A DNA stretch of 64,000 bases, taken from contig JAIPBM010000012.1 in NCBI GenBank assembly GCA_021739695.1, forward strand, positions 1 to 64,000, given 5' to 3'. Source of the stretch: Flavobacteriales bacterium (lineage in GTDB: Bacteria > Bacteroidota > Bacteroidia > UBA10329). This document shows positions 1 through 64,000 of the stretch, one piece after another. The position numbers and the translations under genes are program-made. The stretch's first letter is position 1, and each line of letters starts with the position of its first letter. The notes under the pieces were generated by a model, which was given only the letters and a program-made list of their open reading frames with translations, had not been told where the DNA came from and searched no databases.

Positions 1-1
1 T

Positions 2-115
2 TGGAACAGAACTAAGAAACTGGCATTGATTGAGGGTCGATTGGACGATTTACCTGATTTAGCAAAAGCGTATCGAGATAAGGATTTAGAAAACCTCGAA
101 ACCCCTTCCCTGTAG
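2..115 (+). CDS. C-terminal end of an unidentified protein (5' truncated by window edge)
   Basis: The second frame is open from the first base of the window to a TAG at 113-115 and encodes 37 residues ending KDLENLETPSL. The segment is charged and probably helical, as in the tail of a cytoplasmic protein. It is too short to assign a family. The stop codon runs directly into a GC-rich repeat, which is a common place for such repeats (just 3' of a gene). That it is the tail of a real gene is inferred from its residue composition and the absence of an internal stop; it could be a chance open frame. Confidence 0.45.
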   Translation, partial: WNRTKKLALIEGRLDDLPDLAKAYRDKDLENLETPSL

Positions 116-208
116 GCTTCGAGAACCTCAGCCTACGCCTGCGCGCGGTGGCCGTACCTTTAGGCTTCGAGTGCCTCAGCCTACGGCCTGCGCGCGGTGG
201 CCGTACCC
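113..208. repeat. Two tandem copies of a ~47-bp GC-rich repeat
   Basis: Positions 113-158 and 161-207 are near-identical direct copies, each starting TAGGCTTCGAG and ending GCGCGGTGGCCGTACC. They differ by a few substitutions and one extra G in the second copy. They lie between the stop of the preceding gene and a palindromic repeat. No reading frame is maintained across them. They are probably a dispersed intergenic repeat of this genome; I cannot count its other copies from this window. Confidence 0.7.
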
Positions 209-251
209 TGAAGTGTCACCCTGAGCCTGTCGAAGGGCACTCGAAGGGTAC
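203..251. repeat. Palindromic REP-like element
   Basis: GTACCCT at 203-209 pairs with AGGGTAC at 245-251, and the interior holds CACCCTGAGCCTGTCGAAGG, so the element can fold into an imperfect hairpin about 49 bases long. Palindromes of this type (CCCTGAGC...TCGAAGGG) are dispersed in many bacterial genomes, Bacteroidota included. A shortened relative sits inside the downstream gene at 1082-1105. It could also end transcription of the upstream gene, although no T-tract follows. Confidence 0.65.
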
Positions 252-272
252 AGCGTGAGCCGACACAACAAC

Positions 273-280
273 TAACTTTG
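273..280 (+). promoter_or_regulatory. Bacteroidota -7 box of the T9SS cargo gene
   Basis: TAACTTTG matches TAnnTTTG exactly. Only four bases separate it from the ATG at 285, so the predicted transcript start falls on or next to the start codon and the mRNA would be nearly leaderless. No convincing -33 TTTG lies upstream, where the REP-like element is. Confidence 0.5.
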
Positions 281-284
281 TTGA

Positions 285-1205
285 ATGCACCGCCTCTGGC
301 ATATCCTACTGTTTCTCCTTCCGATGATTTCGCTTGGGCAGAATTTGGTGGTGAACGGAAGTTTTGAATACATTGATACTTGCGCTTTGGATTTTGGTGA
401 TGTATCAATTGCTGAGGAATGGCACAACCTATATGATACAGGAGAATCTATGGCAGACTTGTTCAATGAATGCTCTGACCTTGATTATCTGTCTGTTCCG
501 GACAATATTGGTGGAACGCAATACGCGACTTCAGGTGTCGGGTATTCTGGCTTTATTCCGTTTGGGATTACGGAGGGAATTCTAGGAACGCTGAGGGAAA
601 ACCTTTTGAGAGATAGCTTGTATTATGTTTCTTTTAGCATTTCCCTAGCCGACCACTCTAAAAATGCTGTGCGAAATATTGGTCTGGTCTTTTTGGATTC
701 GGTTGTCATATTGAATCCCGACAGCTTTTACACGGTCGTTCCAGACTTGGTTGAATTCGATTGGATTACGGACAAGGTAAATTGGCAACGTGTGGATACC
801 GTGTACAAGGCTGGTGGATATGAGGAATATTTAGGGATTGCATACTTTCCGAACGAAAATATACATGAAACAATACCCGTTCAAGGAGGAGTTAGCAACA
901 GCACATATTATTACGTTGATGATGTAACTGTCATACCTTACAGTGTTTGGCTTGGAGTAAATGACCCTAAATTCAATTTCTCTATTTACCCCAACCCCGC
1001 CACTTCCAACATCACCATCCAAAGCAAAACACCGCTTCCGCAGCTTTGGCTAAGTGATATGGCTGGTCGCGTGGTTTTACCTACCCTTCGGCTGCGCTCA
1101 GGGTACGCCAATATTGATGTCAGTGCATTGCCCAGCGGCATCTATCTCGTTGAGGCCATCACCGAAGACGGCCAGCGCTCGGTGCAGAAGGTGGTGGTGG
1201 AGTAA
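285..1205 (+). CDS. Secreted protein with T9SS type A C-terminal sorting domain
   Basis: 306 residues. An N-terminal signal peptide (MHRLWHILLFLLPMISLGQ) is followed by NLVVNGSFE, the opening of a carbohydrate-binding-like beta-sandwich seen in many Bacteroidota surface proteins. The last ~75 residues are a T9SS sorting domain: FSIYPNPATSNITI, then LWLSDMAGRVV, then DVSALPSGIYLVE and a final VQKVVVE. The protein should pass the inner membrane by Sec and the outer membrane by T9SS, and be released or anchored on the surface. No catalytic motif is visible, so binding or structure is the likely role. Oddity: the loop PTLRLRSGYA inside the sorting domain is encoded by a palindromic repeat (1082-1105) that has entered the gene without breaking the frame. 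The first ATG is used because the signal peptide starts there. Confidence 0.85.
   Translation: MHRLWHILLFLLPMISLGQNLVVNGSFEYIDTCALDFGDVSIAEEWHNLYDTGESMADLFNECSDLDYLSVPDNIGGTQYATSGVGYSGFIPFGITEGILGTLRENLLRDSLYYVSFSISLADHSKNAVRNIGLVFLDSVVILNPDSFYTVVPDLVEFDWITDKVNWQRVDTVYKAGGYEEYLGIAYFPNENIHETIPVQGGVSNSTYYYVDDVTVIPYSVWLGVNDPKFNFSIYPNPATSNITIQSKTPLPQLWLSDMAGRVVLPTLRLRSGYANIDVSALPSGIYLVEAITEDGQRSVQKVVVE
1082..1105. repeat. REP-like palindrome read in frame inside a T9SS domain
   Basis: TACCCT at 1082-1087 pairs with AGGGTA at 1100-1105 around a GC-rich centre (TCGGCTGCGCTC). Its ends match the larger palindrome at 203-251. It encodes residues TLRLRSGY between two predicted beta-strands of the sorting domain. 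Confidence 0.6.
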
Positions 1206-1288
1206 AGGTTTGTCTCCATTACATTTTTCCTTTTCTCTTTCCCCCACATTGACCCAGATACATGCTCATGCGATCTAGCTGGATCTTT

Positions 1289-1519
1289 TGCTTAACGAGC
1301 TGACTGCCAAGCGGGATTAGCAGGGAGTGAAGCGTTCTGTACCGTACCTCAAGCGTTCTCAGCCGTACCCCAAGCCTAACGAGCCGTAGGTCAAGCGTAC
1401 CTAGTAGGGAATGATCTGTGCAGAGTTGTTCTCTAAGCATACCGAGCCGTATCCAAAGCAGACTTAGCCGTTCCTTTCCGCTCTCGTGCCATACCTGAAG
1501 CGTACCGAGCCGGGATTTT
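1289..1519. repeat. Degenerate 21-bp tandem array, 11 units
   Basis: Eleven consecutive 21-base units start at 1289, 1310, 1331, 1352, 1373, 1394, 1415, 1436, 1457, 1478 and 1499 with no change of spacing. The consensus begins AGCGTACCGAG and ends CCGTACCTCA. Units at 1331, 1352, 1373 and 1436 match about 17 of 21 positions; the weakest match about 10. AGC recurs every 10-11 bases, so the pattern keeps helical phase (21 bp is two turns). The frame is not conserved as protein: stop codons occur in all plus-strand frames. Upstream and downstream units fade into unique sequence. Confidence 0.75.
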
Positions 1520-1851
1520 GCGGGAAGCAGCAGGCGTTTCTAAGCAAAAAAATTGGCTGTCCGGAAGGAATATATGGCCAACCAAAGCATCTGCCTGTTC
1601 GGTAAGACCACCAAAATGGCCAGCGAAATGCACTGAAGCCCCGAAAAGACCATTGGTTAAAGGAAAAAGCCTCCCCAAAACTTCAGATCGGCTTTCTAAA
1701 ACTCCGCTCAGAGTAGTTTAATACTAGGCTAAATTCACTTCGCGCAAGTTCAGAAACGGGGTATTGCAGCCAAGCTCTGCAACCGTAATTATAAAAACCT
1801 CTCTGTGTAATACTCGCTACACGTCTTCCGTTCATGGCACACTATTCGCTC

Positions 1852-1859
1852 TACCTTCG
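1852..1859 (+). promoter_or_regulatory. Possible -7 box of the TonB-C-like gene
   Basis: TACCTTCG differs from TAnnTTTG at one base and lies 14 bases before the ATG at 1874, the usual spacing for this group. TAnnTTCG-like variants also precede several other genes in the window (near 32949, 49940 and 54816). Confidence 0.35.
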
Positions 1860-1873
1860 AAAAAAATCCAATC

Positions 1874-2410
1874 ATGACACGTTATCTCATCGCCATTCTT
1901 GCTTTTACCTTTTACCTAATACCTAACTCCTTTTCACAGCACACCGTCATCCTAAAAGATGGCTCGCAGAAAAAGGGCGAAGTGAAATCCATCTCTGGCC
2001 CAACACTTACCTTTTACACGAATGGCCGTCCGCTTGACCTGCTTATTTCGGATGTACGAACCATTCATTTCTATGATGAGGAAGCAAAAAGTGCTGCTCC
2101 TGCCGCTAGCAATCGAAAGGAGTTCAAGAATGGTTTCGACAAGATCGAATATGTGATGGAAGGCCGCACCATGACCAAGTTCCCGAAGATCGGACTCGGA
2201 ACCAAGGACAACGGAGTGGTGGTGGTTGATGTGACCATCGATAAATACGGAAACGTGCTAAGTGCCGACCCAGGAGCACCCGGTTCAAAGACCACAGACG
2301 ATAAATACCTGTTCGTAAAAGCACAGGCTGCGTGTCAACAAGCGAAATTCGACAACGACCCGACCGCACCGCTTTCTACCAAGGGGCAGATCTTCGTTAT
2401 TTTTCCGTAG
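1874..2410 (+). CDS. Secreted protein with TonB C-terminal-like domain
   Basis: 178 residues. The signal peptide is MTRYLIAILAFTFYLIPNSFSQ. Residues ~23-70 (HTVILKDGSQKKGEVKSISG...) form a small beta-rich module of the kind that begins with a residue-modification-like KDG turn. Residues ~95-178 resemble the TonB C-terminal fold: KFPKIGLGTKDNGVVVVDVT, then IDKYGNVLSADPGAPGS, then KAQAACQQAKFDNDP. There is no N-terminal transmembrane anchor or Pro-rich spacer as in true TonB, so after cleavage the protein is free in the periplasm or outside. It may bind an outer-membrane protein or peptidoglycan, as other stand-alone TonB-C domains are thought to do. No enzyme motif is seen. It lies alone, between the tandem array and a palindromic repeat. 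Confidence 0.8.
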   Translation: MTRYLIAILAFTFYLIPNSFSQHTVILKDGSQKKGEVKSISGPTLTFYTNGRPLDLLISDVRTIHFYDEEAKSAAPAASNRKEFKNGFDKIEYVMEGRTMTKFPKIGLGTKDNGVVVVDVTIDKYGNVLSADPGAPGSKTTDDKYLFVKAQAACQQAKFDNDPTAPLSTKGQIFVIFP

Positions 2411-2419
2411 GGGATATTC

Positions 2420-2502
2420 TTAACCGCAAAGACGCAAAGCATGCGCCAAGAGCGCAAAGTCTTTGCGTACTCTGCGAAAAACCTCTGCGTCTTTGCGGTT
2501 AA
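2420..2502. repeat. 83-base nested palindrome
   Basis: The outer arms TTAACCGCAAAGACGCA (2420-2436) and TGCGTCTTTGCGGTTAA (2486-2502) pair over 17 bases. A second palindrome CGCAAAG-T-CTTTGCG (2453-2467) sits in the middle. The words ACGCAAAG and CTTTGCG recur throughout. This is the look of a dispersed intergenic repeat rather than a terminator; no T-run follows. It separates two rightward genes. Confidence 0.75.
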
Positions 2503-2560
2503 TCACTAAGGGAATATGGATAATCCATAACTTATGCATCCACTAGAAAAACCGAACACA

Positions 2561-5500
2561 ATGAGGTTATTCCTTATCGCCCTATTGGCAATTTTTACCG
2601 TGAATACGCAAGCCCAGAACTACGGAGGTTGGTGGCAGGAAGTAGATCAGTTTACCCACGATGGCCGCCCGAAATCGGCTTTGGAAGTGGTGCAGAAGAT
2701 CCACGACCAAGCGGTGAAGGATGGCAACGGTCCGCAGTTGGTGAAGGCCGTCATCCATGAGGTCAAATTCCAAGCAGATTTTGAGGAGGAAAGTCTGGTG
2801 GCGAGCATCATCCGACTGGAAGATGAGGCCAAAGCCGCACCCGAACCCACCAAGCAGATCCTGCATTCGCTGCTGGCCGAAATGCATTGGGGATATTATC
2901 AGAACAACAGTTGGCAGATCCTCAATCGCACCGCTACCGAAGAGGCTGGCGACAATATTCTCACCTGGGATTTCAAGCGCTTGGCGCAAGAGGCCGACAC
3001 GCATTATCAGCTTTCGTTGGAGAACCCAGAAGTGCTGAAAACTGCGGCTTTGAAGGATTATGAAGCGATCCTGACGGGTGCCGATACCTACCGCAATCTG
3101 CGCCCGAGCCTCTATCATCTCTTGCTATCGCGAGCGCATGATTTCTACGGTTCGGAAGAGCGCGACCTCATCAATTTCGATGCTTCGGGCGTTTATGACG
3201 ATACACTGCTTTTGGGTTCGGTCGATGAGTTCCTTTCGTGGGAAGCGCCCACAAAAGCAGGCGTTCAGCCCGCTCTTTTCTCCATTCAATTGTATCAGAA
3301 CTTGCTTCGCGAAGCAAAAAACTTGGGCAACGAAGCCTTGGTTTCGGAAGACCTGAAACGGCTGAATTTCATCTACGGTCGTTCGCAGGCGCAATCGGCT
3401 CACAAGCGCTATGCACAGAATCTGCGTTCGCTTTTGAAGAAGTACGAGAATGATGCGGTTGCTGGCGAAGTGGCCTACTACATCGCTTCGCTTCTCCACG
3501 ACCAAGGCAATGCTTCCACCGACCCGAACCACGAAGCGCGTTGGAACTGGAAAACGGCCGATTCGCTCTGTCTGGTTTATGTCAAGAAATTCCCGAATAC
3601 GCTGGGCGCGAGGAATTGCCAGTCGCTTTCGGAGCGCATCCGCATGAGGGAATGGGGCATGGATGCCGAAGGCGCGGTGCTGCCCGAAAAGCCGTTCCGT
3701 TTCCTTTTCAATTATCGGAATGCCGGGAAAGCTGAGGAACAGAAATGGGCGGTCCACGTTCGGGTAGCCAAACTCGACCCGATTGAATACCGAGAAAATG
3801 CACGTCAGAATTATGGCGAAAAACTGGTGAATTGGCTCAAATCGAACAGCCAGACGGTAAGCGAAAAGACCTTCAATGTTCCGAATCCGGGCGATTTCCG
3901 TCAGCACAGCATCGAACTTCCTTTAGAGAAACTGCCCATCGGCACCTACGTGGTTTTTGTAGGTTCCGACCCAAAATTTTCTACCAATGCCGAAGTGGTG
4001 GCTTACAGCATCATCACGGTCACAGACATCGCCCTCATCAAGCGCAGCGAAAACCAAGATGGAACGCTGCTGAAAGTGGTTTCTCGCGATACGGGAAAAC
4101 CCATCGCCAATGCCAAAATTGAACTCCTCAGCTTGGTTTATGATCGAAAGAACCGCAGCAACAACTACGTGCTGGAACAGACCCTGACCACCGATGCCAA
4201 AGGCGAGGCCATGTGGAAAGGCCAAAGTCAGGATTACCGCGGATTGATGGTGGATGTGTACAACGGAGAAGACAAATTGATCGGTGCCGATAATGTCTAT
4301 GGCTACCGCAATCAGGAGGACATCCGCTGGAACGATCAGACGAATTTCTTCCTCGACCGTGCCATTTATCGCCCCGGTCAGACCATCCACTTTAAGGGCA
4401 TCATCCTTTCGAGCAATGGTTCGGAAGTGAAAACGCTGATTGATAAGAACACTACTGTTCAACTCTTCGATGCCAACGGACAGGAAGTGAGTAAATTGAA
4501 CCTGAAAACGAATGCATTCGGCACGTTTTCCGGAACCTTCATTGCCCCAACAGGCGGATTGAACGGCTACATCCGTATCGGCAACGAAAGTGGTTCACAT
4601 TCCTTCCGAATGGAGGAGTACAAACGGCCTAAGTTTGAGGTGAAGGTCGATCAACCGAAGGAACAATTCCGCGTGAATGACACCGTGATGGTGGCAGGAA
4701 CAGCCATGTCGTATTCGGGTGTTCCGTTGGATGGCGCAGAAGTGAAATATCGCGTCACGCGAACCGCTCGCTTCCCATATCCATGGCGCTGTTGGGGTTG
4801 GTTTCCGCAATCGCAGCCCAAGCAAGTGGCTTTCGGAACGGCAACTGCCGATGCTTCGGGCGTATTCCAAATTCAGTTCATCGCGCAGCCAGACCCACTC
4901 ATCAAAGCTGATTATGGGCCTGTTTTCAGTTATCAGATTGAGGCAGATGTGACCGACCAAAGTGGCGAAATGCAAACTGGAACGACCAGCGTTTCGGTGG
5001 GCTATCATTCGCTCAACATCGACATTGACCTACCAGCTGTCATTGAGCGTTATGAGCTTGGGCGATACAAGGTTTCGGCCACCAATCTGTCTGGCGAACC
5101 GCAGGCAGCTGATGTTTCGGTCGATGTCTGGAAATTGAAGCCGAACGAGCGCATTTTGCGCGATCGGATGTGGCAGACGCCCGATCAGTTTTACCTCTCG
5201 GAGGCAGAACATAAACAGCTTTTCCGCAATGAGCCCTACAAGAATGAAGGTGATTACCAAACTTGGGAAAAGGACAAGAGCATGTTCCATGCGGTACTGA
5301 AGACCGAGAAGGACAAGGACGTGAGTTTTGCTCCGCTCAACGCCCTCGGACAAGGCTATTACATGGTAGAACTGACTGCGAAAGACGCCTTCGGAACAGA
5401 GGTCGTTCAGAAAGCTTATTACTGCCTGACGGAGGCCGATGCGAAGCTGCCGCCCTACTACACCACCGCTTGGTTCCATGCGCTCAAGGATAATTACGAA

Positions 5501-8500
5501 CCAGGCGAAACAGCGGAAATTCTGGTTGGTTCTTCTTATGCGTTCGTTGAATTTCTGATTGAAGTGGAGATCAAAGACAAGGGATACAACACGAACAAGT
5601 TGGTCTATTCCAAGGAGATATCCTGCACAGGAACGCAGCAGAAGATCAGCATTCCGGTGACGGAAGATTGGCGCGGAAATGCCCAGATTCACGTAACGGC
5701 TGTTCGGAACAACGAACTATTGAGTTGGTCAAAGACCATTTCTGTTCCCTACACCAACAAGCAATTGGACGTTAAACTCGAAACCTTCCGGAAGGAAATG
5801 GCGCCTGACGATGCCGAAGAATGGACATTGAAAATCACCGACAAGAATGGTCAGCCAGCGAAAGCTGAGTTGCTAGCAACCATGTACGATGCTTCCTTGG
5901 ATGTGTTGGCGGCCAACAATTGGAGATTGAACCCTTTCCGCTTCATGAACCCGCGTTTCAACTGGGAAAGCAGTTCCTTCCAACGTGCCCAAACCCAACT
6001 GTGGAACCAGAATTGGCTGAAGTACCCGAGTTCGGACATCCAACGAAGTTTTGAGGAGATCAACTGGTTTGGTTACTATTTCGGAAACCGTTATCGCTAC
6101 GATCGCTTGGAATCAGTTTCTATTCGTGGAGGAGCAAGAACCCGAAATGCAGCCATGGCGGTGGAGGCGGATGGAATGGCAGAAGAATCGATCATGCTGG
6201 ATGAGGTTCAGATGAAGACAGGAGCTGCGCCAGCTCAATTCGGTGACGCTTCCGGTGGTCTCATGTCTAAAAATGCTGAGGATAATGCCAGTGCAGAACC
6301 TCCAGCCGATATCAAAATGCGCTCGGATTTCAGCGAAACGGTATTCTTCCATCCGCATCTTGAGACGGACAAGCAAGGCAATACCAGCTTCAAATTCAAC
6401 GCACCCCAATCGCTTACGCGATGGAAATTCATGGGCTTGGCAACGACTGAGGATTTGAAAATCGGCACCATTACGGAAGAGGTCGTCACACGCAAGCAAC
6501 TAATGATCACGCCTAATTATCCGCGTTTCGTGCGAGAAGGTGATAAGTTGGTTTTTCAGGTAAAAGTGAACGTTTTGGATTCTACGGTTTCAAACGCCAA
6601 GGCTTCCCTTGAATTAAAAGATGCGCTTACGGATAAGGTACTCGCTTTGAACCTTGAACCGCGAACCTTGAACTTTGCCAATGGCTCTGCCTTGGCGAAT
6701 TGGGAAATCAACGTTCCAGAAGACCTCGCAGCATTGAAATTCACAACAAAAGCGTGGTCAGAGAAACACTCTGATGGCGAGGAAAAGACGATTCCAGTAC
6801 TCTCCAATCGCATGTTGGTGACGGAAGCCATGCCGCTTCCTGTCCGTGGAAAAGGCACACACACATTCACGTTTGATAAGCTGAAAAACAACACTTCTTC
6901 ATCGCTACGAAATCATTCACTTACACTCGAATTCACACCAAACCCGATCTGGCTGGCGGTGCTTTCGCTGCCTTACATGATGGAATATCCGTATGAGTGC
7001 TCCGAGCAGATCTTCAGTCGCTATTATTCAAATGCGATCGGTACGTATCTGGCCAATTCTGACCCTGCCATAAAGCGTGTGTTCGACCAATGGAAAAGTG
7101 CGGCTCAGAACAAGGAAGGTGATGCGTTCCTGTCTGAATTGGAGAAAAACCCAGAGTTGAAACAAGCCTTACTGACCGAAACGCCTTGGGTGCGTGATGC
7201 GCAGAACGAGACGGAACAGCGAAGACGAATTTCAGAGCTTTTCGATACCGACCGTATGGAATCGGAATTGGCAATCGCACTCAAAAAACTGAAGCAGAAC
7301 CAAAAAGCTGATGGTGGCTGGGGCTGGTTCAACGGCATGGAATCGGACATGTACATCACGCGATACATCGTTTCGGGTTTCGGGAAAATGCGCAAAATGG
7401 GCGTTTGGAAAATCGATGCCGAAACACAAGGCATGCTCGAACGCGCCATCGAATTCCTTGACGAGGAAATGGTGGAATACTACGACCGCAGAGCGCTGAA
7501 AGAAAAGGATTACGTGCCAAGTTGGACCGACCTCCACATGACCTACGCACGGTCGTTCTGGTTGGACGATTTCAAACTGAAAGGCAAGCCGCAAACCACT
7601 TACAATCTCATCTTGAAACTCATCCGCGACAAATGGACGAAACTGGATGCTTCACAGAAAGGATTGGCCGCTGTCATCCTGAACCGCTCAGGATTTGAGA
7701 CTGACGCGAAAAAGGTGATTGCCTCGCTTCGTGAAACGGCTCTTCATAGCGAAGAATTCGGCACCTATTGGGCCATGGACAAAGGCTACTATTGGCATCA
7801 GGCTCCGATTGAAAATCACGTGATGATCTTGGAGGCTTTCCACGAAGTAACGCAAGATGCCGACATGGTTTCGGAGATGAATATTTGGCTACTGAAGCAG
7901 AAACAAACCCAAAGTTGGGAAACCACGAAAGCGACTGCTGAAGTATGCTATGCACTACTCTCAACAGGAAATACCAACTTCGATACGGAAGCGATGGTTT
8001 CCATCAAACTCGGTAACGAAACCATCGACCCACGAACGGACAAAGACCTGAAAACCGAAGCAGGAACAGGCTATTTCAAAACCAATTGGAAGAAGGGTTC
8101 CATCACGCCCGACATGGGAAATGTAACTGTGACTAAGGACAACGAAGGCGTGGCTTGGGGCGCGGTTTACTGGCAGTATTTCGAGGACTTGGATAAGATC
8201 ACAGGCGTGACAGACAATCCGATCAAAATGAAGCGCGAAGTGATGCTTCTGCAAGACACGGAGAATGGTCCGTTGATGAAAAAGCTGGATGCCAACACAT
8301 CGCTTTCGGTTGGAGATAAAGTTCGGGTGAAGATCACGCTCGAAACCGACCGTCACATGGAATACGTACATCTGAAAGACATGCGAGCCGCCAGTTTTGA
8401 ACCACGAAAACAACTTTCAGGCGCAGAACATCAGGAAGGTTTGAGCTATTACCGCTCAACCACCGATGTGGCCATGAATTTCTTCTTCGGCTATTTACCC

Positions 8501-8641
8501 AAAGGCACGTTCGTGTTCGAATACGACCTGAACGTAACGCAAGCAGGAACATTCAGCAATGGCATCTCGCAACTGCAATGCATGTATGCGCCTGAGTTTA
8601 CTACTCACTCGGAAGGGGTTCGGCTAGAAATCGGACGTTAA
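2561..8641 (+). CDS. Alpha-2-macroglobulin family protein with thioester motif
   Basis: 2026 residues from the ATG at 2561, chosen because MRLFLIALLAIFTVNTQAQ is a clean signal peptide; an in-frame ATG at 2534 would add nine polar residues. Order: helical N-terminal repeat region (~20-350), carboxypeptidase-regulatory-like strand set (RDTGKPIANAKIELL, ~505-530), MG2 domain (DRAIYRPGQTIHFKG, ~600), further MG domains, a TonB-plug-like insert (~1185-1240), the A2M domain (FSETVFFHPHLETDKQG ... PQSLTRWKFMG, ~1258-1300), then the thioester region. The thioester residues are C1480 and Q1483 in YPYECSEQ, inside the alpha-alpha barrel (ADGGWGWFNGM). Bacterial members trap proteases that reach the periplasm or surface by covalent thioester attack. 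Unlike Escherichia coli ECAM it has no lipobox, so it is soluble, and no PbpC gene is adjacent. It ends tail-to-tail with the thiolase gene, sharing TTAA. Confidence 0.9.
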   Translation: MRLFLIALLAIFTVNTQAQNYGGWWQEVDQFTHDGRPKSALEVVQKIHDQAVKDGNGPQLVKAVIHEVKFQADFEEESLVASIIRLEDEAKAAPEPTKQILHSLLAEMHWGYYQNNSWQILNRTATEEAGDNILTWDFKRLAQEADTHYQLSLENPEVLKTAALKDYEAILTGADTYRNLRPSLYHLLLSRAHDFYGSEERDLINFDASGVYDDTLLLGSVDEFLSWEAPTKAGVQPALFSIQLYQNLLREAKNLGNEALVSEDLKRLNFIYGRSQAQSAHKRYAQNLRSLLKKYENDAVAGEVAYYIASLLHDQGNASTDPNHEARWNWKTADSLCLVYVKKFPNTLGARNCQSLSERIRMREWGMDAEGAVLPEKPFRFLFNYRNAGKAEEQKWAVHVRVAKLDPIEYRENARQNYGEKLVNWLKSNSQTVSEKTFNVPNPGDFRQHSIELPLEKLPIGTYVVFVGSDPKFSTNAEVVAYSIITVTDIALIKRSENQDGTLLKVVSRDTGKPIANAKIELLSLVYDRKNRSNNYVLEQTLTTDAKGEAMWKGQSQDYRGLMVDVYNGEDKLIGADNVYGYRNQEDIRWNDQTNFFLDRAIYRPGQTIHFKGIILSSNGSEVKTLIDKNTTVQLFDANGQEVSKLNLKTNAFGTFSGTFIAPTGGLNGYIRIGNESGSHSFRMEEYKRPKFEVKVDQPKEQFRVNDTVMVAGTAMSYSGVPLDGAEVKYRVTRTARFPYPWRCWGWFPQSQPKQVAFGTATADASGVFQIQFIAQPDPLIKADYGPVFSYQIEADVTDQSGEMQTGTTSVSVGYHSLNIDIDLPAVIERYELGRYKVSATNLSGEPQAADVSVDVWKLKPNERILRDRMWQTPDQFYLSEAEHKQLFRNEPYKNEGDYQTWEKDKSMFHAVLKTEKDKDVSFAPLNALGQGYYMVELTAKDAFGTEVVQKAYYCLTEADAKLPPYYTTAWFHALKDNYEPGETAEILVGSSYAFVEFLIEVEIKDKGYNTNKLVYSKEISCTGTQQKISIPVTEDWRGNAQIHVTAVRNNELLSWSKTISVPYTNKQLDVKLETFRKEMAPDDAEEWTLKITDKNGQPAKAELLATMYDASLDVLAANNWRLNPFRFMNPRFNWESSSFQRAQTQLWNQNWLKYPSSDIQRSFEEINWFGYYFGNRYRYDRLESVSIRGGARTRNAAMAVEADGMAEESIMLDEVQMKTGAAPAQFGDASGGLMSKNAEDNASAEPPADIKMRSDFSETVFFHPHLETDKQGNTSFKFNAPQSLTRWKFMGLATTEDLKIGTITEEVVTRKQLMITPNYPRFVREGDKLVFQVKVNVLDSTVSNAKASLELKDALTDKVLALNLEPRTLNFANGSALANWEINVPEDLAALKFTTKAWSEKHSDGEEKTIPVLSNRMLVTEAMPLPVRGKGTHTFTFDKLKNNTSSSLRNHSLTLEFTPNPIWLAVLSLPYMMEYPYECSEQIFSRYYSNAIGTYLANSDPAIKRVFDQWKSAAQNKEGDAFLSELEKNPELKQALLTETPWVRDAQNETEQRRRISELFDTDRMESELAIALKKLKQNQKADGGWGWFNGMESDMYITRYIVSGFGKMRKMGVWKIDAETQGMLERAIEFLDEEMVEYYDRRALKEKDYVPSWTDLHMTYARSFWLDDFKLKGKPQTTYNLILKLIRDKWTKLDASQKGLAAVILNRSGFETDAKKVIASLRETALHSEEFGTYWAMDKGYYWHQAPIENHVMILEAFHEVTQDADMVSEMNIWLLKQKQTQSWETTKATAEVCYALLSTGNTNFDTEAMVSIKLGNETIDPRTDKDLKTEAGTGYFKTNWKKGSITPDMGNVTVTKDNEGVAWGAVYWQYFEDLDKITGVTDNPIKMKREVMLLQDTENGPLMKKLDANTSLSVGDKVRVKITLETDRHMEYVHLKDMRAASFEPRKQLSGAEHQEGLSYYRSTTDVAMNFFFGYLPKGTFVFEYDLNVTQAGTFSNGISQLQCMYAPEFTTHSEGVRLEIGR
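6113..6280 (+). other. TonB-plug-like segment inside the macroglobulin
   Basis: These bases encode residues ~1185-1240 of the alpha-2-macroglobulin. The segment opens SVSIRGGARTRN and closes GAAPAQFGDASGGLMSK. In TonB-dependent receptors the plug carries a V.IRGG box near its middle and an A.FGDA.GG box near its end, in the same order. Here only those two boxes remain, about 40 residues apart, joined by an acidic, Met-rich stretch. The segment lies immediately before the A2M domain, where macroglobulins carry the protease bait. Confidence 0.6.
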
Positions 8642-9840
8642 ACCCGCTCAATGATCGTAGCAATGCCCATTCCGCCACCAACGCAAAGCGTAACGAGGCC
8701 GGTCTGCTTGTCCTGACGTTCGAGTTCATCGATCAATGTTCCCATCAGCATGGCGCCAGTGGCTCCAAGTGGGTGTCCCATGGCAATAGCGCCACCATTT
8801 ACGTTGATTCTGCTTTCGTCAATACCAAGGTCTTCCATGAAGCGAAGAACTACGGCTGCAAAAGCCTCATTCACCTCCATCAGGTCGATGTCACCGATTT
8901 CCATTCCTGCTTTTTTCAAAGCCTTTCTGGTAACGGGAGCTGGTCCAAGAAGCATGATGGTAGGTTCAGTTCCTGTCAAAGCCATGGAGCGGATGCGAGC
9001 ACGTGGCTTTAAACCTTGCGCAGCACCAGCTTCCTTCGTTCCGATCAGAGTCAACGCTGCACCGTCAACAATGGCCGATGAGTTTCCTGCATGATGAACG
9101 TGGTTGATGGTTCCAACCTCAGGATATTTCTTCAATGCCAACATATCAAAACCCATTTCACCCAATTTGATGAAAGCAGGATTCAGTTTCAAGAGCCCTT
9201 CGGCTGATGTTCCTGGACGGATCATTTGATCTCTATCCAAAAGCGAATTTCCATCAGCATCTTTTACCGTAATAATTGATTTTGCAAATCGATTTTCATT
9301 CCAAGCCTTGTCTGCTTTAGCATGCGATTGCGAAGCAAATTCATCCAATTGCGTTCGGTTGTAGCCGAATTTGGAGGCAATGAGGTCGGCAGAAATTCCC
9401 TGCGGAACCAAGCCATGTTTCATGATGAAATCGCTGTCGTCATACATCGGTCCGCCATCGGAAGCAATTGGCACGCGGCTCATACTTTCCAAACCACCGG
9501 CAACCAAAAGATCTGCATTTCCGCTTCCCACGTAAGCTGCAGCCATGTTAATGGCTTCCAATCCTGAAGCGCAGAATCGGTTCACTTGAACACCAGCCGT
9601 AGTTTCGGCATAACCTGCCTCAATAGCAGCTGCCTTGGCAATATTCGCACCTTGCTCTTTCACGGGGCTTACACAACCGATGATGGCATCTTCCACCAGA
9701 TCCGTATTCAAGTTATTCCGATCTCGGATAGCCTTGAAGGTCAGAGCCAATAGGTCAACTGGCTTTACCGAGGCCAAAGCTCCGTCTGGTTTTCCTTTTC
9801 CTCTTGGTGTACGTACGGCATCAAATATATAAGCGCTCAT
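8638..9840 (-). CDS. Acetyl-CoA C-acyltransferase (thiolase)
   Basis: 400 residues from the ATG at 9840 (MSAYIFDAVRTPRGK); a longer frame upstream starts inside the promoter and is not used. The catalytic set of the thiolase family is complete: nucleophile C90 in NRFCASGLEA, H356 in AMGHPLGATGA, and C386 in TLCVGGGMG. The enzyme cleaves 3-ketoacyl-CoA with CoA, or condenses two acetyl-CoA, in the cytoplasm, as the last step of beta-oxidation or the first of acetoacetyl-CoA synthesis. Length is typical of the degradative (FadA/FadI) and biosynthetic (AtoB/PhaA) groups, and the sequence alone does not separate them. No other fatty-acid gene is adjacent. It is transcribed away from the Rrf2 regulator and overlaps the macroglobulin stop by four bases. 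Confidence 0.92.
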   Translation of the reverse strand: MSAYIFDAVRTPRGKGKPDGALASVKPVDLLALTFKAIRDRNNLNTDLVEDAIIGCVSPVKEQGANIAKAAAIEAGYAETTAGVQVNRFCASGLEAINMAAAYVGSGNADLLVAGGLESMSRVPIASDGGPMYDDSDFIMKHGLVPQGISADLIASKFGYNRTQLDEFASQSHAKADKAWNENRFAKSIITVKDADGNSLLDRDQMIRPGTSAEGLLKLNPAFIKLGEMGFDMLALKKYPEVGTINHVHHAGNSSAIVDGAALTLIGTKEAGAAQGLKPRARIRSMALTGTEPTIMLLGPAPVTRKALKKAGMEIGDIDLMEVNEAFAAVVLRFMEDLGIDESRINVNGGAIAMGHPLGATGAMLMGTLIDELERQDKQTGLVTLCVGGGMGIATIIERV

Positions 9841-9856
9841 TTTCTGGAATTTTGGG

Positions 9857-9864
9857 CAAATATA
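9857..9864 (-). promoter_or_regulatory. -7 box of the thiolase gene
   Basis: On the minus strand TATATTTG is an exact TAnnTTTG match, 16 bases before the ATG at 9840. A GC-rich repeat (9866-9896) abuts it on the upstream side and fills the region between the -7 and -33 positions, so no -33 element is recognisable. Confidence 0.6.
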
Positions 9865-9865
9865 A

Positions 9866-9896
9866 GCCTCCCCCAACCCCTCCCAAGGAGGGGAGC
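9866..9896. repeat. GC-rich palindromic repeat in a divergent promoter region
   Basis: The stretch GCCTCCCCCAACCCCTCCC followed by AAGGAGGGGAGC is imperfectly palindromic and resembles the element at 53397-53426 when read on the opposite strand. It is a short dispersed repeat of the type common in Bacteroidota intergenic space. Here it abuts the thiolase -7 box. Confidence 0.55.
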
Positions 9897-9947
9897 AAAA
9901 AAGACTGAAAAAGCCGTCTTGTTTGCCTCAACAAATACTTTAAGAGT

Positions 9948-9955
9948 TACATTTG
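9948..9955 (+). promoter_or_regulatory. -7 box of the Rrf2-family gene
   Basis: TACATTTG is an exact TAnnTTTG match, 15 bases before the ATG at 9971. A TTTG at 9922-9925, 22 bases upstream, is a candidate -33 element. Confidence 0.6.
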
Positions 9956-9970
9956 TAGCAAAATTCAGCC

Positions 9971-10378
9971 ATGCAGATAGATTCGACCTTCACCAACGCC
10001 ATTCACATTTGTGTTTACCTTGATAGAACCGATAAAACATTAGTGAACAGCACTGAATTGGGCGAAAGTATTGGCACAAATCCAGTTGTGGTGCGAAGAA
10101 TTGTTGGTCGATTGAAGGAATTCGGACTGATAAAAGTGAAGCAGGGAATCGGTGGTGGCTACTTCTTGGGCCGTCCAGCGATGAGTATCACGCTTTGGGA
10201 CATCTACTTAGCAATGAAAAAAGATAATCCGTTCCGCTGCAAGGTTGGAAACGAGGAAGACGTGGTTTCGGTGAACTTGCCCGAATCCCTAGAAGACACG
10301 TTTGCGAAGGCGGAATATGCTTTGAAGACGCCACTTGCGGCCGTAACCGTGAAGTCGGTTTCGCAGCGGATTGATTAG
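9971..10378 (+). CDS. Rrf2 family transcriptional regulator
   Basis: 135 residues, the usual length. The N-terminal winged helix-turn-helix reads TNAIHICVYL, then LGESIGTNPVVVRRIVGRLK, then a wing KVKQGIGGGYFLGRP. This is the Rrf2 pattern, in which the wing carries a G-G-Y/F turn. Iron-sulfur Rrf2 proteins (IscR, NsrR) hold a cluster with three closely spaced Cys in the C-terminal half; here only C14 and C90 are present, so a cluster is unlikely and this is probably a cysteine-poor, YwnA-like member. It likely dimerises through the last long helix. It is divergent from the thiolase gene across 130 bases and could control it or itself; no operator can be assigned. Confidence 0.88.
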   Translation: MQIDSTFTNAIHICVYLDRTDKTLVNSTELGESIGTNPVVVRRIVGRLKEFGLIKVKQGIGGGYFLGRPAMSITLWDIYLAMKKDNPFRCKVGNEEDVVSVNLPESLEDTFAKAEYALKTPLAAVTVKSVSQRID

Positions 10379-10399
10379 AAAAGTCCTAGCTTCATACAC

Positions 10400-10996
10400 G
10401 TGAAGCGTAAAATCATTTGTTTCTTCTTCCTCATCGGGTTTGCATCTGTTTCCAATGCACAGATAATTCCAAGAAAAGACACCATCCAACGAGACATTGG
10501 AATCTCAGTCAACTGGCGTTCACTGCCTTTTCTTCCTCAGTCAAACAAAGTCTCTGACATAGTTGGCGGATTTCATTTCGCTCTTGAAACAAGGGTCCAC
10601 AATTTTTGGATTCAGACTGGGGTTTTGGTGAATTGGAATTCGGATCGAGGTTTTGATCAGGCCCATAGTTTCTTATTAACCCTATCGGTACCTTATGAAT
10701 TCGAGATTCTAAAGAGACGCCTGATTCTTGGATTAGGACCAACATTCAATTATTACTACGATTATCGTGCCTTTAACGAATGGAATGAGTTATCCTCAAG
10801 TACATCTCACGGCATTGCCTTCGGTGCAATTTTCGAGATAACCGTGCCGATTTGGAAAGGGCTAAGCTTGGAAATTTGTTCAGATGCCTCGGTTGGGCCC
10901 TATTTTTCAGATGGCGGAAAACCAGAAATTTTCATACCCTCCGCTCGACTTGTAAGTTTAGGAATCAACCACCGAATTCCCGCTTATCCTAAATAA
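10400..10996 (+). CDS. Predicted outer membrane beta-barrel protein
   Basis: 198 residues beginning at a GTG (no in-frame ATG fits the signal peptide). The signal sequence is KRKIICFFFLIGFASVSNAQ. The rest alternates polar and hydrophobic residues in short strands separated by turns, with many aromatics (ETRVHNFWIQTGVLVNW, FEIYVPIWKG-like segments), and ends in short strands near SARLVSLGINHRI. This is the pattern of the small eight-stranded barrels common in Bacteroidota. No family can be named. It starts 21 bases after the Rrf2 gene and may share its transcript, then ends exactly against the convergent hflX stop. Confidence 0.65.
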   Translation: MKRKIICFFFLIGFASVSNAQIIPRKDTIQRDIGISVNWRSLPFLPQSNKVSDIVGGFHFALETRVHNFWIQTGVLVNWNSDRGFDQAHSFLLTLSVPYEFEILKRRLILGLGPTFNYYYDYRAFNEWNELSSSTSHGIAFGAIFEITVPIWKGLSLEICSDASVGPYFSDGGKPEIFIPSARLVSLGINHRIPAYPK

Positions 10997-12193
10997 TCAA
11001 TAAAGCAACTTATCGTATGGATACCGTGTGATGTGAACCGCCTTGGCACGTTCATATAAAAGGTCACGCAGTTCATCAATATTTTCCCTTTTGGTGGCTG
11101 AAATGAAGATGCAGTCTTCTCCCATCTTTCCCATCCAACTTCTTTTCAGATCTTCCAAACTCCAATTCTCACGAGTGGTTTCGCTAAGATCATCCTCGTC
11201 CTTTTTCACGTAGGTGTAGGCATCGATCTTATTGAATACGAGAATCGTTTGCTTGTCGCGCGCTCCTATCTCGGCCAACGTCTCGTTCACCACATTGATG
11301 TGATCTTCAAACTCAGGATGCGAAATGTCCACCACATGAAGCAGAATATCCGCTTCGCGAACTTCATCCAAGGTTGATTTGAAGCTCTCTACCAATTGGT
11401 GAGGTAGTTTGCGGATAAACCCTACCGTGTCTGACATAAGGAACGGAAGGTTGTTGATCACCACCTTTCGAACCGTGGTGTCGAGCGTGGCGAAAAGCTT
11501 GTTCTCAGCCAATACATCCGATTTGCTCAGCAGGTTCATGACCGTGGATTTCCCCACGTTGGTGTAACCGACCAACGCCACACGAATGAGCCGACCGCGG
11601 CTTTTACGCTGCGTGGCCATCTGCTTATCAATGTCCTTCAATTGTTCCTTCAGCAGGGAAATGCGGTCGCGAATGATCCGTTTATCCGTCTCAATTTCCT
11701 TCTCTCCTGCTCCTCCACGAGTCCCTGTACCACCACGCTGCCGCTCCAAGTGCGTCCAAAGATTGGTCAATCGTGGAAGCAGATACTGAAAACGCGCCAA
11801 TTCAACTTGCGTTCTGGCCTGCGCTGTTTGCGCGCGCGATTGGAAAATATCAAGGATCAAAAGGCTTCTATCGTAGATTTTGATATTGAAGATCTTCTCC
11901 AAATTCCGAAGCTGCGATGGGCTCAGGTCATCATCGAACACAACCACATCAATATTGTGCGCTTTTATGTAATCGTCAATCTCATAGATCTTACCTGAAC
12001 CAAGGAAGGTTTTAGGGTCGGCTTTCGCCAGTTTTTGGGTGAATCGTTTCTGCGGAGCAAGTCCAGCAGTTTCCGAAAGGAAAGCCAATTCCTCCATGTA
12101 TTCGGCCACTTTCTCTTCGGTATCACCAGATTTGATGAGTCCGACCAGAACGGCTGTTTCCTGAACGGGTGCGGTATCGTATAACTTTCCCAC
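10997..12193 (-). CDS. hflX: GTPase HflX
   Basis: 398 residues. The N-terminal HflX domain carries FDDDLSPSQLRNLE (~86-99), followed by a coiled helical linker with the glycine-rich loop RQRGGTGTRGGAGEKEIE (~151-168). The G domain has the P-loop GYTNVGKST (209-217), DTVGFI as the G3 motif, and FNKID as G4. HflX binds the ribosomal large subunit and splits stalled or stressed 70S ribosomes. The start is a GTG that follows the TAA of the cytochrome c gene without a gap, so translation is probably coupled. It is the last gene of a leftward three-gene unit, and ends against a convergent barrel gene. Confidence 0.94.
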   Translation of the reverse strand: MGKLYDTAPVQETAVLVGLIKSGDTEEKVAEYMEELAFLSETAGLAPQKRFTQKLAKADPKTFLGSGKIYEIDDYIKAHNIDVVVFDDDLSPSQLRNLEKIFNIKIYDRSLLILDIFQSRAQTAQARTQVELARFQYLLPRLTNLWTHLERQRGGTGTRGGAGEKEIETDKRIIRDRISLLKEQLKDIDKQMATQRKSRGRLIRVALVGYTNVGKSTVMNLLSKSDVLAENKLFATLDTTVRKVVINNLPFLMSDTVGFIRKLPHQLVESFKSTLDEVREADILLHVVDISHPEFEDHINVVNETLAEIGARDKQTILVFNKIDAYTYVKKDEDDLSETTRENWSLEDLKRSWMGKMGEDCIFISATKRENIDELRDLLYERAKAVHITRYPYDKLLY

Positions 12194-12502
12194 TTAATTC
12201 AATTCTTTCAATTCATCCAAATAAACAGCAACTGCCCTGATTTCTTCCTCCGAAATAACCTTAGCAAATGCTGGCATCATTTTTCCGCCTTTACTGATGA
12301 TCCCAACGCGTTCTTCCAAGGTCATCTTGGAAACCGTCAGGTCAGGAGCTTTTTTCAATTTCGGCTTGCCAACAGCACCATGGCAAGCAACACAATAGGT
12401 CTTGTAGATCTCTTTCCCTGATCTGGAATTGGAACTCTGAGAGTTCACGCTTTCACACGACAGAAAAGTAGCGCAGATCAGTACAAGCATCAGGTATTTC
12501 AT
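12194..12502 (-). CDS. Small c-type cytochrome lipoprotein
   Basis: 102 residues from the ATG at 12502. The signal MKYLMLVLICATFLSC ends in a lipobox-like LSC, so the mature protein is probably lipid-anchored outside the inner membrane. One haem-binding CVACH motif follows (KTYCVACHGAVGKPKLK), with distal Met ligand candidates in GGKMMPAFAKV. This matches the single-haem cytochrome c class I fold (~80 residues after the signal), which shuttles electrons in respiration. Its ATG overlaps the stop of the upstream membrane protein gene by one base (TGATG), and hflX follows immediately, so the three are an operon. The partner oxidase or reductase is not in the window. Confidence 0.88.
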   Translation of the reverse strand: MKYLMLVLICATFLSCESVNSQSSNSRSGKEIYKTYCVACHGAVGKPKLKKAPDLTVSKMTLEERVGIISKGGKMMPAFAKVISEEEIRAVAVYLDELKELN

Positions 12503-12960
12503 CAAAACCAAGCTCTTCCCAACTGCTCTCTGAACGGCCAAGGAATAGCAACGATCAGAATGAATAGTGCCAATCCGAAATAGATCAGAATATTCTTGAA
12601 TTTCTGCTTGTCTTCAGTTGCTTTCTTGCTGCTGATTCTACCCATCGTAACGAAAATAATTGCCATAAGCATGGCGCTGAGATGCTCAACCAGCCAATAC
12701 CGAAGAACCGGATCTTTCATTGCCACTCCCATTCCAGATTCCATGGCCGCCTTAACGAACGGGCTCATAAAATAGAGTCCAAAGCCAAGCAACAATTGAG
12801 TGTGAAATGAGATCAGCGTAAACAGGCTGAGTTTGTTATCTAAACTGCTGTAAACTTGTTTTGAACTTAGCGCCATGGCACTTTTAACCACCGTTGCGAT
12901 AATGAGAAGAAGGGCGACCCAACGTAATCCTGAATGTGAGCGAAGTAATATTTCGTACAT
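12502..12960 (-). CDS. Four-helix integral membrane protein, cytochrome b-like
   Basis: 152 residues from the ATG at 12960 (MYEILLRSHSGLRWV). Four hydrophobic segments are visible: WVALLLIIATVVKSAMA, LISFHTQLLLGFGLYFM, LVEHLSAMLMAIIFVTM and ILIYFGLALFILIVAI. Conserved-looking His residues lie at the membrane edges (RSHSG, SFHTQ, VEHLS), which could be haem ligands. Proteins beginning HSGLRW are widespread in Bacteroidota and are often labelled cytochrome b; I regard that as plausible but unproven. Co-transcription with a c-type cytochrome supports a redox role. Confidence 0.75.
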   Translation of the reverse strand: MYEILLRSHSGLRWVALLLIIATVVKSAMALSSKQVYSSLDNKLSLFTLISFHTQLLLGFGLYFMSPFVKAAMESGMGVAMKDPVLRYWLVEHLSAMLMAIIFVTMGRISSKKATEDKQKFKNILIYFGLALFILIVAIPWPFREQLGRAWF

Positions 12961-12977
12961 GATTTCTGTTTGAAGGT

Positions 12978-12985
12978 CAAAGCTA
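12978..12985 (-). promoter_or_regulatory. -7 box of the membrane protein-cytochrome c-hflX unit
   Basis: TAGCTTTG on the minus strand matches TAnnTTTG exactly, 17 bases before the ATG at 12960. Confidence 0.55.
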
Positions 12986-13037
12986 CGCATTTCACTTCCT
13001 GCAACTATGCAGACAATGCATCTGAGTTCAATTTCTG

Positions 13038-13045
13038 TAGATTTG
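13038..13045 (+). promoter_or_regulatory. -7 box of the amidohydrolase operon
   Basis: TAGATTTG is an exact TAnnTTTG match, 24 bases before the ATG at 13070. It lies about 50 bases from the divergent box at 12978-12985, so the two operons share one short regulatory region. Confidence 0.55.
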
Positions 13046-13069
13046 CCGCCTTTCTGTTAATCTATTCAA

Positions 13070-16000
13070 ATGTCTAGGATTTTCTTTGTGTTGCTGATGC
13101 TTGTCGGGTCGGCTTTTTCCACGGCCCAAGCGCAGTCAACTTTTCCCATAAACGGTGTAGAAGATAAAGATGCGGCCGTGTATGCTTTTACGCATGCAAC
13201 GGTCCATGTTGACGCGAAAACCGTGCTCACTGACGCCACTTTGCTTGTTCAGAAAGGACGTGTTATAGGCGTTGGCGCAGGAGTTTCCATTCCTAAAGGA
13301 GCCATTGAAACCGACCTGAAAGGCAAGCACATTTACCCATCGCTAATCGATGCTTTTTCTACCTACGGAGTAGAGCAATCAAAGAAAGAGAAGAAGGACA
13401 ACCCAGGGCCGCAATACGATGCCGAGAAAAAAGGTGCTTTTACTTGGAACGATGCCTTGAATCCTGAAGTGAGCGCTGCAGAGCAATTCACGCCAGATTC
13501 TAAAAAGGCAGAAGAACTTAGAAAACAAGGTTTTGGAGTAACTGTTTCCTTGGTTCGTGATGGAATTTCGCGCGGAACATCTGCGCTTGTTCTTACGGGA
13601 GATGGTTCGGCAAACGAAAATCTGCTGCAACCCAATGTGGCGGCCAATTATTCATTCTCGAAAGGAACTTCTGGTCAAAATTATCCGAGTTCGCAGATGG
13701 GTGCAATTGCCCTTTTGCGCCAAACCTATTTAGATGCCGCTTGGTACACCAACTTGAACGACAACACCAAGGAAATGAACCTTGGTTTAGCGGCTTGGAA
13801 CGGAACACAATCAATTCCGCAGCTTTTTGAAGCGCCCGACCTACTTAGCATTCTACGCGCTGATAAAGTGGGTGATGAGTTCGGCAAGCAATACGTTTTC
13901 CTTGGCAACGGAACCGAATACCGAAGAATCGATGCCGTGAAGAAAACCGGTGGTTCGTTTATCATTCCGCTCAAATTCCCTGATGCGTTGGATGTGGAAG
14001 ATCCGTTTGACGCGCAGTTGGCGAGCTACGAAGAACTATTGCATTGGGAATTGGCCCCAACCAACGCCAAAGTGCTGAAAGCTGCGGGCGTTCCATTCGC
14101 CCTCACGATGGAAGGCTTGGAGAAAGAAGCCGAGTTCTGGCCCGCTGTTCGTACGGCAATCAAAGCTGGTTTGGACTCCATTTCAGCCTTGGAAGCACTT
14201 ACCACTGTTCCCGCCCAGATGCTGGGATTGAAAGAAGTCGGTTCGCTTCAGAAAGGCAACTTGGCCAACTTCCTTATCACTTCTAAAGACCTTTTCAACG
14301 AGAAGAACACTATTCTGGAACATTGGCTGAAAGGCAAGCAGTACAAGATCAGCGAAGCGGAAGGAGATTCCATCAATGCCGTTTATTCACTTGAAATAGG
14401 TCGTAGAGCATGGAACTTGGAATTCACCGGAACGGAAGACAAACCAAGCGTGAAATTGCTAGTGAACGACACCACGAAATTGGATGTTGCCTTTACTCTA
14501 AAGAACGAATTGGTTAGCATCTCGTTCGCAGACGGAAAAGATGCCAAGGAAAAATACCGTCTTACGGGAAGAAAGGATGGCAACAATTTCAAAGGAAAAG
14601 GCCAATATCCGAATGGAACGTGGACCGATTGGAAACTGATCTATACTTCTGAAATAGAGAAAAAAGAAAAAGGGGAAAAGGAGAAAAAGGAAGCGGAGAA
14701 AAAAGACGAAGCGAAGAAAGATACCATCGTTGGAAATGTGGTCTATCCGTTCATGGCTTACGGCTACACCGAAGCGCCAAAACAGGAAGCGGTCGTTATC
14801 CGAAAGGCAACGGTTTGGACGAACGAAAAGGATGGAATTCTTGAAGCTGCTGACGTGTTTCTTGAAGGCGGCAAGATCAAAGCCGTTGGCAAAGGCCTTA
14901 CTGTTCCTGCAGGCACAAAAGAGATTGATGGAACAGGCAAACACGTCACTTCGGGCATCATTGACGAGCATTCTCACATTGCCATCAGCAAAGGTGTAAA
15001 CGAAGGAACGCAGGCCGTAACGGCTGAAGTGAGCATCAGCGATGTGGTCAACTCCGAAGACATCAACATTTATCGCCAATTGGCCGGTGGTGTAACGGCT
15101 TCGCAGCTTCTGCATGGTTCAGCCAATCCGATCGGTGGACAGAGCGGCATCATCAAACTCCGTTGGGGAAAATTACCCGAGGAAATGAAGGTGAAAGATG
15201 CGGCTGGTCACATCAAATTCGCCTTGGGCGAGAATGTGAAACAATCGAATTGGGGAGATTATTACACTTCTCGTTTCCCACAGACCCGAATGGGTGTGGA
15301 ACAGGTTTTTTACGATGCATTTTACCGCGCCAAAGCCTACAAGGCCGAATGGGCAGCTTTCAACGGACTTTCGAAAAAGGACAAGAGCGCTGATTCTGCT
15401 CCAAGACGCGATCTGGAGTTGGATGCATTGGTGGAAATTCTGGATGGAAAGCGCTTTGTTACCTGCCACAGTTACGTTCAGCAAGAGATCAATATGCTGA
15501 TGCATGTGGCAGACAGCATGGGCTGGAAAATGAACACATTCACCCACATTCTGGAGGGCTACAAAGTGGCCGACAAGATGAAGGAACATGGCGTGAGCGG
15601 TTCTACTTTCTCAGATTGGTGGGCATACAAATACGAAGTGATTGACGCCATTCCATACAACGCTGCTTTGATGAACGAAGCAGGTGTAAACGTGGGCATC
15701 AACTCAGACGATGCGGAGATGGGAAGACGCTTGAACCAAGAAGCCGCCAAAGGCGTGAAATACGGAGGAATGAGTCAGGAAGACGCGTGGAAAATGGTAA
15801 CACTCAATCCCGCCAAAATGCTGAAACTGGATAGCCAAACGGGAAGCTTGAAAGCAGGAAAAGATGCGGATGTGGTCGTTTGGTCGGACAATCCACTTTC
15901 TATTTACGCCAAGGCAGAACAGACCTATGTTGATGGCGTGTTGTATTACTCTATTGAAAAAGATGAGGCCGCTCGCGGAACGCTGAACACGGAACGTAAT

Positions 16001-16105
16001 CGCCTCATTCAAAAGATGATTTCGGCTAAAAAAGGCGGTGCCAAGGCCGATAAACCAAGTAAGAAAGAACACTTATTGTATCACTGCGATACGATGGAAG
16101 ACTAA
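13070..16105 (+). CDS. Secreted double amidohydrolase-family protein
   Basis: 1011 residues with signal peptide MSRIFFVLLMLVGSAFSTAQ. Two amidohydrolase modules are joined by a lysine/glutamate-rich linker (~525-555). The C-terminal module (~575-1000) looks active: metal-binding HSH near residue 633 in IDEHSHIAI, then CHSYVQQE, FTHILEGYK and GINSDDAEM, which supply the further His and Asp ligands, and a closing NPAKMLKLDSQTGSLKAGKD. It resembles imidazolonepropionase-like and prolidase-like hydrolases that act on cyclic amides or dipeptides. The N-terminal module (~25-440) has the same beta-sandwich and closing motif (PAQMLGLKEVGSLQKGN) but its metal site reads SLIDAFSTYG, with no His. It is therefore probably a non-catalytic scaffold. 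First gene of a three-gene operon; substrate unknown. Confidence 0.88.
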   Translation: MSRIFFVLLMLVGSAFSTAQAQSTFPINGVEDKDAAVYAFTHATVHVDAKTVLTDATLLVQKGRVIGVGAGVSIPKGAIETDLKGKHIYPSLIDAFSTYGVEQSKKEKKDNPGPQYDAEKKGAFTWNDALNPEVSAAEQFTPDSKKAEELRKQGFGVTVSLVRDGISRGTSALVLTGDGSANENLLQPNVAANYSFSKGTSGQNYPSSQMGAIALLRQTYLDAAWYTNLNDNTKEMNLGLAAWNGTQSIPQLFEAPDLLSILRADKVGDEFGKQYVFLGNGTEYRRIDAVKKTGGSFIIPLKFPDALDVEDPFDAQLASYEELLHWELAPTNAKVLKAAGVPFALTMEGLEKEAEFWPAVRTAIKAGLDSISALEALTTVPAQMLGLKEVGSLQKGNLANFLITSKDLFNEKNTILEHWLKGKQYKISEAEGDSINAVYSLEIGRRAWNLEFTGTEDKPSVKLLVNDTTKLDVAFTLKNELVSISFADGKDAKEKYRLTGRKDGNNFKGKGQYPNGTWTDWKLIYTSEIEKKEKGEKEKKEAEKKDEAKKDTIVGNVVYPFMAYGYTEAPKQEAVVIRKATVWTNEKDGILEAADVFLEGGKIKAVGKGLTVPAGTKEIDGTGKHVTSGIIDEHSHIAISKGVNEGTQAVTAEVSISDVVNSEDINIYRQLAGGVTASQLLHGSANPIGGQSGIIKLRWGKLPEEMKVKDAAGHIKFALGENVKQSNWGDYYTSRFPQTRMGVEQVFYDAFYRAKAYKAEWAAFNGLSKKDKSADSAPRRDLELDALVEILDGKRFVTCHSYVQQEINMLMHVADSMGWKMNTFTHILEGYKVADKMKEHGVSGSTFSDWWAYKYEVIDAIPYNAALMNEAGVNVGINSDDAEMGRRLNQEAAKGVKYGGMSQEDAWKMVTLNPAKMLKLDSQTGSLKAGKDADVVVWSDNPLSIYAKAEQTYVDGVLYYSIEKDEAARGTLNTERNRLIQKMISAKKGGAKADKPSKKEHLLYHCDTMED

Positions 16106-16108
16106 GCA

Positions 16109-17413
16109 ATGATGAACATGAGAACACTCTTCACAGCTGCTATCCTATTTGTTGCAACCTGCGCTTGGGCGCAGATTCCAAGTCCGGGAGACACGCCCAC
16201 CAAAGCCATTGTGCTTACAGGTGGCATTGCGCACATCGGGAATGGCGAGGTAATTGAAAATGCCGCCATCGGTATTAAGAATGGCAAGATCACTTTCGTG
16301 AAACCGATGAGTTCGGTGAAACTGAATCCTGATGAAGCCGACATTATCGATATTACGGCCAAACACGTTTATCCTGGATTCATCAACCCGAATAATACAC
16401 TGGGTCTTACTGAAATTGATGCGGTACGCGCCACTAACGATTATGCAGAGACAGGAGCATTCAATCCAGAGGTTCGTGCCTTGACCTCCTTTAGTACCGA
16501 CAGCAAGATCTCTACAACTGTTCGTTCTAATGGCGTATTGATCACGCAGGCAACGCCACGTTCTGGCCGCATTTGCGGAACAAGCGCGGTGATGCATTTG
16601 GATGGTTGGAATTGGGAAGATGCGGTGCTTAAAGCAGATGACGGTATTCATATCAATTGGCCAAACCGTTTCCAACACACTGGTTGGTGGGCAGAACCAG
16701 GTCCGACCAAACCGAATGAAAACTACGATAACCAACTGCAGGAATTGAAAGTTTTCTTGCAACGAGCAAAGGCCTATGCCGAAAATCCTTCGCCAGAATT
16801 CAACCAGAAACTGGCTGCTTGCAATGGCTTATTCAACGGAAGTAAAAACCTGTACCTGCATGTTGATGATGCGAAAGGAATAATGGAATCGGTGCTTTTT
16901 GCCGAGGCTGCTGGAGCGAAGAAACCCGTGGTTGTTGGTGCTAACGAAGCGTGGCTTGTAGCTGATTTCCTAAGCGCCAAGAAAATCCCTGTGGTACTGG
17001 AGCGCACACATTCGCTGCCAAGCGATAGCGATACGGAGATCGATCAACCATTCAAAACGGCCAAAACGCTTTTCGACAACAATATCCTATTCTGTTTCAG
17101 CTACGCTGGAGATATGGAAGCTGCTGGTTCGCGCAATCTTCCATTCTCTGCAGGAACGGCAGTGGCTTACGGTTTGCCATACGAAGAGGCTGTAAAAGGA
17201 CTTACGCTGAACGCTGCCAAAATCCTTGGAGTTGATGGTGCTTGCGGAACGCTCGAATCAGGAAAAGACGCCACCCTTTTCGTTTCCACAGGAGATGCAT
17301 TGGACATGATGAGCAACGATGTGATCTATGCTTACATCCAAGGCCGAGCCATTGACCTAGACAATCCGCAGAAGTACCTGTATCGGAAGTTTAAAGCCAA
17401 GACCGGGAATTGA
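16109..17413 (+). CDS. Secreted amidohydrolase-like protein lacking the metal ligands
   Basis: 434 residues, signal peptide ending TCAWAQ; ATG codons at 16109, 16112 and 16118 are all possible starts. The beta-sandwich opening (KAIVLTGGIAHIGNGEVIEN) and the closing NAAKILGVDGACGTLESGKD are those of the amidohydrolase superfamily. The metal motif that should read H-x-H after YPGFI reads NPN (GFINPNNTLG), and the later His/Asp signatures are absent, so hydrolysis by the usual mechanism is not expected. It follows the preceding gene by three bases and resembles that gene's N-terminal module in lacking the ligands, so the two may form one complex. It ends in a four-base TTGA overlap with the next gene. 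Confidence 0.82.
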   Translation: MMNMRTLFTAAILFVATCAWAQIPSPGDTPTKAIVLTGGIAHIGNGEVIENAAIGIKNGKITFVKPMSSVKLNPDEADIIDITAKHVYPGFINPNNTLGLTEIDAVRATNDYAETGAFNPEVRALTSFSTDSKISTTVRSNGVLITQATPRSGRICGTSAVMHLDGWNWEDAVLKADDGIHINWPNRFQHTGWWAEPGPTKPNENYDNQLQELKVFLQRAKAYAENPSPEFNQKLAACNGLFNGSKNLYLHVDDAKGIMESVLFAEAAGAKKPVVVGANEAWLVADFLSAKKIPVVLERTHSLPSDSDTEIDQPFKTAKTLFDNNILFCFSYAGDMEAAGSRNLPFSAGTAVAYGLPYEEAVKGLTLNAAKILGVDGACGTLESGKDATLFVSTGDALDMMSNDVIYAYIQGRAIDLDNPQKYLYRKFKAKTGN

Positions 17414-18321
17414 AATCTAAGTGGTGGTTAGAATGGGTTATCGGAACAGGGCTTATCCTGCTTTCAATAAGTCATTGGTTTCCGCTCGGTATCGGTCCGC
17501 TTGAATTGCTGGGCGCTTTTGCGCATTTCACGGTCATACTTTCTGCTATCTCCATTTTTCTTTCACTTATTTATAAGCTCAGATCTGTGGCCATCTCAGC
17601 ACTTGTATCGCTTTGCATCAGCGGAGCATTGGTCCTGCCTCACTTCTCGTCTCTCCATTCATCGGGCCAATCAGATTTCACTATTGGGCAGTTCAATTTT
17701 TACCATCATAGTCTTACACCTGAGAAGGGAATTGAAGTGATAGATGCGGATATTTTCACCATTCAGGAAATGAATGATGATTGGAAACCCCTGATCGAAA
17801 AGGCCTTTGCCACCACACATCCCTACCAGGTAGTAAAACCTTGGGAAGGTTGCTGCTATGGAATTGGGCTTTATTCGAAGTTTCCGATCCTTTCAAGCCA
17901 TGTCATCGAACTGGACAGAACCCCTGTGATCATTGCCGAAGTGGACATCAACGGAAATCATGTAATGGTCATCTCGCTGCACACCCGACCACCTGTTGCG
18001 CCCAACGAAACACCCGAGCGAAATGCCCAATTGATGGCCGTAGCCAAAATGGCTGCTGCATCGGCCAATACATGCATCGTACTTGGCGATTTCAATATCG
18101 TTCCATGGGATGCAACGTTCAAAGACTTTCTAAAAGCTGGAGATCTTACACCGGTAAGGGATGGATTTCAAGCCACCTATCCGATGGATCTCGGTTTCCC
18201 TCTGATTCCTATTGACCACATCACTTATCGCGGGAATCTGGTTGGAACATCCAGCAATACCATTACGATTCCGGGCTCAGACCATCGTGGAATGGTCGTG
18301 GGATTCGCTTTCAAAGATTGA
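17410..18321 (+). CDS. Membrane-anchored endonuclease/exonuclease/phosphatase family protein
   Basis: 303 residues starting at a TTG that overlaps the previous stop (TTGA). Three N-terminal membrane segments (WVIGTGLILLSISHW; LLGAFAHFTVILSAISIF; SVAISALVSLCISGALVL) precede the catalytic domain. The full EEP set is visible in order: FTIQEMND (metal Glu), GIGLYSKFPI, VISLHTRPP, VLGDFNIVPWD, PIDHITYRG and SDHRGMVVG. Such proteins hydrolyse phosphodiester or phosphomonoester bonds with Mg; substrates range from DNA to inositol phosphates and sphingomyelin. With three anchors the domain probably faces the periplasm. Third gene of the amidohydrolase operon; its link to those genes is inferred only from position. 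Confidence 0.87.
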   Translation: MKSKWWLEWVIGTGLILLSISHWFPLGIGPLELLGAFAHFTVILSAISIFLSLIYKLRSVAISALVSLCISGALVLPHFSSLHSSGQSDFTIGQFNFYHHSLTPEKGIEVIDADIFTIQEMNDDWKPLIEKAFATTHPYQVVKPWEGCCYGIGLYSKFPILSSHVIELDRTPVIIAEVDINGNHVMVISLHTRPPVAPNETPERNAQLMAVAKMAAASANTCIVLGDFNIVPWDATFKDFLKAGDLTPVRDGFQATYPMDLGFPLIPIDHITYRGNLVGTSSNTITIPGSDHRGMVVGFAFKD

Positions 18322-18336
18322 TGATTTTTGCGGCAG

Positions 18337-20700
18337 ATGTTCCGTTCGGCTTTCCTCCTTTCCCTTCTGTTGTTTTCGCTTGGCGCGAGCGCTCAGATAA
18401 CGCAGACCATCCGCGGAAAAGTGATTGATGCCGTTTCGCAACGCGGATTGCCCGGTGCAACCGTTATGCTGATGGATTCGCTCAATGTTAAAGGGGCTGC
18501 GACTGATACAGAAGGCGAATTCAAACTCGAAGACATTCCTATCGGCCGTGTGTCGCTAAAGGTGTCTTTTATCGGATATGAGGACCAATTTCTCCAGAAC
18601 CTCGTGCTCAACCCATCCAAACAATTGGTACTGAACGTGCAGCTTCAGGAGAAGATAAACAAGGTGGATGAAGTGGTGGTGAAAGGCGAACGCGCCAAAG
18701 GCGAGCCACTGAATGAAATGGCCGTCATAAGTGCGCGTGCTTTTTCGGTGGAGGAAACCAGACGCTTTGCAGGCTCTTGGCAAGATCCTGCCCGCGCAGC
18801 AGCGGCCTATGCCGGTGTTTCGGGAGGGTCTGACGAGCGCAACGACATCATCATCCGCGGCAACTCGCCCACCTCGGTACTGTGGCGTTTGGAAGACATC
18901 AACATTCCCAATCCCAACCACCTGAGCTTTTCGGGAAGCACGGGCGGCCCTGTCAGCATTCTCAACAACAACACCTTGGCCAACAGCGATTTCTTCACGG
19001 GTGCTTTTCCATCCGAATACGGAAACGCCAACGCGGGAGCCTTCGACCTGAACCTGAAGCGCGGAAACAACGAGAAGCGCGAATACTATTTCCAGTTGGG
19101 ATTGAGCGGATTGGAGTTTGGTTTGGAAGGTCCCTTCTCCAAAAAGCATCCTGCCTCCTACATGGCATCTTACCGCTATTCCACCATGGCCATCATTGGG
19201 TTGATGGGCATCAACTTCGGCATCTCTGCCATTCCCTATTATCAGGACCTCACCTTTGTGATCGATGTGCCCACTCGGAAAAAAGCAGGGCGCTTCACTC
19301 TGTGGGGAATCGGTGGCATCAGCTCCATCCACATCAAAGAAAATGCAGGATTCAGTCAGGCGGGCCAAGAGAAACGCGACCAGAAACTAGGCTCCGATAT
19401 GGGTGCTACTGGCCTCACCCACCTCATCTTTCTGGGCGAAAAAAACAGCCTGAAGACCACCTTTGCCGCCACGGGCCTGCATCAATGGCAGACCGACTAC
19501 GCCATTGTAGAAACCGATAGCACCAGCCTAAGCTACCTCAACCAATACAACAAGAGCGTAACGCTGGGCACCAGTTTCCATACACAGCTAAACACCAAGA
19601 TAAGCGCGAAAAGCAATGTGCGCACCGGCCTCATCTACGACCACAAGTTCGTTTCGTTTGTAGATAGTTCCATCGACCTAAGCACCCAAAGCTACCTGGT
19701 TGGTCTCAATCAGAAAGACAACTTCGGACTGGTGCAGCTCTATTCGCAGTTCCATCATCGTTTTTCGCCCAAGGCCACGGGCACCTTGGGCCTGCATGGG
19801 CAAATGAGCACCCTCAGCACTTCGTTTGCCGTTGAGCCGCGTTTCGGTTTCAAATGGTCGCCCTTTAAGCGACACTCCTTTTCTGTTGGCGGAGGCATGC
19901 ACAGCCAGATGTTGCCTGCGCTCACTTACTTCTATCAGACCTACATCCCCAGCGAGGGCCGCTACATCCGCAGCAACAGGAACCTTGGTTTTAGCCGAAG
20001 CCTGCATGCCGTGGTGGGCTACGATTGGAGCATCATCCCTAAGCTGCGCTTGAAGTTAGAGGCCTATTATCAGTACATGTACAAGACTCCGGTAGAACCT
20101 ACTTCCTCCTACTTCAGCATGGCCAACGCGGGGGCCAGCATTGGCGATGTGCAGGTGAGCGATAGCCTGGTGAACAAAGGCACGGGGCAGAACATGGGGC
20201 TCGAATTCACGCTCGAGAAATTCTTCGACCGTGGCTACTACTTCCTACTCACCGCATCGCTCTACAACTCCACCTACAAGGGCAGCGATGGCATTACGCG
20301 CAATTCGGCCTTCAATGGCAACTACAACCTGAGCGCCTTGGGCGGCTACGAGTTCAAGATAAGCCGCAAGAACACCTTGGCCTTCGATAGCAAGATCACC
20401 TGGACGGGAGGCGCGCGCTACGTGCCTATTGACATCGATTCGTCCATTGCCGTTGGAGAGACCGTGCGCGACTATTCGCGTGCCTACGAGGAAAAATACA
20501 AGGACTATTTCCGCATGGACATCAAGGTCACTTTCTCATTCAATGGCAAGCGGGCCTCGCACAGTTTAGCGCTCGATTTTCAGAACGTGTTCAACACCAA
20601 GAACATCTTCAGTCGCAACTACAATCCGCAGACCCAGGCCATAGAGACCAAATATCAGCTCGGCTTTTTGCCGCTGGTCTATTACAGGGTAGAGTTTTAG
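18337..20700 (+). CDS. TonB-dependent receptor with carboxypeptidase-like N-terminal domain
   Basis: 787 residues from the ATG at 18337 (a TTG at 18328 would add three). Signal peptide MFRSAFLLSLLLFSLGASAQ, then a carboxypeptidase-regulatory-like domain (IRGKVIDAVSQRGLPGATV ... VSFIGYEDQ, ~22-105), then the plug (IIIRGNSPTSVLW; FFTGAFPSEYGNANAGAFD, ~110-235), then a 22-strand-type barrel ending in YYRVEF. It imports an unknown ligand across the outer membrane using TonB energy. From about 18760 the gene is clearly GC-richer than its neighbours (one sampled 60-base line at 20401 is 60% GC) and uses C-ending codons heavily, which suggests recent acquisition or a different expression class. It starts 15 bases after the previous gene but probably has its own function. 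Confidence 0.9.
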   Translation: MFRSAFLLSLLLFSLGASAQITQTIRGKVIDAVSQRGLPGATVMLMDSLNVKGAATDTEGEFKLEDIPIGRVSLKVSFIGYEDQFLQNLVLNPSKQLVLNVQLQEKINKVDEVVVKGERAKGEPLNEMAVISARAFSVEETRRFAGSWQDPARAAAAYAGVSGGSDERNDIIIRGNSPTSVLWRLEDINIPNPNHLSFSGSTGGPVSILNNNTLANSDFFTGAFPSEYGNANAGAFDLNLKRGNNEKREYYFQLGLSGLEFGLEGPFSKKHPASYMASYRYSTMAIIGLMGINFGISAIPYYQDLTFVIDVPTRKKAGRFTLWGIGGISSIHIKENAGFSQAGQEKRDQKLGSDMGATGLTHLIFLGEKNSLKTTFAATGLHQWQTDYAIVETDSTSLSYLNQYNKSVTLGTSFHTQLNTKISAKSNVRTGLIYDHKFVSFVDSSIDLSTQSYLVGLNQKDNFGLVQLYSQFHHRFSPKATGTLGLHGQMSTLSTSFAVEPRFGFKWSPFKRHSFSVGGGMHSQMLPALTYFYQTYIPSEGRYIRSNRNLGFSRSLHAVVGYDWSIIPKLRLKLEAYYQYMYKTPVEPTSSYFSMANAGASIGDVQVSDSLVNKGTGQNMGLEFTLEKFFDRGYYFLLTASLYNSTYKGSDGITRNSAFNGNYNLSALGGYEFKISRKNTLAFDSKITWTGGARYVPIDIDSSIAVGETVRDYSRAYEEKYKDYFRMDIKVTFSFNGKRASHSLALDFQNVFNTKNIFSRNYNPQTQAIETKYQLGFLPLVYYRVEF

Positions 20701-20783
20701 CGTGTCAATTTTGTATTAAGAATGTAGAACCGATGTATTGATTTTGCTGTTGGATACTAACTTGCACCAATTATTCTGAACGT

Positions 20784-22157
20784 ATGCGAAGTAGAAGAGA
20801 CTTTATCCGCGCAAGCGGTTTCATTGGAATCGGTTTTGTAGGATTGAAACTATATGCCTGTGGCACCAAAACCCCTGGTGGAGTAGAGCTGACCGAAGTC
20901 GCCTTGGATTACGGCCCATTGGTAAAAGATCCATTGGGTGTACTCGACCTTCCAGAAGGATTCTCTTACAAGATCATCTCAAAACAAGGAGATATGATGA
21001 CGGATGGTCTTCTCGTTCCAGGCAAACAGGACGGTATGGGAACCTTTGCGGGAGAGAACGGTCGTGTCATCATTATCCGAAACCACGAAATTGTTCCAAC
21101 AGACAAGAACCTTGGAGCATTTGGAGCAGAGAATGTCAATCTCTCTTCTATACCAGAAGAAGATTTCTACGAATTCGGGAAAGGTCAATTCCCAGGTCTG
21201 GGAGGAACAACCACCTTGGTTTTTAATGAGGCAACGCAGGAAGTGGAAACTGAGTTTCTGAGCCTAGCCGGGACCTACCGCAATTGCGCGGGCGGAGTAA
21301 TGCCATGGGGTAGCTGGATAACTTGCGAAGAGGATGTGACCAAAACGGGGGATTTTGAAGGGAACGTGGAAAAAGAACACGGATACATATTCGAAGTTCC
21401 TGCCACCGACAAACCCATGCGTGCCGTACCCAAACCAATTAAGGAAGCCGGTAGATTCAATCACGAGGCAGTGGCTTACGACCCTGTAGGCGGAATACTC
21501 TATATGACCGAAGACCGTGGCGATGGCCTCCTCTATCGCTTCATCCCTACAGTGAAAGACAACCTTCATTCAGGTGGAAAATTGCAAGCCTTGGCCATTA
21601 AAAACGGGCCCAAGTTCGATACGCGAAACTGGCCTGAAAGCCTTGGCCCAGATATCCTTCAGCACATTCCGATGGCCTTGGAATGGATCGATCTGGATGA
21701 AGTGGAAGCTCCGCAGGACGATTTACGTGTACGCGGACACGAAAAGGGTGCCGCCCTTTTTGCACGTGGAGAGGGCATGTGGTATGATGAGGGCGTCATT
21801 TATTTTGCCTGCACAAACGGTGGTGATCTAATGAAAGGCCAGGTTTTCAAATTGACCCCTGATGAAAATGGTGGTCAATTAGAACTCTTCATTGAGCCTA
21901 ATGATGTTGACATCATGAAGTATTGCGACAATCTAACTGTTGCCCCATGGGGTGATGTCATGATCTGCGAAGACGATACCGACCCGTACCTGCGCGGAGT
22001 AACACCTGAAGGAAAGATCTTCACCTTTGGTCACGCTACCAAACATGAATCTGAATTCACCGGCATCTGCTTCTCTCCAAGTGGCAAGACGATGTTTGTA
22101 AACATACAACATGCCGGGCTTACCTTGGCCATCACCGGCCCTTGGAAAGGCCGATGA
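20784..22157 (+). CDS. PhoX-family phosphatase (DUF839), Tat-exported lipoprotein
   Basis: 457 residues. The N-terminus holds a twin-arginine motif (RSRRDFIRASG) and then a hydrophobic stretch ending LKLYACG, a Tat signal with lipobox-like Cys near residue 26, so export is folded and lipid-anchored. The body is a PhoX-type six-bladed propeller: EGFSYKIIS, FAGENGRVIIIRNHE, NCAGGVMPWGSWITCEED, GRFNHEAVAYDP, YMTEDRGDGLLYRFIP, APWGDVMICEDD and HESEFTGICFSPSGKTMFVN. PhoX enzymes use Ca and Fe to release phosphate from phosphomonoesters. The acidic metal-binding clusters (CEED, TEDRGD, CEDDTD) are intact. Its stop overlaps the start of the PhoD-like gene (ATGA), so the two phosphatases are made together. 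Confidence 0.88.
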   Translation: MRSRRDFIRASGFIGIGFVGLKLYACGTKTPGGVELTEVALDYGPLVKDPLGVLDLPEGFSYKIISKQGDMMTDGLLVPGKQDGMGTFAGENGRVIIIRNHEIVPTDKNLGAFGAENVNLSSIPEEDFYEFGKGQFPGLGGTTTLVFNEATQEVETEFLSLAGTYRNCAGGVMPWGSWITCEEDVTKTGDFEGNVEKEHGYIFEVPATDKPMRAVPKPIKEAGRFNHEAVAYDPVGGILYMTEDRGDGLLYRFIPTVKDNLHSGGKLQALAIKNGPKFDTRNWPESLGPDILQHIPMALEWIDLDEVEAPQDDLRVRGHEKGAALFARGEGMWYDEGVIYFACTNGGDLMKGQVFKLTPDENGGQLELFIEPNDVDIMKYCDNLTVAPWGDVMICEDDTDPYLRGVTPEGKIFTFGHATKHESEFTGICFSPSGKTMFVNIQHAGLTLAITGPWKGR

Positions 22158-23689
22158 TAACATTGGCTGTTGAACTTGTTGACACTAGGAAGCTTACCAG
22201 GCTGGTTTATTCATTTTTCTTTCTTTTCTCGGTTCTCTTTTCTCACGGCCAGAATATTACACATGGCCCTGTAATAGGAGCAGTAACCGATAGCTCGGTC
22301 CGTGTTTTCATTCGAACCAAAATTGCCGATTCGGTCATCTCGCTACACTTATCGCCTGACACAAGCTATCGATCTACCCAAATCTATCTCGGAAGAACGG
22401 AAGCCAAAATCGACAGTTCGGTCATTTTGAACCTCGACCGTCTAACACCTGACACCAAATACTACTATCGGATATTCGTTGGTCAGCATCTAGATACAAT
22501 CAATGGCTCATTTACAACCTATCCACAGCAAGGCCAAAAGGGTATCTACACGTTTGTGACGGGATCGTGTCAGGAAACCGAGAATATGAAAGTTTTCGAT
22601 GTGATCCCTTTGCATAACCCATACTTCATGATGCACACGGGTGATTATACCTACCCTGATTATCAAATAGCTCCCGATTACTCAGCAACTTGGGAAGGAA
22701 TTGCGCTCAGCTATCGCAAACGTTATGATGAGAAGGGAATGAAATACATGCTACGCAGCGTACCGATCGATTATGTATATGACGATAACGACTATGTAGG
22801 AGGCAGTGGTGGCCGCTACTGCAAGAACGATATGCATTCGTACAAGGAGAACGGCCGAACGGTGAATAAGATGGAGGCTCCAGAATTTCCCGCTTTTTGG
22901 AGAAGGAATACGATAAAAGGATATGCTGAGTTCTTCCCACACTATCCTCTTGCAGATACGAGCGAAGGAATCTATCACTCATTTAAATTAGGTAATGCGG
23001 AATTCTTCGTCATCGACCGCAACAGCGCCAAGGATCGACCAAACATGGACGGTTTCGTTTTTGACGGGAAAAAGAAAAAGTGGCGATGGAATCCGCCAGA
23101 AGGCTATGCCCTATTTGGGAAACAACAAATGAATTGGCTCAAGAATAGCCTTTTGAACTCAGATGCCGATTGGAAATTCATCGTAAGCGGAGTGCCGCTA
23201 AATGGAGCATGCGAAAAGCTTATCAAAGCGGGCGTGAAGATCCAGAACATGAGCATGAAAGGATTCTACGGTTTTCACCTCGCCTGGGGATTCAGCCAAT
23301 ACTGGGCGGGTTTCCCAGAGGAACGGAATGATTTCATGCAGTTTCTGAAAGAGAACGACATCAAAGATGTGATTGTGATAAGCGGTGATACGCACCACAA
23401 TGTGATGGATGATGGAAAGAATGCTGGGCTTCCTGAGCTTAATGCCAGCGGTCTGAGTGTTACCAGCACAGAACTTGCCTATTATCTTAAACTGATCGGT
23501 ACGTTCACAGGAACTTTCCAAATGAAAAAAATCTGGAACCAAGGCGGCAATGGCCTTGGCAACAAGAATCTGAAGAATGCCTTTGGCAAGGTTCAGATAG
23601 TCAACTCCGACTACGTTGAACTGAGCATCATTGACGAGGATAATCAGGTAATCAGCTCATTCCGGGTACCGCACTCATCTAAAAAGTAA
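22154..23689 (+). CDS. PhoD-like metallophosphatase
   Basis: 511 residues from the ATG at 22154, which shares ATGA with the PhoX stop; a TTG at 22142 is the only earlier start. A signal anchor (LVYSFFFLFSVLFSHGQ) precedes an N-terminal fibronectin-like domain (HGPVIGAVTDSSVRVFIRT ... LTPDTKYYYRIFVG). The metallophosphatase core shows FVTGSCQ, MMHTGDYTY, DDNDYVGG and VISGDTHHNVM, which hold the Asp/Asn/His metal ligands of the PhoD group. Family members are secreted alkaline phosphodiesterase/monoesterases. Exported by Sec here, not Tat. Acting beside PhoX it would widen the range of organic phosphates attacked. Its last 11 bases overlap the convergent TonB receptor gene. Confidence 0.88.
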   Translation: MITLAVELVDTRKLTRLVYSFFFLFSVLFSHGQNITHGPVIGAVTDSSVRVFIRTKIADSVISLHLSPDTSYRSTQIYLGRTEAKIDSSVILNLDRLTPDTKYYYRIFVGQHLDTINGSFTTYPQQGQKGIYTFVTGSCQETENMKVFDVIPLHNPYFMMHTGDYTYPDYQIAPDYSATWEGIALSYRKRYDEKGMKYMLRSVPIDYVYDDNDYVGGSGGRYCKNDMHSYKENGRTVNKMEAPEFPAFWRRNTIKGYAEFFPHYPLADTSEGIYHSFKLGNAEFFVIDRNSAKDRPNMDGFVFDGKKKKWRWNPPEGYALFGKQQMNWLKNSLLNSDADWKFIVSGVPLNGACEKLIKAGVKIQNMSMKGFYGFHLAWGFSQYWAGFPEERNDFMQFLKENDIKDVIVISGDTHHNVMDDGKNAGLPELNASGLSVTSTELAYYLKLIGTFTGTFQMKKIWNQGGNGLGNKNLKNAFGKVQIVNSDYVELSIIDEDNQVISSFRVPHSSKK

Positions 23690-26120
23690 CCTTTATCTGT
23701 AAGGTGAAATTTCGGATCGGTTCTACCTTACTTGGCCGGAATGAATAGATTCGGTTGGTAACGTTATTAACGATGAAATTGAGCTTTAGCTGCTCCATTA
23801 TCTGGTAAGAAGCACGCAGATTGAAGATGAAATCTCCTTTCTGATGCGCCTCACCATAGCGCTTGGTGGCCCCAAACTCTCCCGAAATAAAATCTACCGC
23901 AGTGGTCTCCGTCTTCGGGATGTTTTCCGGATAGCTACCATAGATCATCGTCACTCCAATGGAAGCCTTCTTATAGTCAAGTTGAATATCTCCCTTTACC
24001 AAATGCCGTGGTCGCAACTTCAGCAGCTTGTCAACATCCTTATTGTCTGCATCAATCCGTGTGCCCATGTACTTGAAGAATTCAGATAAGTATTGAGCCG
24101 CACCATAGCTCTTAGCCGAATCAAGATTGACGGGATAATTGTAGGTATAGCCAATAAGCGCTGTCACTCCAATAGGACCAACAGAACCGCGGCTCGCAAG
24201 CCCGAATTCGTAGCCCGAAACCAATGCGTTGCTAACGTTTTGAGGATAAAGCCCCACTACATAACTGGCCGGAAGATTTGCAAATAGTTCTGGATGCGTT
24301 CCAACTGTAACGAATCCGTACTCTACCAGATTCTTATATTGCTGATAGAAGTAAGCAAAATCGATATATGCTTGCCATTTGCTGATGGCCAACACTTGCT
24401 TAAGCCCGAATTCGGCACTTTGCCCATTCTCTGCTGTCAGATTAGCGTTAGGAATTATTCGTACCTGTGGATTGAGGTCATCATCCAGATACCGTTCTGC
24501 GATGGTCGGAAGACGATAGGATTGTCCGTAAGAAATTCTTGCAAACGTTCCTTGGCCGAAACGGTAATTCAATCCTGAACGGAAAACGGGCGTGCCTGTT
24601 TCTGAATAATCGTCTACGCCCAATACTTCATACCTCAAACCAGCAACAGCCGTTAGCCGCTTCGTTTTAAATTCTCCCTGAACGTAAACCGCCCCTGAAT
24701 AGGAGACCCTTACTCCAGAATAAAGGTTACTCTTGGAAATTCCTACTACCAATGGCAATCCGCTGGTTATAGACCATTTCTTCCAAAGGCGTTGAAACTG
24801 GTAATTGAGCATGATCTGATGCGAAATGGCATGCGGGGTGGTCTGAGGGTTTTTTGATATCCTCATGATATACATGTAGCGGCTCTGAAACGTATGCTTG
24901 AATCCTTTGTCGCTCGTATAGTGCAGATGCGGATCGAAGTTGGCTCGGAAATACTGATCGCTGGATGGAATGGCCGACCGCAATGCGCCTTCATTCGGGT
25001 TGGCTGCCAAGAAAAATCTTCCGGAATGCTCGTAAACCGCGTTGCCATTAATACCATAATTAAGTCCCACCTTCCGCTTGTGATGAACGCGCGTTTTAAA
25101 GTTGATTCCTCCGCGTAATTCGTCCGCATCGCTCAGATAGCTTCGGTCGTGAATGAACATTCCACCAACCACAAGGTCTAGATTGTTGATCTTTCGCATA
25201 TGATTGAAGTTGGCACCTGAAGCTCCACGTACCTGTCCGTTATCCCACCATTTAAGCGTGTCTTTAGGAAAATGAATGATCGTATCCACCTCTATGGTTG
25301 AACCTGGATTATCTGGATCAGGCCGCGTCAGTTTCTTAGTATAGGTCTGATCGCTATATAGGTCCGGTGGGTTGTCGTACAGTTTCTGGAACAGGGTAAC
25401 CGTGGTAGTAGGCTTTGCATCCTTGGGCCATCCGGTGATCACGTTCACAACGCCATTCAAAGCCGAACTACCATAAACCACACTCGATGCACCTTTGATA
25501 ACCTCCACTTGCTCCACATTTTGCATTGGTGCTTGGCGCAATTGTGGTTCTCCAAGGTCCGCGCTCATCATCGACATACCATCTTGCATTACTGCCGTGC
25601 GGGTTCCTACACCATACGACCAGCTGCTTCCTCCTCTGATGCTTACTTGGCTGTCCTGTATGGTCACACCGGGGGTTTTGTTTATCGCTTCGCCAAGATC
25701 AGTGGCATTCGTGTTCTCGATCAACTTGGCAGTAACTACTTCCATCGATACCGTTTCTTCAGCAATGCTTTTCTGATACTGGCTGGCAGAAACAACCACA
25801 ATATCCAACTGCTCCGATTTCATGGAAAGTTTCACATCAATCGTTTGCGCAGCACCAGAACGAAGATCCACTTCTTTTACTTTCGGCTCGAAACCAATGA
25901 ACGAGTATCGAAGACTCAATATCCCTTTGGGCAATTTTATGGAATATTTCCCGTCCAGATCAGTGGTTACGCCTGTGCCCTGTTCGGTGACCACGCTAGC
26001 GCCTACCAACGGTTCGTTGGTTTCTTTATCGGTAATGGTTCCTGTAAGGGTCACCTCCTGAGCCTGAACGTGGATGGCAAAAATTGAGAATACAATGACA
26101 GTAAGTAGCGATTTTGCCAT
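23679..26120 (-). CDS. TonB-dependent receptor
   Basis: 813 residues. Signal peptide MAKSLLTVIVFSIFAIHVQAQ; carboxypeptidase-like domain (VTLTGTITDKETNEPLVGAS, ~22-110); plug with VSIRGGSSWSYGVGTRTAV and VEQVEVIKGASSVVYGSSAL; barrel to the end, which closes NFTLQIKVTF. The motif VVYGSSALNGVVNVIT is the classical end-of-plug box of siderophore/colicin-type receptors rather than of SusC-type nutrient receptors, and no SusD partner lies next to it. It converges on the PhoX/PhoD pair, overlapping by 11 bases, so a role in phosphate-ester or metal uptake is possible but not shown. It is divergent from the next secreted protein gene with only 66 bases between starts. Confidence 0.92.
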   Translation of the reverse strand: MAKSLLTVIVFSIFAIHVQAQEVTLTGTITDKETNEPLVGASVVTEQGTGVTTDLDGKYSIKLPKGILSLRYSFIGFEPKVKEVDLRSGAAQTIDVKLSMKSEQLDIVVVSASQYQKSIAEETVSMEVVTAKLIENTNATDLGEAINKTPGVTIQDSQVSIRGGSSWSYGVGTRTAVMQDGMSMMSADLGEPQLRQAPMQNVEQVEVIKGASSVVYGSSALNGVVNVITGWPKDAKPTTTVTLFQKLYDNPPDLYSDQTYTKKLTRPDPDNPGSTIEVDTIIHFPKDTLKWWDNGQVRGASGANFNHMRKINNLDLVVGGMFIHDRSYLSDADELRGGINFKTRVHHKRKVGLNYGINGNAVYEHSGRFFLAANPNEGALRSAIPSSDQYFRANFDPHLHYTSDKGFKHTFQSRYMYIMRISKNPQTTPHAISHQIMLNYQFQRLWKKWSITSGLPLVVGISKSNLYSGVRVSYSGAVYVQGEFKTKRLTAVAGLRYEVLGVDDYSETGTPVFRSGLNYRFGQGTFARISYGQSYRLPTIAERYLDDDLNPQVRIIPNANLTAENGQSAEFGLKQVLAISKWQAYIDFAYFYQQYKNLVEYGFVTVGTHPELFANLPASYVVGLYPQNVSNALVSGYEFGLASRGSVGPIGVTALIGYTYNYPVNLDSAKSYGAAQYLSEFFKYMGTRIDADNKDVDKLLKLRPRHLVKGDIQLDYKKASIGVTMIYGSYPENIPKTETTAVDFISGEFGATKRYGEAHQKGDFIFNLRASYQIMEQLKLNFIVNNVTNRIYSFRPSKVEPIRNFTLQIKVTF

Positions 26121-26186
26121 ATAACGGTATTTGTGAAGACGCTAAAAATAAGAAAGATGCTCATCTTTGAGCGTGTGCAAAAATTC

Positions 26187-27155
26187 ATGTATCCTGTAAG
26201 ATTTTCTTTCATCTCCATCATCATTGCTGTTGTTGCGATTAGCCTGGTAACGCAACAGAACGCACATTCGCAACCAATTCCGAACGCCAAGGAAACGCTA
26301 CAATCAGAAGCAAGGGCTTTTCAGGTGAGTGTCCCGGATCAAGACGAATTGGCAGGCGGACATCTTCAGGGCATCCAGCTCTTAAATGAAACACTTATTG
26401 TTTCAGGAAGCTCTTCTAGCTTCGCTTACCTCGCATTGTTCCAAAAACTCGGAGAGGAATTTCGGTTTTTAGGCATAAAGAAACTGGGCAAGAAGCCTTT
26501 CAATCATGCCGGAGGTTTCCAAATAGCAGGCAACTGGTTGGCCATCGGGATCGAAGACCCCGTTGGGAAACGCGAATCGGTGATACAACTCATCGATGTG
26601 TCGTCCTTCAAGAACCTGTCATCCCCACCGGTTTTCACATTAAACCGAAAAGGGGAAAGCAAGCGCAGCACAGCTGGTGCGGTTGCACTCATCAAACGGA
26701 AAGACCACTTTGTATTGGCCGTGGGGAGCTGGGATTGTACCACCATCGACTTTTATGTTTCCAATGGACTCGACCCCCATGCCGAAGGCTTCAACTTTGA
26801 ACCTTGGACAAGTTGGGACAGTCGCGAAGCGATACGCAAGGACTGGACAGACCGCAGTTATGGTAGTTACCAGAACCTGCAACTCACCGAGGACGCAACG
26901 GGATTGTATATCACTGGTTTTTGCAGAACACCAAATGGCACCGACCAAGCAGATGTTTTCCTGATTACACCGCTGGCAGACCCTTATACCATGCTTAAGA
27001 AAGTAGCTTACTATTCGGTGCAATGCAATGGCGAGGTCACCTTTAGAAACGGTGCAGGATTTACCTTTTTCAAGAATGTGCCGTCCATCATAGCGGTCGG
27101 ACACGATCTCTTTCCCAAACTTCAGTTTCAGGTATTTCCGATCAAGCAAAATTGA
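26187..27155 (+). CDS. Secreted protein of unknown function, propeller-like
   Basis: 322 residues from the ATG at 26187, which opens a good signal peptide (MYPVRFSFISIIIAVVAISL... ending AHSQ); an ATG at 26157 and a GTG at 26133 are in frame upstream. I do not recognise the family. The mature chain is built of short repeated strand sets with turn motifs such as LNETLIVSGSSSSFAYLALF, AGNWLAIGIED, HFVLAVGSWDCTTIDFYV and DATGLYITGFCRT, the look of a beta-propeller. Three Cys could form disulfides. Divergent from the TonB receptor gene, so it may be its regulated partner, but no motif ties them. Confidence 0.75.
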   Translation: MYPVRFSFISIIIAVVAISLVTQQNAHSQPIPNAKETLQSEARAFQVSVPDQDELAGGHLQGIQLLNETLIVSGSSSSFAYLALFQKLGEEFRFLGIKKLGKKPFNHAGGFQIAGNWLAIGIEDPVGKRESVIQLIDVSSFKNLSSPPVFTLNRKGESKRSTAGAVALIKRKDHFVLAVGSWDCTTIDFYVSNGLDPHAEGFNFEPWTSWDSREAIRKDWTDRSYGSYQNLQLTEDATGLYITGFCRTPNGTDQADVFLITPLADPYTMLKKVAYYSVQCNGEVTFRNGAGFTFFKNVPSIIAVGHDLFPKLQFQVFPIKQN

Positions 27156-27223
27156 TTTTCCCCTGTTTGCCTCAGAACACAATTCGGATATAGAAAACCA
27201 ACTACAGGTTCGAGATCATTGAC

Positions 27224-28078
27224 CTAAAGCCGATTAAGCAGACTGCGCAACCAACCTCCATCGCCATCCTGCAATTTCTGAATCCGCATTTTGGTGATGT
27301 CCAATTCCAATTGAAGTTCTACGCGTTCGCGAAGTTCCCACAGCGATTCCTCGTCTGTTCTACCTTGGTATTCTTTGGTTGAAATACGCTGACCGAAGGC
27401 GTAATACTGCTTTTCGGGACGTGGAATGAACGTTGGTCCAATGCCACGGGCAATTGGGAACATGGTCTCGCCATCCTTCAGATACTTTTCGGCAATTCCC
27501 TTCTCGCGCAGCCACTCACCAAACTTCGATTCCATCAGTTCGTCTCCGTCCATCACAATATCGTAAGCATCTTCTTGGCCCACTTGCGCTACGGTTATGA
27601 TGTCATATCCATTTTCGATGGCCATGCGCGCAAATCCCGTCCGCTTCTTCCAAGTAAGCTTATACTTCTCTCCCTTTCGCTTACAGGTTTCGCGTCCACC
27701 TCCCGGATAGACCATGATGTGTTCACCATGCTCCATCATTGCAGCACAATTCTCGCGGCTACCGCGCACAAAACCCACTTTGGTGGCCAGATCGCGCCAG
27801 CCCGGCATCATATAATGAAGATCATCTACCAATGATCGGCAGAAAATGCCTTTTTCCATATACATCTGAGCTGCCCAAAGCGTTCCATCAAGCACACCCA
27901 ACACGTTATGGTTGGTCACATACATCGCAGGCTTATCCTTATCCACATTTTCGAAACCGAAAAACTGTGGTTCAAAATAGGCTCGGCCAAGGGCCGTCAT
28001 CTTTTCTACAAAATCTACCGATGGTGGAATAAAATCAGGATCGTAATCTCCGATTTTGATAGGGGTTGTTTCGCTCAT
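27224..28078 (-). CDS. Lysophospholipid acyltransferase family protein, DGAT/TMEM68-like group
   Basis: 284 residues, no signal peptide. The acyltransferase motif I reads YVTNHNVLGVLDG: His and Asp are separated by six residues, not the usual four, as in the TMEM68/phytyl-ester-synthase-like group. Later motifs fit: RGSRENCAAMMEHGE, VYPGGGRETCKRKGEKYKL and the hydrophobic IITVAQVG. Enzymes of this group move an acyl chain onto an alcohol to make storage lipid or phospholipid at the membrane face. A short, exact -7 box lies four bases before the ATG. It stands alone on its strand; a second, shorter acyltransferase of the HX4D group is at 37514. Confidence 0.83.
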   Translation of the reverse strand: MSETTPIKIGDYDPDFIPPSVDFVEKMTALGRAYFEPQFFGFENVDKDKPAMYVTNHNVLGVLDGTLWAAQMYMEKGIFCRSLVDDLHYMMPGWRDLATKVGFVRGSRENCAAMMEHGEHIMVYPGGGRETCKRKGEKYKLTWKKRTGFARMAIENGYDIITVAQVGQEDAYDIVMDGDELMESKFGEWLREKGIAEKYLKDGETMFPIARGIGPTFIPRPEKQYYAFGQRISTKEYQGRTDEESLWELRERVELQLELDITKMRIQKLQDGDGGWLRSLLNRL

Positions 28079-28082
28079 GGCG

Positions 28083-28090
28083 CAAAGATA
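28083..28090 (-). promoter_or_regulatory. -7 box four bases before the acyltransferase ATG
   Basis: TATCTTTG on the minus strand is an exact TAnnTTTG match. The sequence continues GCGCC and then ATG would be expected within the first bases of the transcript, so the mRNA would be leaderless or almost so. Confidence 0.55.
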
Positions 28091-28109
28091 ACACGCAGAA
28101 GACTGAGTA

Positions 28110-28745
28110 CTAATAAATTATCATTACCGTACTCGTATCAAAAGCAGAGGCAAAAGCAGATTCAGCCACTTGATGGACGCCACCGTTCTGATCGACATAA
28201 CTACCCGTTATTTGAACCTGCTGCTCGCCATAGACCAAACAGGTAAAGACCGTGTCTACCGCACTTCCCTGAATAAACTTAAGGGTAGAAGAACAACAGC
28301 TGGTGCACGCGTCCGTTTCCGCATCAACCGCATACGATACGGTTTGCGAACTGTTCTGATTGACAAGATGCGTAGCAACCCATGCTTTAGGTTCTATATT
28401 GAACGTAGCAGAATAGGCCGTGCTGAAGGGAACATTGTCTGGATTGATATCGAAAGTTCCACCGAAATGATTTGGATGAAAAACCTCCACACGATACGAA
28501 TAATAAACATCCTTGTCCACTTCAATATAAAAGCGACCGCTGGCATCTGTAACGGCTGAACCAACCACAACATACGTTGGATTAAAGCCACCGGCAGCAT
28601 TCTGCACCTTCATCACCACGCTGGCGCCTTCCACCGCTGCGTTCACCTTCTCATCAAATACTACACAATCGAACATGAACACGTCTGTCTTTTTCGTGCA
28701 GCCGGCAAACATCAAAACCAAACTCAAAAACGCGAAAGCTCTCAT
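28110..28745 (-). CDS. Lipoprotein with carboxypeptidase-regulatory-like fold
   Basis: 211 residues. Signal peptide with lipobox FAGC (residues 13-16), so the mature protein is lipid-anchored. After a short spacer, residues ~25-100 read as a carboxypeptidase-regulatory/CNA-B-like beta-sandwich: VNAAVEGASVVMKVQNAAGG, DASGRFYIEVDKD and YYSYRVEVFHPNHFGG. The second half is less ordered and holds a CTSCC cysteine cluster near residue 145. No enzyme motif. Its ATG overlaps the stop of the upstream secreted protein (ATGA), so they are one unit. Function unknown, probably surface or periplasmic structural. Confidence 0.75.
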   Translation of the reverse strand: MRAFAFLSLVLMFAGCTKKTDVFMFDCVVFDEKVNAAVEGASVVMKVQNAAGGFNPTYVVVGSAVTDASGRFYIEVDKDVYYSYRVEVFHPNHFGGTFDINPDNVPFSTAYSATFNIEPKAWVATHLVNQNSSQTVSYAVDAETDACTSCCSSTLKFIQGSAVDTVFTCLVYGEQQVQITGSYVDQNGGVHQVAESAFASAFDTSTVMIIY

Positions 28746-29344
28746 TGATGGGAAAAATAGATCTTTCCTTGAATATCTGTTTCAGGCAAACCGGTAATTC
28801 GGAAAATATAAACCCCAGACCTCCATCCGCTTGGTTGTATGCTGAAATCGCTGTTGGTCCCTGTAGCGCTGTAAAGCTCATTTCCCATTTGATCAAACAC
28901 CTGTAGCAAAGCCTCCGATTTCTGATCGTTGCTGAATAGAATTCGATAAGAATTGGTCTGATGGTCCGTGAGCACGATATGGTTTGCTCTTCCGAAATCT
29001 TCGAAAAATGCCGAGATGGTATCAGTAAACCCTTGAAATCCCAATTCCAACTTGTAATGGTTGTAAATGTTTGGAACCGGAACCGAATCGAAAAAGGAAT
29101 AGGTTTCGTTCTCAGTAAAACTGCCACAGATTCCGGGAATGTGCTTTATCTGTTGGAACTGAAACGAATCATCGGACCGGAACAACTTGGTGCCTTCGCA
29201 CTGATTTCCGCCCTTAATCACCCAGCGCAAAAGAATTCCGTTCGGTTGCTTAATGGCATCAAAGGATTTCAAAATAGGATGTGGCGATTGACCGAACCCG
29301 ATAAACGGGAACAAGAAAAACAGAAATGCAGCGGAGAATTTCAT
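28742..29344 (-). CDS. Small secreted protein with a T9SS-like C-terminal domain
   Basis: 200 residues from the ATG at 29344 (an upstream ATG at 29356 would add four). Signal peptide MKFSAAFLFFLFPFIGFGQ. The middle (ILLRWVIKGGNQCEGTKLFR ... YNHYKLELGFQG) resembles a fibronectin type III-like strand set. The C-terminal ~75 residues carry sorting-domain features: LQVFDQMGNELYSA, then PSGWRSGVYIFRITG, then a short final strand KIYFSHQ. The first sorting motif (Y/L-PNP) is replaced by a sequence around NSYRILFSND, so it is a diverged type A domain. It is translated just ahead of the lipoprotein gene with a four-base overlap. Confidence 0.75.
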   Translation of the reverse strand: MKFSAAFLFFLFPFIGFGQSPHPILKSFDAIKQPNGILLRWVIKGGNQCEGTKLFRSDDSFQFQQIKHIPGICGSFTENETYSFFDSVPVPNIYNHYKLELGFQGFTDTISAFFEDFGRANHIVLTDHQTNSYRILFSNDQKSEALLQVFDQMGNELYSATGTNSDFSIQPSGWRSGVYIFRITGLPETDIQGKIYFSHQ

Positions 29345-29435
29345 ATCAGCAACCAAATTAACCTCTCTTTGTCTTCATTGTTGTAGTGCGCACTACATTT
29401 CATACAAAGCACTGAACGAAATGGCCATTTTTAAA

Positions 29436-29443
29436 TACGTTTG
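29436..29443 (+). promoter_or_regulatory. -7 box six bases before a GTG start
   Basis: TACGTTTG is an exact TAnnTTTG match. Only six bases separate it from the GTG at 29450, so the transcript should begin at or within a base or two of the start codon. Confidence 0.5.
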
Positions 29444-29449
29444 CAATAA

Positions 29450-29851
29450 GTGAGAAAAGACATTCATATACCAAAAGTAGAAGGCGTTTCGATGGCTGTT
29501 GTCAAAGAAACCGATGGTGAAGATGCCGCTTGGGGCGTTTACCTGATCAACAGCAAAGAGGAAGCGATCAAGAACATCATTGTGGTTTCTAAAGGATTCG
29601 GAACAATCAATAATGAGGAAATAAAAACGTCCACATTGCGCCATTTCTTTGACGAATTGGAACCGAGCGCATTTCAAAAAGTGGAGGTAATCATTCCAGA
29701 GGTTTTCGGTTTGAATAACCAATACATGCTCACTTTCTACATAGATGGAGCAATCCATGACCGTAAATACATTTTTGTTCCAGATAGCGTTGTTGAAGAC
29801 AACCTCATTCAAATACCTTTGATAGGCCGACCTGGAATTTTGATCCGCTGA
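29450..29851 (+). CDS. Conserved small Bacteroidota protein of unknown function
   Basis: 133 residues starting at GTG (RKDIHIPKVEGVSMAVVKE). Proteins with this opening, a central LINSKEEAIKNIIVVSKGFG, STLRHFFDEL, and an ending near FVPDSVVEDNLIQIPLIGR are, from memory, widespread in Bacteroidota, and I know of no assigned function. No signal peptide, no membrane segment, no Cys. The fold looks like a small beta-sandwich. It is two bases upstream of a DnaQ-like exonuclease gene and shares its transcript, hinting at a nucleic-acid or repair setting. Confidence 0.8.
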   Translation: MRKDIHIPKVEGVSMAVVKETDGEDAAWGVYLINSKEEAIKNIIVVSKGFGTINNEEIKTSTLRHFFDELEPSAFQKVEVIIPEVFGLNNQYMLTFYIDGAIHDRKYIFVPDSVVEDNLIQIPLIGRPGILIR

Positions 29852-29853
29852 TC

Positions 29854-30573
29854 ATGCTATTGAATCTTGACCTTACGAAAATCCTGTTTCTCGATATTGA
29901 GACCGTGCCTCAGTTTGCAGATTACATGCAGCTGGACGAAACGACCGCTACGCTTTGGGACGACAAAGCAGGCAAGCTTTCGAAGCAAGAACAGACAGGC
30001 GAAGAGATGTACGAGCGGGCAGGTATTTATGCCGAATTCGGAAAGATCATCTGTATTTCGGTCGGTGTTTTTAACCTGAGGGAAGGCGGCAAACGCGAAT
30101 TTCGATTGCGCTCCTTTTATGGAGATGATGAAAAGCTGCTTTTGAATGAATTCGCTGCCATGCTGAATAACCATTTCAGTAGACCAGACAATTTGCTTTG
30201 TGGGCACAATGGGAAGGAATTCGACTTTCCGTTTTTGGCGCGCAGAATGATCATAAACCGTATTCCTATTCCGAAAATACTGAACATGGTGGGCAAAAAA
30301 CCTTGGGAAGTGCAGCACTTGGACACCATGGAAATGTGGAAATTCGGGGATTGGAAAAGCTATACTTCGCTGAAATTGTTGGCGCATGTACTAGATGTTC
30401 CAACTCCAAAAACAGATATTGAAGGAAAGGACGTGGCGCGGGTCTATTATGAGGAGAATGACCTCGAACGCATTGAACAATACTGCAAACGCGATACCTT
30501 GGCTGTGGCGCAGTTACTATTGCGTTTCCGTGGAGAAGATATTTTGAACGAAGACCAAATTGTGGACACATGA
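29854..30573 (+). CDS. DnaQ-like 3'-5' exonuclease, PolB-like group
   Basis: 239 residues. All three exonuclease motifs are present: ExoI LFLDIETVPQ (D14, E16), ExoII CGHNGKEFDFPFLARRM (Asn, Asp near 120), and ExoIII YCKRDTLAVAQL (Asp near 214). These are the acidic ligands for two metal ions. The arrangement matches the predicted PolB-like 3'-5' exonuclease family, which lacks a polymerase domain. The role is single-strand or mismatch trimming in repair; substrate not known. The stop overlaps the ATG of the following lipoprotein gene (ATGA), while a conserved small protein precedes it. Confidence 0.88.
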   Translation: MLLNLDLTKILFLDIETVPQFADYMQLDETTATLWDDKAGKLSKQEQTGEEMYERAGIYAEFGKIICISVGVFNLREGGKREFRLRSFYGDDEKLLLNEFAAMLNNHFSRPDNLLCGHNGKEFDFPFLARRMIINRIPIPKILNMVGKKPWEVQHLDTMEMWKFGDWKSYTSLKLLAHVLDVPTPKTDIEGKDVARVYYEENDLERIEQYCKRDTLAVAQLLLRFRGEDILNEDQIVDT

Positions 30574-31055
30574 GAGCACTTATTTACACCATCATTTCCA
30601 TAACGCTGTTCGCTTGCGGATCTGAAACGGATGTGCTGACTCCCGTGGTTGGTCCTGCCAACAGCCATTTTAGAGGAAACACCATTGGCGATAAATACCA
30701 GCAAGTATTGAAGAATGCGGCTACAGACCATCCTGTTCCTACAGAAGAAGGCGTGCTGAACTGTGAATTCAAAGCTGGGGACTCTGAGCTCACTGTGCAT
30801 TATGAATTCGATCAAGAAAAGCTGTACTCCGTTCAGGCAGATATGTTCTTTCCAGATTCGGCAAGTCTGAACACATTTGAGAACAAGCTGGTAGAGCGCT
30901 ACAACGCAAGCTTTGGCGAAGTGCAATTGGATGGCGGATTTCTTGTTTGGAAAGACAACAGTTCGGGTACCGAAGTGGAATTCACCTTGGCTGATGAGAG
31001 CATCGAATTCGGGCAGCCCAAGCTCTCCCTCACAATTTATAATTTTGACTACTGA
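30570..31055 (+). CDS. Small lipoprotein of unknown function
   Basis: 161 residues. The signal MRALIYTIISITLFACG ends in a lipobox (LFAC), predicting a lipid-anchored periplasmic or outer-membrane protein. After a linker, the chain has a beta-rich core with GDKYQQVLKNAATDHPV and a repeated strand pattern (ELTVHYEFDQEKLYSVQADM ... LVWKDNSSGTEVEFTLADES), a layout shared with small domains that sense or bind at the envelope. No motif is diagnostic. Coupled by ATGA to the exonuclease gene, which is odd for an envelope protein. The link may be merely transcriptional. Confidence 0.75.
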   Translation: MRALIYTIISITLFACGSETDVLTPVVGPANSHFRGNTIGDKYQQVLKNAATDHPVPTEEGVLNCEFKAGDSELTVHYEFDQEKLYSVQADMFFPDSASLNTFENKLVERYNASFGEVQLDGGFLVWKDNSSGTEVEFTLADESIEFGQPKLSLTIYNFDY

Positions 31056-31067
31056 TCAACTACGCGC

Positions 31068-32879
31068 ATGTCTGATAGAAAATTGCTGGAAATAAAGAAC
31101 CTCGTTACGGAATTCCGAACGGATGGAAAAGTGCTGAAAGCCGTTAACGATGTGAGTTTTACGCTCAATCGTGGCGAAACCATCGGAATTGTGGGCGAGT
31201 CTGGTTCTGGAAAATCGGTCACATCGCTTTCGGTTATGCGTCTGATCCCAAATCCTCCAGGAACCATTTCGGGCGGAGAAATTCTATTTCACAAGGATGC
31301 GAATTCTACCGTTGACCTTGTAAAGATCAGCGAGAAGGAAATGCGCTCCATTCGTGGCAACGACATTGCCATGATCTTTCAAGAACCGATGACATCGCTG
31401 AATCCCGTTTTTACCTGCGGTGATCAAGTGATGGAAGCCATTCTGCTTCATCAGAAAGTGAGCAAGAAAGAGGCGAAAGAGAAAACCATCGCGCTTTTCA
31501 AAGAAGTTCAGTTACCGCGTCCAGAAGCCATTTTTGATCAATATCCGCATCAGATCTCTGGTGGTCAGAAGCAACGCGTAATGATCGCGATGGCCATGAG
31601 TTGCAATCCGAGCATTCTGATTGCCGATGAGCCGACCACTGCTTTGGACGTTACTGTTCAGCAAACGATTCTCGACCTGATGCTCAAACTTCAGCGTGAG
31701 CACGATATGGGCATCATGTTCATTACGCACGACTTGGGCGTAATTGCCGAATTGGCCGATAAAGTTGTGGTGATGTACAAGGGCAAAATTGTGGAGCAAG
31801 GGCCTGTTTTGGAGATCTTCAGCAATCCGCAGCATCCTTACACCAAAGGATTGTTGGCCTGTCGTCCACCTTTGGATGTGCGGTTGAAACGGCTTCCGAT
31901 CGTGTCCGATTTCATGAAATTGGATGATGCAGGAAACATTGAGGAAATTGCCCAGACCGTAACCGAAGCCACTCAAAAGGAAATTCAAACACCTGCAGAA
32001 CGCGAAAAAGCGCACAAGGATTTGTACGCCAAAGAACCTATTCTTCAGATCAAAAACCTTAAAACATACTTTCCTCTCAAGAAGAATTTCTTCGGAAAAG
32101 TGACAGAAGAAGTAAAAGCCGTGGATGACGTAACGTTTGATGTTTATCCTGGCGAAACGCTTGGCCTTGTTGGTGAATCTGGTTGTGGAAAAACCACGCT
32201 TGGCAGAACGGTGCTCCGGCTAGTTGATCCAACCGGTGGCGAAGTGATCTTTAAAGGAAAGCCGCTGCACTCGATGACCACGAGCGAACTGACCGAGATC
32301 CGAAAAGACATTCAGATCATCTTTCAGGATCCGTATTCTTCGCTCAACCCACGAATTACGGTTGGCGATGCGATAATGGAACCGATGCAAGTGCATAAAC
32401 TGTATGCAAACGATAAGGAACGGAAGGATAAAGTGCTCGAATTATTGGAGCGCGTAAACCTGCTTCCAGAACATTTTTACCGTTATCCACACGAATTCTC
32501 AGGCGGTCAGCGCCAACGGATCTGTATTGCACGTGCCTTGGCGTTACGTCCGCAGTTCATCATTTGCGATGAGTCTGTATCGGCATTAGATGTGTCTGTT
32601 CAGGCGCAGGTTCTGAACCTTCTGAACGAACTGAAACGCGATTTCGATTTCACTTACATTTTCATCTCTCACGACCTTTCGGTGGTGAAATTCATGAGCG
32701 ACCGCATGGTGGTAATGAACAAAGGCGTGGTGGAAGAAATGGGCGATGCCGACCAGATCTATTCGAATCCTCAAACGGAGTACACCAAGAAGCTGATTGC
32801 GGCCATTCCGAAAGGGAGATTGGAAGATATTGAAGCTTCGATCAAAGAGAAGGAAGAGTGGCTAACCGCACAGGTCTAA
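31068..32879 (+). CDS. ABC transporter protein with two fused ATPase domains (oligopeptide type)
   Basis: 603 residues. Domain 1 (~1-260) has Walker A GESGSGKS (43-50), signature [13 protein letters not shown] and Walker [13 protein letters not shown]. Domain 2 (~320-590) has Walker [10 protein letters not shown], signature [13 protein letters not shown] and Walker [13 protein letters not shown]. Each is followed by the oligopeptide/dipeptide extension ([22 protein letters not shown]). This is a DppD-DppF (YejF-like) fusion that powers uptake of peptides or other solutes. Domain 2's Walker B reads CDESVSALD, keeping the catalytic Glu. No permease or binding-protein gene is adjacent, so its partners are encoded elsewhere. 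A palindrome lies 45 bases downstream of its stop. Confidence 0.93.
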
Positions 32880-32924
32880 ACCGCGGTTGTACACACATCT
32901 TAGTTGAAATTATTATCCTCTTCT

Positions 32925-32945
32925 AGCAGAGAAGGAATCTCTGCT
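32925..32945. promoter_or_regulatory. Perfect 8-bp palindrome upstream of the first ompA-like gene
   Basis: AGCAGAGA (32925-32932) and TCTCTGCT (32938-32945) pair around a five-base loop. Immediately downstream is TATAATTTCG (32947-32956), a near-match to the -7 box of the OmpA gene. The position, just upstream of the box, suits an operator; a terminator for the ABC gene is possible too but lacks a T-run. Confidence 0.35.
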
Positions 32946-32982
32946 GTATAATTTCGCAGTCACTAAACACGTTAACTCGATT

Positions 32983-33834
32983 ATGAAACAAATAGCAATT
33001 CTTGCAATCTCCGTACTGCTACTTAGCAGCTGCGTTTCTACCAAAAAACACACGGCTCTCAGCGACCAATATGTCGGCCTGAAAGACATGTATGAAAAGA
33101 ACCAAAATGACCTTGGCCGCACGCAACGCGAGTTGATCTCGTTGAAAAAACAACTTGAGCGCGATAGTTTGGAGTTGGCGCGTCTTCGTTCTCAGAACGA
33201 TAAGCTGATCGGCAACATGGGCGAAATGGCCACACTTTCTAAGAAAGAAGCAGAGAACTTGGAAAAATCGTTAGAGAAGATCAACGAGAAAGACAAGCAG
33301 ATCAGAACGCTACAAGATGCCATGGACCGAAAGGATTCGGTGACCTTTGCGCTTGTTACCAGCATCAAAGGTGCAATTGGAGATCTAAGTGATGAAGATA
33401 TTCAGATCAAGGTTGATAAAGGAGCTGTTTTCGTTTCCATCTCAGATAAATTCCTCTTCAAGAGCGGAAGCTTTAAATTGAACAGTGGCGCCATGGATGT
33501 ATTGGCAAAAGTTGCCAAGATTCTTGTTGCAAAAGCTGATTTTGAGGTGATGATCGAAGGACACACAGACAACGTTTCTTTCCGAAAAGGCGATCTGGAA
33601 GACAACTGGGATCTAAGCACCAAGCGTGCAACTTCAATCGTCCGAGTATTGCAGAAAGATTTCAATATAGACCCAGCAAGAATGACCGCTGCTGGACGTG
33701 CGGAATACGTTCCAATTACAGACAACGACTCTGCCGAAGGCCGTGCTGCTAACCGCAGAACGCGCATTATCATCCTTCCAAAATTGGATCAGTTCTACGG
33801 AATGATTGAAGAAGGTCTGAAAGAAGCGAAATAA
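32983..33834 (+). CDS. OmpA-family lipoprotein, first of a tandem pair
   Basis: 283 residues. The signal ends LLLSSCVSTKK, a lipobox with Cys at about residue 17, so the protein is lipid-anchored. Residues ~30-120 are a long heptad-rich coiled coil (DMYEKNQNDLGRTQRELISL ... KEAENLEKSLEKINEKDKQI). The C-terminal ~140 residues are an OmpA peptidoglycan-binding domain: FKSGSFKLNSGAMDVLAKVA, EGHTDNVSFRKGDLEDNWDL and GRAEYVPITDNDSAEGRAAN, with the conserved Asp and Arg that grip diaminopimelate. It tethers the outer membrane to the wall. A paralogue with the same layout follows, after a clear terminator. Confidence 0.92.
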   Translation: MKQIAILAISVLLLSSCVSTKKHTALSDQYVGLKDMYEKNQNDLGRTQRELISLKKQLERDSLELARLRSQNDKLIGNMGEMATLSKKEAENLEKSLEKINEKDKQIRTLQDAMDRKDSVTFALVTSIKGAIGDLSDEDIQIKVDKGAVFVSISDKFLFKSGSFKLNSGAMDVLAKVAKILVAKADFEVMIEGHTDNVSFRKGDLEDNWDLSTKRATSIVRVLQKDFNIDPARMTAAGRAEYVPITDNDSAEGRAANRRTRIIILPKLDQFYGMIEEGLKEAK

Positions 33835-33857
33835 ACTTCCTATAGATTCATTTTCAT

Positions 33858-33889
33858 AAGCCGAACCATATTCATGGTTCGGCTTTTAT
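33858..33889 (+). terminator. Intrinsic terminator after the first ompA-like gene
   Basis: A perfect 12-base stem (AAGCCGAACCAT, 33858-33869; ATGGTTCGGCTT, 33874-33885) with a four-base loop, followed by TTATT. It separates the two OmpA genes, so each has its own transcript. Confidence 0.85.
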
Positions 33890-33961
33890 TGTGCTCAAAA
33901 TCCTGAATTATAGCCAATTCAATTTTCATCACATTTTAATTCCGGCCATAAAGCAGCCATC

Positions 33962-33969
33962 TACTTTTG
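33962..33969 (+). promoter_or_regulatory. -7 box of the second ompA-like gene
   Basis: TACTTTTG is an exact TAnnTTTG match 28 bases before the ATG at 33998. The leader includes TTAATTAATG. Confidence 0.55.
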
Positions 33970-33997
33970 CGCCATTAATTAATGTTTTAACCTTAAA

Positions 33998-34843
33998 ATG
34001 AAAAAAGTAATAGTGTTCAGTTTATCAGCCCTCTTGTTGAGCAGCTGTGTTTCTAACAAGAAGTTTACAAAGCAAGGTGGCGAACTTTCTGCCTTGAAGG
34101 ATCTGCATGAGAAAAATCTATCCGATCTGGCCCGCACTCAACGAGAATTGCTTTCCTGTCAATCCGCTCTCAAATCGGCAGAAAGTTCGTTGGATTATCT
34201 CCGCTCACAAAACGACCAACTGATCAACAACATCGGTGATATGACCATGCTTTCTGCAAAAGGAGCTACCAACCTAGAGAAATCGTTGGAAAAGATCAAC
34301 GAGCAGGATCTGCGCATCAAAACTTTGAATCAGGCAATGAACCGAAAAGACTCGGTGACCATTGCGCTTGTTACAAGCATCAAAGGTGCACTCGGAAATC
34401 TGTATGATGATGACATCACTGTGAAGGTTGAAAAAGGTGTGGTTTTCGTGTCTATTTCGGACAAGTTCCTATTCAAAAGTGGTAGTTATGCCATCAATTC
34501 CAACGCAAAATCTGTCCTTGGCAAAGTGGCCACCATCTTATCATCAAAACCGTGGTTGGATGTAATGGTTGAAGGTCATACGGACAACGTTCCGTTTAAC
34601 CGAGGCGAACTGCAGGATAACTGGGATCTGAGCGTAAAACGATCAACTTCGTTGGTGCGAATTCTACAGAATGATTTCAAAATCGCTCCAGAAAGAATCA
34701 CAGCCGCTGGTCGTGCCGAATTTGTACCCATCATGGATAACAGTTCTAAAGAAGGTCGCGCAGCAAACCGTAGAACACGAATCGTGATCATGCCAAAGTT
34801 GGATCAGTTCTTTGGAATGATTGAAGATGAGATGAAAAAGTAA
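33998..34843 (+). CDS. OmpA-family lipoprotein, second of a tandem pair
   Basis: 281 residues, the same build as the preceding gene: lipobox signal (ALLLSSCVSNKK), coiled coil (ALKDLHEKNLSDLARTQREL ... KSLEKINEQDLRIKTL), then the OmpA domain (FKSGSYAINSNAKSVL; EGHTDNVPFNRGELQDNWDL; GRAEFVPIMDNSSKEGRAAN). The two proteins align end to end without large gaps, so they arose by tandem duplication. The coiled coil differs most. Differences in the coil may give different partners or spans between membrane and wall. It has its own promoter and terminator, which allows separate regulation. Confidence 0.92.
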   Translation: MKKVIVFSLSALLLSSCVSNKKFTKQGGELSALKDLHEKNLSDLARTQRELLSCQSALKSAESSLDYLRSQNDQLINNIGDMTMLSAKGATNLEKSLEKINEQDLRIKTLNQAMNRKDSVTIALVTSIKGALGNLYDDDITVKVEKGVVFVSISDKFLFKSGSYAINSNAKSVLGKVATILSSKPWLDVMVEGHTDNVPFNRGELQDNWDLSVKRSTSLVRILQNDFKIAPERITAAGRAEFVPIMDNSSKEGRAANRRTRIVIMPKLDQFFGMIEDEMKK

Positions 34844-34866
34844 GTGGAGCTGGTTGATGAGGATGA

Positions 34867-34894
34867 GGGCGAATCTGAAAAGGTTCGCCCTTTT
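34867..34894 (+). terminator. Terminator after the second ompA-like gene
   Basis: GGGCGAATC (34867-34875) pairs with GGTTCGCCC (34882-34890), nine bases with one mismatch, followed by TTTT. It overlaps by two bases the stop codon of the convergent gene, so the same DNA ends one gene and terminates another. Confidence 0.65.
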
Positions 34895-36242
34895 ACATTT
34901 TGGCAAACCGAATCACTTTTGAGGAATTTCCCGCATCGATACGCATCAGATAGATTCCTGAACGGAGCGAAGAGATATCAACCGTTTTGGTGAATTTGGT
35001 GGTCGTTCCCACCTGCTCGCTCCAATGGATTCGACCAGACATGTCAAAAATGCTCAGCTTTACATTAGACGATAAAGGTAGTTCGCAATTGAGCATGATA
35101 GCATCCGAACCGATGTTTCGCACATACGCATCAACCTTGACAAGTTCTTCCATCCCAGTCACGGTTCCAACATTCAGCAGGACAGCGGTGGCTGTATCAA
35201 AACAATGGTTGCTACAAGTGAGCGTTACCTCATACTCACCAGGTTCAGCATAGGTATGTGTTGGATTCTCATCCTCGCTTGTCATCCCATCACCAAAATC
35301 CCAGAAATAGGAATCGGCCTGAAATGACTGGTTCTGAAACCCATATTCATAGCCTCCCTGAGGCTGCGCCACAAACTGTGCATATTGAAACCACGTGTTT
35401 CCGCAGAAACTTTGAGATTCGATGAATACGCCTGAATCCAAAACTCCATCTCCAATGTCCGCAACAGCAATCACAAAATGATATGTTTCTCCAGGTGTAA
35501 CTGGATACTCAAGGTTCATCACGGTAGTGAACGCGTCATATTGAACATAAGGCCCGTTCGAATTATCGACATAATACTGGCAGTTTGTGCAGGGACCAGT
35601 GGTCGGTTCAGTAGGGCTATATCCGTTGTTTACATTGTTAATTGTGATCGGAATGTTCGCGTTAGGAATCAGAGCAATGTTCTCTGCTCCATTTGAATAC
35701 GGCCCTGAAATTCCTGGTCCAGAAATAAAGAATCCGAAAGCGTCATTATATCCAGATTGAACATATTCTGGATATTCCTCCGATCCGAATACGAAATCTG
35801 AAGCGAAGATGGTATCTGCAAATGGGGTGAAGTCAAACTCAATCCAAACGGCATCGAAGGATTGAAAGCCGGCAAGAGTTGTCAAGTCAACATAACCAGA
35901 ACCATTTTGATTTGAACCCATAGAATTTGCATTATCTGGTCCTAAAGCAGTACTAGCCATGCCAGAGGTGAGCAGAACTCCACCGTTCATGCCAATGGCA
36001 TTCACGCTATCGATGAAGATTCCAAAAGCACTTGCTGGGCCATGAAACTGAAAGTTGGAAACCTGCACACAGCCTCCCACAATGATGGAATCGAGCAGAG
36101 CGGTTGTGACGGTGGTCAACTGGTTGATGTAAAACCCCGAAGGAGGCGCTGCCCTGGAGTCGCGATGATAATCAGATTGACGTGATTGCCCGAAGGCCAT
36201 TGAGCAAATGAGCAACGAAAGAATGGTGATCTGATGTTTCAT
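34893..36242 (-). CDS. T9SS cargo protein with choice-of-anchor L and PKD domains
   Basis: 449 residues from the ATG at 36242 (MKHQITILSLLICSMAFGQ is the signal; the frame extends 25 residues upstream but without a signal). A choice-of-anchor L domain (~50-300) shows GGVLLTSGMASTALGPDNAN, EFDFTPFADTIFASDFVFGS and EEYPEYVQSGYNDAFGFFISG. A PKD domain follows (SYFWDFGDGMTSEDENPTHT ... YAEPGEYEVTLTC), then a T9SS type A sorting domain (VKLSIFDMSGRIHWSEQ; DISSLRSGIYLMRI). The protein is exported and attached to the surface, where such domains serve adhesion or matrix binding. No catalytic site. It stands alone, convergent with the OmpA pair. Confidence 0.9.
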   Translation of the reverse strand: MKHQITILSLLICSMAFGQSRQSDYHRDSRAAPPSGFYINQLTTVTTALLDSIIVGGCVQVSNFQFHGPASAFGIFIDSVNAIGMNGGVLLTSGMASTALGPDNANSMGSNQNGSGYVDLTTLAGFQSFDAVWIEFDFTPFADTIFASDFVFGSEEYPEYVQSGYNDAFGFFISGPGISGPYSNGAENIALIPNANIPITINNVNNGYSPTEPTTGPCTNCQYYVDNSNGPYVQYDAFTTVMNLEYPVTPGETYHFVIAVADIGDGVLDSGVFIESQSFCGNTWFQYAQFVAQPQGGYEYGFQNQSFQADSYFWDFGDGMTSEDENPTHTYAEPGEYEVTLTCSNHCFDTATAVLLNVGTVTGMEELVKVDAYVRNIGSDAIMLNCELPLSSNVKLSIFDMSGRIHWSEQVGTTTKFTKTVDISSLRSGIYLMRIDAGNSSKVIRFAKM

Positions 36243-36336
36243 AACTGGCGTGTTTGCTATTAAGACGTCTTGCGAAAACAAATAGTTACAACCATGGTTA
36301 CGAATGATTGCTGACATTTGCGCCCGTTTTTAGTCA

Positions 36337-37512
36337 ATGACCAAACAGCTTACCTACCTTCTTGCGTTCATCAAGTTCACGCATATCATGGACTTTATGA
36401 TCATGATGCCGCTGGGTGCACACCTCGAACGGGTTTGGAACATTTCTCCAAAGGAATTCGGCCTGTTGGTGGCTGCGTACACGTTCAGCGCAGGAATTGT
36501 AGGGTTGTTCGGTTCGTTTTTCATGGACCGATTTGACCGCAAACACGCCCTGATTTTCCTTTACATCGGTTTCTTATTGGGAACTTTTGCTTGCGCGTTC
36601 TCCGATTCATACCACATGCTCCTCATTTCTCGATGCCTGACCGGTTCATTTGGTGGATTGCTGGGAGCTACGGTACTTTCCATTGTTGGAGACCTTACAC
36701 CCATGTCCAAGCGATCTGAAACGATGGGAACCATCATGGCTGCATTCTCTGCTGCTTCGGTTTTCGGTGTGCCTTTCGGTCTATTTCTAGCAACCAAATT
36801 CGGCTGGCAGGCACCATTCCTCTTTCTTGGAATTGTAGGGCTTCCAATTCTTGTATTGAACGTAATGATGGTTCCGAATGTGCGCGAACATTTGCTTCAA
36901 TCAACCCAAAGTCCGAAGGTTATTTTTCAGACTATGATGGCAGACAGCAACCAACTTACAGCCCATGTTTTCATTGTGCTGTTGATGCTCGGACAGTTCT
37001 CTGTCATCACATTCATTGCACCTTACATGGTTTCAAATGTTGGATTCTCTGAAGGGCAAGTAGCATACATCTATTTGGCCGGAGGCGTGTGCACGCTTTT
37101 TTCTTCTCCCCTTTTTGGCCGATGGGCGGATAAGTTCGGACAGCTTCGATTCTTCACCATCGTGACACTTCTTTCCCTCATTCCACTTTGGGTGATAACC
37201 AACCTACCCAAACTCCAACTCGTAGCTGTTCTGGTTATTACGAGCATCATGTTCATCGTCATTTCGGGGCGCATTATTCCGGCCATGACCATGATCACTT
37301 CTTCCGTCAGACCAGAAAGACGTGGCGGTTTTATGAGCGTCAATTCGAGTATACAACAACTCGGTGCTGGCGTGGCCAGTTATGTGGCAGGTATGATCGT
37401 AGTAAAATCGGCTACAGGAGAATTGCAGGATTACAATCTGGTCGGCTATTTGGCCATTACTTCATCCATCATTGCCATTTATGTGGCAAGCAAAATGAAA
37501 GCCGTTTCGTGA
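36337..37512 (+). CDS. MFS transporter
   Basis: 391 residues with 12 predicted membrane helices and no signal peptide. The loop 2-3 motif is GSFFMDRFDRKHALIFL, the family's G-x-x-x-D-R-x-x-R pattern. The match to the AraJ/Bcr-like drug or sugar efflux group is by general appearance (RCLTGSFGGLLGATVLSIVG; YLAGGVCTLFSSPLFGRWADKFG, the second copy of the motif). Export of a sugar, nucleoside or drug is possible, the substrate is not evident. The upstream box GACATTTG differs from TAnnTTTG at one base. It ends one base before the convergent acyltransferase stop. Confidence 0.88.
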   Translation: MTKQLTYLLAFIKFTHIMDFMIMMPLGAHLERVWNISPKEFGLLVAAYTFSAGIVGLFGSFFMDRFDRKHALIFLYIGFLLGTFACAFSDSYHMLLISRCLTGSFGGLLGATVLSIVGDLTPMSKRSETMGTIMAAFSAASVFGVPFGLFLATKFGWQAPFLFLGIVGLPILVLNVMMVPNVREHLLQSTQSPKVIFQTMMADSNQLTAHVFIVLLMLGQFSVITFIAPYMVSNVGFSEGQVAYIYLAGGVCTLFSSPLFGRWADKFGQLRFFTIVTLLSLIPLWVITNLPKLQLVAVLVITSIMFIVISGRIIPAMTMITSSVRPERRGGFMSVNSSIQQLGAGVASYVAGMIVVKSATGELQDYNLVGYLAITSSIIAIYVASKMKAVS

Positions 37513-37513
37513 T

Positions 37514-38092
37514 CTAATCGTAGCGCAGATCTACCGAGAATTTCTCTGGGTGCTTTGGAGCGATGTCTTTGTAGAACGCCATGATCTTACGTAGATCGGC
37601 ATCCATATCTCCACTTGGATGAATAATGGGGCCAACGCCTGCGTGTTTCCGCTTGTAATCCAAATAACCCAACGCGATTGGAACTCCAGCAGCTACCGCC
37701 ACATGGTAGAAGCCCATTCTCCATTCAGTTCGCAATGCACGCGTTCCTTCGGGTGTCACCATCATGGCCAAGGTCTGGTGTTCTTTGAAAAGATCTGCCA
37801 TTGCCTCGGTCATGCTTTTGCGCTCCGCACCCGGTTCTTTCGGTGTTCTGTCAATGGCCAATCCGCCCATAGCTTTGGTGAGCCATCCGAATGGAGGTCG
37901 GAACCATTCCTTTTTAATGGTAAACCGAAGTGGAATACCCATCAGATAGAAGGCTGAACGTGCATGAACCAGATCCCAATTGCTGGTATGTGGCGATGCG
38001 ATGATGACGCAGCGTTGCACATCGGCAGGAATGTCCTTATCCATTGTCCAGCCGCTGAAAAAGAAAATGATCTTTGAAATGATGGTTCCCAT
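37514..38092 (-). CDS. Lysophospholipid acyltransferase (PlsC-like, HX4D)
   Basis: 192 residues, short for the family. The catalytic motif ASPHTSNWDLVHA gives His and Asp four residues apart. Motif II/III features follow: FTIKKEWFRPPFGWLTKAMG, then GGLAIDRT, then MMVTPEGTRA, the substrate-binding E-G-T-R. An amphipathic N-terminal helix (ISKIIFFFSGW) may attach it to the membrane. It transfers an acyl group to a lysophospholipid or glycerol-phosphate. This short type, with HTSNWD, is the group often annotated as 1-acyl-glycerol-3-phosphate acyltransferase. Unrelated in sequence to the longer acyltransferase at 27224. Confidence 0.88.
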   Translation of the reverse strand: MGTIISKIIFFFSGWTMDKDIPADVQRCVIIASPHTSNWDLVHARSAFYLMGIPLRFTIKKEWFRPPFGWLTKAMGGLAIDRTPKEPGAERKSMTEAMADLFKEHQTLAMMVTPEGTRALRTEWRMGFYHVAVAAGVPIALGYLDYKRKHAGVGPIIHPSGDMDADLRKIMAFYKDIAPKHPEKFSVDLRYD

Positions 38093-38139
38093 GTGGTCAA
38101 ATGTAAGAACCCCAACAGGAACACAGTTTGATCTTTCCC

Positions 38140-41076
38140 TTAATATCGCATAACGCTGATAGGCGATGAATCGCTTGCATTACCATTCATGATCTGAACG
38201 ATGTAATAACCTTCGGCCATATTAACCATGTTCACCACATAAGGTATCTGCTCATACTGTTTAATGAACACTAACCGACCTGAAGTATCCATAATGCGGA
38301 TCTCAGCATCTGTTTCGGCAAACTTTCCTGTATTGATAGCGAACATTCCGTTGCTCGGATTCGGATAGAGCATAAAACCTAGATCATTGGACTCCTCTTG
38401 CTCAGATGAGAGTCCCTCACCTACCTGACAGGTTTGAATCTCTGTCCAATCTATATTGACACAGAAGTCGAGGTGGTCAAACACCTGGCCCGCAGAATTT
38501 GCCAAAATTTCGTACGTGTTTGTAACAGGAACCCCTGGAATGTTGACGAAAATCGTGTAAGTCGTATCGCTACTTGGCACAAAAGAGAATTCGTACTCAC
38601 CATTCGTGTTAGTTGACACTCTTCCCTGTGCCTGACCTGGTGGGGTCTTCTCCACAACTACATCAATGAGCGGAATAGGGTCTTCTTCAGTCTCCGTTTT
38701 TCCACTCGGATCGTACCATAACGTTCCTGAAAGTGTATTTGAACCATTGAATAGCATCGGCTCAATCATTGCTATATCCTTCACAAAATCGTTTCCACAC
38801 ATATTGAATACCGCAGCATTGTTCCAATCGTACTCGGCTGGATAGTAAGTCTCTACGCTCATTGGGTAGAAAGCATCATTAGGGTTGGCCATTAGGACAA
38901 AAGCTTGGAAATTGTCTACTTGACCAAAGTCGTAATATCCGACAACATCCGTCATCACCGAATCGATCGGACTCCAAACCCCTGGATTGACCGCGTCATA
39001 TTCGTACATGAACGCCCAACACTCTATGCATGGAAGGTTGCCCATTGTCAGAGTTCCTTGCAACGAACTTGACGTTGAACTAACGGTAATCATATCTGAA
39101 GCATTGCAACCATTGAAATCCGTGACCGTTACTACATACTGAGCTTCTACAGAACTTTCGGTCGGTGTCAATACAGCAGATGTCACGTTGATTACGTTCA
39201 AATCTGGAGATGCTGTCCAATCAGAAGTAAAAGGACCTGTTCCGCCAGAGATTACCACATCCAATTGGGTGGAACCGTTGCTAGGACAAAGGCTAATATT
39301 GGCTCCAGATGAGAAATTCACCGCAAGAATGTCTGGTTCACCGATCACTACAGGAACCATTATGGTGCAACCGTGATCATCAGTGACGCTTACCGTGTAG
39401 GAACCAGCGGAAAGTCCAGAGAAGTTACCATCGTTCTGTGGTCCAGAACCGATATCGAACATGTAAGGTGATGTTCCTCCAGAGGCACTTACCGAGGCTG
39501 AACCCGTTGAGTTGCCATTGCAATCTGCATCTGAACTGGCATCCAGCGATGCTGAAAGAGCTGATGGTTCACCGATCACCACAGGAACCGTTGTAGTGCA
39601 ACCGTGATCATCCACAATCGTCACCGTGTAAGAACCAGCAGAAAGGCCAGAGAAGTTGCCATCGGCCTGCGGTCCATTGCCAATATCGAAAGTGTAAGGC
39701 GATGTTCCGCCAGAGGCACTTACCGAGGCTGAACCGGTTAAGTTGCCATTGCAATCTGCATCTGAACTGGCATCCACCGATGCTGAAAGAATTAGCGGCT
39801 CATTGACGGTAAAACCGATTACGTTCTGGCAAGCGTTCGCGTCTGTAATGGTTAAAAAATAGTCACCGGCTGTAAGTCCAACGAAATTTCCGCTTGGCTG
39901 AGAGCCCAAACCAATATCGTAAGAGTAAGGAGCCGTTCCACCAGTACCAACAAGTACGACTGAACCTGTTGCATTGCCGTTACAATCGACATCGGAGTAA
40001 GAATCAACGGATGCTGAAAGGAGCGATGGTTCATTTATGGTAAATCCAACCGTAGTCTGGCAGCCGTGATCGTCCTTCACAATTACGCTGTAGTTAGCGG
40101 CCGGAAGACCAGCAAAAAAACCGCTTGATTGTGGGCCGGATCCTAGGTCATATGTATAAGGAAAAGTTCCGCCCGATGCAGTTATGGTCACAGAACCAGT
40201 TAACGTTCCGGTACATACCACATGGGTAAGTTCATCAATGGAACCTTCAATGGCCGATGGTTCTCCAATAGTAAATGGCACAGTGGCCTCACAGCCGCTT
40301 GAATTTTTCGCCACAATGACATAATCGCCTGCTGACAATCCACTAAAAAAGTTACTTGCCTGTTCACCGTTTCCAATATCAAACGTATATGGTCCTGAAC
40401 CGCCAGAAGTGCTTATCGAAACCGATCCGGTTGCATCTCCCTCACAATCGGGCATTGTGATGGTATTGACAGATGCGGAAAACACGGATGGCTCACCTAC
40501 GGTAATGGTATTGGTCGTAACGTCAGAACAACCGAAATCATCCGAAATCATAACATAATAGTCATCCGGACAGAGATCAACAGCTGTCGCTGTCTCTTGA
40601 GCATTCGCATCGCTCCAAATAAAATTGTAGAAACCTGCGTTGGGCCCAGAAACTGAAACGGTTGTCTGCCCATCGCAATTTCCGGCACAGGTAGCATCTA
40701 AGGCCGACAGGTTATACGATGGCTGTCCTAGAACAACAATGACCCTCTTGGCAACCATTTGTGTACACAGAATTGAGGCCACTGTCAATTTCATGATGTA
40801 CGTTCCGGGGGTGGTATAGGCATACTGCGTCAATGGAATCTGCAATCCATCAACAACGTTACTTCCGTCACCGAAATCCCAAGTTCTAAGAGAAATTAGT
40901 CCTTCTAACAAGGATTCGTCTTCAAACTGAAGCGTCATATTGGAGCAGATGAAAATGGTATCATTGCTCTCTCCCAGTTGACCAAGGACAGCCAATTCAG
41001 CTTGGCATTGTGCAAAGGCATTTAAGGTTGGGATGCTTAATAATAGAATGAACAATAGACTTCTCGCTTGTTTCAT
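38140..41076 (-). CDS. Large T9SS surface protein with seven SprB-type repeats
   Basis: 978 residues. Signal peptide MKQARSLLFILLLSIPTLNA; a PKD-like domain (~30-110, RTWDFGDGSNVVDG); then seven repeats of about 77 residues (~110-640), each opening G/N-E-P-S..SAS, carrying D-C-x-G, GGTSPYTFDIG, GLSAGSYTVT and closing DDHGC. These are SprB repeats, first known from the gliding adhesin SprB of Flavobacterium johnsoniae. A spaced region with a Greek-key-like segment (EKTPPGQAQGRVSTNTNGEY) and a T9SS type A sorting domain (FMLYPNPSNGMFAINTG; EGYYIVQIMNGN) follow. It should be exported by T9SS and act as a surface filament or adhesin. Repeats five and six are nearly identical. The -7 signal upstream is not clear. 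Confidence 0.92.
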   Translation of the reverse strand: MKQARSLLFILLLSIPTLNAFAQCQAELAVLGQLGESNDTIFICSNMTLQFEDESLLEGLISLRTWDFGDGSNVVDGLQIPLTQYAYTTPGTYIMKLTVASILCTQMVAKRVIVVLGQPSYNLSALDATCAGNCDGQTTVSVSGPNAGFYNFIWSDANAQETATAVDLCPDDYYVMISDDFGCSDVTTNTITVGEPSVFSASVNTITMPDCEGDATGSVSISTSGGSGPYTFDIGNGEQASNFFSGLSAGDYVIVAKNSSGCEATVPFTIGEPSAIEGSIDELTHVVCTGTLTGSVTITASGGTFPYTYDLGSGPQSSGFFAGLPAANYSVIVKDDHGCQTTVGFTINEPSLLSASVDSYSDVDCNGNATGSVVLVGTGGTAPYSYDIGLGSQPSGNFVGLTAGDYFLTITDANACQNVIGFTVNEPLILSASVDASSDADCNGNLTGSASVSASGGTSPYTFDIGNGPQADGNFSGLSAGSYTVTIVDDHGCTTTVPVVIGEPSALSASLDASSDADCNGNSTGSASVSASGGTSPYMFDIGSGPQNDGNFSGLSAGSYTVSVTDDHGCTIMVPVVIGEPDILAVNFSSGANISLCPSNGSTQLDVVISGGTGPFTSDWTASPDLNVINVTSAVLTPTESSVEAQYVVTVTDFNGCNASDMITVSSTSSSLQGTLTMGNLPCIECWAFMYEYDAVNPGVWSPIDSVMTDVVGYYDFGQVDNFQAFVLMANPNDAFYPMSVETYYPAEYDWNNAAVFNMCGNDFVKDIAMIEPMLFNGSNTLSGTLWYDPSGKTETEEDPIPLIDVVVEKTPPGQAQGRVSTNTNGEYEFSFVPSSDTTYTIFVNIPGVPVTNTYEILANSAGQVFDHLDFCVNIDWTEIQTCQVGEGLSSEQEESNDLGFMLYPNPSNGMFAINTGKFAETDAEIRIMDTSGRLVFIKQYEQIPYVVNMVNMAEGYYIVQIMNGNASDSSPISVMRY
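39335..39796 (-). repeat. Two near-identical 231-bp units inside the SprB-repeat gene
   Basis: Bases 39335-39565 and 39566-39796 form a direct duplication with a period of exactly 231 bases (77 codons). They share long identical runs (for example GAGGCACTTACCGAGGCTGA at 39482 and 39713). They encode repeats six and five. The other repeats in the gene are more diverged. Confidence 0.75.
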
Positions 41077-41271
41077 ATTGCAATAGATTTGATGGTATTT
41101 CCCTTGGAGTTACCTAGATGATAGAGGGCATACGTAATAACCACGTGATGGTTTTATTCCAACGAAAAAAAACGTGACCCAACTTCTAATACCTATATGC
41201 TGACCGAATGAAAAGCAACTTTGTGAATTCAAACTGTAACTGAATCGGCTCGGTACGAGTAAAACCGACTC

Positions 41272-44200
41272 GTGATAAATAGAAATTTGAAGCAGTACTA
41301 TTGGAATGCCAGTATTCTGACCGTTGTTCTTTGGCTATGTGGTCAAAGTATCTACGGTCAATCGTATGACTTCCAAACGTTCACAGTTGAGAATGGCCTT
41401 GCGCAATCTCAAGTACTCTGCTTGCATCAGACCAACACAGGAGAGCTTTGGATCGGCACTAATCAAGGTGGCATCAACTGTTACAACGGCACGAATTTCA
41501 AGTATATCTCAACTGAAAACGGGCTTTCAGATAACGTGGTTTACGCGATCAACGAGCTGGGCGACCGTATTTTGGCAGGAACCAATAATGGACTTAGCAT
41601 TATTGAAGGAACTGGCATCTCCATCCTTAACACGGAAAACGGTCTGCCACATGCAGGAGTTGTAAGTATTCTAGTTTCCAGCAAGAATGAGATCTGGTTG
41701 GGAACAGGAAAAGGCGTGGCCAAACTGGAAGGTGATTCCATTAAAGTTGTTGAACTGGATCCTGACCTTTCACAATCCACCATCATGAGTATCCGCGAGG
41801 GCCAAGATGGTTCCATATGGTTTGCAACGGTTCAAAACGGTGTGTTTCGGTGGAACGGAAAGGACATTCTCAATATAACCACCGATGACGGATTGGACCA
41901 CAACTATGTTTTTGACGTGATGCCGATCAACAAGTTTGAAACCTGGATTTTCGGTTACAAAGGCTTGTACCGTCTTTCAGGGCAAGAACTAAAACGCGAA
42001 TATGCTGGAAGTCTTATCTCCGAGCACAGCATCTTTTACGGATACACGAACGACAAGGCAGGCAATGTTTGGATCGGAACAAGTAATGGCGTTCTTAAAT
42101 ACGCGAATGGCAAATTCAAACTGTTCAATAAAGAAAGCGGGCTTGTTAACAACAATATCTGGAAGCTACTTCAGGACCGTGAGGGAAATCTTTGGTTCGG
42201 TTCAAAATCTAACGGAGTTTCGAAACTGAACAGCGAACGATTCAAGATCTACAGTACTGAAAATGACTTAAAAGACCCAAGAGTTGGCGCTGTATTTCGT
42301 TCGAAGACAGGTCAGTTCTGGTTAGGAACACACCAAGGTGTTGCTGTTTGGAATGGCAATGATCGTCTCTTTTTCGAACAAAAAGACGGGTTGATATCTG
42401 AGGTGGTAAGAGACATAGACGAAGGCCCTGAAGGCACTATTTACATCGCCACTGATTATGGTTTCAATACCTATAAAGACGGTCTGCTTGTGTCGTATGA
42501 GCAAACAGAAAAAAACCTGAACGGTTGTCATGACGTATTTGTGGATGGAAATGACGTTTGGTTCGGGACCGCAGGAGGGGTTGCCAAATTTGAAAACGGA
42601 ACGCTTATTCGACCGTCAAACTCAGGTCAATTCGATTCATTGGTGTTCGATGCTGTTCGACACGAGAATGATCTATGGTTTGCATACGAACATGGCGTTC
42701 TCAAATATGACGGTCACACGTTTGTGAATCTCAAGGCTAAAGACGGCTTTTTTGACGGAAGGACACGAAGCGTTGCCGTTGGCCCAACAGGAAATCTTTT
42801 CTTCGGAACTAACAAGGGAATCTATATGTATAATGGCGACTCTTGCATTAACATCAGTGTCGATCAAGGCCTAATTTCCGAAGCTGTTTATTCCTTGAAC
42901 TTTGACGCCAAGGGCAGCCTTTGGGTTGGACAGTCTAAAGGTCTTTGCCGAATTTATTTTGACGATAAAGGCAATCCCACTGATGTGATCCGTTACGGAA
43001 AGGCGCAAGGATTTATGGGTTTGGAGTGCAGCGGAAATTCCATTTGGACCGATGAGGACGGAACGGTTTGGATCGGTGCGACCAACGGGCTGGTTGAGTA
43101 CGATCCAACACAAGACAAGGGGCTTTTCTTCAAACCAAAAACACGGATAACGGCTGTCAAGGTATTCTCACAGGAAACCGATTGGAGCCAGTACACCGAT
43201 TCTATTTCCCTTTCCGGAATCCCTTTCAATCCTGAAATTCCGTATGCCAAAAACACACTGAAGTTTGAGTATTCTGGTGTCAGCCTCACCGTGCCGATTT
43301 CCATGAACTACAGTTATATGCTAGAAGGATATGATGAGGATTGGTCGAAGATCACGAACAACAGCGAGGCCACATATACCAACCTGTCGCCAGGCGATTA
43401 TACCTTCATGGTGAGGGCAGGTTTTGGAGACGAACTTTGGGAAAATGAACCTATCAGTGTTTCATTTACGGTGCTTCCTCCGTTCTATCTCACCACGTGG
43501 TTCTTTCTGTTTTGCGCTCTGGTAGCCAGCGCAATCGCGTACTCCTATTTCGCAATTCAACGTGTCAACCGGAAGATCACAAAGCAAAACCTCGAAATTG
43601 AATTACAAAAAGATGTAATTCAGAAGAAAAATCGGGAGATGATCGATAGCATCAACTATGCAAGTACCATCCAATCCGCAACACTTCCTACAATCGAGCA
43701 ATGGAGTAAGCTTCTGCCAGATTCGTTTGTCCTTTTTAAGCCAAAGGATATTGTGAGTGGCGATTTCTATTGGTTATCTGAGCGAGGCGATAACGTATTC
43801 TTCTCCGCTGTTGATTGCACGGGTCATGGTGTTCCTGGTGCATTAATGAGCATCGTTGGCTACAACGGATTGAACCAAGCCATTAGTGAATACCGCCTTT
43901 CTGAGCCAGCGGCCATCTTAAAACATTTGAGCACAAGTGTCAACGAGTCATTGCGGAAATCGGAACATGATAATTATGTGAAGGACGGGATGGACATTGC
44001 GTTGTGTAAACTGAACCGCAATAGCATGAAATTGGAGTTCGCGAGTGCATTCAACCCGCTATTGATCATTCGAAATGGAACAGAGATTCTCATCAAAGGA
44101 GACCGAATTGCCATTGGAAGCATGGATACGGAAGAACGTCCGTTCCAAAATCATCTTGTTCAACTTGAAAAAGGCGATTGTATTTACATCTATTCTGATG

Positions 44201-44388
44201 GATATGCCGATCAATTCGGTGGTGAATTGGGAAAGAAGTTAAAGACCACTGTCATGCGGAAGAAAATTCTAGAGATCAGTTCGCTTCCGATGGAATTGCA
44301 AAAAACTGAATTGGAAAAGTATCTTATCGAATGGCAGGGCTCATACGATCAAGTGGATGACATCTGCGTCATTGGCGTGCGGATTTAA
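41272..44388 (+). CDS. Propeller-sensor protein with SpoIIE-type PP2C phosphatase output
   Basis: 1038 residues starting at GTG; no ATG fits the signal peptide (ILTVVLWLCGQSIYGQ). Residues ~30-620 hold about a dozen two-component-regulator propeller motifs such as GELWIGTNQGGINCYNG and REGNLWFGSKSNGVSKL. A Y_Y_Y domain follows (YSYMLEGYDEDWSKITNNSE, ~675-740), then one transmembrane helix (WFFLFCALVASAIAYSYF, ~742-762), a short coiled coil, and a cytoplasmic SpoIIE/PP2C domain (DSFVLFKPKDIVSGDFYW; AVDCTGHGVPGALMSIVG; IYSDGYADQFGG; QVDDICVIGVRI). The metal Asp residues of the phosphatase are present. It senses an outside ligand and dephosphorylates a Ser/Thr protein, likely an anti-anti-sigma or similar regulator. 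No histidine kinase domain is present. An inverted repeat surrounds the GTG. Confidence 0.9.
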   Translation: MINRNLKQYYWNASILTVVLWLCGQSIYGQSYDFQTFTVENGLAQSQVLCLHQTNTGELWIGTNQGGINCYNGTNFKYISTENGLSDNVVYAINELGDRILAGTNNGLSIIEGTGISILNTENGLPHAGVVSILVSSKNEIWLGTGKGVAKLEGDSIKVVELDPDLSQSTIMSIREGQDGSIWFATVQNGVFRWNGKDILNITTDDGLDHNYVFDVMPINKFETWIFGYKGLYRLSGQELKREYAGSLISEHSIFYGYTNDKAGNVWIGTSNGVLKYANGKFKLFNKESGLVNNNIWKLLQDREGNLWFGSKSNGVSKLNSERFKIYSTENDLKDPRVGAVFRSKTGQFWLGTHQGVAVWNGNDRLFFEQKDGLISEVVRDIDEGPEGTIYIATDYGFNTYKDGLLVSYEQTEKNLNGCHDVFVDGNDVWFGTAGGVAKFENGTLIRPSNSGQFDSLVFDAVRHENDLWFAYEHGVLKYDGHTFVNLKAKDGFFDGRTRSVAVGPTGNLFFGTNKGIYMYNGDSCINISVDQGLISEAVYSLNFDAKGSLWVGQSKGLCRIYFDDKGNPTDVIRYGKAQGFMGLECSGNSIWTDEDGTVWIGATNGLVEYDPTQDKGLFFKPKTRITAVKVFSQETDWSQYTDSISLSGIPFNPEIPYAKNTLKFEYSGVSLTVPISMNYSYMLEGYDEDWSKITNNSEATYTNLSPGDYTFMVRAGFGDELWENEPISVSFTVLPPFYLTTWFFLFCALVASAIAYSYFAIQRVNRKITKQNLEIELQKDVIQKKNREMIDSINYASTIQSATLPTIEQWSKLLPDSFVLFKPKDIVSGDFYWLSERGDNVFFSAVDCTGHGVPGALMSIVGYNGLNQAISEYRLSEPAAILKHLSTSVNESLRKSEHDNYVKDGMDIALCKLNRNSMKLEFASAFNPLLIIRNGTEILIKGDRIAIGSMDTEERPFQNHLVQLEKGDCIYIYSDGYADQFGGELGKKLKTTVMRKKILEISSLPMELQKTELEKYLIEWQGSYDQVDDICVIGVRI

Positions 44389-44391
44389 CCT

Positions 44392-45636
44392 TCACTCAAC
44401 CAACAGTTGAGTTACAAACTGATCTGTTTCCTCCACAAATTCATGATAATACTCGCCTGTTCCAGGACCAGAAAATCCAGTGTGGATTCTTCGCACCTTT
44501 CCTTTTCTGTCCAAAAAAATTCCTGTCGGAAATGAAAGCACCTGATTGAGCATGGGCAGTTTTTGACTCGCTTCTGTCTTACTCGCTTTTCCCGCAAGCA
44601 AAATCTCGTACGGCACATTGAAATGTTCCTTGAGTCGCGCAAGCGAGCGAATGTTCGTTTCCTCGTTATCGCTCTTTTCAAAAGCGAGGGAAATCACTTC
44701 CAGACCTTGCTGATGAAACTTGTTGTAAAGCGACACGAGGTAAGCGGTTTCGTCCATACAATTTGGGCACCAACTTCCCATTATTTGCACAATCACCACT
44801 TTGCCTTTATACCTGTCATCATCCAAGCTTACTGTTTCTCCCTGCATGTTTCGGAACGAGAATTCCAAACCAGAATAACCCGGTTTAATGAAAGTGAGAG
44901 ACGTTGGATCTGGCAGTTCATAGGTATCATCCCACGTTCCAACCCAGTTCTCTTGCCAATGTATTCCTGACCAAAAATCACCATCGATCTTGTTGCCATC
45001 TATTCGTGCTTTGAAAAGGAAAACGTGTGATCCGTCAAAACAGGAAAGCAAAAGACTGTCTCCAGAAATATTGCCATCCAAATAGCGATAATCGCCCGTT
45101 GTGGTCAGAAATGTTCCGAAAGCCCTATCTCCATCCTGTTCAAAAATGCCCAAGGCCAAGTATTCATTATCGCTTCCGGGACTGAATTCCACGCGCCACT
45201 TGCCAGTAGGATCAGCAATTGGCGGTTTAGATATTTTGAATCTACTTTCGAATTTCTTGGAGGCTACGAACGGAATGCGATAATCGTCTTTTCGCGAATA
45301 ATCGAAATAATTGCCAAGGATGTGCTCTCCATCGTATTTCCCGATCAAAGCCGTGTTGAAAATGGGCAATCTGATAAAAACGCTGTCGTTTTTCGTTTCG
45401 AACTGATCGGCCAGAATCCGTTCTTTACCGTTGATGGCATAGAACTGTAGCTTTCCTTTTTCGTCAACAATCTCTGCCTGAAATGGCACTTGTTCTTCGC
45501 CAATATCAAGTGTAAACCGCCAAGTTCCTGCAATTGGCAATGATTTCTTCTCTTCAGAACAACCTAGGAAAAGGATGAGTCCTAAAGAGAAGAGGATCAA
45601 TCTCTCAAATTTCAATGAATTCGCTTTCGATGGCAT
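44392..45636 (-). CDS. Thioredoxin-fold (TlpA/ResA-like) lipoprotein with N-terminal extension
   Basis: 414 residues. The signal ends LFLGCSEEK (lipobox Cys 26). Residues ~30-245 form a beta-rich extension, probably two related repeats (IAGTWRFTLDIGEEQVPFQA; PTGKWRVEFSPGSDNEYL). The C-terminal ~165 residues are an AhpC/TlpA-type domain with active-site C290-P-N-C293 (VQIMGSWCPNCMDET) and a cis-Pro site near SFPTGIFLDRKG. Such proteins reduce disulfides of cytochrome c apoproteins or other envelope proteins. The start could be a TTG at 45615, which removes most of the 32-base overlap with the upstream gene. The two adjacent lipoproteins are co-transcribed. Confidence 0.88.
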   Translation of the reverse strand: MPSKANSLKFERLILFSLGLILFLGCSEEKKSLPIAGTWRFTLDIGEEQVPFQAEIVDEKGKLQFYAINGKERILADQFETKNDSVFIRLPIFNTALIGKYDGEHILGNYFDYSRKDDYRIPFVASKKFESRFKISKPPIADPTGKWRVEFSPGSDNEYLALGIFEQDGDRAFGTFLTTTGDYRYLDGNISGDSLLLSCFDGSHVFLFKARIDGNKIDGDFWSGIHWQENWVGTWDDTYELPDPTSLTFIKPGYSGLEFSFRNMQGETVSLDDDRYKGKVVIVQIMGSWCPNCMDETAYLVSLYNKFHQQGLEVISLAFEKSDNEETNIRSLARLKEHFNVPYEILLAGKASKTEASQKLPMLNQVLSFPTGIFLDRKGKVRRIHTGFSGPGTGEYYHEFVEETDQFVTQLLVE

Positions 45637-46159
45637 ACTCAGAATCGAAAAGCAACGTGACAGAAAGTTTTCCTTTCATCATGTATCCTTCTCCAGTTGT
45701 GAAGAATAGACTTTGATCAGAGCTGTAAAGGAAGTTCTCCGTCCTTCTATCAACCGTTAGTTGCAAGCACTGTTTTGTGTCCTTATCGATGGTCACAACC
45801 ACATTTTTCACGGGAATCTGGTCGTTCTCTGTCTTGTATGTTATCACATACATCCGCTCCAACGAAATGGTATCTACTTTGAATTCTCCTCGCCATGCAG
45901 GTCGGTTGATGTCAGATTCTACGAACGCATCGAATTCCTCATCCCAATCTACATCTCCGCGCTCTATGATGTGCGTGTGACCATCTTTTGTGATGTGCTT
46001 ACGCACCCACTGACCTCTACTTTTGAAATTCGTTATCTGCTTGGTAATGAAAGAAGGCAGATCGTAATAATTACGTTGGTTTTCATAATACACCTCCGAA
46101 GGATCCTTAGAACAGGAACACATCAACATGACCAGAGATATGTAAAGCAATCGATTCAA
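45605..46159 (-). CDS. Lipoprotein of unknown function, upstream of the TlpA-like gene
   Basis: 184 residues. Signal MNRLLYISLVMLMCSCSKD with lipobox Cys 16. The mature chain is acidic and beta-rich, with a central WDEEFDAFVESDINRPAWRG and a repeated strand pattern (VYVITYKTENDQIPVKNVVVT-like). No enzyme motif. Its last 32 bases overlap the start of the TlpA-like gene in a different frame, and its start is ten bases from the ALDH stop, so it is between two leftward units. A role with its redox partner is likely, as the pair is coupled. I cannot name a family. Confidence 0.75.
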   Translation of the reverse strand: MNRLLYISLVMLMCSCSKDPSEVYYENQRNYYDLPSFITKQITNFKSRGQWVRKHITKDGHTHIIERGDVDWDEEFDAFVESDINRPAWRGEFKVDTISLERMYVITYKTENDQIPVKNVVVTIDKDTKQCLQLTVDRRTENFLYSSDQSLFFTTGEGYMMKGKLSVTLLFDSEYAIESEFIEI

Positions 46160-46168
46160 ACAGCGCGA

Positions 46169-47728
46169 TTAGAAATCAAACTTTATTCCCTGTGCCAAAG
46201 GCAATTGGGTACTATAATTAATGGTGTTGGTCTGTCTTCTCATGTAAACTTTCCATGCATCTGAACCCGATTCGCGACCTCCGCCAGTTTCCTTCTCACC
46301 TCCAAACGCTCCTCCGATCTCGGCACCAGATGTACCGATATTCACGTTTGCAATACCGCAATCAGAACCAACACAACTCAAAAACAATTCTGCCTGACGC
46401 ATGTTCGTGGTCATAATTGCAGAAGACAATCCTTGATCAACCCCATTCTGTAAAGCAATTGCCTCGTCAATATCGCTATACTTAAGCAAATACAGAATAG
46501 GCGCGAAGGTTTCTTGCTGAACGATCTGAAAATGATTTTTTGCTTCCGCGATGGCAGGCTTCACATAACAGCCGCTTTCGTATCCTTCTCCCTGCAGAAC
46601 ACCTCCTTCAACCACCATGTTGCCACCTTCTGCTTTCACTTGTTCCAAAGCCTTCAGGTAAGTCTCCACAGATTGCTTATCGATAAGAGGACCAACGTGA
46701 TTGTGTTGATCCAATGGATTACCTATTCGAAGCTGTCCGTAAGCTTTTACCAAACTTGCTTTAACTTCTTCGTACACACTTTCGTGAATAATAAGTCTCC
46801 TAGTACTTGTGCAACGCTGACCGCAAGTACCAACGGCTCCGAAAAGAGCACCTATAATGGAAATGTTCAGATCGGCATTTTCAGTAATAATGACTGCGTT
46901 GTTTCCGCCCAACTCCAGCAATGTCTTACCCAATCGTGAACCAACAGCAACCGCCACTTTTTTGCCCATACGTATAGAGCCTGTGGCAGAAATAAGCGGA
47001 ACGCGTTTATCATTGGTCATCAACTCGCCTACGGTATAGTCTCCTTGAACAACACAGCTAACACCTTCGGGAACTTGGTTCTTCTTAAATACTTCTTTAA
47101 TGATGTTCTGACATGCAACACCAGACAAAGGCGCTTTTTCTGACGGTTTCCAAATACAAACATCACCGCAAACCCAAGCCAACATGGCATTCCAACTCCA
47201 AACGGCCACTGGAAAGTTGAACGCGGAAATGACTCCTACAACTCCTAATGGATGGTACTGCTCGTACATTCTGTGCAAGGGTCGCTCAGAGTGCATGGTC
47301 AATCCATAAAGTTGGCGTGATAGTCCAACCGCAAAGTCGCAGATGTCGATCATCTCCTGTACTTCGCCCAAACCTTCTTGCAAGCTTTTTCCCATTTCAT
47401 AGGAAACCAATTTACCAAGCGGTTCTTTCTTTTCACGAAGCGCCTCACCAACCTGACGAACAATTTCGCCACGCTTAGGTGCTGGCCACATGCGCCATTC
47501 TTTAAATGCAGCTTCTGCTTTAGAAACTACCAGATTGTAATCGTTGCTGGTGCATGAACCGACTGAAGCAATAAGATTTCCATCAACCGGTGAATAAGAA
47601 TCGATAGCGGCACCTTCTCCTTTATAATCGACCAGACCAGTAGATGCAGCTGGATTCAACTCCTTGATATTGAGATCCTTCAGTACCTCTCCTATATCTG
47701 TTCTCATATCTAGCAATACCTCTGACAT
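46169..47728 (-). CDS. Aldehyde dehydrogenase of the ALDH7 (antiquitin) family
   Basis: 519 residues, typical of ALDH7. Catalytic set: N171 (ISAFNFPVAVWSW), K194 (CIWKPSEKAPL), E272 (LLELGGNNAVI) and C306 in GTCGQRCTSTRR, the ALDH7 signature. The family oxidises alpha-aminoadipic semialdehyde/piperideine-6-carboxylate and other aldehydes with NAD in the cytoplasm, as a step of lysine breakdown. The nucleotide loop reads SATGSIRMGKKVA. No other lysine-degradation gene is near, so substrate is inferred from family only. An exact -7 box lies 23 bases upstream of the ATG. Confidence 0.92.
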   Translation of the reverse strand: MSEVLLDMRTDIGEVLKDLNIKELNPAASTGLVDYKGEGAAIDSYSPVDGNLIASVGSCTSNDYNLVVSKAEAAFKEWRMWPAPKRGEIVRQVGEALREKKEPLGKLVSYEMGKSLQEGLGEVQEMIDICDFAVGLSRQLYGLTMHSERPLHRMYEQYHPLGVVGVISAFNFPVAVWSWNAMLAWVCGDVCIWKPSEKAPLSGVACQNIIKEVFKKNQVPEGVSCVVQGDYTVGELMTNDKRVPLISATGSIRMGKKVAVAVGSRLGKTLLELGGNNAVIITENADLNISIIGALFGAVGTCGQRCTSTRRLIIHESVYEEVKASLVKAYGQLRIGNPLDQHNHVGPLIDKQSVETYLKALEQVKAEGGNMVVEGGVLQGEGYESGCYVKPAIAEAKNHFQIVQQETFAPILYLLKYSDIDEAIALQNGVDQGLSSAIMTTNMRQAELFLSCVGSDCGIANVNIGTSGAEIGGAFGGEKETGGGRESGSDAWKVYMRRQTNTINYSTQLPLAQGIKFDF

Positions 47729-47751
47729 ATGCGTTACATTATTGGTTGTGG

Positions 47752-47759
47752 CAAAGGTA
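47752..47759 (-). promoter_or_regulatory. -7 box of the ALDH7 gene
   Basis: TACCTTTG on the minus strand is an exact TAnnTTTG match, 23 bases before the ATG at 47728. TTTG lies about 26 bases further upstream as a possible -33 element. Confidence 0.6.
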
Positions 47760-47794
47760 ACAAATAAGGATGCCTTAAGTTCTTACAAACAAAT

Positions 47795-47833
47795 ACCCCC
47801 ACCGAGTCAGCCGAAGCGTCATGCGATGGGGGT
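47795..47833 (-). terminator. Possible terminator between the PAS gene and the ALDH7 gene
   Basis: ACCCCCA (47795-47801) pairs with TGGGGGT (47827-47833) across a 25-base loop, and on the minus strand the stem is followed by ATTTGTTTG. The loop is long, so an alternative is a structured leader; the ALDH promoter lies just downstream. Confidence 0.35.
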
Positions 47834-47922
47834 GAAACCAGGAATTGGAACTGTAGACCAAAGTTACGACATCGTTTGGATATTTCACCATCAACGAGAT
47901 TTTTTTTTCGATGAATGAGTGA

Positions 47923-48321
47923 TTACGTCCTTTTAAAGGTAAATGCTAAAATGTTCTCTAAACCGTTTTCGAGCGAGATCCGCTTGCTAAAAGTGGTGAC
48001 ATCAATGGGTACTCCTGAAGAATTGATAAATCGATAATCGACCATCTCAACGTCTCTTAATACCGTGACGCGAGCATGAGACTTTAAAACATCCTGAAAA
48101 TCATCCTGATGAAAGTAATCGTATGCCGAATTGCCCACGAGTTCCTTCTCTGTGTAGCCGCAAAATGCCACAACGGATGGTGAAACGCGAACGTACAAAG
48201 CTTGCTTATCATGAATGGAAACTATCGCAAATTCCGCATCGCATGTTTCTAAAAAGCTTAATGCCTCGCTGTAGGAATTGCTCTTAAAAAAGTCTTGCTC
48301 CAGCTGTTTAAATCGGTTCAT
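47923..48321 (-). CDS. Orphan PAS domain protein
   Basis: 132 residues from the ATG at 48321 (MNRFKQLEQ); the frame continues 19 codons upstream, but those residues look untranslated. A single PAS domain fills the chain: EFAIVSIHDKQALYVRVSPS, then VVAFCGYTEKELVGNSAYDY, then FHQDDFQDVLKSHARVT and YRFINSSGVPIDV. Such a domain binds a small ligand or another protein. There is no kinase, cyclase or DNA-binding output, so it must act with a separate protein, as single-domain PAS proteins do. Cys residues lie at the start of the fold (TCDAEF). It is the last gene before the PIN-PhoH gene on the opposite strand. Confidence 0.82.
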   Translation of the reverse strand: MNRFKQLEQDFFKSNSYSEALSFLETCDAEFAIVSIHDKQALYVRVSPSVVAFCGYTEKELVGNSAYDYFHQDDFQDVLKSHARVTVLRDVEMVDYRFINSSGVPIDVTTFSKRISLENGLENILAFTFKRT

Positions 48322-48450
48322 ACTATTAGGGGTCAATCGGTTACAAGGTACTCCACATTTCTGTGTTGAAAAAATCAAAATTCGATAACGTTAATGCCCG
48401 CAGAACACACGTTCAAAACTGTAAATTTCCAACAACTAGAGTGATTAGAA

Positions 48451-49785
48451 ATGGCAAAAAAGCAAGAGGTCAGAAAGATATTTGTATTGGACACTTCGGT
48501 GATCATTTACGATCACAACGCGATCACTCAATTTGATGAGCACGATGTGGCCATTCCGATCACGGTTTTAGAAGAACTCGACAATTTCAAAAAGGGAAAC
48601 GACAGTAAGAATTTTGCTGCGCGAGAGTTCATAAGAGAGCTTGATGTATTGGCTGGGACGAAGACATTGCAGCAGTGGATTCCTATCAATGGTTCGAAAA
48701 AAGGGTCCTTCAAGGTTATTATGACCGGCAAGAATGACGTTGATGCTAATAAGGTCTTTGGCGAAACCAAAGCAGACCACAGGATTTTGAATGCTGCTTT
48801 GGCGGTTCAATCTGAGCATCCGGATAGAAAAGTGATTCTTGTAAGTAAGGACATCAACTTGAGGTTGAAGGCCAAATCGTTGAATCTGAATGCCGAAGAT
48901 TACGAAACGGGCAAGATCAAGGATGTGAGCATGCTTTATAAAGGGGAAACCTCGGTAGAAGGCATCGAATCTTCTGTCATTAATGACCTATACCAGGAAG
49001 GAACCTGCGAGCCAGCCACAGTTGGACTGAAAGACGCTCCATACAATCATTATTACATTCTTAAAAACGGGAAGAAATCTGCTTTGGTCCATAATAATCC
49101 AGAGACAGGCCTGCTGCACCGCATCGAAAAAACCACTGCTTATGGTATTCGCCCATTGAATGCCGAACAGGTTTTTGCGCTCCATGCCATTCTCGACCCG
49201 AACATCAAACTGGTAACCTTACAAGGTGTGGCCGGAACAGGAAAAACGCTTTTGGCGCTTGCCGGAGCCATGGAACAGAAAAAGGATTTCCGCCAGATCT
49301 ATTTGGCCCGTCCAATCGTACCATTAAGCAATCGGGATATTGGTTTTCTGCCAGGAGACATCAAGAGTAAAATAAACCCTTACATGGAGCCGCTTTGGGA
49401 TAACCTCAAGTTCATTCAGAGTCAATTTCCAGAAAAGGGAAAAGAGGCCAAACAGATTCAACTGATGGTAGAAACCGAAAAGTTGATGATCACTCCTCTA
49501 GCATACATACGCGGAAGAAGTTTGAGCAACATCTTCTTCATTATTGATGAAGCGCAAAATCTAACTCCTCACGAAGTAAAAACAATTATTACTCGTGCTG
49601 GAGAAAACACCAAGATCATTTTTACAGGCGACATCTTTCAGATAGACACTCCGTATTTGGACACGCAAAGTAACGGTCTATCCTATCTCATTGAGAAGGT
49701 GAAAGGCAATAGACTCTGCGCACACGTTACGCTGGAAAAAGGCGAACGGTCTGAACTAGCAAACTTGGCAAACGAACTTCTGTAG
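48451..49785 (+). CDS. PIN-PhoH family ATPase (YlaK-like)
   Basis: 444 residues. N-terminal PIN nuclease domain (~8-150) with acidic residues D14 (FVLDTSVI), E41/E42 (VLEELDNF), D109 (KADHRILNA) and D134 (SKDINLRLK). C-terminal PhoH ATPase (~235-440) has P-loop GVAGTGKT (259-266), Walker B IDEAQNLTPHE and a downstream TGD (IIFTGDIFQID). PIN-PhoH proteins act as RNA helicase plus ribonuclease in mycobacteria. The Walker A, B and PIN acidic set are all present, so activity is expected. It stands alone and its -7 region (TAAATTTC) is a one-mismatch candidate. Confidence 0.92.
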   Translation: MAKKQEVRKIFVLDTSVIIYDHNAITQFDEHDVAIPITVLEELDNFKKGNDSKNFAAREFIRELDVLAGTKTLQQWIPINGSKKGSFKVIMTGKNDVDANKVFGETKADHRILNAALAVQSEHPDRKVILVSKDINLRLKAKSLNLNAEDYETGKIKDVSMLYKGETSVEGIESSVINDLYQEGTCEPATVGLKDAPYNHYYILKNGKKSALVHNNPETGLLHRIEKTTAYGIRPLNAEQVFALHAILDPNIKLVTLQGVAGTGKTLLALAGAMEQKKDFRQIYLARPIVPLSNRDIGFLPGDIKSKINPYMEPLWDNLKFIQSQFPEKGKEAKQIQLMVETEKLMITPLAYIRGRSLSNIFFIIDEAQNLTPHEVKTIITRAGENTKIIFTGDIFQIDTPYLDTQSNGLSYLIEKVKGNRLCAHVTLEKGERSELANLANELL

Positions 49786-50007
49786 GTCATTCAGGTCTAG
49801 CTCAACGAGCTAATAGTTGAAGCATCCGAAGCTATTTCAGCTTCCATCTTGTTCATTTTGTATGCCATTGCAGATGGTCATAAATCTGCTTTGCCCCGTT
49901 AGCGTAAAGGCGTAATTTCGCGGGCTTACATGACAGGTTGACCGAACACCATACCAAGGAATGGTTGTTGCTAAAAGCTCGGTCATTCAAAAAGGAATTC
50001 AGACACA

Positions 50008-53000
50008 ATGATCAATTTCATAAACAATCTTGCACGAAAGGTATTCGGCACGAAGGCCGATAAGGATATTGAAGAAATTCAACCTTTCGTTGAGAAGATA
50101 AATGAGATCTCGAAAACCCTTCAAGGGATTTCCGATGATGCGCTTCGCGGAAAAACAGCAGCGCTCAAACAACAGATAAACGACTATTTGTCTGCTGAGC
50201 GAAATCAGATTTCCGAACTGGCCGAAAAAGCTGAACAGCCAGCAACAGATATTGAAGAAAAAGAACGTCTCTACGATCAGATTGATAAGTTAGAAGAGGT
50301 CGTTACCAGTAAAATTGAAGAGGTTCTCCTTGAAATTCTGCCAACGGCTTTTGCAGTGGTGAAAGAAACCGCCCGAAGGCTTAAAGACAATGGTTCGCTT
50401 ACGGTAACTGCTACCGAAATGGACAGGGATCTGGCTGCAACCAAAGGGTATGTTACCATCAATGGACAGCAGGCCACTTTCCCAAATACATGGAAAGCTG
50501 GCGGAACGGAAGTAAAATGGGACATGGTTCATTACGATGTGCAGCTCATTGGTGGCGTGGCACTTCACAAAGGACGGATTGCGGAAATGGCCACTGGTGA
50601 AGGAAAAACCCTTGTTGCCACGCTTCCTGTGTATTTGAATGCGTTGGCTGGTCGTGGGGTTCACTTGGTGACGGTGAACGATTACCTGTCTAAACGTGAC
50701 TCTGAGTGGATGGGACCACTTTATGAATTCCACGGATTGAAAGTAGATTGCATTGATAAGCATCAACCGAATTCTACAGAAAGACGTACTGCTTACAATG
50801 CTGACATCACTTTTGGCACGAACAACGAATTCGGTTTTGATTATTTGCGTGACAACATGGCACGCGAAGCGGGCGATCTGGTACAACGCAAGCACAACTA
50901 CGCCATTGTAGATGAGGTCGATTCTGTATTTATTGATGATGCGAGAACACCGCTTATCATTTCAGGACCAGTACCAAAAGGCGATCAGCACGAATTTGAT
51001 GAACTAAAGCCTAAGGTTGAAAAGTTGCTTCAGGTTCAGCGCACATTCTTCAACACCACATTGGCAGACGCTAAAAAACTGATTGCCGACAAGCGCGATG
51101 GTTACAAAGAAGGAGAAGGCGGAATGGCCTTGCTTCGTTGCTATCGTGCATTGCCGAAAAACAAGACGCTGATCAAATACTTGAGCGAGCCAGGTGTGAA
51201 GCAAATTCTTCAGAAAACGGAGAATTACTACATGCAAGACCAGAACAAGGAAATGCATAAGGTTGATGCAGAATTGTTCTTCGTAATTGATGAAAAGCAC
51301 AATTCCATCGAGCTGACTGAAAAAGGTCTCGAACTGATCACCAAAAACATGGATGATGATCAATTCTTCGTGCTTACAGACGTAGGTTCAGGAATTGCAG
51401 AGATTGAGAAAATGGGGCTTTCCGATCAGGAAAAAGCCAAGAAAAAAGATGAGTTGATGCGCGATTTCGCCATCAAAAGTGCCCGTGTTCATTCCATGAA
51501 CCAATTGTTTAAAGCCTACACGCTTTTTGAAAAAGACGTGGAATACGTGGTGATGGACAATAAAGTGAAGATCGTGGATGAGCAAACGGGACGTATCATG
51601 GATGGCAGACGCTATTCTGACGGACTTCATCAAGCCATTGAAGCCAAGGAAAATCTGAAGGTTGAAGCGGCCACCCAAACTTGGGCAACAGTTACGCTTC
51701 AGAACTACTTCCGTATGTACCACAAACTTTCTGGTATGACCGGAACAGCCGAAACGGAAGCAAAAGAGCTTTGGGACATCTACAAATTGGATGTGATGGT
51801 AACTCCGACCAATCGTCCAATAACGCGCGATGACAAGGATGATCTTGTTTACAAAACAACCCGTGAGAAGTACAACGCGGTGATTGATGAGATTGTGAAC
51901 CTAACTGGCCAAGGACGTCCAGTACTTGTTGGTACAACTTCTGTGGAAATCTCCGAACTATTGAGCCGAATGCTCAAAATGAAGAAGATCGATCACAACG
52001 TTTTGAACGCCAAATTGCACGCTCAGGAAGCTGATATTGTGGCAATGGCCGGAAAGCCTGGAGCGGTTACGATTGCCACCAACATGGCAGGTCGTGGAAC
52101 TGACATCAAGCTTACGGAAGATGTGAAGAAAGCTGGCGGATTGGCCATTATTGGTACCGAACGTCACGAAAGCAGACGTGTTGACCGCCAGTTGCGTGGT
52201 CGTGCTGGTCGTCAGGGAGATCCGGGTTCTTCTCAGTTCTATGTTTCGTTGGAAGACAACTTGATGCGTCTTTTCGGTTCTGACCGAATTGCCAAGTTGA
52301 TGGATAGAATGGGTTACGAAGAAGGCGAGGTCATTCAGCATGGAATGGTTTCGAAATCCATTGAACGTGCTCAGAAAAAGGTTGAGGAGAACAACTACGG
52401 CATACGTAAGCGATTGTTGGAGTATGATGATGTGATGAACGCTCAGCGCGAGGTGATCTACAAACGTAGAAGACACGCCTTGCAAGGCGAACGACTTTCT
52501 GTGGATGTGTTGAACATGATCCACGATACGGCTTCTTCTCTGCTAGACGAGTTCCATCCAGCGCGTGATTACGAAGGATTTAAACTCGACATCATCCGTA
52601 CGTTCTCGGTAGAATCTCCGATCTCAGAAAAGGATTTCGGTGGAGGAAAAGTAGATGTGATACTTGAAAAACTTGTTCACGAACTGATTCAAAGCTACAC
52701 ACGGAAAAAAAGTGCCATCGCGGAGCGTGCTTTTCCAGTGATTGCCAATGTATTTGAAACACAGGGAGAGAATTTCAAGAACATCGTTATTCCATTCACA
52801 GATGGAATTAAGAGTTTGAACGTGGTTGTGAATCTGGCCAAAACCTACGAATTGAAAGGTTCGAATTTGGCTTTGGCGTTCGAGAAGAACATCATTCTTG
52901 CCATTATTGACGAGCAATGGAAAGAGCACTTGCGCGAAATGGACGAATTGAAAACGTCTGTACAGAACGCATCCTACGAACAGAAAGATCCATTGTTGGT

Positions 53001-53331
53001 CTATAAGTTCGAGAGCTTCGACCTATTCCAAAAAATGCTGGACCGCATGAATCGCGAAGTGATTTCGTTCCTGTTCAAAGGCGATCTTCCAAACGCAGAG
53101 AACACACGCGTTCGCGAAGCGCAAGAACGTAAAGAGCGAGTAACAGCTTCTCGTCCAGAAGTGGCGCAAAGACAAGTTGCCGCACCACAGAATGGCGAAC
53201 CGCAACAAGCACTTCCTCAGCAACCACAGAAAAAACAGGAGCCTGTAACTGTGGAAGAGAAGATCGGCCGAAACGACCCTTGTCCTTGCGGCAGCGGTAA
53301 GAAGTACAAAGTGTGTCACGGGAAAAAGTAA
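50008..53331 (+). CDS. secA: Preprotein translocase ATPase SecA
   Basis: 1107 residues. Nucleotide-binding domain 1 has [13 protein letters not shown] (Walker A) and [20 protein letters not shown] (Walker B and DEAD-like region). Residues ~350-430 hold an extended insert ([20 protein letters not shown] ... [15 protein letters not shown]), the extra length found in Bacteroidota SecA. The second motor domain holds [11 protein letters not shown], and [20 protein letters not shown]-type arginine motifs. The C-terminus ends in a zinc finger, C1092-P-C1094 ... C1103-H1104, for SecB and phospholipid contact, preceded by a Gln/Pro-rich linker. SecA drives post-translational export across the inner membrane. 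The upstream 222 bases hold a -7-like TAATTTCG near 49940. A DinB-like gene follows. Confidence 0.97.
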
Positions 53332-53372
53332 AAGCCCTCTGAATCCCCCAAAGGGAGACTAAACAAGCGACC

Positions 53373-53912
53373 ATGGACAAAACTTCAGATGAGAAAAGCC
53401 TCCCCTCGGGGGCGGTTGGAGGGGCTGGGAAAGTGCTTGCCACCATGTTGGATGAACAGCGCAATCTAACGCGCTTTTATCTTTCTAAACTAAAAGGTGA
53501 GGACATGCACCGCGAGTTTGAAGTGAACGGTTACACCACCAACAGTGCTTATTGGATTTTGGCGCATTTGTGCTGGGGCGAAAACATGTTGGCCATTCAA
53601 AGTCTAGGAGGCAAAACGTTGGACATTCCTTGGCTGAATGATTTCAAAATCCATTCCCCGAAGGGCGAAAAACCTGCCAGTCAGCCGTCATTAGAAGAGG
53701 TTTTGGATGCTTTCAAACAAATTCATGCTGTTGCTTTGGAAACCATTTCCAATTTAACCGAGGCTGAATTGGATGAGGAAAACATGCTTGGAATCGCCTT
53801 TGGCGAGAACACGAGCAAACGTTTTATGGCCATGCATGCCATTCGCCACGAAGGCACTCATTGCGGTCAGCTTTCGCTGATTGCGAAGATGTACGGGAAG
53901 AAAACGGTTTAA
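53373..53912 (+). CDS. DinB-family protein
   Basis: 179 residues. After residue ~20 the chain is a DinB/YfiT four-helix bundle: MLDEQRNLTRFYLSKLKG, then AYWILAHLCWGENMLAIQSL, then MHAIRHEGTHCGQLSLI. The metal-binding His triad is seen as H67 (ILAHLCW), and H and H of HAIRHEGTH. These proteins are thiol-dependent or metal enzymes of unknown substrate, often stress-linked. The first ~20 residues (KSLPSGAVGGAGKV) come from a GC-rich palindromic repeat (53397-53426) in frame; an internal ATG at 53445 would skip it. I keep the first start because the following helix seems to begin before that ATG. It follows secA by 41 bases. Confidence 0.78.
   Translation: MDKTSDEKSLPSGAVGGAGKVLATMLDEQRNLTRFYLSKLKGEDMHREFEVNGYTTNSAYWILAHLCWGENMLAIQSLGGKTLDIPWLNDFKIHSPKGEKPASQPSLEEVLDAFKQIHAVALETISNLTEAELDEENMLGIAFGENTSKRFMAMHAIRHEGTHCGQLSLIAKMYGKKTV
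53397..53426. repeat. GC-rich palindromic repeat within the 5' end of the DinB-like gene
   Basis: The stretch starts AGCCTCCCCTC and ends TTGGAGGGGCT, an imperfect palindrome with the same pattern as 9866-9896. It is read as SLPSGAVGGAG, a low-complexity N-terminal extension. Confidence 0.6.
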
Positions 53913-54647
53913 TTAGTTACCAAAAACCTTCTTCAGAATATCCGAAACGCGAGCTGCTGGGTCTTTCCTGATCTTCGCTTCTTCTTCGGCCACAAGCGTG
54001 AAAAGTCCGTCAAGTGCTTTGTCTAAAACATAGGCATCAAGGTCTGGATTCACCTTTTTTACCATCGGAACTTTATTGTATTGGTTGATGATCGGATTCC
54101 AATACTTGGTCAGCTGCACTTTTTCGATGGCCGCTTTTACAATAGGTTCAAATTTGGCTTTCAATTCTGGAGATGTCTTGTCTTGAAGAAAGGTTGTTGC
54201 TGCACGGTCTCCGCCATTCAGAATATTCATTCCATCGTTGATGTTCATGCTGGTTATGGCATTAACAAAAATGGGCGCGGCTTCTTTAGCGGCTTCTTCA
54301 GCAGCTCGGTTCAGCGTCTCCACAAATTTGTCGACCTGCGGTTTCAAACCGACTTTTTCAACGGTTGTTCTCACCTGATCAACCTCTGGAGGAAACGGAA
54401 TTTTGATCTTATCGTTCTTGTAAAATCCGTCTAGTTGCGATGCGGATTTTCCTGCATTGCTGCTTCCTACAGCCAAGGCTTCTTTCAATCCTTTTATGAT
54501 CTCGTCTTCACTTAGTGATCCTGTGCCGTTGTCTGTTGTCACGTTTTTAACAGTCTTTTCGGCATCCTTCATAAACTTTCCGAAGTTCTGTCCGATGGTT
54601 GGAATTGTGATGATCAATGCGAGTGCGAATGTGCTTAGGAATTTCAT
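53913..54647 (-). CDS. DUF4197 domain-containing secreted protein
   Basis: 244 residues from the ATG at 54647, at the start of a signal peptide (MKFLSTFALALIITIPTIGQ); the frame extends ten residues upstream. The mature chain is mainly helical and fits DUF4197: DEIIKGLKEALAVGSSNAGK, GFYKNDKIKIPFPPEVDQV, EAAPIFVNAITSMNINDGMN, DKTSPELKAKFEPIVKAAIE, YVLDKALDGLFTLVAEEEAKI. No function is known for the family; proteins are periplasmic. Starts just after the convergent DinB gene stop, so the two genes meet with no gap. Confidence 0.88.
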   Translation of the reverse strand: MKFLSTFALALIITIPTIGQNFGKFMKDAEKTVKNVTTDNGTGSLSEDEIIKGLKEALAVGSSNAGKSASQLDGFYKNDKIKIPFPPEVDQVRTTVEKVGLKPQVDKFVETLNRAAEEAAKEAAPIFVNAITSMNINDGMNILNGGDRAATTFLQDKTSPELKAKFEPIVKAAIEKVQLTKYWNPIINQYNKVPMVKKVNPDLDAYVLDKALDGLFTLVAEEEAKIRKDPAARVSDILKKVFGN

Positions 54648-54848
54648 GACTTTAAGATTTGTGAATTGAAACAACACTTATCAAAGGTTGCACCAAAAAA
54701 CGAGGTTCATGGCGAAGGATTATTTACTGTTCAAAACTCTTTGCATTATTTCCAATCGTAAAGCGTTGTTAAACGACATCATTTTACTATTGACCAACGA
54801 TTGTAAGAAACGTATATTCGCAGCCCTAAATTTTAATGGTAATTACAG

Positions 54849-56936
54849 ATGGTAATTGGTAAAATTCGTGAGCAGTCAACCTTGTTGCTGATATTAATTG
54901 GTGGAGCCATGCTGGCTTTTATCCTTGGAGACCTCATCAACTCAGGCGGTTTTCTGCTCAATGGCTCTGCAACGCAGGTCGGAGAAATTGCAGGAACAGC
55001 AATTGAAGGACGAACTTTTGAAGAGCGCGTTCAGCAATCGATAGACAACTACAAGAGTCAAACTGGCCAAACAACAATTGATAATGCAACTACTGACCAA
55101 TTGCGCGACCAGACATGGCAGCAAATGGTTCGAGACATTGTTCTTGGTGAAGAAATGGACGCTGCTGGCGTGCATGTAAGTACAGAGGAACTGTTTGATA
55201 TGGTTCAAGGAAATAATCCTCATCCACAAGTGGTTCAAGCATTTACTAACCCACAGACCGGACAATTTGATCAGGCGCAGGTTATTGCCTTCCTCAAAAA
55301 AATGGAAACTGACGAGGAAATGAAAACCCGTTGGATCGCTTTTGAGAAAGACATCCAAAAACTTCGAAGAGTTGAGAAGTACAACAACCTTATTAAGAAA
55401 GGACTTTATATAACGAAAGTGGAAGCTGAAAGCGACCTTTTGGCAAAAAGCCAACCGGCTACCGTGAAATTCGTGCTAAAGCGATATACAAGCGTTTCCG
55501 ATTCAACAATTCAGGTTTCTGATGCTGATCTGAAAAAATATTACAATGCAAACAAGTCTAAATATGAGCAAGATGCATCTCGCGATGTTGAGTTCGTTTC
55601 GTTCAGAGTAGATCCTTCTCAAGAAGATTTTGAGAAAGTGAAAAATTGGGCTGAACGTTTGAAGCCAGAGTTTGAATCGTCTGAAAACGATACGCTTTTG
55701 ATCAACCGCGAGTCGGATGTACGTTTTAACGCAAGATGGCTTGCCAAAGGAGAACTTGGTGGAGCAATCGATTCGTTGATGTTTGCCGCTGAAAAAGGAT
55801 ACGTTGAAGGTCCATATTTGGAAGGACAGACTTTCCGAATGGCAAAATTGATCGGGGTGAAAACTGCTCCTGATTCGGTTGAAGCACGTCACATACTACT
55901 AAGACTAGAAACTTTCGGAAGTGTTGAGAAAGCAAAAGCTGCTGCTGATAGTTTGAAAGAAGTGATTGAAAAAGGTGGCGATTTTGCGGCCATTGCCAGT
56001 CAAAAATCAGAAGATCCAGGTTCAGGTGCCAAAGGCGGAGATCTTGGATGGTTCAAAGAAGGACAAATGGTTCCAAGTTTCAACGATGCTTGTTTTGATG
56101 GCAAAAAAGGTGATCTGGTTGTGGTTCGCTCACAGTTTGGATTCCACATCATTGAAGTAATGGACCAAAAAGGTAAAACTGAAAAACGTGCGGTTGCTTT
56201 CATCGATAGACAAGTTGATGCCAGCACTAAAACGTTCCAAATGGTTTACGGAACAGCTGATGAGTTTGCCAGAAGCATTACTTCTATCGCTTCTTTCGAC
56301 CAGGAAATTGCTAGCCGTGGATTGAACAAGCGAATTGCTAGCAACTTGAAAGAGAACGACAAAACCATTGCCGGATTGGAAAACCCACGGGAATTGATCC
56401 GTTGGGCTTACAAATCGGAAAAAGGCGACATCAGCAAAGTATTCGAACTGGGAAATACGTTTGTTGTAGCAGCTCTTACTGCTGTACATGAGGAAGGATT
56501 TACCGCCATGGAAGAGATCAAAGATGAGATTGAGGCAGGAGCGATCCAAGACAAGAAAGCTGCAAAATTCATGGAAGAATTTGATGCTGCACGTGCTGGC
56601 GACATTCAGAGCATTGCAGATAAAATGAATCTTCCTGTTGAAGTAAAAGAGAATGTACTTTTCTCTTCAGCGGCTATTACTGGTCTTGGTCGTGAACCAG
56701 CACTTATCGGAACAATCAGCGGAATGGAGACTGGAGATATTTCTAAACCAGTAAAAGGCGAACAAGGCGTGTATGTGGTTTATTTAGAGAGCCGTGCACA
56801 AGCACCTGCTCAAAACAACTTGGCAAATAACGAACGTATGCTGAACAGCGCTCTTTCTTCAAGAGTTGACTTTGAAGTGTATGAAGCCTTGAAAGAAAAA
56901 GCAGAGATCGTAGACAATCGCGCTAAGTTCTTCTAA
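54849..56936 (+). CDS. PpiD-like periplasmic foldase with PpiC domain
   Basis: 695 residues. An N-terminal anchor (STLLLILIGGAMLAFILGDL) holds it in the inner membrane with the rest in the periplasm. A SurA-N-like helical region (~40-230) precedes the parvulin-type PpiC rotamase domain (~343-435, VEARHILLRLETFG ... GGDLGWFKEGQMVPSFNDAC ... FGFHIIEV). Further helices run to the end, with a second, degenerate domain. It resembles PpiD/SurA chaperones that receive proteins as they leave SecYEG and help outer-membrane folding. A strong terminator follows. The upstream -7 region is TATATTCG, a near match. Confidence 0.9.
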   Translation: MVIGKIREQSTLLLILIGGAMLAFILGDLINSGGFLLNGSATQVGEIAGTAIEGRTFEERVQQSIDNYKSQTGQTTIDNATTDQLRDQTWQQMVRDIVLGEEMDAAGVHVSTEELFDMVQGNNPHPQVVQAFTNPQTGQFDQAQVIAFLKKMETDEEMKTRWIAFEKDIQKLRRVEKYNNLIKKGLYITKVEAESDLLAKSQPATVKFVLKRYTSVSDSTIQVSDADLKKYYNANKSKYEQDASRDVEFVSFRVDPSQEDFEKVKNWAERLKPEFESSENDTLLINRESDVRFNARWLAKGELGGAIDSLMFAAEKGYVEGPYLEGQTFRMAKLIGVKTAPDSVEARHILLRLETFGSVEKAKAAADSLKEVIEKGGDFAAIASQKSEDPGSGAKGGDLGWFKEGQMVPSFNDACFDGKKGDLVVVRSQFGFHIIEVMDQKGKTEKRAVAFIDRQVDASTKTFQMVYGTADEFARSITSIASFDQEIASRGLNKRIASNLKENDKTIAGLENPRELIRWAYKSEKGDISKVFELGNTFVVAALTAVHEEGFTAMEEIKDEIEAGAIQDKKAAKFMEEFDAARAGDIQSIADKMNLPVEVKENVLFSSAAITGLGREPALIGTISGMETGDISKPVKGEQGVYVVYLESRAQAPAQNNLANNERMLNSALSSRVDFEVYEALKEKAEIVDNRAKFF

Positions 56937-56957
56937 GAATCAAGCTATTTAATAACT

Positions 56958-56992
56958 AAAAAGCCCGATCAGTAACTGATCGGGCTTTTTTA
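56958..56992 (+). terminator. Strong intrinsic terminator after the foldase gene
   Basis: AAAGCCCGATCAG (56961-56972 region) and its complement CTGATCGGGCTTT form a 12-base GC-rich stem around GTAAC, followed by TTTTTTA. Confidence 0.9.
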
Positions 56993-57012
56993 TGATTTGA
57001 CATTTAAGCTCC

Positions 57013-58578
57013 TTACTTACGTTCATACAGAACCCATTTAGGGTAGTCGTACTCTTCAATCTTCGTCCATTCTTGTTTCAGTACGTAACCATTGTTTTCG
57101 GCAGTTGTTACATTTTGGCCTGACGCGTGATGAATGAAATACTTGGGTTTGTAAATCGAAAGGACCGAGTCGGCATTTAACTTAATATCAGTTACTAGCT
57201 TGGAATTAAGACCGCTCATGTCCAATACGTATCCTTGGTAATTGGCTCCAAAGTGTCCGTGAGCGGAAACAAGCGTGTCTGTTGCCGGAAACGAAGCAAT
57301 CATCTCCCCTATTTCCAACCTTTCAGTCTCTACTGTATTCAAGTAGCGATCCATCCAATCTAATTCTCCCAATGTTAACGGAACGGAAGCAATGCTCAAT
57401 GCCGCAAACATGAACATATAGCTTCGTAGAAAGAGCTTTTCACTTGCCTTAGCGAATTGTCGCATCAGGTAAACCACCGACAGAAGCAATTGCGTGTAAA
57501 GCAGCAGTTCAGGCATGGCATAATACCAGACCATTCGTTCCACCGGATTATAAACGTAGAACAAGCCCATGGTGGCCCAAAAACCAGCAAACAGTGCAAT
57601 TTCTATCAAGCGAAAAGTTCGGTTTCGAAGACTTACCGCAACATGAAGCATTGGAAAGAAGATGGAAAACCCGAACAACGCTTTACGGGCGCCTTTGTCC
57701 ATCATCAACTCCAAAAATGGAAACCAATGATTGGACGGATGCGAATGATGGTAAAGTTTGGCGTATGCCGATTGCGGCAGTGGTCCATCGAACAGGGCGA
57801 AAGAAGCACATACAAATAGTGCGATGGGAATACCTGCGTACAATGCTCCAGCGCGCCAGCTGGCAATCCAATCAGAACCAAAATAATCTGTCCGATTTTC
57901 ATAAAGATGAATAAGCGAGAGCACCGTGACCAGCGGAACCGTATCGAGCTTTGAAACCACCGAAAGCCCAAAGAAAAGCCACATCCAATTTCTTCTTTCT
58001 GAGAAGAAGAAATAGATTCCTGCAAAGACGATGGCCAAATGAAAATTGGTTTCCAAGCCCGCAGTAGTCGAGAACAGAAACCGCGTGGACATCATAATTA
58101 CCAAAACCGCTGAAGAAATGGTGATGATGTGGTTCTGAAATTTCCGCTGCAAAATGGACAGCAGCAGATAAAACACAACTGTAAGTCCTACAAAGTTGAG
58201 CCCAATGATTATGGCAGAATTGGAAGCAATATCGGCCATTGCCAATGAAATGGTGGCCAAACCATATAGAAAACTGGAAATGCCGAAAACCGGTCCATCG
58301 GAAACATTGTAACAATAGAAACAGCCTTTCCGCGCCATGTTCATATACCGAACCACAAAACCAGTATCATCAACAAAAATGTTTGGCAAAACGGTGTAGG
58401 TGAATGCGGCTGCAAAGACGGAAAGCACGAGATATCCGAACTTAGATGAACTCTTTTTCAGAATCTGATTCATACCAAAAGCTCCGCTAACGGCTAACAG
58501 TACAAATAGCACGTAATTGATTGTGAGTCCGCTGCTAAATCCAACCAGATCAATGGTTGCAACGGCCAAGCCGAGCAT
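57013..58578 (-). CDS. Polytopic membrane protein, GT-C glycosyltransferase-like
   Basis: 521 residues with about ten membrane helices up to residue ~400, then a soluble C-terminal tail (~415-521). Near residue 75 the first large loop reads FVDDTGFVVRYMNMARKG, with the acidic pair typical of GT-C enzymes that use polyprenyl-phosphate sugars, and a second loop reads STTAGLETNFHLA, the pattern seen in arabinofuranosyltransferase-like proteins. The acidic motif suggests transfer of a sugar from a lipid carrier on the periplasmic side. The start is an ATG with an alternative non-ATG start up to 13 codons earlier. Its frame lies 47 bases downstream of rodA and may be the last gene of the cell-shape operon. 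Confidence 0.78.
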   Translation of the reverse strand: MLGLAVATIDLVGFSSGLTINYVLFVLLAVSGAFGMNQILKKSSSKFGYLVLSVFAAAFTYTVLPNIFVDDTGFVVRYMNMARKGCFYCYNVSDGPVFGISSFLYGLATISLAMADIASNSAIIIGLNFVGLTVVFYLLLSILQRKFQNHIITISSAVLVIMMSTRFLFSTTAGLETNFHLAIVFAGIYFFFSERRNWMWLFFGLSVVSKLDTVPLVTVLSLIHLYENRTDYFGSDWIASWRAGALYAGIPIALFVCASFALFDGPLPQSAYAKLYHHSHPSNHWFPFLELMMDKGARKALFGFSIFFPMLHVAVSLRNRTFRLIEIALFAGFWATMGLFYVYNPVERMVWYYAMPELLLYTQLLLSVVYLMRQFAKASEKLFLRSYMFMFAALSIASVPLTLGELDWMDRYLNTVETERLEIGEMIASFPATDTLVSAHGHFGANYQGYVLDMSGLNSKLVTDIKLNADSVLSIYKPKYFIHHASGQNVTTAENNGYVLKQEWTKIEEYDYPKWVLYERK

Positions 58579-58625
58579 CAGTCCGAAATATTTTGAGAGT
58601 TCTTTCAGAAGTTCAGAGCTTCATG

Positions 58626-59891
58626 CTACCGTAGCTGCTGTAAACGGTAACCGTCCAGCTTCACAAAGATGAACAGCAGCATGGTAAATCCAAGCAGCGA
58701 GGAACCTCCGTAGCTGAAGAATGGCAATGGAATTCCAATAACGGGCATCAGACCTATGGTCATTCCCACATTAATGAGGAAATGGAAGAGCAGAATACTG
58801 GCTACGCAATAGCCATAGATGCGAGTAAACGATGATCGTTGGCGTTCTGATATGTAGACTATTCGCAAGATCAGTGCAGTGAAAAGGGAAATGACCACAA
58901 ATGTTCCGAGAAAACCCCATTCTTCGCCCACAGTACAGAAGATGAAATCGGTGGTCTGTTCTGGAACAAAATCGTACTTCGTTTGCGTGCCTTTCAAAAA
59001 ACCTTTTCCAGCAAAACCGCCAGAACCAATGGCAATCTTGCTCTGATTGACATTATAGCCAGCACCTTTGGGGTCATCTTTCTTGCCGAGTAGCACATCA
59101 ATTCTTATCTGTTGGTGCGGCTCTAGCACTTGCGTGAAAATGTAATCTACACTGTAAACAAAACCCATCAACACCAGAAGTCCAGCAGCCACGGAAATGC
59201 CGAGCTTCCATGTTTTCCTTCTCTGAAACAAGAAAACGAGCAACGCGATGATGCTAAGCAGAATGAGCATTGTAAGCGGAGTGAAAAGCAATGAAAAGAT
59301 GAACAACACAGCCATTGCCAGACCGAAAAGCAGGAAGTTCCCAGATAATCCCTCGCGGTACAATACGAGCGCGAACGCACCGAAAACAAGCGCTGAACCT
59401 GTGTCGTTCTGAAGTAAGATCAATGCTGCGGGAACAACAAGAATGATCGTAGCTATGATCTTGGTCTTCAGGTCATCCATCCGGATATTCAGCGTGCTGA
59501 GATAATAAGAGAGCGTAAGTGCGGTAGCACTTTTAGCAAACTCAGAAGGCTGTAGTTTGAATGAGCCGATATCGATCCAAGAACGAGCTCCAGATACATC
59601 TCGCGCAGTGACCAAAACCACTATCAGCAAAAGCAGAACGATGGCATAGATCGGTATCGCAAAAGTGGAATAGAACTTCCCATCAATGATCATGATGACC
59701 ATTCCAACAAAAAAGGACAGCGTGATCCAGATCAACTGTTTCCCGTAGCGCTGCGTTGTGTCTAAGATACTCTGATGCTCTTCGTTGTAAACCGCTGCGT
59801 AAATATTCACCCATCCCATGAAAACGAGTGTCAGGTACAGAATAACTGTCACCCAATCAATTCCAGCAAATATGCTTTCCTGCCTTCTCAT
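58626..59891 (-). CDS. rodA: Peptidoglycan glycosyltransferase RodA
   Basis: 421 residues, ten membrane helices of the SEDS family. Diagnostic sequence: DIGSFKLQPSEFAKSATAL, then QNDTGSALVFGAFALVLYRE, then GSGGFAGKGFLKGTQTKYDF and VPEQTTDFIFCTVGEEWGFLG, then GLMPVIGIPLPFFSYGGSSL. The catalytic Asp expected in the large periplasmic loop sits in the TTDFIFC region. RodA polymerises glycan strands of lateral wall together with PBP2. Its start overlaps the stop of mrdA (ATGA), which couples their translation. Last-but-one gene of the operon. Confidence 0.95.
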   Translation of the reverse strand: MRRQESIFAGIDWVTVILYLTLVFMGWVNIYAAVYNEEHQSILDTTQRYGKQLIWITLSFFVGMVIMIIDGKFYSTFAIPIYAIVLLLLIVVLVTARDVSGARSWIDIGSFKLQPSEFAKSATALTLSYYLSTLNIRMDDLKTKIIATIILVVPAALILLQNDTGSALVFGAFALVLYREGLSGNFLLFGLAMAVLFIFSLLFTPLTMLILLSIIALLVFLFQRRKTWKLGISVAAGLLVLMGFVYSVDYIFTQVLEPHQQIRIDVLLGKKDDPKGAGYNVNQSKIAIGSGGFAGKGFLKGTQTKYDFVPEQTTDFIFCTVGEEWGFLGTFVVISLFTALILRIVYISERQRSSFTRIYGYCVASILLFHFLINVGMTIGLMPVIGIPLPFFSYGGSSLLGFTMLLFIFVKLDGYRLQQLR

Positions 59892-61726
59892 TTCTTCGTC
59901 TTCTTAGGCGGATTGGTGACAAGATCAGCCTCGAAAATAACCTGTTCGAACTGAGGACGACTGATCGTATCGCGCAAGTATTTCTCAACCATCAAACTGG
60001 CGATTGGAGCGGCATATTTACTTCCACCACCACCATTCTCTACAAACACGGCCAAGGCAATTTTCGGATCGTCTTTCGGGGCGAAACAAATGAAAATAGA
60101 GTGGTCTTCACCATGCGGATTCTGAGCTGTTCCGGTCTTGCCACACATCACCAAACTATCCAATCTTGAACGATAACCTGTCCCACCTTGCTCAAAAACC
60201 AAGGCCATTCCATCCACCACCGGATCAAAATATTTTCGATCAATAGTGGTCACATGTTTCTCTGTAAATCGATTGCCAATCGGCACTCCATCAATGGCTT
60301 TTACCAAATGTGGTGGATAATAATAACCACGATTGGCAATAGCCGCTGTCATGTTTGCGAGCTGAAGTGGCGTTGTTCCCAACTCACCTTGCCCAATGGC
60401 CATGGAAATAATGGTGAGTGATTTCCAATGATTCACACCATAATGTTTGTCATAAAACTGTTTGGTGGGCACACTTCCAGCATATTCAACTGGCAGATCG
60501 GTATTGAACTTGGTACCCAATCCGAAACTCATCACATGATTTCTCCATATCTCGTAGCCTTCCCAAGGTTTACCTGTGTGGTCGATGATATTTCGGAAAA
60601 CGTTTCCATAATACGCGTTGCACGAATGCTGAATCGACTCGCGTAAATTCAAAGGTGAGCGGTGATCGTGACATCCCATTCTGAAATTGCCGGAAACATA
60701 GCCGCGCGGGCAGCGATAGGTTGTATTCTCGTTGAGCACACCAACCTGTTGCCCAATAAGGGCATTGATCAGTTTGAAGGTTGAACCTGGCGGATTCTGT
60801 TCACTCATCAACGCTCGATTGAAAAGCGGTTTCAGCGTATCTTTCATCAGAAGGCTGTAATTCTCTGAACGAACGCGACCGACCAGTAGATTTGGGTCAA
60901 ACGTTGGTGCGCTGATCAAAGCAAGAATTTCGCCCGTGGATGGTTCGATGGCAACAATGGCTCCCGTTTTATTCTGCATGAGCCGTTCGCCATAAGCCTG
61001 TAACTCAGCATCGATGCTGGAAACAAGCGTTTTTCCAGCAACAGCCACAGTATCATATTTACCTTCTTTATAGCTTCCTTTTTGGCGATTGAACACATCA
61101 ACCATGATCACCTTCACGCCTTTTTTGCCTCTCAATTCTTCTTCATACGACTTCTCGAGGCCGCTTATCCCAACATAATCTCCTCGCTTGTAGTAACTAT
61201 CTTGTTCCAATCTGCTCTGACTGGCTTCGCCTACGTAGCCTAACAAATGCGCGGCAATTGGCTGTGGGTATCTTCTCAGCGTTCTTTTCTGAACGAAAAA
61301 CCCATTCAGCCGATATAATTTCTCTTGCAGATTGGCATAGGTTATCCCAGATATCTGCTTCTGAAAAACGGTTGGTTTTCGCCACGAAAATGCCTTGGCA
61401 TCATTCATACGTTGCGTAAACTGTTCGGTAGTGATTTTCAATATTCGGCAGATCGTGGCCGTATCGATATTGATTGCTTGCTGCGGAACAACCATCAGAT
61501 CATAAGCAGCTTCATTGTAAACAAGAAGTTCCCCATCGCGGTCATAAACAAGGCCCCGCGCAGGATATTCTACCTGATAGCGCAAAACGTTATTCTCGGC
61601 TGATAGCCGATAAGAATCGTCTATTACCTGAATGTAAAAAAGTCGACCAAGAAACGATATGGCAATGAGCACAGCAATGCCCATTACCACATACATCCTA
61701 TCGGTATGTTTTGCTTGAAACGCCAT
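59888..61726 (-). CDS. mrdA: Penicillin-binding protein 2 (transpeptidase)
   Basis: 612 residues. Transmembrane anchor (MYVVMGIAVLIAISFLGRLF, ~11-30), dimerisation region (QVEYPARGLVYDRDGELL ...), and transpeptidase domain with all motifs: SxxK at S315-T-F-K318 (NPPGSTFKLINA), SxN in HSCNAYYG (~368-372), and KTG in VMCGKTGTAQ (~540). The PBP2 C-terminal domain ends in a charged tail. It cross-links glycan made by RodA. The start overlaps the stop of mreD by one base (TAATG). Confidence 0.95.
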   Translation of the reverse strand: MAFQAKHTDRMYVVMGIAVLIAISFLGRLFYIQVIDDSYRLSAENNVLRYQVEYPARGLVYDRDGELLVYNEAAYDLMVVPQQAINIDTATICRILKITTEQFTQRMNDAKAFSWRKPTVFQKQISGITYANLQEKLYRLNGFFVQKRTLRRYPQPIAAHLLGYVGEASQSRLEQDSYYKRGDYVGISGLEKSYEEELRGKKGVKVIMVDVFNRQKGSYKEGKYDTVAVAGKTLVSSIDAELQAYGERLMQNKTGAIVAIEPSTGEILALISAPTFDPNLLVGRVRSENYSLLMKDTLKPLFNRALMSEQNPPGSTFKLINALIGQQVGVLNENTTYRCPRGYVSGNFRMGCHDHRSPLNLRESIQHSCNAYYGNVFRNIIDHTGKPWEGYEIWRNHVMSFGLGTKFNTDLPVEYAGSVPTKQFYDKHYGVNHWKSLTIISMAIGQGELGTTPLQLANMTAAIANRGYYYPPHLVKAIDGVPIGNRFTEKHVTTIDRKYFDPVVDGMALVFEQGGTGYRSRLDSLVMCGKTGTAQNPHGEDHSIFICFAPKDDPKIALAVFVENGGGGSKYAAPIASLMVEKYLRDTISRPQFEQVIFEADLVTNPPKKTKK

Positions 61727-62241
61727 TACCTGCGTCTGTTACTTACAAACAGGTATTCTGCAAGTAAAACGAAGAACAAGGTCAGCGTAGAGCTCAACAG
61801 CGTTTTGAAAAGCGTTCCGAAAAATTCTGAAAACCTGAAGATCTCCAAATAAAACAGCGCTGCATGATGAATGAATATCATCAGAACGGCATACGGAATG
61901 AACCATGCAAAACCGAAATTCTTCAGGTGCGGAAGTGCAGTGAGTTCGTAACCTTCTCTAGGCGACTGCGCTTTAATATAAAGCGGACGATAAAATGCAA
62001 TGAGTGTTGTGGCTGCCGCGTGCATTCCTCCTGTGTTGGAAAACACATCGATACAAAGCCCAAGCATGAATCCAACGAGCAATAGCGGAATTCTTCCAAT
62101 GGAAATAGGAAGTATAAGAATAAGATAAATGTATGGATAGGCGTTGATGTAACCGCCCAAATTCAAATGATTGAACACAAGCACCTGCAAGAGGCACATC
62201 AAGGCAAATTGCCAACCATATTTAAGCAGATCAGTTGTCAC
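61726..62241 (-). CDS. mreD: Rod shape-determining protein MreD
   Basis: 171 residues with five to six membrane helices (WQFALMCLLQVLVFNHLNLG; YPYIYLILILPISIG; PLLLVGFMLGLCIDVFSNTG; GFAWFIPYAVLMIFIHHAAL). The GLCIDVFSNTGGMHAA region is the conserved feature of MreD in Bacteroidota. MreD links MreC and the RodA-PBP2 complex. The start overlaps mreC by 11 bases, and its stop overlaps mrdA. Confidence 0.92.
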   Translation of the reverse strand: MTTDLLKYGWQFALMCLLQVLVFNHLNLGGYINAYPYIYLILILPISIGRIPLLLVGFMLGLCIDVFSNTGGMHAAATTLIAFYRPLYIKAQSPREGYELTALPHLKNFGFAWFIPYAVLMIFIHHAALFYLEIFRFSEFFGTLFKTLLSSTLTLFFVLLAEYLFVSNRRR

Positions 62242-63067
62242 TTATTTCGGCCTGTTTTTCCAATTCTATCTGCTCTATTCGCATCAGGTTATTTACCACG
62301 TAAACCACGCTGATTGAGCTCATGTCGGTCAAAAGATCAACTTCTATCGTGTAAAAATTATCTCCGTCTTCTACTTCGAACGAACGAATCGTACCGATGT
62401 TAATTCCGCTAGGAAACATGGCCGAATAACCTGAGGTCTGGATCAACATTCCTTCGGACAACTGCACGTGATTCGGAATGTCAAGTAGCTGTGCCACTTG
62501 CGGATCACTGCCATCCCACACCAAGGAGCCAATGTATTCAGAGCCGTTCAGCTTAGCGCTGATACTTGAATTCTTGTGGAGCACAGAAATAACCGAAGCA
62601 AAATTCTTAGAAACGTCCTTCACAATCCCCACGATTCCAGTTGATGAAATGACCGCCATTTCGGGCTGCACGCCTTGCAAAATGCCACGGTTTATGGTCA
62701 AGTAATTGCTCCTTCGATCGGTGGTGCTATTGATCACTCTTGCCGGGACATAAGTATAATGCTGACGCGTGACCGAGTCAATTACTTCGGTGGTGTTGGT
62801 GGAAACTTTGAATTTGGAATCCTTAAGAAGAGCTCGCAATGCTGCGTTTTCAATTGCCAACTCCTCGTTGATGGTCTTCAATCGGAAATATTCGGTGATT
62901 CCATTGTTGAATTCATACACATTTCCAACAAGTTGATTGCTAGAATTGAGAATGCTTCCGCGATGAAAGTTGTTGTTTCCGACAATCAGCCAAAAGCATG
63001 TCAATTCAAGCAATAGGAAGACGAAGAATACATGATTCCTGTATATAAAAAGCAGGACATTCTTCAT
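62231..63067 (-). CDS. mreC: Rod shape-determining protein MreC
   Basis: 278 residues. One N-terminal transmembrane segment (VFFVFLLLELTCFWLIVG) is followed by a coiled coil (NEELAIENAALRALLKDS) and the twin beta-barrel domain: RVINSTTDRRSNYLTINRGI, QGVQPEMAVISSTGIVGIVK, VSKNFASVISVLHKNSSISA. It forms a periplasmic scaffold that activates PBP2. It follows mreB by 22 bases and overlaps mreD by 11. Confidence 0.94.
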   Translation of the reverse strand: MKNVLLFIYRNHVFFVFLLLELTCFWLIVGNNNFHRGSILNSSNQLVGNVYEFNNGITEYFRLKTINEELAIENAALRALLKDSKFKVSTNTTEVIDSVTRQHYTYVPARVINSTTDRRSNYLTINRGILQGVQPEMAVISSTGIVGIVKDVSKNFASVISVLHKNSSISAKLNGSEYIGSLVWDGSDPQVAQLLDIPNHVQLSEGMLIQTSGYSAMFPSGINIGTIRSFEVEDGDNFYTIEVDLLTDMSSISVVYVVNNLMRIEQIELEKQAEISDN

Positions 63068-63089
63068 GCTTCATCCCAATTGCAACCGA

Positions 63090-64000
63090 TCATCTCATCA
63101 AAAATGGGAATCGGTCGATGTTTTTAAGTGCAATTCCAGTTCCACGCGCTACAGCCCTTAGCGGATCATCTGCAATATGTACCGGAAGTTTTGTCTTGAG
63201 CGAAATACGCTTATCCAAACCACGAAGCATAGAGCCGCCACCAGCAAGATAAAGACCCGTTCGGTAAATATCTGCCGAAAGCTCGGGCGGAGTCATCTCC
63301 AAGTTATTGAGAATGGCTGTTTCTATTTTAGTGATGGATTTGTCGAGTGCGTGAGCAACTTCTTGATAGGAAACCGTGATCTCTTTCGGGATTCCGGTCA
63401 TAAGGTCACGCCCATGAACTGCGTAATCAGGTGGAGGATTGTCCAATTCGGCCAACGCAGACCCAACTTCAATCTTAATACGTTCAGCAGAACGTTCTCC
63501 AATAAGGATATTATGCTGTCTGCGCATGTAATCTTCGATGTCTGCAGTAAAATCATCGCCAGCCACACGGATAGAACGATCGCAAACGATTCCTCCTAAA
63601 GCAATCACCGCAATCTCGCTGGTTCCACCACCAATATCGATGATCATGTTACCCATCGGCTCTTCCACATCAATACCAATTCCGATAGCGGCAGCCATCG
63701 GCTCCTGGATCAAACGCACGTCTTTAGCGCCAGCGTGTTCTGCAGAGTCACGAACCGCGCGTTTTTCAACCTCGGTAATTCCCGAAGGAATGCAGATGAC
63801 CATTCTGATTTGAGGTGGAAGAAAGTACCTTCTACCTGGATTGATCATCTGAATAAATCCTTTGATCATCTGCTCGGCAGCCTCAAAATCTGCGATCACA
63901 CCATCCTTAAGCGGACGAATGGTTTCGATATTCTTGTGGGTTTTTCCATGCATTTGCTGGGCCTTCTTGCCTATGGCAACAATCTTCCCAGTTTGAATAT
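63090..64000 (-). CDS. mreB: Actin-like cell-shape protein MreB (5' end outside window)
   Basis: About 303 residues of the C-terminal part are in the window; the N-terminal ~40 lie beyond the edge, since the frame is open to the last base and continues upstream of the ATG at 63953 as QTGKIVAIGKKAQQM. Actin-fold motifs: phosphate loop 2 DIGGGTSEIAVIALGG, VICIPSGITEVEKRA, and adenosine loop GLYLAGGGSMLRGLDKRI. MreB filaments guide the RodA-PBP2 complex round the cell. First gene of the operon in this window; promoter outside. Confidence 0.96.
   Translation of the reverse strand, partial: IQTGKIVAIGKKAQQMHGKTHKNIETIRPLKDGVIADFEAAEQMIKGFIQMINPGRRYFLPPQIRMVICIPSGITEVEKRAVRDSAEHAGAKDVRLIQEPMAAAIGIGIDVEEPMGNMIIDIGGGTSEIAVIALGGIVCDRSIRVAGDDFTADIEDYMRRQHNILIGERSAERIKIEVGSALAELDNPPPDYAVHGRDLMTGIPKEITVSYQEVAHALDKSITKIETAILNNLEMTPPELSADIYRTGLYLAGGGSMLRGLDKRISLKTKLPVHIADDPLRAVARGTGIALKNIDRFPFLMR

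Follow-up and report, generated by a model that had tools for sequence, protein, structure and literature searches.

A 21-bp helically phased tandem array in a Flavobacteriales genome and a probable class of operator arrays upstream of HTH genes in Bacteroidota

Introduction

Cro/C1-type autoregulators usually control their own genes from operators that lie upstream of them. Those such as SinR, DdrO and the C proteins of restriction-modification systems use one to a few operators, most of which are palindromic. In single-protein partition systems, for example pSK1 Par, an HTH protein is encoded beside a repeat array; these systems are plasmid-borne and serve in partition. Theta-replicating plasmids such as R6K, pPS10, RK2 and P1 carry iterons, arrays of 17-22 bp direct repeats that adjoin the gene for their binding protein, Rep (PMC4980987). 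Rep binds iterons cooperatively, and displacement by half a helical turn abolishes the cooperativity (PMC4980987). BldC of Streptomyces is a small HTH-type protein that binds direct repeats, which vary in number, in a head-to-tail arrangement (PMC5859096).

This study concerns a 21-bp tandem array in the window, meaning the whole 64,000-nucleotide stretch of Flavobacteriales DNA that was analysed, and the arrays of the same period found upstream of HTH_26 genes elsewhere in the Bacteroidota. The latter resemble iterons in being direct-repeat arrays of two-turn period beside the gene of a presumed binder. They differ from iterons in being chromosomal, in having 6-16 units whose core varies by locus, and in their partner, which is a Cro/C1-type HTH_26 protein where the iteron Rep is a winged-helix protein; no origin or replication gene was seen here. 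BldC, in turn, is MerR-like and controls a regulon, and 21-bp phase-locked arrays linked to the protein's own gene at each locus are outside its description (PMC5859096). By analogy, the HTH_26 arrays may work like iterons and BldC while belonging to neither family. They share with the Cro/C1 autoregulators the same fold, as judged by Pfam HTH_26 and structure comparison, but have about 11 sites, mostly non-palindromic, at an exact period of 21. As with pSK1 Par, the HTH gene adjoins a repeat array, although pSK1 Par is plasmid-borne.

Results

The array in the window

The array and its best-matching part are as follows.

1268..1519, + strand: 21-bp tandem array of 12 units; period exactly 21; consensus AGCGTACCGAGCCGTACCTGA; non-palindromic
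1331..1393, + strand: three best-matching units, contiguous, each with 16 of 21 consensus matches

The period-21 array is real. Autocorrelation of 1289-1519 gave a lag-21 identity of 0.49 (103 of 210 positions), and dinucleotide-preserving shuffles of the same segment gave 52 +/- 6.3 matches, with none of 5000 reaching 103. The highest identity that 1000 shuffles produced at any lag from 8 to 59 was 0.385. The period that an earlier note on this DNA had proposed to check against shuffled sequence was thus unmatched by chance, and no other stretch of the window comes close to it (106-107 matches for this array, 80 or fewer elsewhere). That note had described eleven units without a phase slip. 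The exact phase stands, since offset 0 is the best consensus match for every unit and the phase is gone at 1520, but the count is twelve, starting at 1268. Consensus matches per unit (of 21) are 10, 11, 11, 16, 16, 16, 14, 10, 17, 14, 13 and 15, in agreement with the range of 10-17 reported before. The half-unit rhythm of AGC every 10-11 bases was not borne out: the 15 AGC triplets in 1289-1519 all lie at phase 0 or phase 9 (mod 21), which gives alternating spacings of 9 and 12. Identity is no more than 0.30 at lag 10 and 0.29 at lag 11, and a repeat of half-unit length is not significant (p 0.17).

The unit is not palindromic (p 0.69), which it shares with the HTH-linked arrays and which sets it apart from most others. 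With its period of 21 it falls among direct repeats of 17-22 bp in helical phase, as iterons do. It also has these features of the class described below: six or more units, exact 21-bp phase, non-coding sequence, a unit of the mostly non-palindromic kind and flat identity. Near-identical repeats with unique spacers, as in a CRISPR, were not seen; the units are 21 bp in all and degenerate throughout. A search of 1000-2000 against Rfam gave no family at the gathering threshold. Tandem Repeats Finder called only 1330-1375, two of the twelve units.

Units far apart are as alike as neighbours: identity is 0.49, 0.48, 0.51, 0.53 and 0.53 at unit distances 1 to 5, and lags 42 (0.48) and 63 (0.51) are as strong as lag 21. 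Such a flat profile does not resemble that of a young tandem duplication; it resembles that of a set of sites kept close to a common consensus. Under neutral decay, the absence of indels would have a probability of 0.007 at one indel per 20 substitutions and 0.14 at one per 50, an estimate that depends on the assumed indel rate.

A unit of 21 bases is also 3 x 7, and partial open frames exist on the minus strand (1219-1440 and 1433-1678), so the array might be a decayed gene for a protein with seven-residue repeats. We regard this as very improbable: no single frame spans the array, as had been noted earlier, other arrays of this kind are also broken in frame (open fraction 0.36-0.65 at L008, L155, L074 and L116), and the division into core and linker described below ignores codons. 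Intrinsic bending, which had been offered as a second use of the helical phase, found no footing either. Phased A-tracts are absent (the 252 bp contain two T4 runs), and the 10.5-bp AA/TT signal lies at the 72nd percentile of window segments.

The locus in the window and in genus-mates

The array lies between two conserved flanks near the start of the contig.

285..1205, + strand: secreted protein with Por_Secre_tail (type IX secretion sorting domain), upstream flank
1207..1788, no strand: array-holding segment, bounded by a conserved flank on either side; in genus-mate G008 (L050) its place is taken by 116 unrelated bp
1520..1788, no strand: about 270 bp past the array, the slot of the HTH gene in HTH modules elsewhere; no intact gene
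1789..1873, + strand: conserved stretch ahead of the next gene, which can be aligned in G008, genus-mate G004 and others; the array is outside it
1874..2410, + strand: 178-aa secreted protein, downstream flank, conserved in the genus, no Pfam match
2534..8641, + strand: alpha-2-macroglobulin-family protein, context

Three other repeats were seen in the window: two 48-bp tandem copies at 109-207, near the contig start; a stretch of CCTGAGCCTGTCGAAGGG at about 210-245 that resembles part of a dispersed repeat; and two copies of a 231-bp tandem repeat (87% matches) at 39334-39790, probably a protein-domain repeat.

G008 shares both flanks at 81-82% DNA identity (1113-1206 and 1789-1882) and has 116 bp in place of 1207-1788. 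Conservation of the array between shared flanks, on which the earlier note had staked its reading, therefore does not hold at this locus. The window copy is either dispensable or recently gained or lost, which does not make the class meaningless. The segment that G008 lacks is 582 bp, about the size of a whole array and HTH module. In G004 the same downstream gene is preceded by a different array plus an HTH_26-family gene.

No HTH gene or remnant was found in 1520-1873 by Pfam or by the family HMM, so the window array lacks the HTH_26 gene directly downstream that marks the class, and likewise the adjacent Cro/C1-type gene expected of a Cro/C1 operator. A candidate remnant after the array, suggested by reading LREAAGVSKQKNWLSGR at 1518, was dropped after giving no Pfam match up to E 1 and no family-HMM hits. 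In view of the array and HTH gene that G004 has at this position, the array in the window has probably been orphaned, its HTH gene having decayed or been deleted.

It is possible that the orphan still serves a partner elsewhere. No DNA homologous to it was found in 59 relatives, and its unit matched no other array beyond chance (best p 0.02 of about 55). The earlier note had also proposed a search for the unit elsewhere in its own genome; no copy above chance appeared in the roughly 30% scanned. None of the other arrays found shares the window unit, and hence no trans-acting partner was found.

Arrays upstream of HTH_26 genes

Homologs of the HTH_26 family, Cro/C1-type proteins that are 105-125 residues long and in some cases have two HTH domains, were gathered from the genus, the class and the phylum. 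The 33 loci of this family come from 12 Bacteroidota families, of which three belong to other classes of the phylum. A period-21 array (z>=7) lies directly upstream at 31 of the 33, and at each of these no period in the range 15-27 scores better than 21; the remaining two show period 21 at z 6.5 and 6.9. Among control loci of the HTH_3 family from the same class, one of 30 has a period-21 array, and unrelated control loci have arrays in two of 43 cases (one of period 21, one of period 24). The difference between HTH_26 loci and controls has a Fisher p of about 2e-14, for loci that are not fully independent (e.g. L198/L199 and L200/L201). Weak or false HTH_26 matches (L211-L214), a degraded locus (L188/L191) and an HTH_26 gene on a virus contig have no array. 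In the HTH-linked arrays the median number of units is 11, and the median distance from array end to start codon is 59 bp.

The HTH protein of G004 is predicted to fold like lambda-repressor-type domains, with an rmsd of about 2 A over 63-66 residues, in a low-confidence model (mean pLDDT 64). Look-ups of function for the gene families in NCBIfam, PADLOC, phages, plasmids and IMG/VR returned nothing useful.

A second, unnamed family of about 235-260 aa has a C-terminal RWVN..D..KSGPWS motif and no Pfam match. Period-21 arrays, mostly palindromic, lie upstream at 15 of its 16 loci (L173-L178, L260-L275). Its proteins may be DNA binders of another type, or its genes may be targets.

The short distance to the start codon would also suit a transcribed 5' leader of 21-nt repeats bound as RNA by the encoded protein or a regulator, and the palindromic units of the second family could form hairpins. 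We give such an RNA leader only a slim chance. The linked family has a Cro/C1-type DNA-binding fold, only three of the 31 HTH-linked arrays are palindromic, a period locked at 21 bp comes naturally to duplex DNA, and Rfam has no match at the window.

The layout, helically phased repeats beside the gene of their presumed binder, is that of iteron plasmids (PMC4980987) and of single-protein partition systems. The arrays might then nucleate a large protein complex for partition, replication control or nucleoid organisation and have no part in regulating the adjoining gene. This seems rather improbable for arrays that are chromosomal, occur several to a genome and differ in their units. The HTH family had no match among 72,556 plasmid and 50,697 phage records, no Rep-like gene was seen beside the arrays examined, where the linked protein is HTH_26, and no NTPase or Rep partner was seen adjoining the HTH modules.

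Conservation of core and linker

What is kept within a unit can be seen in three close relatives (L198, L218 and L220), each with 14 units and with the core CAATTAAYA in nearly every unit at exactly 21 bp. Units were compared in the register of the core; gaps that free global alignment placed inside the arrays came in pairs and were spurious. In the pair L198/L218, core identity is 0.84 between corresponding units and 0.85 between non-corresponding ones, while linker identity is 0.59 and 0.39. Across all three relatives the cores range over 0.84-0.91 (corresponding) and 0.83-0.85 (non-corresponding), and the linkers, with 69-89 substitutions in 168 positions, over 0.47-0.59 and 0.34-0.39. The higher similarity of corresponding linkers indicates that ancestry shows in the linkers, while cores and spacing stay. 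The earlier view that spacing and not sequence is kept therefore holds for the spacing only: in these relatives a core of 8-9 bp is kept as well, and only the 12-bp linker is free. A near-identical pair, L200/L201, differs by one whole unit.

Array similarity also follows the similarity of the adjoining HTH protein. It stands at z 4.2 for proteins above 70% identity, 1.5 at 50-70% and about 0.1-0.4 below that, with a Mantel p of 0.006 (0.02 with one genus left out). Gene and array are inherited together, so that this correlation supports co-evolution without proving it, and linked inheritance could give part of it.

Other period-21 arrays in the genome and genus

A scan of 1.25 Mb, about 30% of the genome, found at least 12 further non-coding arrays of period 21, 42 or 63, the periods that dominate among non-coding arrays there, and each has an unrelated unit. 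The genus-mates G004 and G008 also carry such arrays, and none turned up in 200 kb from a distant genome in the same class. Two arrays on the window's contig and one in the orthologous G004 slot lie directly ahead of HTH genes; many arrays of this genus adjoin other genes. Two (L117, L177) are fresh, at 0.8-0.9 identity, and others are old.

Palindromic units occur in three of 31 HTH-linked arrays (at the p 0.05 level), four of six second-family arrays and nine of 14 unlinked arrays. A palindromic unit common to all arrays was thereby ruled out, the HTH-linked arrays being mostly direct, and the same test failed the idea that double-HTH proteins go with direct arrays and single-HTH proteins with palindromic ones.

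Some individual arrays are of interest in themselves. On contig C3 of the same genome (L109:7242-7535) an array inverts midway, about eight units of GGTATTTC being followed in phase by about six of GAAATACC; this segment and L109:4130-4738 together hold three different period-21/42/63 arrays within 3.4 kb. At L116:5229-5500 a period-21 array precedes the gene for a fusion of a divergent C5 DNA methyltransferase with a MerR-type HTH domain. The period-21 array at L074:5103-5303 is strongly palindromic (AAACATAGNNANCTATGTTTA) and immediately precedes the gene of another HTH protein, whose tail resembles a coiled coil.

A mutational process specific to these genomes, tandem duplication in 21-bp steps, could also account for the arrays, which would then be functionless minisatellites that decay by point mutation. 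In its favour, their sequences are unrelated, their ages run from fresh to old, higher-order periods of 42 and 63 occur among them, and they lie at many intergenic places in the genus. The gain or loss of a whole unit between L200 and L201 and the bare G008 locus would fit this too. We consider it unlikely, for it leaves unexplained why arrays sit directly upstream of nearly every HTH_26 locus in 12 families and not of HTH_3 genes, why cores are kept at consensus while linkers diverge, and why identity is flat with unit distance.

Discussion

The class of arrays, their exact period and their link to HTH genes are direct observations, and so is the finding, in one group of relatives, that core and spacing have stayed while the linkers diverged. 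From the sequences we infer that the HTH protein binds its own array, that it does so cooperatively, and that it regulates its own gene. Our preferred reading, which we think probably right though with appreciable doubt, is that these are phase-locked operator arrays, a class on Bacteroidota chromosomes in which 6-16 binding sites spaced 21 bp apart lie upstream of a cognate HTH gene and serve its autoregulation, and of which the window copy would be an orphan.

Each unit would then consist of a short core read by the HTH protein and a free linker. Since 21 bp are two turns of B-DNA, all cores would face the same side of the helix, and small Cro/C1-type proteins at 6-16 sites could touch their neighbours, giving a cooperative complex, steeply dependent on dose, by the start of their own gene. 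The array would most likely be an autoregulatory multi-operator that switches sharply with the dose of its protein. As a core drifted together with its protein, each locus would come to have its own sequence at a constant period. The repeated binding on one helix face put forward in the earlier note fits well with the position of such arrays, just ahead of Cro/C1-type HTH genes throughout the phylum, and with unit sequences that track HTH sequence; its interpretation as a whole is partly supported. HTH binding is not the whole story, given the arrays beside other genes and the unrelated family that also has them.

More tentatively, and with rather less than even confidence, the arrays may be parts of a phylum-wide module, in which a stand-alone gene (for a Cro/C1-type HTH protein or the unnamed 240-aa protein) is preceded by about 11 sites private to its locus at an invariant 21-bp period. 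Many mutually independent pairs of protein and array would coexist and spread in one genome, and the period itself, not a sequence, would be the shared trait. Repeat and motif finders based on identity would miss such a class because only the period is shared. No description of such arrays was found in the literature searched, mostly outside subscription journals and preprints; we mean by this that none was found, and not that none exists.

If the preferred reading, that of autoregulatory operator arrays, is true, the DNA target of an HTH protein of this family would be predictable from the array ahead of its gene. The dozens of natural pairs of protein and site would be a ready data set for the evolution of helix-turn-helix specificity, and the modules would be a source of independent multi-site switches.
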